Positions 1 to 47,154 of a stretch of DNA of 47,154 nt are shown here, piece by piece. The notes beneath the pieces are model-generated. The model was not told the origin of the DNA. It saw nothing but the letters and a program-made list of their open reading frames with translations, and did no database searches. Both the position numbers and the translations under genes were made by a program. The stretch's first letter is position 1. Every line of letters starts with the position of its first letter. The stretch is taken from IMG/VR virus record IMGVR_UViG_3300027126_000035, positions 1 to 47,154 of that record. One strand, written 5' to 3'. The stretch comes from a virus.

Positions 1-106
1 ATTCACTAACGGGAACACAATTAGGGACTTTACGACCACCCTTCATTTTCATCCCAATAGCTTCGTAACCCTTCCAACATGGGCCTTTTTTCTTTTTTTG
101 TTTCAT
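1..106 (-). CDS. Partial phage protein with CWKGYEAIGMK motif (N-terminal end)
   Basis: Only the first 35 codons are inside the window; the gene runs off the left edge. The visible start is lysine-rich (MKQKKKKGPC) and continues CWKGYEAIGMKMKGG and then VPNCVP. From memory, this short two-cysteine motif recurs as a small module in many aquatic phage proteins; its function is unknown to me. The ATG at 106-104 overlaps the TGA of the upstream 128-residue gene as ATGA, which supports both this start and translational coupling. The fold and true product cannot be judged from this fragment. Confidence 0.6.
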   Translation of the reverse strand, partial: MKQKKKKGPCWKGYEAIGMKMKGGRKVPNCVPVSE

Positions 107-489
107 CTGTGTTCCTTGTATTTTAATACTTTTTCTGACCGCTCTTTACCGTGTTTCTTGCGTGTGCGGACTGAATATCCTTTTATCTCGCTAAAGGGCG
201 TTCCTGCGGCAAACCCCTTTGCAACCTTATTACCAGCTTCTGTACTTTTTTCACCCCATGTTGGGCGAGTTACAACATAAATTCTATCACTTGCAACTGT
301 TGAAAATATTGACCCATAGTCAGAGGCAGCTAGTGCTTTTGATATGGATTTAAAAACTTTAACTCTTCCTTTTGCCGATTTTACTTTTTGACGAGTTGTT
401 CCTTCTTTTGATGCAAATACAGATCTACCTGCATCAGAACCTCTTCCACCACCAAATCTAGATTCTTGCAAAAGTTTTATAATTCTCAT
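103..489 (-). CDS. Hypothetical basic protein, 128 aa
   Basis: I do not recognise this family. The protein is small and strongly basic, with a Gly/Arg-rich stretch near residues 12-20 and a Lys/Arg-rich C-terminus. No membrane segment or catalytic motif is seen. It overlaps both neighbours through ATGA junctions: its start overlaps the stop of the 133-residue gene and its stop overlaps the start of the left-edge gene. It is therefore almost certainly translated in the same message. Position at the end of a run of small charged proteins suggests a virion or head-assembly role, which is inference only. Confidence 0.6.
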   Translation of the reverse strand: MRIIKLLQESRFGGGRGSDAGRSVFASKEGTTRQKVKSAKGRVKVFKSISKALAASDYGSIFSTVASDRIYVVTRPTWGEKSTEAGNKVAKGFAAGTPFSEIKGYSVRTRKKHGKERSEKVLKYKEHR

Positions 490-887
490 TTTAATCTCAA
501 TTTCTTTTTCTTCTTTTTCCCGGGGCCTGCCATATTAACGCCAATCATTCCACAGGTAGTCATCTCCTGAATCAACCCTCTAGCTTGAACTAAAACTTGT
601 TCAAATTCAGCTATTAGTTGTTCAGGAGATTTCGTCTTGGGCTTAATTCGTTCCTCCACTCTCTTAGATTCTTGTACAGGTCTAGCTACAGCCTTCTTTT
701 TTATTCCAAAGGATCTAGCAAATATATCTGTGACCGTAGCTTCATCTACTTGAATCTTAGAAAGATCAGGGCCGTCAGGAGTTGGAATTGAAACAGGCAA
801 TCCATTAGCTGTACTTCTCTTGTACTCATCTTTATTTTGTTCGATGAGTGACATTGCAAAATCACCAATAGAAACTTGTTTCGTCAT
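486..887 (-). CDS. Hypothetical structural-region protein, 133 aa, lysine-rich C-terminus
   Basis: Unknown function. Residues about 85-115 look helical (SPEQLIAEFEQVLVQARGLI), followed by a Gly/Met patch (CGMIGVNMAGPG) and a C-terminal tail with six lysines in a row. The start at 887 is supported by a good Shine-Dalgarno sequence (GAGGATAATTAA then ATG), and the gene follows the 177-residue gene by 10 nt. It ends in an ATGA overlap with the next gene. The small charged proteins in this block may be head or prohead components, but nothing in the sequence proves it. Confidence 0.6.
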   Translation of the reverse strand: MTKQVSIGDFAMSLIEQNKDEYKRSTANGLPVSIPTPDGPDLSKIQVDEATVTDIFARSFGIKKKAVARPVQESKRVEERIKPKTKSPEQLIAEFEQVLVQARGLIQEMTTCGMIGVNMAGPGKKKKKKLRLK

Positions 888-897
888 TTAATTATCC

Positions 898-1431
898 TCA
901 TTTACCGGGGTTCATTGATCTTTTATCGGAGGCTTCTGCGTGTCTTCTTTTTCTGCGTTCTTCAGCAGTGCCTGATACTTTGGGTTTTTTTATACCCTTA
1001 ACTACTTTTTTTGGACCCTCAGCTTCAGCATCATCTAAGTCCTCTTTTTCATAAGTATCTGGGAAAGTGACTTCATTCATCAATGAACGCATGATTGGAT
1101 CAGCTATAGCTAAGAATGCTTCTTCTGAAATAAGCTCATCTTGATAGGCTTCTTTTAGAATAGATAGAACAGTTACGATTTCGGAGGACTCTCCACGCAA
1201 CATTTTAAAATCCTTCTTATCCAATCTTCCGTTTTTGTTTATGTCTAATCTATGCTGCTTACCAATTAGCTTCTTTTTCTTCATGTGTGAAGATTCAGCC
1301 TGCATTCCAAAAGAATCATGATCGTAGCGGTTGGCTTTACCTTTTGGTGTTGGGCCTACCATTCCTTTCTTTTTCTTCTTAGCTTTTTTAGCTTCGTTAA
1401 TTAATCCAAATATACGATTTAGTGAATTCAT
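898..1431 (-). CDS. Hypothetical protein with an EF-hand-like calcium-binding loop, 177 aa
   Basis: A basic protein with lysine-rich N-terminus (KKAKKKKKG near residue 15) and lysine/arginine-rich C-terminus. Residues 63-74 read DINKNGRLDKKD, matching an EF-hand loop: acidic or amide residues at positions 1, 3 and 5, Gly at 6, a hydrophobic residue at 8, and Asp at 9 and 12. This predicts one Ca2+ site. The segment around residues 85-120 is likely helical. An AAAGGTATAACT-ATG ribosome site supports the start. The family is not recognised; a structural or assembly protein is suggested by context only. Confidence 0.6.
   Translation of the reverse strand: MNSLNRIFGLINEAKKAKKKKKGMVGPTPKGKANRYDHDSFGMQAESSHMKKKKLIGKQHRLDINKNGRLDKKDFKMLRGESSEIVTVLSILKEAYQDELISEEAFLAIADPIMRSLMNEVTFPDTYEKEDLDDAEAEGPKKVVKGIKKPKVSGTAEERRKRRHAEASDKRSMNPGK
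1210..1245 (-). other. EF-hand-like loop in the 177-aa protein
   Basis: Twelve codons encode DINKNGRLDKKD (residues 63-74) followed by Phe. Ligand positions 1, 3, 5, 9 and 12 are filled with D, N, N, D and D, and position 6 is Gly, as in canonical EF-hand or dockerin-type loops. Only one such loop is present. Asp rather than Glu at position 12 is seen in some calcium loops and may lower affinity. Confidence 0.55.
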
Positions 1432-1443
1432 AGTTATACCTTT

Positions 1444-1484
1444 CTTGCTAACGGCAAGTTTAATAGATGTGAGTTTAGACTCAC
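1444..1484 (-). other. Two small hairpins between the 123-aa and 177-aa genes
   Basis: At 1469-1484 GTGAGT and ACTCAC form a 6-bp perfect stem with a 4-nt loop, starting at the stop codon of the 123-residue gene. At 1444-1458 CTTGC and GCAAG form a 5-bp stem directly before the AAAGG ribosome site of the 177-residue gene. Neither is followed by a U-run on the minus-strand transcript, so these do not look like intrinsic terminators. mRNA end processing or translational tuning is possible. Confidence 0.3.
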
Positions 1485-1852
1485 TTCTTCTTCATTGATT
1501 TTTTTATAGGCATTTCATCTTCTTCATCTTCGTCTTCCTCTTCTGACTCGTCTTCTTCGTAGAGTTCCTCATCGTCTTCTTCTTCCTCTTCTTCATTGAG
1601 GGTAGCAGCGTTGACGGCTTCGAGAACATTAGCTGTGTGCTCCATTAGGGCCTCATCGCTAATAGCCTCGTCTAGGTGTGAGGCACAGAGGGGGCATACA
1701 TGAGCTTCCTCTTCTAACTCCTCTACTTCTTCTTCGGTTGATTCGTCTATTTTCTGGTCTTGTGTTTTTCCAACCTTTAGACCAAAATCAGCCCAAGCTG
1801 AGTTTTCGAGAATAATTTTCATTGCGTCATCTGATATATTTAAGTGCTTCAT
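1481..1852 (-). CDS. Highly acidic protein, possible prohead core component, 123 aa
   Basis: The N-terminal half (MKHLNISDDAMKIILENSAW) looks folded. It is followed by a Glu-rich linker, a short CPLC segment near residues 53-56, and a C-terminal run of nearly uninterrupted Glu/Asp ending in KKSMKKK. Extreme acidity is typical of T4-type prohead core and internal peptides (gp67/gp68 class), which are cleared by the prohead protease. That analogy is my inference, and there is no sequence-level match I can assert. The single CxxC is not enough for a zinc site on its own. A TATAAATA box lies 37-44 nt upstream and a ribosome site AAAGGATTTAAAATT-ATG supports the start. Confidence 0.6.
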   Translation of the reverse strand: MKHLNISDDAMKIILENSAWADFGLKVGKTQDQKIDESTEEEVEELEEEAHVCPLCASHLDEAISDEALMEHTANVLEAVNAATLNEEEEEEDDEELYEEDESEEEDEDEEDEMPIKKSMKKK

Positions 1853-1888
1853 AATTTTAAATCCTTTGTGGGAATCTATCCCTATTGT

Positions 1889-1896
1889 TATTTATA
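1889..1896 (-). promoter_or_regulatory. T4-type late-promoter-like box (TATAAATA)
   Basis: The minus strand reads GGTATAAATAACAATAGG in the 79-nt gap upstream of the acidic 123-residue gene. TATAAATA is the T4 late promoter consensus read by gp55-type sigma factors. Spacing of about 37 nt to the ATG leaves room for a start site and the AAAGGA ribosome site. The genome is AT-rich and the octamer also occurs inside genes, so only the intergenic placement gives it weight. Confidence 0.45.
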
Positions 1897-1931
1897 CCTA
1901 AAAACAGTTATTTTGCAAATTTTTTATTTTT

Positions 1932-2222
1932 TTAATTTACAAAAACAAAATTAAGCCCTGCGCCACCAAAATCCCCACATGATATAGGATCCCCTGTTCT
2001 AAAGACAGGAAGACCTTCTACAAAAACATTTGTCGATCCTGTAACACACAATCTAGGGTGATTGGTATCCCCACAAGTTGCGGGGAAATAAAGATCTGTA
2101 ACCCGCATTACATTAAATCCATTAACACGAGTTATTAATGCTCCGGGTCCCGCAGGAGGAGTTCCGGGGTGGCAATGGCCTAAAGATATTTCGGCTGGAT
2201 TAATAGTTAAGATTGTAGGCAT
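1932..2222 (-). CDS. PAAR-domain tail spike tip protein (T4 gp5.4-like)
   Basis: A 96-residue protein with the PAAR layout: an early GHCHPG segment, VNGFNVMRVTD, then C(G)DTNHPRLCVTGS, a VFVEGLPVFRTGD segment and a final ISCGDFGG. The repeated 'V-x-G-x-x-V-x-R-x-x-D' strands and the scattered Cys/His residues match PAAR proteins. These form a metal-stabilised cone that caps the spike trimer at the tip of contractile tails and type VI secretion machines. The full small-domain length is present, with no toxin extension. It lies far from the spike gene (20984-21988) but is transcribed in the same direction after the adhesin genes. Confidence 0.85.
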   Translation of the reverse strand: MPTILTINPAEISLGHCHPGTPPAGPGALITRVNGFNVMRVTDLYFPATCGDTNHPRLCVTGSTNVFVEGLPVFRTGDPISCGDFGGAGLNFVFVN

Positions 2223-2223
2223 T

Positions 2224-4374
2224 TTAATACTCTAAGTATATAGGCAAATTATCTGTTTGCCCATCTCGTAAAGCTCCAATTCTGCTTCCCACTTCGTAAT
2301 CACCATCCTTATCATGATAAATCTTAACTCCAGTTTTTTCTCCTTGTCGTAGTTTATTAAACATGTAAGTTGGGATTCCTATTTTTTGATTGCAATATTC
2401 AGTTAAATTCATACGAACATAGACATCAGGCCATAATAAACCATCAGGTAATTCGTATATTGTATTTAAAGATGATATTAGGTTAATTGCAGTTCTAAAT
2501 CCGTGCGCCGACTTAGTTGAACTTGGCGATAAGTAAAACTCTGTATTTTCATTAGCGTAAGTAAAGTTATTTGCTTCGTTTAAGTTAGTAGCTTTATCCC
2601 AAGCAAAGTATGCGGAATCGTTTACTCGTCCATCAATGTCTGTTAAATTATAGCTAGATGTTTTTCTAAACGACATATAAAAATGACCAGCACCTAAATC
2701 ATTATTAAAATACTTCTCGTCAGGATGATAAACAAAAGATGCTCTACGAACATTCCAATCAATCAATGTAGAGTTACCATTAAAAACAGAATATTCGTAT
2801 TTGTTTGTGGGGATTACTAAAACAGACCTAGGTAAGCGTCTAACAAATATAGGGCCGTTTAAATCATCTCCAAACTGATGCAAACTAAAATCGGTAGTTT
2901 CTAACTCAAAAACAGACTCAGGTGCTATGTGCCCAAACAATGGATCATTGTATTGTAAAGATAATGTATACCATGGGAATGCTCTAAATTTAATTGCTGC
3001 GGAAACTTCTACGGGATCAGTGCTTAATGTGTATTTAGCTTTTGTCTTTCTAACCAATGGCGACTCTAGTGTTGGTACTTCTTCTATAGTATTCACATCT
3101 AACAAGAGCATGTACGCATAAGTATTACTTGTAGTTAAATCATAATTGTACTCTAAGTTTGCAGATGGTTGAGATGATACAGTTAAATTTATTTGGAATT
3201 TACTTTGAACATCATATAGGCAAGCAGCTTGAACATCATTATTAAGTGTATATGATCTTTCTAGTTCATTTTCACATTGAATAAGTTCTGTCCCTGTAGC
3301 AGTTGCTACTTCTAGGTCATAAGTGTAATCTTGTACAGGCACAGCACTAAACTGGCCTGTGGATAATTGAAGATCTATATTTTCTGAGTTATTTATATTT
3401 ACATGTAAAAATCTACCGGATGAAGTTTCTACAGGTATTCTAGCATAAAAATCTTCTGGAAGAATATACCATAATCTAAGTAACTCTAACTTAGCTGGTA
3501 AATAGACATCCGAAGAAGACGCAGCAGCGGCTGTATATGCTTGTGGATCTAATGCAATTTTATTTATATCTGCTCTTGACACTCCCCGCGCAGGTATGGG
3601 CACAACTACAGATGTTGAATTAGTATTAGCATTAGAACTAGTTGTTAATAAATTAACTAATCTAGAATTTAAAATTTGTTGATATGTGTTACCATATACA
3701 GATGTTAAAATTCTAGTTGCAGTTTGAAACTGAATTGTAGCTCTATTTAACGCAGATCTAACTGCTAACGCAATAATGTATCCGTAGTCAATTTCTCCTA
3801 AAGTGTTATTTAATATCCTTGTCTGTAATGATTTGTTTATAGTTACGCTTGGATAAATCAACCCGTCTGGTGTATATAAGTTATATAAAATATCACCAAT
3901 TTCTTTTTTTACTACCTGACGAATTATGTTAGAGTTTACTTTTATGAGTGCTTTGTTTATCAAAGGAATACTAGATAATTCCCTAGATATTAAACTTTGA
4001 ATATCTTGATCTGTAACATTACCAAATAATGCTACTGAATTATTTGTAGCGGATGTGACAGTTTCATTTCCACTCGTCACCAAATAATAAGATTGATTAA
4101 AAAAGTTATTTCCTAAATCAGTAGATCCTAAATTGTATTGATAGTTATCGGATACTCCTGATAATGATGGTCTTAGATTATATTCATTAAATAATATTTG
4201 ATCTAATATTATAGGATTTCCATCTGGTTCAGAGATTAATAAGCAACCTCCATTAATAATTAAAGGTGGTTCTTCTGGTCTAATTATCTCAGGTCTAACC
4301 CGTGTAACACCGTCAACTCCGCTAGGTGGAATTCCCGGTGTAAAATCTAAACACGGATCAACAATTATTGGCAT
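2224..4374 (-). CDS. Large virion structural protein, probable baseplate or fibre component, 716 aa
   Basis: No family is recognised. The protein is rich in Asn, Ser, Thr and Tyr and is predicted to be mostly beta, with an N-terminal proline-rich stretch (residues 10-40) and no membrane segment. The C-terminal part carries an acidic segment (DKDGDYEVGSR) and ends LPIYLEY. It sits between the 725-residue structural protein and the PAAR tip gene, 1-3 nt from each, so it is translated with baseplate proteins. A peripheral baseplate or short-fibre role is inferred. The start at 4374 has only a weak ribosome site. Confidence 0.6.
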   Translation of the reverse strand: MPIIVDPCLDFTPGIPPSGVDGVTRVRPEIIRPEEPPLIINGGCLLISEPDGNPIILDQILFNEYNLRPSLSGVSDNYQYNLGSTDLGNNFFNQSYYLVTSGNETVTSATNNSVALFGNVTDQDIQSLISRELSSIPLINKALIKVNSNIIRQVVKKEIGDILYNLYTPDGLIYPSVTINKSLQTRILNNTLGEIDYGYIIALAVRSALNRATIQFQTATRILTSVYGNTYQQILNSRLVNLLTTSSNANTNSTSVVVPIPARGVSRADINKIALDPQAYTAAAASSSDVYLPAKLELLRLWYILPEDFYARIPVETSSGRFLHVNINNSENIDLQLSTGQFSAVPVQDYTYDLEVATATGTELIQCENELERSYTLNNDVQAACLYDVQSKFQINLTVSSQPSANLEYNYDLTTSNTYAYMLLLDVNTIEEVPTLESPLVRKTKAKYTLSTDPVEVSAAIKFRAFPWYTLSLQYNDPLFGHIAPESVFELETTDFSLHQFGDDLNGPIFVRRLPRSVLVIPTNKYEYSVFNGNSTLIDWNVRRASFVYHPDEKYFNNDLGAGHFYMSFRKTSSYNLTDIDGRVNDSAYFAWDKATNLNEANNFTYANENTEFYLSPSSTKSAHGFRTAINLISSLNTIYELPDGLLWPDVYVRMNLTEYCNQKIGIPTYMFNKLRQGEKTGVKIYHDKDGDYEVGSRIGALRDGQTDNLPIYLEY

Positions 4375-4377
4375 ATA

Positions 4378-6555
4378 TTATATGAATGATTGTATTTGAC
4401 TAATTCCAGAATCACTGCTATAGGTAGATTGCTGTTGTGGAGTTAAAGTTACCGTATATTTTACTGAAGGATAGAAACATGATGAAAATGGCGATAATCT
4501 ATTTGAATTAGCTTCTATATTTCCTCCAGTTCCTATATTTTTTACTTGAAATAAATTAAAAGGTTTTCTACCGTCGTATATAGAAAAATTATATCCATCA
4601 AAGAAACGCACATAACCAAGACTAGCGGTTGCAATAATTGTGAATTTTACAGAATTGCTCGTCTGTCCTCTTTTTATAACATAAATTCCAGTATATTTTG
4701 AGTCTACGCTATCATTATCATCACCTTCCCCTTGTACACCATTTCCTGTTTGAGGAAAACAATTATGGAATGATGCTTCTACAAAAAAATCAGAAAAAGT
4801 AGTTTGTATTCCTGTAACTTCAATTGTTTTATTCCAAACTAAAGGAATACCAAAAGCTCCGTTAAGATTTCCAGCACCTTGAAATTCGTTTTCATTACCT
4901 GCTGGTGATCTATTATCAGACATGTTGCCAGATTTAATTGCTCCCATATCAACATAATGCATTGATGGATGAAATTGGGTTCTACCCTCTCTAATTCTAT
5001 AAGAAAGATCCCAACCCGGGGGTACAGTATTAAGGCTATCCATAAATCTTTCTGGGCCGTAATTAGTGCCTCCAAAAATATAGCCTGCTGCTGCAACTTT
5101 AGGATTATTCGTAACTGCCTGTCGTGGTTCGTATGTAGAATCTGCGTATTGTTTTAGGTCACTAATTTCTTTTTCTAAATTATATTTTGTTGCTACTGGA
5201 TTAGCAAGCGAGATACTTGGAGTAGCCGCACAAATTCCTGATCTTTCTCCATATGTTAATTCTGTTGTTCTAAAGAAAGGTCGAATATCAATAATATCTG
5301 ATGATTGAACTATTCCTGCTCCCGTGCTTCCTATGCTTGCATCTCTTCTTACAACAATGTAAGCTATTGGCAAAATTGTTTGGCCGATCAATCTAGGGTC
5401 ATTAGCCTCAAATTTTTCTTGTATTAATGGAGCTAAATTCATTAAATCATCAGGACTTGGGAATGATCCATGTGTGTTTAATGCGGCAGATTGGAATCCA
5501 TTGTTAGGATCTAACTCATCCGAAATGTTTGGTAGTATAGATGTGTGATCTATACTAGTATCAACAAACGGAGTTGTAGATTGTCCTACTGACATATTAC
5601 TACCGCCAATACCTGCACCTTTAATTAAGCCTAAAATAGGTTTGGTTATTTTAACTGGAGTTCCAGCAGTTGCAAGACTACCACCGCTCCATTTTTGAAT
5701 TGTAGTCTGCCTTGAATCCACTGGTTTACTGTATATGAACAATAGGTCTATTCTTTTACTGGCTCCGCTAAGTAATTGACGGCCAGTAACATTTCCATTA
5801 GCATCCACTGTTTGTACGAAAAAATCATTTTCATCAAATGATGGAATTTCTATACTTAGTTGTTCAGGAACATCAACTACTGCGGTTCTAGCTACACCTC
5901 TAAATTGTTTTATAAACTCATTTGCTAATACTTGAGAACTTCTTTGTATGCCCTCAGGAATATTAAATAATTTAACATTGTCTGCTGGGTCTAATAAGGG
6001 CCAGTTATAATTAGCTGGTTTTCCGTTTACATACTGTATCGTAGTTAAATTACTTATCTCATTATTCCAAGTAGTTACTCGTTCAATCAAACCGTTTAAA
6101 TTTAATGAATTTGTATTTATATCTATTAGTACAGAGTTTAGTGTTGCAACATAATTATATTGAGCACTGTTAGGATTTATAGAACTTACTTCAAATTGAG
6201 TTTTGAATTTTTCTGTCTCTCCAATTGGTGTTACTAATTTAATTATTTTTTGTAACGGGGTTAAATCATACGCATCATTAATTCTAGCAATATATCTACC
6301 AGAATTAACAGTGACTATGTTATTTGTTCCGTCTGCTACTGGACGCAATTCATTAAAATCAGCGCGGTTGATGCCTGTAGCCGTTGTTGTATCTTCCGTT
6401 GTTGGGATTACATCTATTTGGTCTTTTAACCACAAAACATTCTCTTGCAATTGTTTTAGTGGAATGTTATCTATTTCCCAATAGTAAGGATCATTTTCTT
6501 TAAAATACCGAATTGGATCTGTAAACTTATATTGACTGTCTTTAAAATTAACCAT
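4378..6555 (-). CDS. Virion structural protein with YxWExDNxPL N-terminal motif, 725 aa
   Basis: Residues 23-46 read DPYYWEIDNIPLKQL and then QENVLWLKDQ. This motif is shared with the next upstream protein and, from memory, with large structural proteins of T4-like cyanophages. The rest is mixed alpha/beta with Asn/Thr-rich stretches and no catalytic motif. The C-terminal third contains strand-rich segments compatible with a receptor-facing or fibre-connecting domain. The ATG overlaps the stop of the 1078-residue gene as TAATG. A baseplate-periphery role is likely: the shared N-terminal motif would be the attachment module. Exact position in the virion is unknown. Confidence 0.65.
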   Translation of the reverse strand: MVNFKDSQYKFTDPIRYFKENDPYYWEIDNIPLKQLQENVLWLKDQIDVIPTTEDTTTATGINRADFNELRPVADGTNNIVTVNSGRYIARINDAYDLTPLQKIIKLVTPIGETEKFKTQFEVSSINPNSAQYNYVATLNSVLIDINTNSLNLNGLIERVTTWNNEISNLTTIQYVNGKPANYNWPLLDPADNVKLFNIPEGIQRSSQVLANEFIKQFRGVARTAVVDVPEQLSIEIPSFDENDFFVQTVDANGNVTGRQLLSGASKRIDLLFIYSKPVDSRQTTIQKWSGGSLATAGTPVKITKPILGLIKGAGIGGSNMSVGQSTTPFVDTSIDHTSILPNISDELDPNNGFQSAALNTHGSFPSPDDLMNLAPLIQEKFEANDPRLIGQTILPIAYIVVRRDASIGSTGAGIVQSSDIIDIRPFFRTTELTYGERSGICAATPSISLANPVATKYNLEKEISDLKQYADSTYEPRQAVTNNPKVAAAGYIFGGTNYGPERFMDSLNTVPPGWDLSYRIREGRTQFHPSMHYVDMGAIKSGNMSDNRSPAGNENEFQGAGNLNGAFGIPLVWNKTIEVTGIQTTFSDFFVEASFHNCFPQTGNGVQGEGDDNDSVDSKYTGIYVIKRGQTSNSVKFTIIATASLGYVRFFDGYNFSIYDGRKPFNLFQVKNIGTGGNIEANSNRLSPFSSCFYPSVKYTVTLTPQQQSTYSSDSGISQIQSFI

Positions 6556-9500
6556 TAGTTATCTCTCCTTAAATCAAATATTTCAGATGATTTAAAACCA
6601 TTTCCAAATTTATCATAGCCAGCATCAAACGCTTGAGATCCTGTAGATGTACTATTTCTAGATCTATAAATAGTTACCAACGGAACGCGCCCAGATTTTT
6701 GTATTGCATTGTGTCTAGCATTAGCAAAAGTATCTGCTGCTGACTCATCTAATCGAATTCTATTTGCATAACTATCATCTAACATAGAAGACACATAATA
6801 GAACTTTGCCGTAGTTATGTCTGAATAAATTGAAGACAATTCTGTTGATATAGTACTACAAGTTGCTGATGGATTATATCCTTGTGAAAGCACTTGGTAC
6901 ACAATACCAGAATCTGATGCATTAGTTGTTAAGAACTTAGCTCTTCCATTAGGAGACATGTACAATCTAAATGGGCCATAATTTGTACCTAGGTTTGCTC
7001 CAGAAGCTCCGTAATAATCAAGAACACTTAGTATTCCTGTATCTGGCGTTCCTGCGGGTGCGCCCGAAGCAGTTATGCTTGCACCGGACACATACACAGA
7101 ACTTGGACCTCTGTATCCAGCTAAAGATGGATACAACCCACTGACTGAACAATATGCAGCATGTAGTTTAGAACTATCGCAGATATTCCAAATTCTAAGT
7201 CTTTCACAGAATGTCGCAGATGTATCGTAATAAATACCCCTACAGTTTTCCCATCCGGCAGGGAAGTGAACATTATTTACCTTAACATTACTGTTATTTA
7301 CTGCACGAACACACATGCCTCCAGTAGAGAAAGCTAATATATCAGAGCTTGCTGTTGCGCTCTTGTAATTAACCAAGAAGAATTCTCTAGATCCAGCAGT
7401 AAACAATCTATCATTTGGGGTATTAATAGTTGTTGAAGATAGATTAAATCTAGTTCCTTGGTTGTCTACAATATCTTCATCCTGCCCATTTGGATAAAAC
7501 TGTAGATACCCACTAGCAGTGTAGGCAGATGTATTTAATGAATTATCTTGATTATAATCCATGCTACTAGTTTGTGATGCAGGCCAGAAAGAATGTATAT
7601 CCCCTAGGTCTTCCATCACTATAGTTGAGTTATCATCCGCAACTAAGCACGCACGCAATGAGTGCAATTCTACTTTAGTATGATTGGTTCCATCAGATAA
7701 GTTCCAACCAGAAACATCAAGATTACCTTCATCAGTTCTTTGTGGATTAAATTTAACTACAGAGTTTTTCTCAACAAGAGCATCTACCCCTGCTTGTCCT
7801 ATAAATGTAACACCAGCGAATTCTAACTCAGAGTTTTCTGTTGCAACCGCAGCAGCAGTATTTGTTCCATACTCGTTTGCACCAAGTAATACCGTAGGCC
7901 CTGATTTTGATCCCAAGAATCTAGCTTTTGAATTCTTTGCAACATTAATACATGTACCAAATACCGCTGCGCTATTGTAGTAGGTATCTGTGTTTATATT
8001 TAAAGTTTGTATTTTTGTCTGAACGAAATCAGCATACGAGTTGTTTTTTACTATTATGCCGGATTTATGAGTTATTGTTCCGTTGACATCATTTACGCCT
8101 AGCACTCCGTAGAAAAGAGTGGTTCCCATCTTGTCAGGAGTAGAATCTGTCTTCTTATAAAGCAACTGTGAATTATTTAAAACTAAATGCTGCCCATTAT
8201 ACCCGTAAGTAAACTGCTCAATGTTCCAACTAATATCTTTGAACTTGTTGGATTGATCTACTTTTACGGTGTTGGGGTTTTTTATAATTATTGAATTAAC
8301 AGCTTCAAAACCAATTCCTTGGTTATAACTTGCTACAACCATAGGCAACTCTAGCATTGAGTTGTACGCACGAATGCCATTATAATTTTGAGATGCTTGA
8401 GTAATTCCCTTGTGCTTATAAACTGAATTTTCTAAATGCATACCACATTCGGTGTTGCACAAAGTTTGAATTAGTATGGGAGCCTCAGACGCTGTTAAAG
8501 TGCTACTAGCAGGAAGAGATCCTTTACCAAGTAAATGTGAGTTTACTAATTTTATACCTATGTTATTAAACATGGTATGAATAGGAATATCCAAGCCTGA
8601 TACTGTAATTGGTGTAGTTTGATCTTCAATAGTTATTACAGAATTAATACTATTTAAACCAATTCCAGTAACGCTCGTGTCGCGTGCGCTCGTAGTGCTT
8701 AGTGCATAGTTTCTTACTGCAAACAAACCTCTTCTCACGGTAATATCTGAATTTACAAATTTAAACCCGTTTTCTTTGCAGCGTAATGCAAATGAATTTT
8801 CTAGAGTTACCTTTGAGTTAGTAATGTCAAATCCTGTTTGAGTCGTATGTGCAAGAGATACTCCTGATGTGGATCCACCACCATCTACACAGAAGTTTCT
8901 AATGTAGATTGGGCCTGCACAGTTTTCTATTTTTACTTTATTTAAATAATTGCCATATATTGCGGCAAAACAATTTACATTATTCGCAGCTATACCATTA
9001 CTAGAGTAATAAGTATTTCCATCAGCCCCAGAAACTCTAAAATAATCAGATGGCACAGTTGCATCTTGTGTAGCGGTGTATGGAGCAAATTTAATCTTGT
9101 CTAAAGTATCTACGATTAGCCCAGCATTAAAATTAATGTATCCAGAACCAAATCCATAGTTAGTATATCCTAATGGTATTGGGGATATCCACCCACGATT
9201 TGTTGCCCACCGAGGATCAGTAACAGAACTAGTAACTACTGTTGATAGGTAAATTGAACTCGAATTTATAATTGAGTTATACAGATCTGTTGAGCTAACC
9301 GCAGATACTGTAGTTCCATTAAATAAAGCTCCACTAGCATGAGTGCTTCTTCCGAATGCTCTGTTTACTATCTCTAGTCCTGCGCCGGGAACAGATTCGT
9401 CAATCTTTATATTTTTTAAAACTAGATCACCCAAATCACCGTATGATGCAACCTCAATTATTATTGGGTATGTAATTCTGCTAGGAAGTACATTTAATAC

Positions 9501-9791
9501 TGAACTTAAATTACGGAATACCATCCCGTTAGAATTAGAGTTTACCGCAAAGGTTGCATTAGCGGAAACAACAAATACCTTACCTGCAATTCCAGAGAAT
9601 CCATCCTGTATAGGATTTCCGGCTCTATCCCATAATAAAGATGTACGCTCATCTAAGTCGTACAAGGGTTCATTATCTTGTTCCCAGTTGTAGAAAGTTG
9701 AACTATCAAATTTAGTTACTGAGGGAGTCCAGTAGTTAAATATTCCTGCTGTTCCGCTAGATAAGTATAAGTCTGTTGGGATAAATGCCAT
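6555..9791 (-). CDS. Right-handed beta-helix tail spike/fibre protein, 1078 aa
   Basis: Residues 34-56 carry the motif YNWEQDNEPLYDLDERTSLL, shared with the downstream 725-residue protein, and likely the virion anchor. From about residue 65 to 900 the sequence shows short repeating strands with stacked Asn and aliphatic residues (for example ITNSKVTLENSFALRCKENG and FKFVNSDITVRRGLFAVRN), typical of right-handed parallel beta-helices in phage tail spikes and polysaccharide lyases. No certain catalytic residues can be assigned, so binding or depolymerising cell-surface glycans is only a possibility. The gene begins with an AAGGAATAGCAC-ATG ribosome site, 10 nt after the 191-residue gene. Confidence 0.7.
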   Translation of the reverse strand: MAFIPTDLYLSSGTAGIFNYWTPSVTKFDSSTFYNWEQDNEPLYDLDERTSLLWDRAGNPIQDGFSGIAGKVFVVSANATFAVNSNSNGMVFRNLSSVLNVLPSRITYPIIIEVASYGDLGDLVLKNIKIDESVPGAGLEIVNRAFGRSTHASGALFNGTTVSAVSSTDLYNSIINSSSIYLSTVVTSSVTDPRWATNRGWISPIPLGYTNYGFGSGYINFNAGLIVDTLDKIKFAPYTATQDATVPSDYFRVSGADGNTYYSSNGIAANNVNCFAAIYGNYLNKVKIENCAGPIYIRNFCVDGGGSTSGVSLAHTTQTGFDITNSKVTLENSFALRCKENGFKFVNSDITVRRGLFAVRNYALSTTSARDTSVTGIGLNSINSVITIEDQTTPITVSGLDIPIHTMFNNIGIKLVNSHLLGKGSLPASSTLTASEAPILIQTLCNTECGMHLENSVYKHKGITQASQNYNGIRAYNSMLELPMVVASYNQGIGFEAVNSIIIKNPNTVKVDQSNKFKDISWNIEQFTYGYNGQHLVLNNSQLLYKKTDSTPDKMGTTLFYGVLGVNDVNGTITHKSGIIVKNNSYADFVQTKIQTLNINTDTYYNSAAVFGTCINVAKNSKARFLGSKSGPTVLLGANEYGTNTAAAVATENSELEFAGVTFIGQAGVDALVEKNSVVKFNPQRTDEGNLDVSGWNLSDGTNHTKVELHSLRACLVADDNSTIVMEDLGDIHSFWPASQTSSMDYNQDNSLNTSAYTASGYLQFYPNGQDEDIVDNQGTRFNLSSTTINTPNDRLFTAGSREFFLVNYKSATASSDILAFSTGGMCVRAVNNSNVKVNNVHFPAGWENCRGIYYDTSATFCERLRIWNICDSSKLHAAYCSVSGLYPSLAGYRGPSSVYVSGASITASGAPAGTPDTGILSVLDYYGASGANLGTNYGPFRLYMSPNGRAKFLTTNASDSGIVYQVLSQGYNPSATCSTISTELSSIYSDITTAKFYYVSSMLDDSYANRIRLDESAADTFANARHNAIQKSGRVPLVTIYRSRNSTSTGSQAFDAGYDKFGNGFKSSEIFDLRRDN

Positions 9792-9801
9792 GTGCTATTC
9801 C

Positions 9802-10377
9802 TTAGAAAATGATAGTCCACTTAAATAATAAGCTAAATTGATCAGTTTTAGCTATTGGGCTAAATGGTTTGTATGCTACGAGAATTGGTGTTTCCGGTGA
9901 ATATTTAAAAGGATTATTCATGAACAATCCGATTTCTTTTAATTGAGAAGCCACATTAGCTGTGTTAGGTCCTAAAAATATTCCAAATTGGACCGATGTT
10001 TTATCTACTTTTCTGGTTAAATTAAAAGGTATGACACCAAAAGCCTTTTCAGTTACTACATTTCCATTAACCATTTGAGATAATGAAGATACTCGTATGT
10101 CAGGAGCCGCACCGTAATTACCTAATGTAAGAGCGGAAGCTAACTCGTATGTTGATGCTCCATATGTAGTATGGGAACTAGTGCCTACTTGAAATCTACC
10201 AATTTGATAGTCTTTGATTGTATCAGAACCAGAACCAGCAAACATTAAAGCTAACCCCACACCCATACCAGATACGATAGTATTCTTTTCTGAAAACACG
10301 ATTTCTTCTTGACCTGTGTTCCAGATTTTAACTATTTCTAAATGTCCTCTTGGGGATATGATGTCTTGGTTTTTCAT
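9802..10377 (-). CDS. Small baseplate/fibre-adaptor protein, 191 aa, paralogue of the RCC1 protein ends
   Basis: The N-terminal part (GHLEIVKIWNTGQEEIVFSE, then NTIVSGMGVG) aligns with the start of the neighbouring 682-residue protein, and the C-terminal strand FSLLFKWTIIF matches that protein's LQLRWRLYFL end. I recall similar short proteins in other aquatic myoviruses ('EIVFSEKN-IVSGMGVGL'), where they lie among baseplate and fibre genes. It has no RCC1 insertion and looks like the minimal version of the fold. Its role could be to connect a fibre or spike to the baseplate; this is inferred from its place between the RCC1 protein and the beta-helix spike. Confidence 0.6.
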   Translation of the reverse strand: MKNQDIISPRGHLEIVKIWNTGQEEIVFSEKNTIVSGMGVGLALMFAGSGSDTIKDYQIGRFQVGTSSHTTYGASTYELASALTLGNYGAAPDIRVSSLSQMVNGNVVTEKAFGVIPFNLTRKVDKTSVQFGIFLGPNTANVASQLKEIGLFMNNPFKYSPETPILVAYKPFSPIAKTDQFSLLFKWTIIF

Positions 10378-10407
10378 ACTATTAATATATACTTACATTA
10401 TTTAAAA

Positions 10408-12456
10408 TTATAAGAAATACAATCTCCATCTAAGTTGTAAACTAGATCGCCTGTCTATGGCTGCAAAGGTAGTATAATCTTTTATTTTAACTATATTATC
10501 GTTAAATGTTTTTTTAGCAAATAATTTATAATCTAATGGAGCCTTGTATGTACCTGATTCTTCAGGCAACCTTTTAAAAACATAAGGGGGCTTATCTCCC
10601 TTAGCTAGATTTTTTTGTAAATCGTATGTCCAAAGACCCATCGAGGTTATTCCACCATATAAGTTTGCTACAGTACAATCTGCTGTTCCCAAGGTAAGGG
10701 AGTATGTTATTTCCCCATTAGACGATACATTTAGAGAACTTACAACCAGCCCGTTTGCTGGATTAGTTGCAGGAGCAATATTTTTAATATACCCCCTAAA
10801 ATCTATGTTACCTTGTGTATTTAAAGTACCACTTACACTCGCAGAAGCTACAACCGTATATGGTGCTACACCGCTCGCAACAACAACAGTAACCCCACCG
10901 GAAGGCGCATAGGCCCCATCTAATAAAGTTCCAATAGCAGATGGGATTATATCTACAACTTCGTCATTTATTACCATTTTGTTTATAACATTATTAGGGA
11001 ATGGCAGTAAATTAACATTTTGTTTATAATTTTCACTATTGTAGAATCCACCATCTACGGAAGATATAGTAACTGATGATGTGCCTATAGTCGTGTATTC
11101 TAATGTAGATGTGTAAACTGCATGTGCATATTTACCATCTAATCCGACAGATAAATTTTTTATTTTTTTATTATCCTCATTGGGAACATCTAATGTTAAA
11201 TCAAAATCACCTGAATCAAGTCCCCAACCAAAAGCCTTACCATTAGATAATATTACAAAACTTTGACTCAAACCAGCAGCGACACCTACAACATTTCCCT
11301 GTATAGTATATCCTTGTATTGAGCTAGGAATATTACATTGCCCTTTATCATTGTCACCAAATGCGGATACAGTACCATCAGAAAAACATATTAAAGAATG
11401 ATATTCCCCAGCAGCAACATCAACTACAGTGTTTGGTAATGCTGGAAAGGTTATTTGTCCTTTATTTAAAGTTGGATCTGTTCTCCATGTACTCATCCAA
11501 CCAGAAACAGAATTATCGTTTAATATTGCTAATGTGTGATGTGCTCCCCAATGTGATTTAATTTTTTTTACATTTCCCTGAATAGCCTGTGGTATAGGTC
11601 TAGTAGGCATGAGAAGACTAAAAAAGGATGATACAGTTCCATTTGTTTTTAGTATAATATTATGATCATATGCCGCAACTACGGAAGATACATTGGTCCT
11701 TTGTTCAGGAGGAAAATATGCATTTCTCCCCCAAGATCGCAGGGTATTACTATTATTAACAGCGTAAGAAGTAAATAATCCTGCTGCAACGCTTATACAA
11801 CTACCTAAATCAGAAGGAACATTTAATTCGCCGTATGCGTTATTTCCACCCCAACAAGATACTTGCCCATTAGTTCCTAAAGTAATAAAGTGATTTCGAC
11901 TATCAGAAATAGTGGATACTGAATATAGATTCTGTGGAGTTTCATATAAGGGTGTATAAATATCAAATCCACCCCAAGTTGCAAGAAGTCCATCTATATT
12001 TGTGTAACCTAAAGCAGAGACTTCTACATTTGTAATGTTTGTTGATATGTATGATAAAAACTCACTGTCTGTTAAATCAACAAGATAATTATCATATGGA
12101 CTGGGAGATGTAGGTAAGAATGGTAAAGGGACATAAGAAGAAGTGCCAGAAGCACCCATACCAGAAACCCAAATTTGTCCAGATGCTTCCCTACCATATT
12201 TAGAAATACCATCTAGTTTGTGTGCGTTCAAATAATACTGAATAGGAGCTTTACCGAACGAAATTGCTTGAATGGTAAAATTAGATGTATCATAGATAGA
12301 TGATCCAAATCCGTATGCACTCGCATCAGGAGGGATTGTCATCATTGTAGCTATAGTTTCAGCCGCACCATCCACGATCATATTATTTTCTATAAATAAT
12401 ATTTCTTCGTTTGGCTCCCCTAAGTTATTTATGATTTCTACGGATCCTCTAATCAT
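10408..12456 (-). CDS. Baseplate/fibre protein with an RCC1-type beta-propeller insertion, 682 aa
   Basis: The ends (residues 1-70 and the last 20) match the 191-residue neighbour, so the protein looks like that scaffold with a large insertion. Residues about 155-450 contain six to eight RCC1-like repeats, for example ISVAAGLFTSYAVNNSNTLR-SWGRN, VVDVAAGEYHSLICFSDGTVSAFGDN and VVGVAAGLSQSFVILSNGKAFGWG. RCC1 repeats form seven-bladed beta-propellers known from eukaryotic RCC1 and bacterial surface proteins, generally as binding platforms. No enzymatic motif is seen. The gene follows the tail protein I-like gene with a short overlap, so this is probably a receptor-binding or baseplate-decorating protein. 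Confidence 0.7.
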   Translation of the reverse strand: MIRGSVEIINNLGEPNEEILFIENNMIVDGAAETIATMMTIPPDASAYGFGSSIYDTSNFTIQAISFGKAPIQYYLNAHKLDGISKYGREASGQIWVSGMGASGTSSYVPLPFLPTSPSPYDNYLVDLTDSEFLSYISTNITNVEVSALGYTNIDGLLATWGGFDIYTPLYETPQNLYSVSTISDSRNHFITLGTNGQVSCWGGNNAYGELNVPSDLGSCISVAAGLFTSYAVNNSNTLRSWGRNAYFPPEQRTNVSSVVAAYDHNIILKTNGTVSSFFSLLMPTRPIPQAIQGNVKKIKSHWGAHHTLAILNDNSVSGWMSTWRTDPTLNKGQITFPALPNTVVDVAAGEYHSLICFSDGTVSAFGDNDKGQCNIPSSIQGYTIQGNVVGVAAGLSQSFVILSNGKAFGWGLDSGDFDLTLDVPNEDNKKIKNLSVGLDGKYAHAVYTSTLEYTTIGTSSVTISSVDGGFYNSENYKQNVNLLPFPNNVINKMVINDEVVDIIPSAIGTLLDGAYAPSGGVTVVVASGVAPYTVVASASVSGTLNTQGNIDFRGYIKNIAPATNPANGLVVSSLNVSSNGEITYSLTLGTADCTVANLYGGITSMGLWTYDLQKNLAKGDKPPYVFKRLPEESGTYKAPLDYKLFAKKTFNDNIVKIKDYTTFAAIDRRSSLQLRWRLYFL
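11107..11994 (-). repeat. RCC1-like repeat region (beta-propeller)
   Basis: Residues 155-450 of the 682-residue protein. Recurring pattern: V-x-x-(V/I)-A-A-G-x-x-x-(S/T)-x-x-(L/V)-x-x-(S/N)-(D/N)-G-x-(V/L)-x-x-(W/F)-G. Clear copies lie near residues 185-209, 221-245, 257-278, 296-322, 343-369 and 388-412, with degenerate units near 155-165 and 433-448. That number suits a seven-bladed propeller closed by sharing strands between the two ends. The repeats are diverged at the DNA level, so this is an old domain rather than a recent tandem expansion. Confidence 0.7.
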
Positions 12457-15400
12457 TGGCTTATATCTATAATCGTGTAAGCATCTGCTGCATTTTGAGT
12501 AAATATTCCAAACGCAGGATGGTATCTATAATTAATTCTACTGCCTCCACTAACACCGAAAACAGAACTTGTAGTTTGTGCGACGCGAGAACCTAATCCA
12601 AGTGCATTTTCTCTAAAGAAAATCATTACTTTTTGTAGTTCATCTTCTGTGTATCCTGAAGACATTTCATTTAAAGTAGAGTCCAACATATTAACTCTAT
12701 CTATTAAAGCATACGAATCTCCAACAGGATCCGGTATCATAAATACCTCCACAGAATAAACTTGATTAAGTCTATGTACTTGATTATTATAGTAGTTTGG
12801 AATTTTATTTAAGTTATTATTTGTATGAAATTCAACAATATTCTTTTTAAATAAAGTTGAGTTAACATTACGAATATCTAGTAACGATTGACCAATTAAC
12901 AGCGACGGGCTGGATATATCGTCTACATTAATTTGATTTAATGGCATCGTATCATAATGAGATAGATTTTCTAAAATCCTTTTTTTAGTTAAAGATTCAA
13001 CAGAATCAATTTCCCAAACGCCCTTGTTCGACCAAGACCATACATATCCATTTTCAGGTTCAGTATGAATCCATACCCCCACACCGCCACCACCATATAA
13101 ATTGGTAGTATCTTTTCCTATGAAATAAGGAACTTCTACTTTAAAATTATGCTCTGGAGTTAATTTATTCGCTGTGAGTCCATAAGTTCCTAAATTAAAT
13201 TTAACTCTAGTTAATCCATCAGATGGCTTTGATCTTATCTTTAGAACAGTATTATCTATTGCAAAATCTTCACCGTCTTCTGTTTCAAAACTAGTATCAA
13301 TTTTATAAACGGAGAAGTAGTCATTTGGACCAACACCAGAAGGCACAACTAGTTCTACTCCACTAAGGATATGTGGATTTCTAAATTCATATTTTTGAAC
13401 ATAAAGATCTGATGTAGAACTTGCTACATATGTTCCAGATGCTAGCGCACTTGTAGAGAATATATTTTTATATGAATTTCCTAATCGAACTTCCGATGTG
13501 TAAGAGCTAGTAACTAACTCTGGGTAAGTATTGAGTGCAGACCCATAAACATTAAAAGTACCATTGTACAACAGGGGGCCATTAATGTGTGAGAATAAAT
13601 TAAACCCGCCGTTATCTCTAGATTCTCCTCTTGTTAAACTATGGAAGCCAAAGACTTTTATTAAGTTTAAATACAATTTGTGCAAATCTCTTCCAAACTC
13701 AAATCTATAGAAATCTTCAGTTTTTAATGGTTGAGTAGTTAAACTAGAATTTGATATGCATTGGATTACATTGTATACGGAAGGATCTAATCCTTGATAT
13801 CCAAAATTAGACACAAATTCTTCTGCCAGAGTGTATGCATTACTTTGCATTTTTCTATGCATCACGGGTATAATTGGATCACATTCTCCTCTGGTTGAAT
13901 ATCGAACACAATAGTTTCCATCAATGCTACTAGTTCCTCTAACAGGGAATGTGGCACTAGAATATACTCCGTAAAATTGATTTTGGGAATTTAACCCCTC
14001 GCATCTTGCATACACTTCTGGAATCGTAATGGAGCTTAGTCGATCATACAAGAATGATTGATATGTTGCTACGGGTGCAAACTTACCTGCTGATGGGATG
14101 TAACCCAATGGTATGTACGAGTTAAAATTCTGTACATCAGATCCAGCATAGTATCCCGGCATATTAAATCCAGTTCTATCGTACCACCCACCTTTATTTA
14201 TTAAATTTTGGTAGTTTCTTCTTCTAACAGATGTTCTATCTAATCCAGACAGTCCGATTCCTGATAAGAATACACCATCCCCTAAAGAATCAACTTCTCG
14301 TCTAGAGAAGTCTCTATTAAGAGAACTCATATTCATACCAACTCTAGAGAATCCTGCGAAAACTGAAGATGCTGTAAACACATCCGATGATGGAGAGTAT
14401 GTTACATTGTTACATACATACTCATCATAACCCGCAGTATCTTCATCAGTAATATTTAAATCTACTAACGGGATAGAGTGAGCAGGAGTGTATTCATAAA
14501 TTGCCTTTAGGATACTCTTTAAACCATTAGATGTAAATAATGATTTAGCATAAGTACTAAATTCAAATGATGATGCTTCTAAAGATAAGTTGAATGAAGA
14601 TGACTTAGAATTCCATAAAGGTAAATACTTTACTTTATCCTTCTCAAAGTTTCTTAAAATAGACTCTCTGTTGGGTGGATAATTTACACCAGATGTAAAA
14701 AATAGCCAACCATTTTTAACAGACAAAATAGAAGTACCTGTTAAAATATTTTGGTTTACATATGTTTTAAACCCATTAACAACATAGCGTGGAACTCCTA
14801 GAGATGTAAGTCTTTCCTCTAAGAAGTTCATCATTCTTGGATCTATATCACAATATCTGTAATATTTAATTAATTCCCAAGGAGGTATATTGTTTACAAC
14901 ACCTCGATAATCATATTCAGAATTAACAGAGAAAGGAACTCCACCTATTGTAAAATTTTGTGGATATAACGAAAAACATTCACGAAGAATAGCGTCCACG
15001 ACTGTACGGATGTTGTGATCCATATCAGTGTAAGAGTAACTAGTCACAGGAACTCCTGCCTCTAATGCTTTTGATAGAGTCCAAGACTCATGGCTACTTA
15101 ATGCTGAACACTCTGTAGCTAAACAATAGTAAATTAGATTAGGGATGTAAGATTCATACAACTCAGTTATTTCAGAGCTAACATTAAATGAAGTATCTCC
15201 GAATACTGATTCTAATGTTAATTTAAGAGCTTTCTTCGTTCCTTTAGACTTGTAAACAATCATGGCGTTTTTTAGTTGACCACGCCATTTGTTTGAATCT
15301 GCTCCTAAAAGTTCCCAACCTATAAGATCAGCAATCCTAGGCAAATACTCATCTGGGCATCTGTCTATGTCATAGAGTAAATTTAATTTACTAATCTGAT

Positions 15401-16304
15401 CGTCAACATCATACATTGAGTAAGATATTGCTTGTAAAAACTTACTGTATGGGCCTGCTTGTGTAGTATCTTTATTAAACTTGGATGTTGAATTATACAA
15501 TTCAAACACATCACGAACGCGAGTATCTTTAGCATCTAAGTATAACGGAGAATATAGTACATCTATCAGAGTGTGTAGCTTATCTAATTGTTGCGTTCCA
15601 CTAACATATCTACCAGTCCCACTAAGGAACATTGATGGTATTAATTCGTATGTGGAAAATAAAGAACAGGTTGTATAGTTTTTCCAAATATAAGTGGCTA
15701 CATCTTTTAACGCTTCGTTTAAAGTTATTGGATTGTAATAAAAGAAATTATCTACAATTCTGTCTACAACTAAAGTTGATGGTTGAAAAGCTAAATTGCC
15801 GTTAGCAGATGTATTTAACAAGTATAACCAAGATAGATTATTGATAAGGTAATCATGAGCCGATGCTTGAGTAGATAACCCAAATAAATAATTTGGTTTG
15901 TTTAACCTTATGTTAGGAATTAAAGTATCTTCTACATAAGATCTAAAATCCGATTCCTTATTAAAATCTTTTAAACTTTTTCCTAATGGAGAAAGTATTT
16001 TTTCTTCAAACTCTTGAGTTGTAATATTTGTTAAATTATTTTGTTTTATAAAAAACTGTGAAGCACCAGATAATGATATGAACTCTGCGCCCTTACCAAC
16101 CCCAGATATATTAAATACAGTATTTATATTTTTTGCTAAATTTATATGTGATTCTAATAATGTATCTAACGGAGAGAACTGTAACCCAGATAAAGCTAAA
16201 TCCTCAGTTTGGTATATTTTTGGAGTTATAATGTTTAATACATCTACATAATTTCTCTTGTAGAAATTTGGATCACTCCCACCTTGATTTAGCTTTATAT
16301 TCAT
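12453..16304 (-). CDS. Giant baseplate wedge/tail protein I-like protein, 1283 aa
   Basis: Residues 295-370 (LLYDIDRCPDEYLPRIADLI, then WRGQLKNAMIVYKSKGTKKA and a SVFG segment) match the tail protein I family (P2 gpI and related), which links the gpJ wedge to tail fibres. The flanks are much longer than in P2 gpI (about 180 residues), nearer the size of T4 gp7 (about 1030). C-terminal regions are strand-rich with repeated Ser/Tyr/Asn. It follows the gp6/gpJ gene with a TAATG overlap, the position of gpI in P2/Mu and of gp7 after gp6 in T4. The role is probably wedge completion and fibre attachment. Confidence 0.7.
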   Translation of the reverse strand: MNIKLNQGGSDPNFYKRNYVDVLNIITPKIYQTEDLALSGLQFSPLDTLLESHINLAKNINTVFNISGVGKGAEFISLSGASQFFIKQNNLTNITTQEFEEKILSPLGKSLKDFNKESDFRSYVEDTLIPNIRLNKPNYLFGLSTQASAHDYLINNLSWLYLLNTSANGNLAFQPSTLVVDRIVDNFFYYNPITLNEALKDVATYIWKNYTTCSLFSTYELIPSMFLSGTGRYVSGTQQLDKLHTLIDVLYSPLYLDAKDTRVRDVFELYNSTSKFNKDTTQAGPYSKFLQAISYSMYDVDDQISKLNLLYDIDRCPDEYLPRIADLIGWELLGADSNKWRGQLKNAMIVYKSKGTKKALKLTLESVFGDTSFNVSSEITELYESYIPNLIYYCLATECSALSSHESWTLSKALEAGVPVTSYSYTDMDHNIRTVVDAILRECFSLYPQNFTIGGVPFSVNSEYDYRGVVNNIPPWELIKYYRYCDIDPRMMNFLEERLTSLGVPRYVVNGFKTYVNQNILTGTSILSVKNGWLFFTSGVNYPPNRESILRNFEKDKVKYLPLWNSKSSSFNLSLEASSFEFSTYAKSLFTSNGLKSILKAIYEYTPAHSIPLVDLNITDEDTAGYDEYVCNNVTYSPSSDVFTASSVFAGFSRVGMNMSSLNRDFSRREVDSLGDGVFLSGIGLSGLDRTSVRRRNYQNLINKGGWYDRTGFNMPGYYAGSDVQNFNSYIPLGYIPSAGKFAPVATYQSFLYDRLSSITIPEVYARCEGLNSQNQFYGVYSSATFPVRGTSSIDGNYCVRYSTRGECDPIIPVMHRKMQSNAYTLAEEFVSNFGYQGLDPSVYNVIQCISNSSLTTQPLKTEDFYRFEFGRDLHKLYLNLIKVFGFHSLTRGESRDNGGFNLFSHINGPLLYNGTFNVYGSALNTYPELVTSSYTSEVRLGNSYKNIFSTSALASGTYVASSTSDLYVQKYEFRNPHILSGVELVVPSGVGPNDYFSVYKIDTSFETEDGEDFAIDNTVLKIRSKPSDGLTRVKFNLGTYGLTANKLTPEHNFKVEVPYFIGKDTTNLYGGGGVGVWIHTEPENGYVWSWSNKGVWEIDSVESLTKKRILENLSHYDTMPLNQINVDDISSPSLLIGQSLLDIRNVNSTLFKKNIVEFHTNNNLNKIPNYYNNQVHRLNQVYSVEVFMIPDPVGDSYALIDRVNMLDSTLNEMSSGYTEDELQKVMIFFRENALGLGSRVAQTTSSVFGVSGGSRINYRYHPAFGIFTQNAADAYTIIDISQ

Positions 16305-17881
16305 TAAATGCCTACCACATTAATAACAAAGTTGTTTAGCTGTATGATTTCATTGAAATCCACATAAATATCCATGTCTAAATTATCCACGGTAGCAAAT
16401 CTAACTTCTTGAACTTTTAAAATATCTCTAATTAGTTCTGCACGAATTAATGGTTTACCAAAATCGGTGTTCCCGACATTGAAGAATGATAAGAGTCTAT
16501 TTCTTACCTTAGCTTTTATTGATTCTTCATTTTGCTGCTGGTACTTATCAATTCTAAGTGTTATAACTAAATCTAAAGTTCTAATCACTCCATCAACTAG
16601 AACAATCTCATCAGTTAACATTTTTTTAGGCTCCATTGCTTCTAAAAGATCTTTCTTAAACTGAATACTAGCCTGTTGTAGTTGTATGTTAGATGCTACC
16701 TGCAAGAGGTAGATGTCAATTATATTGGCAGAACTATAGGCATCTCTAACTACTGCTTTTGCTTTTCCTGATGCTCCTGTAGTAGTGGCAAAAGAGTTCG
16801 CAAATGTGGCGTAGTCTTGAGCAGTTACTAATCTATCTTGAGTCTTAAATATTAGAGGAGCGTACCGTTTAGCTTGATCCACACTCTCAGCATCTCTTCC
16901 ACCAGAAGCTACTGAAGTGTTTTGTACAGTTGCTTGTTGGCTATTTTCATCAGTGATAGATACATTTATAACTTCATTCGATATATTTCCTCTAGTACCA
17001 CCACCAACTCTGTAAGTAACTAAATAAGTAGCGTTTGTTGGAACAGCCTTACCAGTAACCCCATCACCAAAAATTACTGTAGCTGAGAAATCGTCTGAAT
17101 ACACTACTTCAAAAACACGATCTCCTCCACCAGAAGTCGAGAATATGTTGTCTACTTGAGTCCACGCGCCCGATGCTGTTAAGTCTGTAGTATCAATAAA
17201 AACATTAACACTCTTTTCTACTATAGGAGACTCTGTTAATGTTATGAATTTGTTAGCATTTGTGTCTGAGAACACACCTTGTTGTGAAACTAGAGTGCCT
17301 TCTAACAATGCTAGATTAGTCCAAACTGTGCTAGTCTGAGAATCAGATTCAGATCCATAAAGCTCTATACTGGCATCAGAATTTAATGATTCGATTGTAC
17401 CATTAACAGTTTTGTACAAAGTATACGATACTTGTGCTCCATCTTCTGGTGAGTTTATGGTAACTACTCTAGATTGAGGAGAAATAACTACTGGGTTAAA
17501 TAGTGATTGTGTTGGTAATGTAAGTGATGCATTAGCAGCAGCAGATACAGGACCTTTTAATTTTACACCAATTAATTCTAATAGCTTACGAACATTGTTT
17601 CTATTTCTTGCGGTAGAAATATAGTTTTCATGAGCTAACATATCAGCTTTTAATGACATGACAGCACCCATGTAAGCTACTAATTCTATTAGCATTACAC
17701 CTAAGTCAGATTCTGTAAAATTTTGATAGTCTAATGGATATACAGCTTTGATATATTCAATCAAAGAATCCCGCAATGATTCAAAGTCCGTAGCTGCAAA
17801 ATTTATTAAATTAGGCTTATTGCTATCAGGGTATTCAGAAAATTTAAGAAAATCCGAGTTTACTCTTCCGTTAAATGTCAT
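16304..17881 (-). CDS. Baseplate wedge protein gp6/gpJ family, 525 aa
   Basis: The N-terminus (FAATDFESLRDSLIEYIKAV then YQNFTESDLGVMLIELVAYM) and the following RNRNNVRKLLELIGVK segment are typical of gp6-type/Baseplate_J wedge proteins. The C-terminal part contains the RYAPLIFKTQDRLVTAQDYA motif found in the same family. These proteins form the iris-like ring of the baseplate inner wedge together with gp25 and gp53. The length of 525 is between P2 gpJ (about 300) and T4 gp6 (660). The gene overlaps gp25 upstream by one base and the tail protein I-like gene downstream by one base. Confidence 0.85.
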   Translation of the reverse strand: MTFNGRVNSDFLKFSEYPDSNKPNLINFAATDFESLRDSLIEYIKAVYPLDYQNFTESDLGVMLIELVAYMGAVMSLKADMLAHENYISTARNRNNVRKLLELIGVKLKGPVSAAANASLTLPTQSLFNPVVISPQSRVVTINSPEDGAQVSYTLYKTVNGTIESLNSDASIELYGSESDSQTSTVWTNLALLEGTLVSQQGVFSDTNANKFITLTESPIVEKSVNVFIDTTDLTASGAWTQVDNIFSTSGGGDRVFEVVYSDDFSATVIFGDGVTGKAVPTNATYLVTYRVGGGTRGNISNEVINVSITDENSQQATVQNTSVASGGRDAESVDQAKRYAPLIFKTQDRLVTAQDYATFANSFATTTGASGKAKAVVRDAYSSANIIDIYLLQVASNIQLQQASIQFKKDLLEAMEPKKMLTDEIVLVDGVIRTLDLVITLRIDKYQQQNEESIKAKVRNRLLSFFNVGNTDFGKPLIRAELIRDILKVQEVRFATVDNLDMDIYVDFNEIIQLNNFVINVVGI

Positions 17882-18348
17882 TATGCACCTACCTTTATGG
17901 AAACATCACCAACTTGAGTTGCATCCTCTTTTAGTTTAAAAGATAAAGAAATCTTTAATCCCGGAACACCCGTGTAGCCTATACTATCTAAAGATACTAC
18001 AGAAAGTTTAGTTATTATAATTGATGGAATATTTACACTGATTGATTCTCGGATTCTTTCTCTTATTTCAGAGAATAGATCTGCATCAAGAGGCTCAAAT
18101 AAGAACTGGCGCAGATCTAAGCCGTAGTTAGGGAGCATTAATCTTTCGCCGGGAAATGTACCTAGAAGTTGTTTAATATTTCCTTTTATTAAATTTATGC
18201 CAGCCTCTTTACAGAAGTAACCTCTCTGAAACTTTGATTCTCTAATATTGATACCAATAGGAAAATTCAATCCATAAATCTTAGGTTGCTCGGACCTAAT
18301 TTGCCTTTTTTGTTGTAAGGGTAATGAATTTCCGTATATCGTTGCCAT
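17881..18348 (-). CDS. Baseplate wedge protein gp25/gpW family, 155 aa
   Basis: Residues about 55-110 (NLIKGNIKQLLGTFPGERLM, LPNYGLDLRQFLFEP, then DLFSEIRERIRESISVNIPS) carry the gp25-like signature, including the 'G-E-R-x-x-x-P-x-x-G' and 'LxxxLFEP' elements. This domain is shared by T4 gp25, P2 gpW and TssE of type VI secretion, and nucleates sheath assembly at the baseplate. Length is usual for the family. It is followed at one-base spacing by gp6/gpJ and preceded by the LamG-bearing gene. Confidence 0.9.
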   Translation of the reverse strand: MATIYGNSLPLQQKRQIRSEQPKIYGLNFPIGINIRESKFQRGYFCKEAGINLIKGNIKQLLGTFPGERLMLPNYGLDLRQFLFEPLDADLFSEIRERIRESISVNIPSIIITKLSVVSLDSIGYTGVPGLKISLSFKLKEDATQVGDVSIKVGA

Positions 18349-18349
18349 A

Positions 18350-19348
18350 TTATGTTAAATCTATATTTTTGAAGAAGGCTTTTTGCCCATTATAATTCTC
18401 TAATACCTCTGTATTAGTTAGTGCTCTAGAATAAAATTTTACACTTCCTACATATCCGTTTAATCCAGAATTTAATCCATGTCCCCTGCCCATGAAGCCG
18501 TTATATCCATCGGAGTTATTTGATCTAATACCATCAGTAAATCCACCCCCGATTATCCAAGGAGTAAACGATCCCACAGGTACGGTAGGCCCGTAATTAA
18601 AGTGAGCAGATGATGTTGAAGCCAAAGAATAACTAAAAGTATTTGTTTTAGCAAAACTTGGAACTTTTAGTGTATCCAAGTAAGTAGTTCCTAGTGATGC
18701 TGAGATTGAGGATGTCGCAATTGTAACGCCATCAAAATATGCTGTTATCTGATCTTTTTCGGGATTTAAAGAAACTGCGACATGCATGAACTCTGATGAT
18801 ACATTAAATAGGCTCTTAGAAGTTCCTGTTATTGTTGCAGACAATGGAACCGAAAACTTGAATACTTCAAATTCAGATATACAAGCAGTTTTACTTGCTT
18901 TGTTTATAAAGCCAACACTTGATGTGTTTACTGATCTTGTGGGTGCAATGTAGAATACTGATCCGCTAGCAGGGTTATCTGCGGTATTATTAGAGGGTTC
19001 TAATCCCTTAGTTATTTGTCTGTCTCTTGTAAATCCTAAAGTTAAACCTCTAACAAATTGAACAGAATTATCGTATGGAGTCTTGTACTCATTAGATTGT
19101 AAATTATCACCACCAGTATTTTCACAAGCTAACAATAGTCTGTGATATGATGATGCGCCATAGCCAACTGTTGAGGATACATCTGGAGATGCAGATCCTG
19201 CGAATGGTAAATTAACCCAAGTTTCAAAAGTAAACCCTGATTTCTTGTAGGTTAAATTTTGGAATCTAGATGTGTTCGGCAGTCTAACATAATTTCCAAA
19301 AGTTGATATCGCACCCGTATTTGTTATCTTTGTTATTCCTGTTAGATA
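18350..19348 (-). other. LamG-like jelly-roll domain
   Basis: C-terminal domain of the 876-residue protein. The three hallmark segments are an early 'F-T-(F/L)-E-T-W-V' strand, a central 'H-V-A-V-S-x-x-x-x-x-x-x-x-Y-x-D-G' segment and a terminal 'G-x-x-x-V-x-(F/L)-Y-x-R-A-L-T-x-x-E-(V/I)' segment. This combination is typical of LamG/concanavalin-like lectin folds found as add-ons in phage and bacterial surface proteins. Calcium ligands cannot be assigned by eye. Confidence 0.65.
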
Positions 19349-20980
19349 TGGAATAGATAGTCCTCTAGTGAAAACAGAGCTAGGGCTTAATCCGACTAGT
19401 TGAGCATTGTCTACATTATCCCCGGATGAATTATGGTTTAATACTTTGTAGTCTGTTGAACCGGGAAGTACTGTTTCACCTTGCAAGAAATTGTATACTG
19501 CTATCAGATCTTTTGTTACTATCGTATCTGTAAGAGAGACTATAGTTCCTTGTGTGCCGGAAAGATCATTATCATAGACTATTGCACCTTTTCCAACGGC
19601 AGGCACAATTAAATGATCTACAGAAGTTGAGTTTCCTGCTTCATTTGCCTTTACATACTTTGGAACTATAGGAAGAACTACACCGGATACTTCCCCCTGT
19701 GAGAACATTAGTTTGTTTTGTTTTTCAAACGCGACAGAAACATTCAAATCTTTGAGGTGTGAGAAATCGTTTATTGGAACTTGTCCTAAACCAAATGATG
19801 GTGCTTTTCCCACTATGTATGGAGATTTAATAGCTACTTCTATTTGCTTTTTTCTTCTATTTATTTTGCTTTGATACTGAGCAGCAATGGAGTTTAAACT
19901 CTCCCGCATATTAATTATAATTGCGGAATCATCAGTATAATCAGGATCACCACTTTGCAACAGTTGTCCTATCGTTGCGGAAACATCATAAATATGTTTA
20001 TCTCTTTGGCCTTCCAAAGTTTGAATCATGGTATCAGCGGTATAATGCTCCTGAATAGATGGACTATTGTCTACTTTGGCTAAATCAAAAATAGTATCAT
20101 AATAATTGCTTAGTTGCTTTAAGGAAATCATCTCCCCCTTGCCGCCTAAGTTTGCCGGATAATTAAACTTGTACTTATCTTTGTTAGGAATAAAACCCGG
20201 CACAGAAGGAATTCCTCCCTTTTGGGAATCATAATACAAGCCATCTACGGACAAGAGGAACTGTCCTTTTTTGCTTTTTGGAGGTCCGTATACAAGTCTG
20301 AATACAGGCTCTTTTGGTACTGGTGTAGGCTGTCTTCCATAAGCGGACAGGGCAGGATCTAAATATACAGGCTCTAACTCTGGATTTATAGATCTTTCAT
20401 ACAAAATTCTATTTATGTTGTTTATAGCAGCGTCTGCGTCTGCTATAAAATCTTTAGCATCATCAAGTTGCTGAATTTCAGCAGCATATAATCTATTTGA
20501 ATAATCAGGGTCGGCATTTGCCTGAACACTTACCCCACCCTTTTTTAGTTTTTCAAATGCAGATAATTGGCGTAAGCAATCTTTAATAGCTTGTAGCTCA
20601 CCTTCTATAGCCGCTAAGTTTTCTGTGATTACTGCTCCCGCGCCTGCTGCGAACGCAATAAGTTCCCCTATATCACCTAAAGAAGTTATATTTAGTTGAC
20701 CAAAAATAGAAACTAATTTAAAATCGCCGTCTTCTCTAATACCTAAAGCTCTAAAAATCATAGACTTGATATCAGCTATCATTCTTAAAGCAGCATCTCG
20801 ACCTTCTTTTATAGATAACGATATTAAATTTAACATCGTAGAAGGTAACAACTGTGCTCCTATCCCTCCTGCGATTTCTAAAAAACAATTAGGAACTCCG
20901 AACGCAGAGCCTAAGTTACCTAAGACATCTCCATCCGCTGATCCTAAAATATTTGATGCTACGCCTAAATCTAACGACAT
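18350..20980 (-). CDS. Baseplate-region protein with C-terminal LamG-like domain, 876 aa
   Basis: The N-terminal 200 residues are largely helical with hydrophobic patches (residues 100-125 are Ala/Gly-rich: LIAFAAGAGAVITENLAAIE), then a proline-rich linker follows (PTPVPKEPVFRL). Residues about 545-876 look like a LamG/concanavalin-type jelly roll: SGFTFETWVNLP, HVAVSLNPEKDQITAYFDGV, and GYVGSVKFYSRALTNTEVLE. These domains commonly bind carbohydrates. The gene lies between the spike and gp25, where Mu/P2 phages have no such protein. A hub- or wedge-attached host-surface binding role is an inference. The start at 20980 lies 4 nt after the spike stop. Confidence 0.65.
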   Translation of the reverse strand: MSLDLGVASNILGSADGDVLGNLGSAFGVPNCFLEIAGGIGAQLLPSTMLNLISLSIKEGRDAALRMIADIKSMIFRALGIREDGDFKLVSIFGQLNITSLGDIGELIAFAAGAGAVITENLAAIEGELQAIKDCLRQLSAFEKLKKGGVSVQANADPDYSNRLYAAEIQQLDDAKDFIADADAAINNINRILYERSINPELEPVYLDPALSAYGRQPTPVPKEPVFRLVYGPPKSKKGQFLLSVDGLYYDSQKGGIPSVPGFIPNKDKYKFNYPANLGGKGEMISLKQLSNYYDTIFDLAKVDNSPSIQEHYTADTMIQTLEGQRDKHIYDVSATIGQLLQSGDPDYTDDSAIIINMRESLNSIAAQYQSKINRRKKQIEVAIKSPYIVGKAPSFGLGQVPINDFSHLKDLNVSVAFEKQNKLMFSQGEVSGVVLPIVPKYVKANEAGNSTSVDHLIVPAVGKGAIVYDNDLSGTQGTIVSLTDTIVTKDLIAVYNFLQGETVLPGSTDYKVLNHNSSGDNVDNAQLVGLSPSSVFTRGLSIPYLTGITKITNTGAISTFGNYVRLPNTSRFQNLTYKKSGFTFETWVNLPFAGSASPDVSSTVGYGASSYHRLLLACENTGGDNLQSNEYKTPYDNSVQFVRGLTLGFTRDRQITKGLEPSNNTADNPASGSVFYIAPTRSVNTSSVGFINKASKTACISEFEVFKFSVPLSATITGTSKSLFNVSSEFMHVAVSLNPEKDQITAYFDGVTIATSSISASLGTTYLDTLKVPSFAKTNTFSYSLASTSSAHFNYGPTVPVGSFTPWIIGGGFTDGIRSNNSDGYNGFMGRGHGLNSGLNGYVGSVKFYSRALTNTEVLENYNGQKAFFKNIDLT

Positions 20981-20983
20981 TTT

Positions 20984-21988
20984 TTATACCGGGGGGTTTA
21001 AATCTATTGGGAGGCCATCTACGCGAACTGGAGATACTCCGGTTAGACCGAATCTTAAATCTCCACCACTGATATGAACACCAGCTTTTCCGCTCAAATT
21101 TAATACTCCATCTGTATGTATATTTAGACTAGTTGTTGGAGATCCTACAGATCTTATATTTACAGATGATATGGCTGCTGCGGGACTAACCACCAAAGGT
21201 GCTCCCGTAGCGGGATCTATTTCAGGCCCTGCAACTATATTTATATCTCCATTTGTGGATTTAATATTAATTGATCCACAAGTGGGGTCAAGAGGACTAG
21301 TTCTCATGAGTCCAGACGAGCGGTTTACAATATCAATCCTACCCCCGTCTATAATTTCCATTGCTATATTTGAATCCTTAGATATTAAGTTAACAGATCC
21401 AGTTGCATATAAAGTAATTGAATAGGATGGTCTAGACGAGCCTTCAGGTGTTGATTCTTGCAATTCTAAAGAAGCAACGCTACCTAGTAAGCTATCCGCA
21501 GTTTTTATAATGATGTTATTCTTGTCAGGACCGTCTTCCAATCGAACCATTTTACCACCAGAAGTTTTTAAATAAACCCCAGACTCCATTTTATTCTCAT
21601 CGTAATCATGTTTTAATTCTATGTAATGATCCCCGGGACCTTTTAGAGAAACTCTTTGTGGTACTCCTAATTTTCCAAGTGCATCTGAAATTGGACGAGG
21701 ATCCTTTGGGCCAGATCCAAATCTTTCCCCGTGTTGTGGAGTTACAACAGTAGACAAATAGAACCAAGTATTTTTTTGTATAGGATCGTCAGTCTGGCAT
21801 ACTAGAATTTGAGCGTTCTCTGGAGGTAATGCAATAAATCCAGATGTTCGGTCATAGTATGGCGAAGTATGCTCAACCACCGCTTGTTGACCATCAGCAA
21901 AAGAAACTCTATAAAACCCCGCATTTCTTTTTGCAAAGTCGTCTTTATTTGGAATGTGTTGTAATACTGTAGCTCTTTTTATTTTCAT
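20984..21988 (-). CDS. Tail spike/puncturing protein, gp5/gpV/VgrG-type, without lysozyme domain, 334 aa
   Basis: The first 100 residues look like the OB-fold of gp5-type spikes (RVSFADGQQAVVEHTSPYYD, then GFIALPPENAQILVCQTDDP). From about residue 110 on, the sequence consists of short strand repeats rich in D, G, N and S (DHYIELKHDYDENKMESGVY; SINIKSTNGDINIVAG; TSLNIHTDGVLNLSGKAG). These are typical of the triple-stranded beta-helix needle. T4 gp5 carries a lysozyme domain between these parts, and here there is none. The ATG overlaps the stop of the hub gene (ATGA) behind an AGGAAAAGGTCA ribosome site. The PAAR protein at 1932-2222 would cap it. Confidence 0.75.
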   Translation of the reverse strand: MKIKRATVLQHIPNKDDFAKRNAGFYRVSFADGQQAVVEHTSPYYDRTSGFIALPPENAQILVCQTDDPIQKNTWFYLSTVVTPQHGERFGSGPKDPRPISDALGKLGVPQRVSLKGPGDHYIELKHDYDENKMESGVYLKTSGGKMVRLEDGPDKNNIIIKTADSLLGSVASLELQESTPEGSSRPSYSITLYATGSVNLISKDSNIAMEIIDGGRIDIVNRSSGLMRTSPLDPTCGSINIKSTNGDINIVAGPEIDPATGAPLVVSPAAAISSVNIRSVGSPTTSLNIHTDGVLNLSGKAGVHISGGDLRFGLTGVSPVRVDGLPIDLNPPV

Positions 21989-24663
21989 TGACCTTTTCCT
22001 CCAAATGATATCGGCATATCTAACTGTATAGACTTAACTATGTAAAATTCAGAGCAAATATCCTCAGTTGAAATTGTATGTTTAAATCCTCTTATTTGAT
22101 ATAATCCGTTTAAAGCTCTAGTAATAAAACCTTTAGATGTATACGGAGGAGTATTTACCTCTTCTAATAATAGTAAGATGGGGGGTGTGGATAGTGCAGT
22201 TCCGCTTATATGAAAGAATGGTAAAGTTTTAACTACTCCCTGATACGCCCTGTTAACTAATGTAGAGAACAAAGACAACATTGTTAAATATGAATTTATA
22301 TTTTCATGTGATCCAACAATAATTTTTAAACTTTGATTTTCTTGTTGAATAATTTTAAGCAATAATTGTAGTTGCTCTCCTTTTTCTACATCAGTTTGCT
22401 TTTTAAAAGTACTAAACTCACTGTCTGTATCTATGAACTGAAATAGTTCTACGATATCTAAATCTTTATTTTTTGCAATGCTAATTAGTTTAGCTTGTTC
22501 CCTTATCTTATTTAATTCGGCTTCCGTAAAAGAATCTAAATCGTTTTTATTTACAGAAGGTGTGTTAGGGCTGTCATTTGAAACTAAATTTAAAATCTCT
22601 GATTGACTCCAGACTGATTTTAAAGCAACAAAATAAAAATCATTAAAATTTAAATCAATATTTAAAACATTAGATTCTTTTACGCCAGATTTAAATATAG
22701 GAATTCTAGCTACTTTTAAACTTTCAGTAACATTAGGCAAAGCTAACACATCTGTAGGTGAAGTATATAAACTACTATTAACTTTTTGACAGGTTTCTAC
22801 TTTTAAAAAATATTTACTTGCTATATTCTTTATATAATCATCATTAAATATACTTTTCATATCTTGAGATAGTAGATCATCTCCTGAATTTTCTGCAACA
22901 GCCCTAGCGACATAAGAATTAAAATCTGCTAAAGGTTGATTAGGATCTTTTGCTTCTGTTGTAGTCCTCCCCTCTTGAACTATCCCGTTTAGAATGTAAA
23001 ACTTTTTTCCATACAAATACTTTTCTATTAAATATCTATCACCAAAAATAACTATTGGTTTATCTGATTGGAATACATTTTTATATGTTGAGTTAACTCC
23101 ATTCAAATGTTTAACAAATGCATCAACAAATTGTAAGTCATCAATAACCTCAAATGCCGGGTCAATTATGGATGTTTTATTTTTAATACCTACCATAATT
23201 TTTTGCAAAGGATCTCTAAACGATTGAGTAATATCTTTTACTATACCTACACCTAAAATTAAATCTTCAGATTTACTATAACTTCCGGCATCTATTAAAT
23301 TTCCTTGAGCATACCCTCTGTAATTTTTATTTATTTTTGGATTAGTGTCTATTATAGCTCCCGTTTTAATATTATGTATGTTCTCAAAATAATTAGCGGA
23401 AAAACCTAAATCTTCTAATAATCTAGCGTAAGCATCTGCTTTATAAGCAAAGTTAGTAAACGGTGTGCCATCTAATTTTAAAGCATCAATATAATTTTTA
23501 AAACTACTTTGTATTATTTTATCTAAATCTGGAAGTATTACTAAAACCTGAGTGTTATTAGAAGTTATTTTTTTTATATAATCAGATATTGTTTCTATTA
23601 ATACAGTATTTAATTTATCGAAATTTAAACTAGAAGTTAAAGAACCATAATTTGCTGTAAACCCAGTGTTTATACTAGCAGTTCCTAAAGATCTATACAC
23701 GGGAGGTACTGTCGTGGTAAACCCTCGAACATCCAAAGCTAATTTAGAAAAAGCAGGCCAATCAAAAGTTGTAGTAAAACTCATTGTAATTGATTTTCTA
23801 CCACTTTCATATGAATAATTATATTTGGCATCAGTAAACTGAGCTGCTACTGGACCTGTCCATTCATTAGGATTATCATTTAATCCATAATAAAAGTAAA
23901 AATAAGGAGTAGGTGTTATTTGTAATTTTTGTTCTAAATTATCTAAATTTAGATCCGTGAGTAAGGTATCAATAGTACCACTGGTTACGCTTGCGCTCGT
24001 AGACAGATAATTATTTTGCGGATTACCAGTAAACTCTTTCTGATCAAAAACAAATTTAACTGTATTTTGTTTTCTTATTGTTTCTACTATTACCTTAGCA
24101 TATTCTTTAGAGTTTAACTGCGTGTCAGCAGAATTTAAAATAGCAGTCTCTATTTTATTTTCTAATTCATTAAAAAATGTTGTTTCCGCAACTTCTTGAA
24201 TATTTTCTACTTTTTCATACTTAGGAAATAATTTGTTTGTTCCGGGAGGTGTAACTTGCCTTAAATTATATGTGTTAAACTGCTTATCTATATTGCTCGG
24301 GGTAATCAAACCTTTTAATGCATCTCTAATCCGTATTAACCTATTCAATTCCGAGATCGAATCTTTTCGCATCTCAGCAATTTGTTTTTGATTTTTTGTC
24401 AATAAATCATAATTACTAAATATGCTATATTCAAAAACATTTTCAGGATCTACCAATTCTAAAGTAATTAGATTACCAATATTGTCTCCGTCACCCTTAT
24501 CAAAATTATACGAATGAGAAAAGCTAACAATATTGTCATTAGCTAATCTAAACATGTATTCAGAAGAATTTTTATCCCCAGCATTAACATAAGCAATAGC
24601 TTGCTCTTTTGGTCTATTTAACAAGGACACTACTATATTCGGAACTTTTTGTGGATTACTCAT
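21985..24663 (-). CDS. Probable baseplate hub protein (gp27/gpD position), 892 aa
   Basis: The assignment rests on position: it lies between a LysM-like gp53/gpX protein and the spike, exactly where Mu, P2 and related tails encode the hub on which the spike sits. The N-terminus (NIVSFSHSYNFDKGDGDNIG, then NLITLELVDPENVFEYS) fits hub proteins that start with a beta-barrel. The length of 892 is well above P2 gpD or T4 gp27 (about 390), so extra domains are present, including a Lys/Gln-rich helical region near residues 720-790. It is coupled by ATGA overlaps on both sides. Confidence 0.6.
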   Translation of the reverse strand: MSNPQKVPNIVVSLLNRPKEQAIAYVNAGDKNSSEYMFRLANDNIVSFSHSYNFDKGDGDNIGNLITLELVDPENVFEYSIFSNYDLLTKNQKQIAEMRKDSISELNRLIRIRDALKGLITPSNIDKQFNTYNLRQVTPPGTNKLFPKYEKVENIQEVAETTFFNELENKIETAILNSADTQLNSKEYAKVIVETIRKQNTVKFVFDQKEFTGNPQNNYLSTSASVTSGTIDTLLTDLNLDNLEQKLQITPTPYFYFYYGLNDNPNEWTGPVAAQFTDAKYNYSYESGRKSITMSFTTTFDWPAFSKLALDVRGFTTTVPPVYRSLGTASINTGFTANYGSLTSSLNFDKLNTVLIETISDYIKKITSNNTQVLVILPDLDKIIQSSFKNYIDALKLDGTPFTNFAYKADAYARLLEDLGFSANYFENIHNIKTGAIIDTNPKINKNYRGYAQGNLIDAGSYSKSEDLILGVGIVKDITQSFRDPLQKIMVGIKNKTSIIDPAFEVIDDLQFVDAFVKHLNGVNSTYKNVFQSDKPIVIFGDRYLIEKYLYGKKFYILNGIVQEGRTTTEAKDPNQPLADFNSYVARAVAENSGDDLLSQDMKSIFNDDYIKNIASKYFLKVETCQKVNSSLYTSPTDVLALPNVTESLKVARIPIFKSGVKESNVLNIDLNFNDFYFVALKSVWSQSEILNLVSNDSPNTPSVNKNDLDSFTEAELNKIREQAKLISIAKNKDLDIVELFQFIDTDSEFSTFKKQTDVEKGEQLQLLLKIIQQENQSLKIIVGSHENINSYLTMLSLFSTLVNRAYQGVVKTLPFFHISGTALSTPPILLLLEEVNTPPYTSKGFITRALNGLYQIRGFKHTISTEDICSEFYIVKSIQLDMPISFGGKGQ

Positions 24664-24953
24664 TGTATATTAGGAATTTTAATTATGTCCCCTACATTTA
24701 AACCTTGGAAGGGATCTGCTATATTATTATACTCTAAAATCAAGAACCAAAATAAAGGAGTTCCATAAAAAACATTAGAAATTAAATCTGGACGGTGTTC
24801 GTACCCAACAGGAACTACCGCAGGAGTGTAGGAAAATAATCCTTCCATTTTAGCTATTTTATTGTCTTGATTATTGCTACCTACACTAGAATTGACAACT
24901 TTCCCTTTGTGAAAGTATTTAACCTGACCTTGTTGATATCTAGAAAATGCCAT
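24660..24953 (-). CDS. LysM-like baseplate protein, gp53/gpX family, 97 aa
   Basis: The central and C-terminal segments (YEHRPDLISNVFYGTPLFWF, then LEYNNIADPFQGLNVGDIIK and IPNI) match the gp53/tail protein X signature: 'R-x-D-x-(I/L)-x-x-x-x-Y-G-x-x-x-x-x-(W/F)-x-I-x-x-x-N-x-(I/L)-x-D-P-x-x-L-x-x-G-x-x-(I/L)-x-(I/V)-P'. These LysM-like proteins bridge wedges and hub, and in P2/Mu they precede the hub gene as here. The ATGA junction to the hub gene and a 4-nt gap from the 311-residue gene support both ends. Confidence 0.8.
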   Translation of the reverse strand: MAFSRYQQGQVKYFHKGKVVNSSVGSNNQDNKIAKMEGLFSYTPAVVPVGYEHRPDLISNVFYGTPLFWFLILEYNNIADPFQGLNVGDIIKIPNIQ

Positions 24954-24957
24954 GATG

Positions 24958-25893
24958 TTATTTTAATATAGGTGTTATGGGATCTAACGACTTACCATTT
25001 ATGATTTGTTCCCAACCAACAATGTTATCTTGAGATATAGAATTACCAGTGTCAAAGGGTGTTTGTAAGAAATTACCATTTCTAACTTCTTGTAAAGTAA
25101 AAGTTAAAACTATTTTATATCTTGACATTTTAAGTATAGGATGATATGATTTTTTATTTGAGTCTTGATACTGTTGATCTAAATTATAGTCTAAACAAAT
25201 ACATGGGATATTTTGATGTAATAAACCATTATTTAATCTTATTATTGGAGGACCATAAGTTGGTTGCTCGGCGTTGTTGATAACGGATGACCTAATTAAA
25301 TCAATTTGGTGATTAATAAACTCGTGATGAAAAAGGTCATTTTCATCATAAGGAGTATTCGGATCTTTACCAAGTTTTAATTTGTTAAAAATTGCGTTTG
25401 CACCTCCAACACTCCTTATATTTGTTGGTGATGTTGGTTGAGGTGCTAGGTCTAGTAAAAATAAATCTTTTGTATCATTTATATCATCAACAGTAAGATT
25501 ATATTTTAAAGAGTCTTTCATTATCTGTCGTCTATTACTATTCTTCTGATCAGCATCTAGAAATTGTGGAACAATTTCATATGTTACTTTAAATACTCTT
25601 GACTCTGATCCAATATAAAAAGGTATTTGTGTGTTTCTAGATATGGGAGTATAGTTAATATAGTTTGCTTTTCTAGATTCTGTTATTTGCACATCACCAC
25701 ATACGAAAGGTAAATATCGACGATGATATCCGCCATTTGCATCTTTATAAAACCTAAATTCCAAATATGAAAGTTTTATAGCTTGTGTTAATTCAGAATT
25801 TGATGGATCCCCACCAATAGATTGAATATCCCTACCTATTTGGACAAAATTTACTTGTAGAGGATTATAATTGTTAGTAGTATTTTGTACCAT
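24958..25893 (-). CDS. Tail/baseplate structural protein at the gpN/gpU position, 311 aa
   Basis: No firm family call. The region of residues 50-110 (GYHRRYLPFVCGDVQITESR, then KANYINYTPISRNTQIPFYI and GSESRVFKVTYEIVPQFL) resembles tail proteins that bind the tube end: a beta-rich core with an 'R-x-x-x-x-(F/Y)-x-G-S-x-S-R-x-F' stretch. It lies directly downstream of the tape measure and before the LysM-like protein, the slot of Mu gpN (DNA circularisation) or T4 gp48/gp54. A baseplate-tube initiator role is therefore plausible, by synteny rather than sequence identity. Confidence 0.5.
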   Translation of the reverse strand: MVQNTTNNYNPLQVNFVQIGRDIQSIGGDPSNSELTQAIKLSYLEFRFYKDANGGYHRRYLPFVCGDVQITESRKANYINYTPISRNTQIPFYIGSESRVFKVTYEIVPQFLDADQKNSNRRQIMKDSLKYNLTVDDINDTKDLFLLDLAPQPTSPTNIRSVGGANAIFNKLKLGKDPNTPYDENDLFHHEFINHQIDLIRSSVINNAEQPTYGPPIIRLNNGLLHQNIPCICLDYNLDQQYQDSNKKSYHPILKMSRYKIVLTFTLQEVRNGNFLQTPFDTGNSISQDNIVGWEQIINGKSLDPITPILK

Positions 25894-25894
25894 A

Positions 25895-27721
25895 TTATGG
25901 TCCTATATTATTGACTGGACTAAATGAGTAGCCCTTCGTATTGGTTACTAATCTTCTCATAAAATCTAAAGTTTGCTGCTGAAGCGCATTTTGTTGTTTC
26001 AATGCTTTAAGTTGCTGTTGATCTAAATCTCGTTGCTTAGTGCTAGAATCAAAAACATTAGCTAATAATGCTTTAGTAAGATCTGAATTTGTAGAAAGGA
26101 ATGTATTTGTAGTAACTGTCGGATTCGGTGCTTGTACAACTCTTACTGATTGAACTTGTGCGGATTTTTTAGTATTATCCTCTGTTGCAGTTGCTAGATA
26201 GGTTATACCAGCAGCAACAGCCAAAAGACCTAATCCAATCGGATTAGCAAAAAGAAATGTAGATAATCCAGTTAGAAGAGGGGCCATTTTCGCTATAGGA
26301 CCTATGTAACTAGCTAATGGAGCTAATGCACCCAAAAGACTTAAACTTGAAGATAGTATTAGTTTTAAGGCATCAGCTTGAGTTGTAGCATCATCGTCAA
26401 GGATTTTTTTAAATTCATCAAATGCAAAAAATCCCGCTGTAAGAGCTGTGCCAATACCTGCAAGGGATGCAACAATTCTCATAGAATCTGATCCGGCTAG
26501 TTTAGCATTTAACACTAAAGCCTTCTCCTTCAGTGTTTTTGCCGGGTCAGCTTTGGGGTTTGTAAGTGCGTTTGTTAAATTAAAAATTCTAGTATTTATT
26601 GCAGCTAGAGTAACCCCTGCGTTTATAGCAAGACCAATTGAGGTTGTAAAATAGTAAACTTGGCCTTCCATTTTAGCTAACATTTCAGCTAATTTACCAT
26701 TCATTTCAAACATGTGTAGGCCAATCTCTTTTTGAATGGCTTCTTGTTTTTTAATCTCTTCCGCTGTTTTATCTGCATTTATACTTTGAGGTGCTTGTGC
26801 TTTTAACTCACTAAAAGCCTTTAATACGCCAATATTCATACCTAGAACTTTTTCAACTCTAGCATACGCTACAGATGGAAGATCCCCTTGGCGAATAAAC
26901 TGTTGAAATAAATTTTCTGAGGTCATAGCCATTCTGGCTATGACTTGTTCCAAGCCTCCTAAAGATGGAGCAGCTTGTAATCCTGCCATTTCTCCAGTAA
27001 CTCCAAATTGAGCAAACTGTCTTAGCTTATCTCCTGTGAATAAAGAATTGATTACGCTTTCTAAGAGCTTTTGATTTCCCATTCCATATTTTGCAGTAAA
27101 TTCAGTTGTTAATGATGCTAGTTCTTTTGTTACTCCCATCATATTAAACTGAGTCATTTTATCGGCCAAAATATTAATGGAATCAACTAAGTAATCTGTG
27201 GATATTCCGTATTGATCTCGTGCGTTTTTAAGCTCTAAACTTAAGCTGTCCATTTGCGAAACACTTAATCCACCTTGAGACAATAGATCTTTTTGAAGTT
27301 GTAGCAAAGATCTACTACTCTCACCTGTTGCTCGCATTTCCAGTGCTAATTGGAATGTCTCTCTGGATAATCCTAAAGTTCCTGTGGACAATGCATCTAT
27401 GGCAGTATTTAAAGCTATAGTTGGGCCGAAATCTTGTCTAGCTCTTTCAACCATAGAATTAGCTCTTAAAGCCTTTTCTGATGATCCAAGTGCTAGTGCA
27501 GCTTTTTGAACTTGATTATATATTTGTTTTTGCTGGTTTATGTTATCATATAGAATACCCATGAAGGCAAATGGCTGCTGTACATTTCCGGGAATCTGTG
27601 CTATTTTATTTAATTGATCAATAAATCTAACAGAAAGTCTATTACTTTCTAAAGAAGCCTCATTACCATCCTGAATGGATTCTAATATATCAGATAGTAT
27701 TTCTTCCGCTGTTCTTGCCAT
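25895..27721 (-). CDS. Tape measure protein, 608 aa
   Basis: A long helical protein, close in length to T4 gp29 (590). It has coiled-coil-like segments over the first 300 residues and a hydrophobic part around residues 410-510 (SLAGIGTALTAGFFAF; SSSLSLLGALAPLASYIGPI; FANPIGLGLLAVAAGITYLA), as in tape measures that insert in the host membrane. The C-terminus is Gln-rich and coiled (QQQLKALKQQNALQQQ). It is followed directly by hub and spike genes. The start has a clear ribosome site, GAGGAAAAAG-ATG, inside the upstream gene (32-nt overlap). The gp26-like chaperone candidate lies about 3.5 kb upstream rather than adjacent. Confidence 0.8.
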   Translation of the reverse strand: MARTAEEILSDILESIQDGNEASLESNRLSVRFIDQLNKIAQIPGNVQQPFAFMGILYDNINQQKQIYNQVQKAALALGSSEKALRANSMVERARQDFGPTIALNTAIDALSTGTLGLSRETFQLALEMRATGESSRSLLQLQKDLLSQGGLSVSQMDSLSLELKNARDQYGISTDYLVDSINILADKMTQFNMMGVTKELASLTTEFTAKYGMGNQKLLESVINSLFTGDKLRQFAQFGVTGEMAGLQAAPSLGGLEQVIARMAMTSENLFQQFIRQGDLPSVAYARVEKVLGMNIGVLKAFSELKAQAPQSINADKTAEEIKKQEAIQKEIGLHMFEMNGKLAEMLAKMEGQVYYFTTSIGLAINAGVTLAAINTRIFNLTNALTNPKADPAKTLKEKALVLNAKLAGSDSMRIVASLAGIGTALTAGFFAFDEFKKILDDDATTQADALKLILSSSLSLLGALAPLASYIGPIAKMAPLLTGLSTFLFANPIGLGLLAVAAGITYLATATEDNTKKSAQVQSVRVVQAPNPTVTTNTFLSTNSDLTKALLANVFDSSTKQRDLDQQQLKALKQQNALQQQTLDFMRRLVTNTKGYSFSPVNNIGP

Positions 27722-28160
27722 CTTTTTCCTCTTCAGTAACTAGTTTACTTTTATCTATAGTTACTTTTTCTAATCCAGACATTAAATATATATTATAAGT
27801 TCTATAGCTGTTTGAACCCAAAATAGCTTTTAAACCTTTTTGTATTACTCCGTAACTAGCTATGCCCTTATCTTTATATATACTTCTTAATATAATTCTT
27901 AAAATTGACTCAGGACTGTCATCTAGTTTAAAACAGGTTAGCAAAGGATTATTCCTAGAGCTAAAAAACATACCATTCCCATTTTTTGTTCTAACCACTA
28001 AAACATTAACTAATTCTGAATTATAGGTAAACCTAAGAATATCCCCCGGGGAAATGAATCCTGTGCTCTTTGGGATTAAACTAACAAATTGAGGAGACTC
28101 ATGATTAATTTTTTTTAAAAAATTATCGGATTCATACCTAAAATTAGAATTTTTATTCAT
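27690..28160 (-). CDS. Hypothetical protein upstream of the tape measure, 156 aa
   Basis: Not assigned to a family. Residues about 30-60 (GFISPGDILRFTYNSELVNV) look like a small SH3/KOW-type barrel, followed by RTKNGNGMFFSSRNNPLLTC. The C-terminal part is basic then acidic. It overlaps the tape measure start by 32 nt and therefore is probably co-translated with it. This is the slot usually held by a tape measure chaperone, but I see no resemblance to those proteins. Its ATG lies only 11 nt from the start of the divergent 92-residue gene. Confidence 0.6.
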   Translation of the reverse strand: MNKNSNFRYESDNFLKKINHESPQFVSLIPKSTGFISPGDILRFTYNSELVNVLVVRTKNGNGMFFSSRNNPLLTCFKLDDSPESILRIILRSIYKDKGIASYGVIQKGLKAILGSNSYRTYNIYLMSGLEKVTIDKSKLVTEEEKDGKNSGRNTI

Positions 28161-28171
28161 ATGATGAGTTC

Positions 28172-28450
28172 ATGAATGATAATATAGACGAAAATATAGT
28201 AGACTTTTTAGATTTGATTAATTTTACTCTATCTCCTAAATTTGAAGAAAAGTGGAGACATAGATTTAGTTCTGCCTTTATAAAATTATTCCAACTTAAA
28301 ATTTTAGAAAGTATGGACTGCCAAAAACCAATAAAGAGGACTACTTTATATACCTATCTTACCAAGAGATGTAAATATTCCCCTGATCAAGTAGATAATT
28401 TTTTTAAAGCAATAGAGATCGAAATATACGATCCCCTGATTAAGTCTTAG
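28172..28450 (+). CDS. Small plus-strand orphan protein, 92 aa
   Basis: The family is not recognised. It is mostly helical, with a possible helix-turn-helix-like section near residues 55-85 (KRTTLYTYLTKRCKYSPDQV then DNFFKAIEIEIYDPL). No membrane segment is seen. It is flanked on both sides by minus-strand genes: 11 nt from the start of the 156-residue gene and overlapping the nuclease 3' end by 11 nt. Codon use resembles its neighbours, and no longer minus-strand frame covers it. A DNA-binding or regulatory function is one possibility; a cofactor of the nearby replication genes is another. Confidence 0.55.
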   Translation: MNDNIDENIVDFLDLINFTLSPKFEEKWRHRFSSAFIKLFQLKILESMDCQKPIKRTTLYTYLTKRCKYSPDQVDNFFKAIEIEIYDPLIKS

Positions 28451-29207
28451 TCTTTTTCTTAGCTTCGTCTATACGACACTTAACATCTTCTGCACTGTAG
28501 AACTCTGGGCACTTATCTTTGTACCCACACCAATTGCAGAATTGATTCCTGCTAGGAGCAAAGTCGGACTTCTTCCGCTTTCTAATATCCCAAACATCTT
28601 TTTGGACATCGTTTACATATTTGTGAATCTGCCCCGGAAGATAGTTAACATGGACAAAGTTATTGGTTAGTGGGTAGTAGTGAGCAGCAGTAATCTTTTG
28701 GACAGGGATGTTGTAATGCTTGTGTATAGCATAGGTATACGCTTTTAATTGATCGTTATTAAATAACTCTAACTTAGATTTCTCGTCCGCGCCTGTCTTG
28801 TAGTCAATAATTAGGTAGTTACCCTGTTTAGATTTAATTATACGGTCGATAACTACCCTCTGCTCTGTACCTTCTAGCAAGGCCACCTTAAAATCTGATT
28901 CAGTTCCTACTGTCTCTTCTAGGGTAGCATTAAACCTTAGAAAATTTTTAAGGCACACAGAAATCTTCTTCTCATAGCTATCATTAAAGGTGTAGTTGGG
29001 GCGTTGTTCCTCAGCTATCTTAGCCAACTCATCGTGAGTTTTAGCTGCAACACCCAACTCGAAGATCTTATGGATGTAAGACCCGAACTGCATGGCATCA
29101 GCATTGACACCGCTTTCAGGGATTCGTTCATAGTACTTCAAGTAAAACTTCCAACCGCACTGCTTGTAAGTATCCCTCTTTGAGTGTGAAATCTCGCTTA
29201 TGAACAT
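28440..29207 (-). CDS. RecB/Cas4-type PD-(D/E)XK exonuclease with Fe-S cluster cysteines, 255 aa
   Basis: Motifs in order: S9-x-x-x-D-T-Y-x-x-C17; GSYIHKIFE with His46; EQRVVIDRII with Asp121; YLIIDYKTG with Asp135 and Lys137; and NDQLKAYTYAI with Gln153. At the C-terminus are Cys224, Cys227 and Cys233 (CNWCGYKDKCPEF). With Cys17 these would bind a 4Fe-4S cluster as in Cas4 and AddB. This predicts a Mg2+-dependent DNA exonuclease for phage recombination or replication. No CRISPR array or other cas gene is near. The ATG has a strong ribosome site, GCAGGAGATATCA, lying inside the divergent primase gene. Confidence 0.85.
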   Translation of the reverse strand: MFISEISHSKRDTYKQCGWKFYLKYYERIPESGVNADAMQFGSYIHKIFELGVAAKTHDELAKIAEEQRPNYTFNDSYEKKISVCLKNFLRFNATLEETVGTESDFKVALLEGTEQRVVIDRIIKSKQGNYLIIDYKTGADEKSKLELFNNDQLKAYTYAIHKHYNIPVQKITAAHYYPLTNNFVHVNYLPGQIHKYVNDVQKDVWDIRKRKKSDFAPSRNQFCNWCGYKDKCPEFYSAEDVKCRIDEAKKKTKT

Positions 29208-30207
29208 TGATATCTCCTGCTTTATTAAAGACTACCTGACAACCAAATTCTCGGGGAAATTTAAATTATCTAGTAATGGTAGGGAATTGATGATGAATTC
29301 CCCTGTAGACCCAACAGATAGAAAGCAGCACTTTTCTATCAATCTGGAAACGGGATTATGGCAGGATTTCCGTAAGGGCGAGAAGGGTAACTTCTACTTC
29401 CTCTATAGTTATCTAGAGGGGATCACATACAAGCAGGCTATTCATCAAATTCAGATCCGTAGCCTGTACAAGCAGCCAGTTCAAGTATCAACTATTGAAG
29501 CCCCCTCAAGTTCTATACAGGAAGAGATCAAGAACTTTGTACCTATTAAAGAAGATAAGCAACCAGAGTCGGAACTAGAGATTGCTGCTTACTTGTACCT
29601 AAGTGATAGAAAGATTCTTAACGATAAGTATCCTTTCTTTGTTGCAACTGCTGGACGGTTTCACGGGCGCGTGATCATCCCATTCTGGAGAAACGATGAT
29701 TTGGTTTATTTCCAAGCTCGTTCTCTCATCGGGCAAAAGCCTAAGTACCTAAATCCCGGATCAGAGTTTGGCCTCAAGAGCAAGAGTTACCTTTTCCCAT
29801 TCGATCTATCGGAGAATTATGTAGTGATTTGTGAGGGTCCAACTGACGCAATTTCTCTACAACTACAGGGCGTAAACGCAACTGCAACACTAGGATGCTC
29901 AATCAGTCCTACTCAATCCAGAATGCTTGCAGGCTTCCAAGGTCGTATTATTGTAGGGTACGACAATGATGAAGCAGGGATCAGTGGATTGAACAGGTTG
30001 CATCAAACCATCAACTGTCAGAGAGTCCTTGATATTAGCTATTGTTTCCCAGACAAGCAATACAAGGATTGGAACGATATGCATGTAGATAATATTAACC
30101 TCAGACAGTATGTAAAAGAGAACACCCACGAGTATGACCCACGGGTGTTCAAAATCCAGAACGAAATTTATAACATCAATTCACTATCAAGTTTAAATAA
30201 TCACTAA
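29200..30207 (+). CDS. DnaG-type DNA primase with TOPRIM domain, 335 aa
   Basis: The TOPRIM domain is clear: VVICEGPTDAISLQL with Glu212 and Asp216, then IIVGYDNDEAGISGL with Asp255 and Asp257, and DWNDMH near residue 290. The segment GRVIIPFWRNDDLVYFQARS (residues 156-174) is the usual RNA-polymerase-core entry of DnaG-like primases. Residues 20-70 resemble the N-terminal CHC2 zinc domain (KFKLSSNGRELMMNSPVDPT; FSINLETGLWQDFRKGEKGN) but lack the zinc-binding cysteines. It would make RNA primers, or in T4 terms act as gp61. The start overlaps the nuclease start head-to-head by 8 nt, and no clear ribosome site is present, so a later start (residue 31-32) cannot be fully excluded. Confidence 0.85.
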   Translation: MNIDISCFIKDYLTTKFSGKFKLSSNGRELMMNSPVDPTDRKQHFSINLETGLWQDFRKGEKGNFYFLYSYLEGITYKQAIHQIQIRSLYKQPVQVSTIEAPSSSIQEEIKNFVPIKEDKQPESELEIAAYLYLSDRKILNDKYPFFVATAGRFHGRVIIPFWRNDDLVYFQARSLIGQKPKYLNPGSEFGLKSKSYLFPFDLSENYVVICEGPTDAISLQLQGVNATATLGCSISPTQSRMLAGFQGRIIVGYDNDEAGISGLNRLHQTINCQRVLDISYCFPDKQYKDWNDMHVDNINLRQYVKENTHEYDPRVFKIQNEIYNINSLSSLNNH

Positions 30208-31120
30208 GAATTGTTTGATTTAGAACATTGTATTTAACCTGTATTTGATAAGCACCTGTTAACGGACCGAATGTACCGTTTAGTACTGCGGGTAGTGTGT
30301 ATAGTGAGTTTGTGTCCCAGTTAAATAGTATGGTGTTATCTGAGGTAACCTCTGTTGTTGCCGATGTGTTTGCGAATGAACTAACTGTTACCCGCGCAGG
30401 GAGAGTGTAATCGTCGTTTAGTTTTACAATCTGAATTGATGGATTGACTAAAACTGAGTCTCTGAATATATTTTTTACTGCGGAATCAATCGTCTTATTG
30501 CCTAACATGAACTCTGTAGAAATCGTTAGATCTACTTTAGAACCTAGTTTTACATATTTGTTTCTTAGTTTGTTTGTTGTTTCTAAAAGTAAAGGTTCTG
30601 TAATTGTGTAGAATGTATCATCATATAGTTTGAATTCGTTGATGTATACAGCGTACTCAGAGCCAGCCACCATCTTTACTGTCCACACATCAATGTAGTT
30701 AGTTACGGTACTGGCTTGGTTAGCTATTACTGAACCATCATAAACTCCAGATAAATTGATAGTTCCATCAAGAACAACGGCATACTGTCCTGCCGCTACT
30801 TTATAAATACCGCTAGCATTTAGGTTTCCAGCAGGTGGATTATAATTAGATGCATTAAATGCAGAGTTTGTTGTTAGAGTAGCGGAATTAGCAAAGTTCA
30901 TTAAAATTACAGAACTAGCTAAAGTATTACTTATGAGATTATCAGAGTTTAATATCGTGCTTGGGCTTGTGTTACTCGTTAGTTTAAATATACTAACAGA
31001 GCTAATTTCGTAAGGGTCTTGATACTGCCCATCGTTAATAAAAAAAGATCTAAGGGCTACTTTTTGTAGAACTCCCGGACGGTTATGTCTTTCTACCACG
31101 GAAATATTATTTATTTGCAT
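30176..31120 (-). CDS. Hypothetical virion-type beta-rich protein, 314 aa
   Basis: Not recognised. The sequence is Ser/Thr/Asn-rich and strand-rich, with no cysteine cluster, membrane segment or catalytic signature. It could consist of several Ig-like or similar domains (for example SGIYKVAAGQYAVVLDGTIN and TGAYQIQVKYNVLNQTILSD). It starts 2 nt after the stop of the -1 extension of the gp26-like gene, behind an AAGGTATAGTT ribosome site that lies inside the last codons of that extension. Its 3' end overlaps the convergent primase by 32 nt. Likely a tail or baseplate component, by context. Confidence 0.55.
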   Translation of the reverse strand: MQINNISVVERHNRPGVLQKVALRSFFINDGQYQDPYEISSVSIFKLTSNTSPSTILNSDNLISNTLASSVILMNFANSATLTTNSAFNASNYNPPAGNLNASGIYKVAAGQYAVVLDGTINLSGVYDGSVIANQASTVTNYIDVWTVKMVAGSEYAVYINEFKLYDDTFYTITEPLLLETTNKLRNKYVKLGSKVDLTISTEFMLGNKTIDSAVKNIFRDSVLVNPSIQIVKLNDDYTLPARVTVSSFANTSATTEVTSDNTILFNWDTNSLYTLPAVLNGTFGPLTGAYQIQVKYNVLNQTILSDYLNLIVN

Positions 31121-31122
31121 AA

Positions 31123-31302
31123 CTATACCTTAGATCTTCTTTGTATTTCCTCCATCTCATTATTATAAGTTTGAAGGAACAATATTCGTTCTCTTAAAGT
31201 CGTAGTCTTAACATCCGAATAAGACATACCGACTTTATTTATAAGTATATAGGCATGATTAATTAGAGTTTCTAGATCTAAATTTTCTATCAACTCACGG
31301 TA
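31123..31302 (-). CDS. -1 frame extension of the gp26-like gene (59 codons, probable frameshift product)
   Basis: After the slippery heptamer at 31302-31308 the -1 frame is open for 59 codons to a TAG at 31125-31123, reading YRELIENLDLETLINHAYIL, INKVGMSYSDVKTTTLRERI, LFLQTYNNEMEEIQRRSKV. It looks like a real helical, charged protein segment. The zero-frame product would be 245 residues and the frameshifted one about 301. Fused chaperones of this kind (gpG/gpGT in lambda and equivalents in contractile tails) help fold the tape measure. The next gene begins 2 nt after this stop, which also argues it is translated. A TTG start overlapping the zero-frame TGA (TTGA) is the alternative, but no ribosome site precedes it. 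Confidence 0.6.
   Translation of the reverse strand, partial: YRELIENLDLETLINHAYILINKVGMSYSDVKTTTLRERILFLQTYNNEMEEIQRRSKV
31236..31243 (-). promoter_or_regulatory. TATAAATA box upstream of the 314-aa gene
   Basis: The minus strand reads CTTATAAATAAAG, matching the T4 late promoter box, about 116 nt before the ATG of the 314-residue gene but inside the -1 extension. The distance is long and the octamer recurs by chance in AT-rich DNA. Confidence 0.2.
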
Positions 31303-32027
31303 AAAAAATCAGCACCTAGAGGTAGGTTAATTACATTAGCATGCCCACAAGACTCACAATCGTACCTAACCTTAGTCTGAACACCGTATTCTGACAATCC
31401 AATTGCATTAGTGATTGTGTGCATATCTTTCAAGGGAACTCTAGGATCCTTTAAAAACTTAGATATTAGCACAGGATCGTCTGAATCTTGGATTTCAACT
31501 ACGAATCGCCATAGATTATCAAAAACTCGAATATCGTCATTTATGTACTTTTCATCACTAACTCTGGGGTAGCGTATCTTTACTTTAACTTTGGTTACTG
31601 GTAAGGTTATTTCTTGAATTTCCTGAATAGCATCATCAAAATAAGATATCGGCAAATCAGACAGTTTAAAGTTTAATTTGTTCTCAAAGGTGCATTTACC
31701 ACAGTTTACAGATACACTGTAATTATCACCATATGAAATCTCTCTTAGCTTTAAAATCAAATAAAGTTTATCTATTAGAATCAAGTCACCAACATCAACC
31801 CCAGAGATGCATCTAGCAAGTATAACATTTATGGTGTCTTGTTTATCTTTTCTAGCTAAAACCATTGCCTTTTCATCTTCAAAGGTCATTGGTCTGATGG
31901 TCACACTTTTTGAATTATAAAACTTGCACTTAGATGGAAGTTCTATAACGGTTTCTACTTCCGTTGGGAGATTGGCAAAAATATCATCTAAATTAAACTG
32001 CTTACCTAAAGGTATATTATTATCCAT
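31290..32027 (-). CDS. Baseplate/tail assembly protein, T4 gp26-like, 245 aa
   Basis: Recognisable features of the T4 gp26 family: VTIRPMTFEDEKAMVLARKD (residues 42-61) and two CxxC pairs, Cys109-Cys112 (VNCGKC) and Cys224-Cys227 (CESCGH), that would form a zinc ribbon. The C-terminal NLPLGADFF segment runs into the slippery site. In T4, gp26 belongs to hub assembly; family members act as tail assembly proteins with the tape measure. The gene starts 66 nt from the divergent uvsW gene behind a palindromic promoter region. The length of 245 fits the family (T4 gp26 is 208). Confidence 0.75.
   Translation of the reverse strand: MDNNIPLGKQFNLDDIFANLPTEVETVIELPSKCKFYNSKSVTIRPMTFEDEKAMVLARKDKQDTINVILARCISGVDVGDLILIDKLYLILKLREISYGDNYSVSVNCGKCTFENKLNFKLSDLPISYFDDAIQEIQEITLPVTKVKVKIRYPRVSDEKYINDDIRVFDNLWRFVVEIQDSDDPVLISKFLKDPRVPLKDMHTITNAIGLSEYGVQTKVRYDCESCGHANVINLPLGADFFTVS
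31302..31308 (-). promoter_or_regulatory. Slippery heptamer for programmed -1 frameshift (T TTT TTT)
   Basis: On the minus strand the zero frame reads GAT TTT TTT ACC GTG AGT TGA. The seven Ts are exactly positioned as X XXY YYZ, four codons before the stop. Five nucleotides downstream GAGTT could pair with AACTC about 21 nt later, with a self-complementary TAGATCTA nested inside, a possible but weak stimulator. A homopolymer T7 at the end of the zero frame with a long open -1 frame is the arrangement expected for tail chaperone frameshifting. Confidence 0.6.
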
Positions 32028-32045
32028 TATTTTAGTCTTTCTTTT

Positions 32046-32085
32046 CTATAATATATAGTATTTTAATACTTTAAATATATTATAG
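32046..32085. promoter_or_regulatory. Palindromic divergent promoter between the gp26-like gene and uvsW
   Basis: A 40-nt imperfect inverted repeat fills the intergenic region. The outer arms CTATAATATAT (32046-32056) and ATATATTATAG (32075-32085) are perfect complements. The inner arms AGTATT (32057-32062) and AATACT (32065-32070) extend the stem over a TT loop, with a 4-nt bulge (TTAA) on one side. Each outer arm holds a consensus -10 box TATAAT: plus strand 32047-32052 pointing to uvsW, and minus strand 32079-32084 pointing to the gp26-like gene. No good -35 hexamer is seen at the expected distance on either side, so phage-modified or activated transcription may apply. Confidence 0.5.
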
Positions 32086-32093
32086 ACAAAAAA

Positions 32094-33509
32094 ATGAAAA
32101 TATTTATAAAAAATATAACCTCTCGAATCGAAACAGATAATCCACGGCTACTTAAAGCTCTTGTAGATAGATATACTCATTCGATTCCGGGAGCTAATTA
32201 CTCAAATGCATACAAGCGTGGGCATTGGGACGGTAAAAAATATTTCATTCACCCGCGCACGGGAGAGTTTAAAACAGGATTATTGGATCTAGTTTTAGCA
32301 GATCTAAAACTAATAGAGTGCGAGCCAGAACTTATTTACGAAGAACCAATAGAATCAAACATTAAACTTCAGGATCATACCTTTGACGGATGGGATCTTC
32401 ACGATTACCAAGAGGCTCTTGTTGGTCAGGCTCTAGATAATAAGCGTTGTGTAATAAAATCTCCGACAGGCTCTGGTAAGACATTGATCATGGCTTCGGT
32501 CATCAAGGCGTTCGGCCCACAGGCAAAAATCCTCTGTCTGTTCACCAAGAAACAGTTGATCAACCAGACCTACGAGTTCTTGGTCAAGAAGTCCCCCGCA
32601 GGCGTAGAACTAACCAAGACAAAGGAATTTTCCGTAGGAGTTTCGTTTTCGGAAGGCTTTGAATACGGTAACATAATGTTATGTTCTGTTTACAGCCTAG
32701 AGCGTTTAATTGGCACTCCGCACGAGCGTCCAGATGTTTTAATTGTAGATGAATGCCATGAGTTCTCTAAAGGTAAACTTACATCTGAAGCAATCAGTTC
32801 TTTCCCCACAGCTAAATATCGTATTGGATTTACTGCAACGCCACCTACCGAAGCAATTCCGAAATATACCTTGCATGGTGGGTTGGGGCCTGTTATAACC
32901 GAAGTAGACACATCTTCCTTAATCGAAAGGGGAATGCTGGCAAGGCCATATGTTCAAATACTACCGCTACACACTTCTGCTGATGACCATCTTGATATGG
33001 ACTATCGTACAGTTTACGATAATTACATTGTTAACAACGGAACCAGAAACCAAGCGATCACATCTATTGTGGAGACTGTTAAAGCAAAAACTCCAGCAGC
33101 TAAAGTATTAATTTTAGTAAACAGTTTGGAACACGGTCAAAACTTAATGCAAAAGATTCCAGAGGCGAAGTACCTGCAAGGCTCTGACGATCTGCGTGAA
33201 CGAAACAAGATTATCAAAGACTTTAAAATTAAGAACGAATTTAAAGTATTGATTGGAACTAAGATTCTGGAGACGGGTGTTAACATTCCAGAAATCACTC
33301 ACTTCATAAATGCTAGAGGTTTGTTCTCCGAGATCGCCACAATACAGGCACTTGGCCGTGCGCTTAGACTTAACGATTTTTCCGAAAAAGTTTATGTGTA
33401 CGACTTCTATGATGAGGTAAAATATTTAAATACTCATTCAAGAAAAAGAAAAAGTACTTATAAGAATCAAGGACATGTAATAGAAGTATTACCTAGAATA
33501 GAATACTAA
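32094..33509 (+). CDS. uvsW: UvsW-type superfamily 2 DNA/RNA helicase, 471 aa
   Basis: Helicase motifs in order: motif I SPTGSGKT (residues 123-130), Ia TKKQLINQT, motif II DECH (219-222), motif III GFTATPP (246-251), motif IV/V region VLIGTKILETGVNIPEITHF and motif VI QALGRALR. The N-terminal 100 residues (RYTHSIPGANYSNAYKRGHW then DGKKYFIHPRTGEFKTGLL) match the UvsW substrate-binding domain. In T4, UvsW unwinds R-loops and branched DNA and drives the switch from origin to recombination-dependent replication. The length is close to T4 UvsW. Bases coding for motif I and after (about 32461-32640) are clearly GC-richer than the rest. Confidence 0.92.
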   Translation: MKIFIKNITSRIETDNPRLLKALVDRYTHSIPGANYSNAYKRGHWDGKKYFIHPRTGEFKTGLLDLVLADLKLIECEPELIYEEPIESNIKLQDHTFDGWDLHDYQEALVGQALDNKRCVIKSPTGSGKTLIMASVIKAFGPQAKILCLFTKKQLINQTYEFLVKKSPAGVELTKTKEFSVGVSFSEGFEYGNIMLCSVYSLERLIGTPHERPDVLIVDECHEFSKGKLTSEAISSFPTAKYRIGFTATPPTEAIPKYTLHGGLGPVITEVDTSSLIERGMLARPYVQILPLHTSADDHLDMDYRTVYDNYIVNNGTRNQAITSIVETVKAKTPAAKVLILVNSLEHGQNLMQKIPEAKYLQGSDDLRERNKIIKDFKIKNEFKVLIGTKILETGVNIPEITHFINARGLFSEIATIQALGRALRLNDFSEKVYVYDFYDEVKYLNTHSRKRKSTYKNQGHVIEVLPRIEY

Positions 33510-33733
33510 TGATTAATAAACAAGAACAAGAAAAAAGTTTTGCTTTTTTGTCTGAGGAAGAACAAAGAACACTAGAAACAATTGCTAATGCTCTACAAGA
33601 CATAGCTAAAAAGAAAAACCTTACCGATGATATGGTAAGGTCTTTAGATAATGCTGAGAGAGATATCTCAGTTATTAGAAATAAGGTTATCTGGAAATAT
33701 ATTAATGTACTTAAACTAGGAACTATTGTTTAG
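33509..33733 (+). CDS. Small helical protein downstream of uvsW, 74 aa
   Basis: Its ATG overlaps the uvsW stop as TAATG, so it is translated with uvsW. T4 also has a small gene (uvsW.1, about 76 residues) right after uvsW; this is the same place and size, but I cannot claim sequence similarity. The protein is charged and helical (EEEQRTLETIANALQDIAKK), with no motif. It contains an 8-bp stem hairpin at 33618-33641 and ends overlapping the convergent 118-residue gene by 11 nt. Confidence 0.6.
   Translation: MINKQEQEKSFAFLSEEEQRTLETIANALQDIAKKKNLTDDMVRSLDNAERDISVIRNKVIWKYINVLKLGTIV
33618..33641. other. 8-bp perfect hairpin inside the 74-aa gene
   Basis: ACCTTACC (33618-33625) and GGTAAGGT (33634-33641) are perfect complements around an 8-nt loop. 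The stem is flanked by an A-run on the left and CTTT on the right. The right-hand T-run is only three bases, so as a terminator it would be weak. It lies 93 nt before the convergent gene ends, so a weak bidirectional terminator is possible. Confidence 0.35.
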
Positions 33734-34079
33734 TAGCTTTCATGATATTAATATCAGCTTCTAATTTTTGAGTTAATTTAAGAACCTCTTTGGCAGTTTC
33801 TTGAATATCTTTTTGATTTTCTAATGCTATCTTAAGTAGTTCTTTTTGGTTTTCTAGTACTTGTTCTAGCTTTATTCCTGATTGAAGATCGTACTTAGTT
33901 TTTAGATCACTGTTAAATTCAGTTTTCATCCAGCTTAGTTTGGTTTCTAGTTCAGCTTTAACTACATGAGCGTTCTCAACTGATCTAAATTCAATATACC
34001 CTGCAACAGATCCGACACAGGCTATTACCGCTATTGTCCATTTAACCATATCTCTTGTAACTGAATTTGCTGTAACCAT
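33723..34079 (-). CDS. Membrane-anchored coiled-coil protein, 118 aa (lysis or spanin-like candidate)
   Basis: Residues 12-28 (VKWTIAVIACVGSVAGY) form one hydrophobic segment after a short N-terminus with K/R, giving an N-in, C-out topology. The rest (residues 35-115) is a charged coiled coil (LEQVLENQKELLKIALENQK). This is the general plan of phage i-spanins and of some holin-associated proteins, but no outer-membrane lipoprotein partner or endolysin was found nearby. It comes last in the fibre cluster and converges on the uvsW pair. A TATAAATA box lies 44-51 nt upstream of the ATG. Confidence 0.6.
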   Translation of the reverse strand: MVTANSVTRDMVKWTIAVIACVGSVAGYIEFRSVENAHVVKAELETKLSWMKTEFNSDLKTKYDLQSGIKLEQVLENQKELLKIALENQKDIQETAKEVLKLTQKLEADINIMKATKQ

Positions 34080-34082
34080 AAA

Positions 34083-34304
34083 TTAACTCCATTCACCATC
34101 TACTTTTGTACTAGGTTTGGTATATTTATATATACCACTTTCCCTGCGATAGACGGTAGTTATTCTCCAAGTTCCATTATCTTTTATCCAAAGAAGTGTC
34201 GTGCCTACTAGTTCAGGAGTAGGTTGAGGTTGTGCAGTAGCTTCAATAGGTAAAGAACCTAATTCTTCCTGCGCTCCATCGAAAAATCTTCTACTAGTTG
34301 CCAT
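34083..34304 (-). CDS. Hypothetical protein, 73 aa
   Basis: Not recognised. A proline/glutamine-rich stretch (TAQPQPTPE) is followed by a strand-rich end (LLWIKDNGTWRITTVYRRES) that resembles a small adhesin- or fibre-associated domain. It lies 7 nt after the 284-residue gene and 3 nt before the membrane protein gene. The C-terminal WIKDNGTWRITTVYR with Trp/Tyr could bind a fibre or ligand, but that is speculation. Confidence 0.5.
   Translation of the reverse strand: MATSRRFFDGAQEELGSLPIEATAQPQPTPELVGTTLLWIKDNGTWRITTVYRRESGIYKYTKPSTKVDGEWS
34123..34130 (-). promoter_or_regulatory. TATAAATA late-promoter-like box before the 118-aa membrane protein
   Basis: The minus strand reads ATATATAAATATACC about 44 nt upstream of the ATG at 34079. 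The box is embedded in a perfect 7-bp inverted repeat (GGTATAT and ATATACC, 34119-34136). It lies in the last codons of the 73-residue gene. The spacing is suited to a late promoter that would give the membrane protein its own transcript. Confidence 0.35.
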
Positions 34305-34311
34305 AGTTTAA

Positions 34312-35166
34312 TTAGGGTAAATCTGCGAAAGCAAAGATTATGGATCCGACACCTGTTCCTGTGGTGTTAGTTCCAGTTGCTATAATTGATAAATTTGTTT
34401 GTCTTGGAAGTTCTCCGGGGTAACCTATAAAATTCCCAGAAATCAAATCACATATGTGTGGACCATCTGTGTTATTAATAGGAACCATAAATAAAGGTTT
34501 AAATAATACTACCCCGAAATTTCCAGCAGTACCTGTAGTAGCCGCTACAGTTACAGACTGAACACTTCTAACTCCTGAATCTCCAGCCTGTAATGGAAAT
34601 ACCATAAACCTTCCGACTTCTCTCGTTCCTGTTCCACCAAAAACAACCGCAGGAGTAGTTCTACCTGATGTTCCTGATTCGTTAGTATAACTAACAGTTA
34701 CTGTAGTGGCTGTAGATCCTATTTGAGTATATATTTCTAACCCTAACATTACATCGCGGCCATCTGTGTATCTAGGTAATGCTGCTGTTGGTAAATTTGT
34801 TGTCTGTGCTCCAGTACCTGTGGCGTTTAAACCTCCTTGGTGACTTAATCTATCTACGAAAATATAAGCTCCATGCATAAATCCACCAGTAGTAGGATTC
34901 ATTCTTGCACCTATGACAGAATAAGTACCTACATTAGCATTAGATTGGAAAACATCAAATGGGTACTCTATGTTAGAAATATTTTCTGGATAACTACTAG
35001 CTGAAAGTGCTACTGCTGTTGTTGGAGTAGGATAAGCACTAGGAGCTAAAGCACTGTAATAAGAGCTTAGTCTAGTTACAGCACCTCTACCTGCGGTTAT
35101 TAGTATTGCTGAGAACTTATCCTCTAGTAATTTTTCTTTATAAATTTCTAATGATGATATGATCAT
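34312..35166 (-). CDS. Beta-rich structural protein, 284 aa, second of two tandem paralogues
   Basis: The open frame extends to 35241, but the better start is the ATG at 35166, whose ATGA overlaps the stop of the preceding paralogue; this gives MIISSLEIYKEKLLEDKFSA. The central and C-terminal region (LEIYTQIGSTATTVTVSYTN; DSGVRSVQSVTVAATTGTAG; FKPLFMVPINNTDG) aligns with the upstream 281-residue protein. The protein is Ser/Thr/Gly-rich and mostly beta. It lies after the collagen-like fibre gene, so it may be a fibre-associated, baseplate or decoration protein. No specific function can be given. Confidence 0.6.
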   Translation of the reverse strand: MIISSLEIYKEKLLEDKFSAILITAGRGAVTRLSSYYSALAPSAYPTPTTAVALSASSYPENISNIEYPFDVFQSNANVGTYSVIGARMNPTTGGFMHGAYIFVDRLSHQGGLNATGTGAQTTNLPTAALPRYTDGRDVMLGLEIYTQIGSTATTVTVSYTNESGTSGRTTPAVVFGGTGTREVGRFMVFPLQAGDSGVRSVQSVTVAATTGTAGNFGVVLFKPLFMVPINNTDGPHICDLISGNFIGYPGELPRQTNLSIIATGTNTTGTGVGSIIFAFADLP

Positions 35167-36008
35167 GCTTGCACCGTAGAAATTGCTCCAAAAAGTTCCG
35201 GGGCTGTAGTTGAGAAAGGCCAGAATAAAATACCTAAACAAGCTCCTGTTGGGATATTAGGCAGAGATGGTAACCCTGTTGTAAAGTCTCTCCAACCCAT
35301 TCCTCCTGCATTACCAATAGGAATATATGCTACAGGTTTTCCTATAACTAAATTAAATGCTCCAGCAGTTCCAGTTGTTCCATCGAATTGAAATTTTACA
35401 ATAGATCGTACTCCATGATCCGATCCAGATAATGAAAAGAATTGTGCTCTACTAGCTTCTCTAAAGTTAGTTCCCCCCATTGATGCTGTACCACTAGCAA
35501 GATTTCCGTCCTCATTTACATACTGTATGGTAATTGTTCTAGCCGTAGTACCTATCTGAGTTTCAATTTCATAAAATGCAAAATTACCTGCACCACTAAC
35601 ATTTCTAGTTATTGCGGGACTTGCTGGATCTCCTTGAACCGTAGTTATTGTTGTAGCTGTAGCGTTAAAATTACCCATCTGAAAAAGTCGATCATATAAG
35701 ATAATTGCTCCAGCTTGGGTTCCTGCTGCTCCTACTTGTATAAGATATTTTTCAAATCCTGCTGAAGCATCGGATACTTTAAATGCACCAGTAGATGATG
35801 TGTACATTACTTCTGCTGTGCTTGGAAGAGTACCCGCAGTAGGGTTACCTTCATATCTCCAAAGAGTTGCCATTCTTCCTTGTGTGAGTGTTGGCGCAGT
35901 GGCTCCTGAAATTCTACCATTTTTAAAAAAGTATATAGTTTCAGGAGCACCCGAAGCACCTCCCGTAAACCTGTGAATTAAATCCGATAAGTCTTGTATT
36001 TGTCCCAT
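35163..36008 (-). CDS. Beta-rich structural protein, 281 aa, first of two tandem paralogues
   Basis: It shares the core YEIETQIGTTARTITIQYVN, SGSDHGVRSIVKFQFDGTTG and IGKPVAYIPIGNAGG with the next gene. The N-terminus (MGQIQDLSDLIHRFTGG) is different and may be an attachment segment. There are no cysteines, membrane segments or catalytic residues. The ribosome site AAAAGGAATAAAT-ATG supports the start at 36008. It lies between the small 144-residue protein and its paralogue in the fibre cluster; an accessory virion role is inferred. Confidence 0.6.
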   Translation of the reverse strand: MGQIQDLSDLIHRFTGGASGAPETIYFFKNGRISGATAPTLTQGRMATLWRYEGNPTAGTLPSTAEVMYTSSTGAFKVSDASAGFEKYLIQVGAAGTQAGAIILYDRLFQMGNFNATATTITTVQGDPASPAITRNVSGAGNFAFYEIETQIGTTARTITIQYVNEDGNLASGTASMGGTNFREASRAQFFSLSGSDHGVRSIVKFQFDGTTGTAGAFNLVIGKPVAYIPIGNAGGMGWRDFTTGLPSLPNIPTGACLGILFWPFSTTAPELFGAISTVQA

Positions 36009-36023
36009 ATTTATTCCTTTTTA

Positions 36024-36457
36024 TCATGCACTCATACTAAATGTATCTATAGTAGCATTACCATCACTTACATTTGTTATCGTTACTAGATCAGTTTCTC
36101 CTACTTCTCCAAAGGTGGATGCTCCAAAAACAACCCATTCATTGTTTCCTACACTAAAAGTTGATCCTGAAGAAAAATCATTTAATCCTGCTCCGTAAAG
36201 ATCTAAAACATAAACTCCTTCATAATTTTGTTGAGTTGAAAAAACTCCAACATATAAAGTTCCAATAGATCCTGAGTAGGTTGCTTGTAATGTTATGCCT
36301 GTATTAATTCCAGTTATTTGTTTTTCTGTTAAGAAATAGCCTACGGGATCAGTATAAGTAACATTAGACCAATTAACAGCATTGGGAGTAACATCCGATG
36401 CTCCACCAGAGGTTTTCTTAGCTAACACACCAATCTTATTTGCCATTCCACCAAACA

Positions 36458-36458
<1 letters not shown>
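36024..36458 (-). CDS. Small beta-rich fibre-associated protein, 144 aa
   Basis: The open frame extends to 36491, but the ATG at 36458 overlaps the TAA stop of the collagen-like fibre gene (TAATG) and has GGAGGT about 11 nt upstream, inside the fibre's last codons. Another ATG four codons later (36446) is possible. The sequence (LTEKQITGINTGITLQATYS, then GTLYVGVFSTQQNYEGVYVL) is beta-rich with no catalytic motif. Translational coupling to the fibre suggests it binds or folds the fibre tip, but it could also be an independent decoration protein. Confidence 0.55.
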
Positions 36459-42313
<5,855 letters not shown>

Positions 42314-42338
42314 ATAAAATTAAACACCTTTATTTAAA

Positions 42339-44183
42339 TCACTTAAATCTATCTTCTTTTTTCTCTAACTTTTTTTGCTTTTTGCTAATTTCCGATTCTT
42401 TTTCTTCTACTTCATCTTCGTCATCGTGAAGTTCGTCATCTTCTAGGTCTTCTTCTTCGGCCTCTAGCTCTTCTTGCTCGGCATCAATTTCATCGGGCAT
42501 TTCTTCCTCTTCTTCGCCACCACCTATTTCACTTTTAAGTGATGCAATTAAACTTTCGAGTTCGGACATCTTAGCTAGAACTTCTTCTTCTGAAGGTTCG
42601 ATATCTTCTGGAGCCATGGCAGATTCTTCATCTCCCATTTCTTCTTCTCCAGCCATCGCGTCTTCTTCGCCCATTTCTTCATCTTCCATGCCGCCCATGG
42701 ATTCTGCACCTTCTTCATCATCTTCAGGTGTTAATGCTGGTGCAGCCACATCATCATCTTCCATACCAGAGGCTGCTGGAACTGCATCAGGAGCCATTTC
42801 TGGCTCTTCTTCAGGCGAAGCCATAGGTGATTGAGCAGGAGCTTGTTGCATTGAAGCTGCTGCTGCACCCGCGCCAGTTCCCTTAATCATTCTTAAAATA
42901 CCACCAACTTTATCTAAATCTGATGCTATCTTTTCAAAATCAAGATAGTTGTTTAAACTTTCATTGATTACAAGATCATCATATCCAGCAGCGATAAATA
43001 CTTCTTGAATAACTTCGTTGCAGTCGATAGCCTCTACACCGTTTTTAGCTGACAATGATTCAGCCAAGGATAGCAAGACATCGCGCTGAACAGATTTTTT
43101 AGGTGAGATTTTTGCTAATGATTCAAAGATTACTGATTGTGTGCTTAACAATCCTTTGAATGTTGCGGGGTCCTTTAGATTTTGAACATTGATTCCGTAT
43201 CTTTCGTTTAGATAAGAAATTAGTTCCATCTTTATTGGTTTCTTCATTTCAAAAACTAAAGACGCAAACTGTTGAATATCAGTTAGATTAATGTCTTTAA
43301 CCTTGTTTAGGTTCAATGCATTTTTGAATGTTTCTGTTAATTGTTTTTTACTTGCAAGGCTTAGATACGGCACTTGCTTTATAGCTTCTGAAAGTGCTAC
43401 GGCAACAGTCTTCTCATCAGAATAAATCAATCCAGCTAAATTCTGTATTTTTTCATTTGATGCCCAAATCGTATCAAAGTTAGCTTTGTGCTCTAGTAGT
43501 TCTTTCTTAATCAACTCGTGACGGCAAATCATTTCATAGACGGACTTATCTGATGTAGGAGAAACAACAAAAGACCCGTCTTCTTGGAGAGAATCGTAAT
43601 CAACTTTTGCTAAATCAAATGCTTCTGATATTGTCTGAGATAACCGAACCGCGCTTCTGATCTCTGATATCTTAGAGATTTTATTCTTATGCATTCTAAG
43701 ATATTCTACTAATTTAGGAGCAATCTCTAGGAAATTTTGGAACTCTTGGCTTTCTATGATTTGAGTAGACTCATTAAATTTTAATGACTTCTCTTCTAAC
43801 TTATTCTTAATGTTCTTGAACTTTAATCTTGATTCCCATAAATAGAGCAAGTCATCGAAAGATGACTTGGCTTTTTTGTGAGAGTCTTCATAGATGTTCT
43901 TAACAAATCCAGATATCTTAGAATTAACTAAGGACTCGAATTTATTTTCATCTGTGAATTCGCTAACATCTTCAACCACAATATCGTGTAGAGCTAGTCT
44001 CTTATCTATCTCGTATGTTCCTGCTACTACCTTGTTAGATTCGGTAACAAAGCAGACAGTTTTTTCTTCTACATCAATTTTAAATATTGATACATTTTCA
44101 CGAAGTGAGCGACCCAAATAATCGCCCAACTTAATTAATTCAGAAACAGTTCTATTGCGGTTTTCAAATAAGTTATCAAACAT
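42339..44183 (-). CDS. Large acidic protein following the portal, probable prohead core/scaffold-type protein, 614 aa
   Basis: The frame opens at 44213, but the ATG at 44183 has the ribosome site TTAGGAGAATCT, so MFDNLFENRNRTV is preferred. Residues 1-420 are helical with Lys/Glu balance; residues about 440-614 are an extended Glu/Asp/Ala/Met-rich tail (EEEEEMPDEIDAEQEELEAE), ending in a Lys-rich coil. Glu-rich tails are usual in T4-type core/scaffold proteins such as gp22, but the length (gp22 is about 270) and the location next to portal rather than MCP differ. The protein could equally be an internal or head vertex protein. A TATAAATT box lies 29-36 nt upstream. Confidence 0.55.
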   Translation of the reverse strand: MFDNLFENRNRTVSELIKLGDYLGRSLRENVSIFKIDVEEKTVCFVTESNKVVAGTYEIDKRLALHDIVVEDVSEFTDENKFESLVNSKISGFVKNIYEDSHKKAKSSFDDLLYLWESRLKFKNIKNKLEEKSLKFNESTQIIESQEFQNFLEIAPKLVEYLRMHKNKISKISEIRSAVRLSQTISEAFDLAKVDYDSLQEDGSFVVSPTSDKSVYEMICRHELIKKELLEHKANFDTIWASNEKIQNLAGLIYSDEKTVAVALSEAIKQVPYLSLASKKQLTETFKNALNLNKVKDINLTDIQQFASLVFEMKKPIKMELISYLNERYGINVQNLKDPATFKGLLSTQSVIFESLAKISPKKSVQRDVLLSLAESLSAKNGVEAIDCNEVIQEVFIAAGYDDLVINESLNNYLDFEKIASDLDKVGGILRMIKGTGAGAAAASMQQAPAQSPMASPEEEPEMAPDAVPAASGMEDDDVAAPALTPEDDEEGAESMGGMEDEEMGEEDAMAGEEEMGDEESAMAPEDIEPSEEEVLAKMSELESLIASLKSEIGGGEEEEEMPDEIDAEQEELEAEEEDLEDDELHDDEDEVEEKESEISKKQKKLEKKEDRFK

Positions 44184-44211
44184 AGATTCTCCTAAGATAT
44201 TATAATCTATC

Positions 44212-44219
44212 AATTTATA
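44212..44219 (-). promoter_or_regulatory. Late-promoter-like box TATAAATT before the 614-aa gene
   Basis: The minus strand reads ACTATATATAAATTGATAG, with one mismatch to TATAAATA, 29-36 nt upstream of the chosen ATG at 44183 and just after the portal stop. The arrangement (box, about 12 nt to the start point, then AGGAGA) is plausible for a T4-type late promoter. Confidence 0.35.
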
Positions 44220-44228
44220 TATAGTTCA

Positions 44229-46058
44229 CTATTTATCCAAGTTTTTTAACTTTGTGTTATATTTTTTAATAATTCTATCAAAAACCATAGCTTTTTGTAC
44301 ATTTTCGTTTATAAAGCTACTTTTTTTATAATTATTTAGTAAATCTAACGCTTCTTGGGGTGGAGCTGTTGGTGGTATATTCTCTTCGCCCTCTATGCCA
44401 TTAGGGGGTGTAGATCCATCAGGGGGCATTGGAGGAGCTTCACCAGCAGGGGGTGCTCCACCGGGCATTGATGGCTGCATGGCTGCTTGCTGTACCATTT
44501 GCTGTTGCATTGCCTCCTCCTGCTGCTTAGACAACTCTTCCTTCATTTGTTTAATTTCATTCTGAGACATATCAAAGTATTCTTTATAAATATAATCATC
44601 TGAGAATAACATTAAACCTTTAACGGCTTGAACAACACGGGTCTTCTGCTCATCGACATCTAACCTACGCTTGGTAAACATGTCAGATGGGTCAGGCATT
44701 AAAATCTGCACAGAGTTAATTTCAGACTGTGGATACCCCAAAATAGCTAAATGGCGTTTTGCTATGGTTTCTAATCCAATTTCAACTTCATGCTGAACAC
44801 GCATGATAGTTCTAGCAAATTTAACATCTAACTGAGATAGGTTGGCCTTACGCTCAGGAGATTTGTCTGCTTCTACTACATAATCCTTTGGAATTTTTAG
44901 ACAGGCAAGTAATTTATCTCTAAAGTACTTAACATCGTCAACTTTGTCTAAGTTTTCAGCACCTCGCAGGGTATCAATTTTTGTTTCATTATTTCCACGG
45001 TGAGGAACGAAATAATCTTCATCCAATGACATTGGGTTAAGTTTTTCGTTTATGTTACCTGTTTGGGAATCAAAGAATTTTTCTTTCTTAAACTTCTGCT
45101 TGAGCTTCTCCATGAATGCCTCTGCCTTACCAGTAGGAAGGTTTCCAACATTTACATAGAATATTCTGCGTTCGGGTGCGCGTGAGAGGCGGTAAATTAA
45201 CATTGCGTCTTCCATTAGTTTTAGTGAACGGAAAACACGAATAGCAAATGCACCTATTGATTTACCATATGGATAATATTTAGGGTCTGATGTATGGAGA
45301 CGGAAGTGAACAATTTGATTTTTATCCAACCCGATGTAAGAACTCTTTTCCATCGTCGTAGATTGATAACCAAATGAATTCCAAGAACCCATGTTCTTCT
45401 GTGGGATTTCTTGCAGGAAGTCTGTCAAGTATCCATACTCGTTTTCAACACGAATTAAATAGTTCGGGTTTAATATCTTAATTCTCTGTACACCTGCTTT
45501 TGGATTATTTAAATCCATCACAAGTTCAATAAAACAATCGCCATACTTTACCATGTTGCGAGTAATGTCCCAATAATGACGATCTAATTTTATAGTATCA
45601 AATAGTTGTTCTACTCTGCGTCTAGTAGTTTCTGAATTAGCCTTAACAGCCCATCTTTGATTGTGGCTATCCCGCTGGGTACAATCATCAGCATAAATAT
45701 CAAACGCAGCACCTATCTCAGGATATTCATCCATTGATTCAAATTGAGAATACCGATTCTTACGGTTCATCTCAAGTTCAGGAATAAATGGAGATCTAAT
45801 TACAGTTGGTGACCCGCCCGGTTTTTGATATACAACATCAGGGTTAACAATCGTATCTCCTGCCATCGGGTGTATCGGCGTAGGTTCATTAGTACTTTGC
45901 TGCGCCATGGCAGGCTGCGCTTTAGTAGCAAAATAACGACTCCACCACTTACCGAATACTCCTAGTGGGTTAAACCAAGGTGTTGCTGCTGCGGAAGAGT
46001 TTGGATTACCAAACGCTGTCTCGCCCATCTCATTTATTTCTCTTTGCCTAGAATCCAT
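44229..46058 (-). CDS. Portal vertex protein, T4 gp20-like, 609 aa
   Basis: The typical gp20 segments are present: RYSQFESMDEYPEIGAAFDI, YADDCTQRDSHNQRWAVKAN, SRAPERRIFYVNVGNLPTGK and AEAFMEKLKQKFKKEKFFDS, then LACLKIPKDYV. The protein forms the dodecameric ring through which DNA is packaged and to which the neck binds. Length matches the family (T4 gp20 is 524) with an N-terminal Ala/Gln/Pro-rich extension and a C-terminal Met/Pro/Gly-rich tail (QQQMVQQAAMQPSMPGGAPP). A strong ribosome site GGAGGAAATTAA-ATG lies in the end of the terminase gene, with a 25-nt overlap. It is adjacent to TerL, whereas T4 has gp18 and gp19 in between. Confidence 0.93.
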   Translation of the reverse strand: MDSRQREINEMGETAFGNPNSSAAATPWFNPLGVFGKWWSRYFATKAQPAMAQQSTNEPTPIHPMAGDTIVNPDVVYQKPGGSPTVIRSPFIPELEMNRKNRYSQFESMDEYPEIGAAFDIYADDCTQRDSHNQRWAVKANSETTRRRVEQLFDTIKLDRHYWDITRNMVKYGDCFIELVMDLNNPKAGVQRIKILNPNYLIRVENEYGYLTDFLQEIPQKNMGSWNSFGYQSTTMEKSSYIGLDKNQIVHFRLHTSDPKYYPYGKSIGAFAIRVFRSLKLMEDAMLIYRLSRAPERRIFYVNVGNLPTGKAEAFMEKLKQKFKKEKFFDSQTGNINEKLNPMSLDEDYFVPHRGNNETKIDTLRGAENLDKVDDVKYFRDKLLACLKIPKDYVVEADKSPERKANLSQLDVKFARTIMRVQHEVEIGLETIAKRHLAILGYPQSEINSVQILMPDPSDMFTKRRLDVDEQKTRVVQAVKGLMLFSDDYIYKEYFDMSQNEIKQMKEELSKQQEEAMQQQMVQQAAMQPSMPGGAPPAGEAPPMPPDGSTPPNGIEGEENIPPTAPPQEALDLLNNYKKSSFINENVQKAMVFDRIIKKYNTKLKNLDK

Positions 46059-47154
46059 TTAATTTCCTCCATGGGTATATTTTTATATGTATCGGCTGCA
46101 AATGCTTTTCTGGTGTCCATAGTTAATGGTTCAGGAGCATTCGTTCTATTCTGCATCAACATATTAGGTGAATTTTTGGATACTTGATTGTAACCAATAA
46201 TTGCTAACTTTAGTGCAGAGATTAAATCATCATGATTACCTTTTGCAGCCTCTATTCTTCCCTTCTCGTTTATCTCAAAGGAAAGTAATTCTTTTACTAA
46301 TCTATCTGAATTAACAGTAACTCGTCTGTTTCTAATTGCTTCTTCCATATCAGACAGATAAACTTCGTTATTTGTGGATGTAATGTTAATACCTAGATCA
46401 CCACGATCATCCATCCACAAGTTTTCGTATTCTTGCCGCTCAAACAATTCAATCACTAAGTTTGCGCCGATGCCATTGCGTTCAGGCACAATCTTACACA
46501 TATTGTAGTAAATCCCCTCGCGTGCGACTATCTCTGCAAACTCATTGATTGGGGTTTTGTTAGAATAAAATTCAGCTACTTGTTCGCCATTGTATGCGTT
46601 AATAATAACAAACGAAGAATAATCTAACTCTCGTCCGAGAGCAGTGTCCACACCCATAACATACTCATGGTAAGGAACAGGCTCTTTCCAAATTCGCATA
46701 CGGCCTTGATATTTTGTATCATATTTATAACTAACATTCTCGTGTAAGAACTGTAAAGATTCACCGTCAATGTAAGTAGATCCAGTACCTAGGAATTCCT
46801 TCTCATACTCCTGTCTCCAACGCTTTAGGCCAATGTTTTTCTTGGTGATTTCCTCAAAACGATTAACATCGTACTTCTTATCCTTCTCACGAATGAACTC
46901 GTACAACCACTCATACTTTTCATTATATTTATATTGAGGATGTTCCCACCAATCAATATCTATAAGGTTGAATTCGTTTCGTCCTGCTCTAGCTTCCTGA
47001 TAAGTATTAAAATACCAATTACCCATGCCATTAACGGTAGATAACACAAATACACGACCACCTGTAGAAATGATTGGATAAACTGCTGCCCAAATGTCAT
47101 CAATGTGTTCAATGAATGCCGCCTCGTCGATCATCAAGAAATAAGAAGCTAGTG
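46034..47154 (-). CDS. Terminase large subunit (T4 gp17-like), 3' part, cut by the window edge
   Basis: The gene is partial at its 5' end. The visible part starts at the Walker B region (YFLMIDEAAF). It continues with the ATPase coupling segment VFVLSTVNGMGNWYF and a nuclease domain with candidate metal ligands in MGVDTALGRELDYSSF and GNHDDLISALKLAI, plus YIDGESLQ and RNGIGANLVIE as family landmarks. It would cut concatemeric DNA and drive packaging through the portal. The stop lies inside the portal gene. Walker A is beyond the right edge. The C-terminus (RKAFAADTYKNIPMEEIKW) is ordinary for this family. Confidence 0.92.
   Translation of the reverse strand, partial: LASYFLMIDEAAFIEHIDDIWAAVYPIISTGGRVFVLSTVNGMGNWYFNTYQEARAGRNEFNLIDIDWWEHPQYKYNEKYEWLYEFIREKDKKYDVNRFEEITKKNIGLKRWRQEYEKEFLGTGSTYIDGESLQFLHENVSYKYDTKYQGRMRIWKEPVPYHEYVMGVDTALGRELDYSSFVIINAYNGEQVAEFYSNKTPINEFAEIVAREGIYYNMCKIVPERNGIGANLVIELFERQEYENLWMDDRGDLGINITSTNNEVYLSDMEEAIRNRRVTVNSDRLVKELLSFEINEKGRIEAAKGNHDDLISALKLAIIGYNQVSKNSPNMLMQNRTNAPEPLTMDTRKAFAADTYKNIPMEEIKWILGKEK

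Follow-up and report, generated by a model that had tools for sequence, protein, structure and literature searches.

Programmed -1 ribosomal frameshifting in the genes of tail assembly chaperones is textbook knowledge (Xu, Hendrix and Duda 2004, cited in PMC9024508). The proteins gp26 and gp51 of phage T4 have been listed as hub assembly chaperones (PMC3004832), and their identification as the tail chaperones of T4 is reported by Vladimirov, Gautam and Davidson 2022 (doi 10.1016/j.virol.2021.11.003). According to two papers that cite this work, a short gene coexists with a long fusion gene in some T4-like phages (PMC10885494), and the -1 signals already described for T4-like TAC-N genes include poly-T sites (PMC12846349).

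The gene analysed here is located on the minus strand of a viral DNA of 47,154 nucleotides (IMG/VR record IMGVR_UViG_3300027126_000035, the whole of which is referred to as the window), and very probably it encodes a tail assembly chaperone of the T4 gp26/gp51 family, with programmed -1 ribosomal frameshifting as its mode of expression. The majority of ribosomes would end at the zero-frame stop and release a short form of 245 aa, and a minority would move back by one base on T TTT TTT, with the Phe-tRNAs re-pairing upstream on TTT TTT, a slip that is probably aided by a downstream stem-loop; the slipped ribosomes would then read 59 more codons to give a long form of 301 aa. By analogy with gpG/gpGT of phage lambda, the joint task of the two forms would be to hold the tape measure protein and to bring in tail tube subunits. 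The occurrence and the rate of frameshifting, as well as the chaperone role of the products, are what we infer from the computational evidence.

The locus would resemble lambda gpG/gpGT in that a short and a long form are made from one gene, with a -1 slip near its 3' end and a C-terminal extension, and in the related phages SP-15 and syn9 the gene is also placed just before the tape measure gene. However, the window gene belongs to the PF12322 family, has two CxxC pairs, is not beside a tape measure gene and has a slip site of the type T TTT TTY, whereas the slippery site of lambda is G GGA AAG. Tail assembly chaperone genes usually, but not always, immediately precede the gene for the tape measure protein, and T4 gp26 is another exception. 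The best tape measure candidate in the window is an ORF of 608 aa (25895-27721, minus strand) with weak ApoL/phasin-like matches, about 3.5 kb away from the gp26-like gene.

The features of the locus are collected in Table 1. The zero frame ends with GAT TTT TTT ACC GTG AGT TGA, in which the heptamer occupies the X XXY YYZ register and is separated from the stop by three sense codons. From 31308 onward the -1 frame has no stop before its TAG, another ORF begins 2 nt past this TAG, at 31120, and the long product has 242 + 59 = 301 aa. When the window ORFs were re-read, the coordinates, the register, the lengths of both products and the -1 frame of 59 codons ending 2 nt before the next gene, all of which had been proposed by a sequence-only reading of this DNA, were found to be right. 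Runs of seven T occur only 4 times on the minus strand in 47 kb. The long product, used as query, matched PF12322 (T4 base plate protein family) with an E value of 1.5e-23 and 84 bits, versus a curated cut-off of 24.5, covering positions 10-218 of the 219 of the model, and the short form matched positions 15-234 of 282 of phrog_150 (E 2.3e-29). A UvsW-like helicase gene is found near the gp26-like gene, as in T4.

Table 1. Features of the gp26-like locus and their positions in the window.
Feature	Position	Strand	Basis
gp26-like zero-frame gene (ATG at 32027, stop TGA at 31292-31290); short form of 245 aa with two CxxC pairs, putative TAC-N/gpG role	31290..32027	-	PF12322, phrog_150
Slippery heptamer T TTT TTT (consensus of relatives T TTT TTY)	31302..31308	-	In register at 85/85 distinct loci
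Predicted stimulatory stem-loop	31266..31296	-	Window MFE versus synonymous null
CATGCCTATATA (consensus GAAGCCTATATA), with near-zero synonymous variation	31246..31257	-	Codon columns, 72 clusters
-1 extension of 59 codons past the heptamer plus TAG (31125-31123); gp51-like C-terminal domain	31123..31308	-	Frame openness, profile match, AlphaFold2

Relatives, which are metagenomic, were obtained by scanning IMG/VR by protein and then by profile; after removal of duplicates there were 85 distinct loci, which form 72 clusters below 85% nucleotide identity. An in-register T TTT TTY followed by an open -1 extension was present in 85/85 of them, down to 36-40% protein identity, and since both elements are found in every distinct relative, the pairing of heptamer and -1 ORF is far beyond chance. 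The distance from the heptamer to the zero-frame stop ranges from 10 to 25 nt, and the extension is a conserved domain of 57-67 residues with a consensus of roughly ELxExxxLDxLLLEAYILVKxxxFTYxDVKxMTRxERxxFL. The alignment of relatives had been suggested by the sequence-only reading, which held that loss of the T-run together with retention of a downstream frame having its own start would speak against frameshifting; no such case was found among the relatives, and the run and the frame are conserved together. T TTT TTY is the only candidate slip site common to all relatives. The alternative A AAT TTT, present in many of them, was discarded, being absent where the preceding codon is GAT, AGT, TCT or GGT, as it is in the window.

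Part of the conservation of the T-run follows from the FF dipeptide, which is itself conserved in the protein, T4 gp26 included, and for this reason a stricter test at the level of codons was needed. The codon ahead of FF (AAT, GAT, AGT, TCT or GGT) ends in T in 72/72 clusters and the first Phe codon is TTT in all 72 as well. In the rest of the gene, two-fold T/C codons of a comparable kind carry T in 70% of cases, and no single column exceeds 86%. The second Phe codon, the third base of which is free in T TTT TTY, is TTT in only 27/72 clusters. Judged from these codons, the wobble pattern is the one that would be expected of selection on a slippery heptamer. By sequence criteria the -1 frame is also coding. 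All 72 clusters keep it open over 55 codons or more, in comparison with 0/72 for the zero and +1 frames, and differences among clusters by codon position (0.39/0.25/0.50) are distributed as in coding DNA.

These data bear directly on other explanations of the locus. The downstream ORF could be a small gene in its own right, either with a start of its own or read by ribosomes that re-initiate past the zero-frame stop, and databases do annotate such pieces as genes (BSV9_gp13 of syn9, SP15_046 of SP-15 and the 'gp51' of cyanophages), while in LR756511 an ATG of the -1 frame overlaps the stop (TAATG). However, no conserved start codon was found in the extension across the 72 clusters, 32 of which lack ATG, GTG and TTG among the initial 26 codons of this frame (ATG is present in only 2), and an SD-like sequence precedes any start in only 2/72; a separate gene with its own start was rejected on these counts. 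Moreover, conservation of the extension sets in at FF, before any start codon, and the wobble constraint at the T-run would have no explanation if the gene were separate, which makes a separate gene very improbable.

Transcriptional slippage, in which the RNA polymerase adds or drops a U on the T-run and mRNA in both frames results, has likewise very little chance of being correct. Homopolymer runs can cause polymerase slippage and the run of the window has seven T, but 45/72 clusters have only TTTTTTC, and six T are short for this process, which in addition needs neither the codon register nor the downstream RNA stem, both of which are seen. Homopolymers are error-prone as well, and the true gene could be a single in-frame ORF of 301 aa broken by an assembly error; nevertheless, the same frame break occurs at the same codon in 85 distinct assembled loci, most of them with TTTTTTC, and also in isolate genomes of other lineages. 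The independent assemblies refute this last explanation, the probability of which is close to nil.

Programmed frameshifting is further consistent with the predicted RNA structure. A stimulatory RNA structure downstream of the slip site is common, although not obligatory, at programmed -1 frameshift sites, and in the folding predictions a stem-loop tends to form just 3' of the heptamer, more than the protein sequence demands. It begins 5 nt past the heptamer in the window and about 8 nt past it in most relatives. The MFE in the window is -8.0 versus a mean of -2.4 for the synonymous null (p 0.007), and p<0.05 was reached under the amino-acid-preserving null in 35/72 clusters, including the window, the stem-loop thus not being universal. 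The strongest peak of local stability in the gene (mean z -1.9) corresponds to the 48-nt windows that start at +6/+12 nt from the heptamer start, and a second, smaller peak is present at +66 to +72 (z -1.3), with z near -0.2 over most of the remaining gene. Stem sequence and register vary among subgroups, and the stem is weak in several relatives (L023, L038, L086, L110). The 15/51 stem fits the TTC group, with 71% of cells paired versus 37-58% when the partners are slid, but only 53% of the cells of the TTT group are paired; therefore, the register of the stem has drifted, and one fixed consensus stem for all relatives was rejected. RNAalifold gave no consensus pairs. An SD-like stimulator conserved upstream of the slip site was not found either (GGAG is present in 19/72 clusters and longer motifs in no more than 1).

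In the long ORF only two stretches show hardly any synonymous changes: GAA GCC TAT ATA and, within the heptamer, TTT. The former belongs to the GAAGCCTATATA element, situated inside the coding sequence of the extension about 50 nt downstream of the heptamer, 3' of the stem-loop, and found at the same place in L002-L143. The codons at +17 to +20 are GAA in 63/64, GCC in 67/70, TAT in 70/72 and ATA in 69/69 clusters, whereas the fraction of the top codon has a median of 0.58 when 98 columns are considered. This sequence could tentatively be considered a new second cis element that would work with the stem-loop as an unusual slippage stimulator or regulator, for example if it bound a phage factor linking frameshifting to tail assembly or formed a tertiary contact, although this proposal is rather doubtful. 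In syn9 this element was not found. A role of GAAGCCTATATA as a general promoter motif was rejected, GCCTATATA occurring 8 times elsewhere in these contigs versus 6.1 expected, and no link to the T4-like motif TATAAATA was established.

Comparison of both forms with the T4 proteins indicates, at the level of sequence profiles, that the long form corresponds to gp51 and the short form to gp26, because the coverage of phrog_150 and the profile alignment through the C-terminus match gp51. The long form reaches position 273 of 282 of phrog_150 and the short form position 234, compared with 280 for T4 gp51 and 235 for T4 gp26. In a single comparison of profiles, the long form aligned to the end of gp51 with an E value of 6.7e-6, and the C-terminal parts alone gave, also in a single comparison, an E value of 2.7e-4, a modest homology. 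The AlphaFold2 model of the extension consists of four helices (mean pLDDT 92), and that of the short form has a mean pLDDT of 88, both folds being predicted with confidence. The best fold match of the short-form model in BFVD is the SP-15 baseplate hub (E 4.9e-18). 'Baseplate hub' proteins of other phages are also among its best matches, and Aeromonas phage 25 gp26 is in the list. The BFVD matches of the extension model are weak (all with E > 0.1); P-HM1 gp51 and several entries named 'tail assembly chaperone' are among them. An uncultured phage protein of 293 aa (A0A6J7X6V4) matches both models. The fold search against the PDB gave no match at E <= 0.001, and the PDB sequence search yielded nothing useful.

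The window gene shares its Pfam family with T4 gp26 and gp51, its short form being similar to gp26 and its putative frameshift product to gp51. However, T4 has two separate, divergent genes, with TTC TTT and no -1 ORF at gp26, whereas here a single gene would make both proteins. Two PF12322 genes were found in T4 and two T4-type phages (3/3), in contrast to one in the window record and 16 others (eleven relatives, SP-15, LIS04, Atu_ph07, PAC2 and syn9), a count in which several metagenomic records are fragments and SP-15, Atu_ph07, PAC2 and syn9 are complete. Neither a slippery site nor a -1 ORF was present in the T4-type gp26 genes examined, in which FF, where kept, is written TTC TTT. A T TTT TTY followed by a -1 extension was also detected in the distant phages Atu_ph07, RAS14, PAC2 and Synechococcus phage syn9. 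Cyanophages (Kyanoviridae) such as syn9 have the T TTT TTC and the -1 extension in common with the window, but their gp26 and 'gp51' are annotated as two genes; in syn9 the heptamer lies just ahead of the gp26 stop and the extension abuts a large tape-measure-like gene. What is annotated as 'gp51' in syn9 (BSV9_gp13, L166 7176-7391) makes up part of this -1 extension of its gp26-like gene. The TAC loci of Vandenendeviridae and Andersonviridae (PMC12846349) likewise show a poly-T -1 frameshift at the end of a myophage TAC-N gene, but they belong to other phage families, have a GTTTTT slippery motif and are likened to the window by the frameshift site only.

The sequence-only reading had also anticipated that the window gene would link the gp26/gp51 pair to the gpG/gpGT scheme. 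This link holds, on the basis of the gp51 C-terminal alignment and the contrast between one and two genes, but it is not new, because gp26 and gp51 were identified as T4 chaperones in 2022 and poly-T slip sites are cited in T4-like chaperone genes; both the frameshift principle and the link are already known. To these sources the present analysis would add a systematic conservation test, the one-/two-gene contrast, a -1/+1 switch, the stem-loop and the candidate second cis element. The T4 pair is placed within the general tail-chaperone scheme, and in the records tested the phages outside the T4 group would make both forms from one gene, mostly by -1 and apparently by +1 frameshifting in the SP-15 group. 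An evolutionary swap between frameshifting and gene duplication, in either direction, becomes directly testable. In addition, the 'gp51' of at least one cyanophage would be an annotation fragment of a frameshift product, and a practical rule for the annotation of gp26 genes in metagenomes is provided.

Several further observations were made in these genomes. The gp51-like extension is in the +1 frame in SP-15 (L065 6551-6874), where the gp26-like gene lies between the tail tube and tape measure genes, in LIS04 (L064 6578-6886), in Streptococcus phage GXN1 (L160 3647-4015) and in the uncultured LR756508 (L067 3710-4012), and from their sequences these four phages seem to use +1 (or -2) frameshifting. 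In the jumbo phage LR756511 (L066 3660-3932), an in-register T TTT TTC coexists with the -1-frame ATG that overlaps the zero-frame stop; this phage may use both routes or represent a transition between them. In the window, 17 copies of the T4-type late promoter motif TATAAATA were counted versus 8.8 expected, most of them on the minus strand, a count reached in 1 of 100 shuffles, and one of the sites (32101-32108, minus strand) is upstream of the gp26-like gene. The host search gave one genome contig only, QCKN01000003.1, a 130-kb contig from a Prochlorococcus single-cell genome assembly that carries one of the relatives (L148) and constitutes a possible host hint for the marine relatives.
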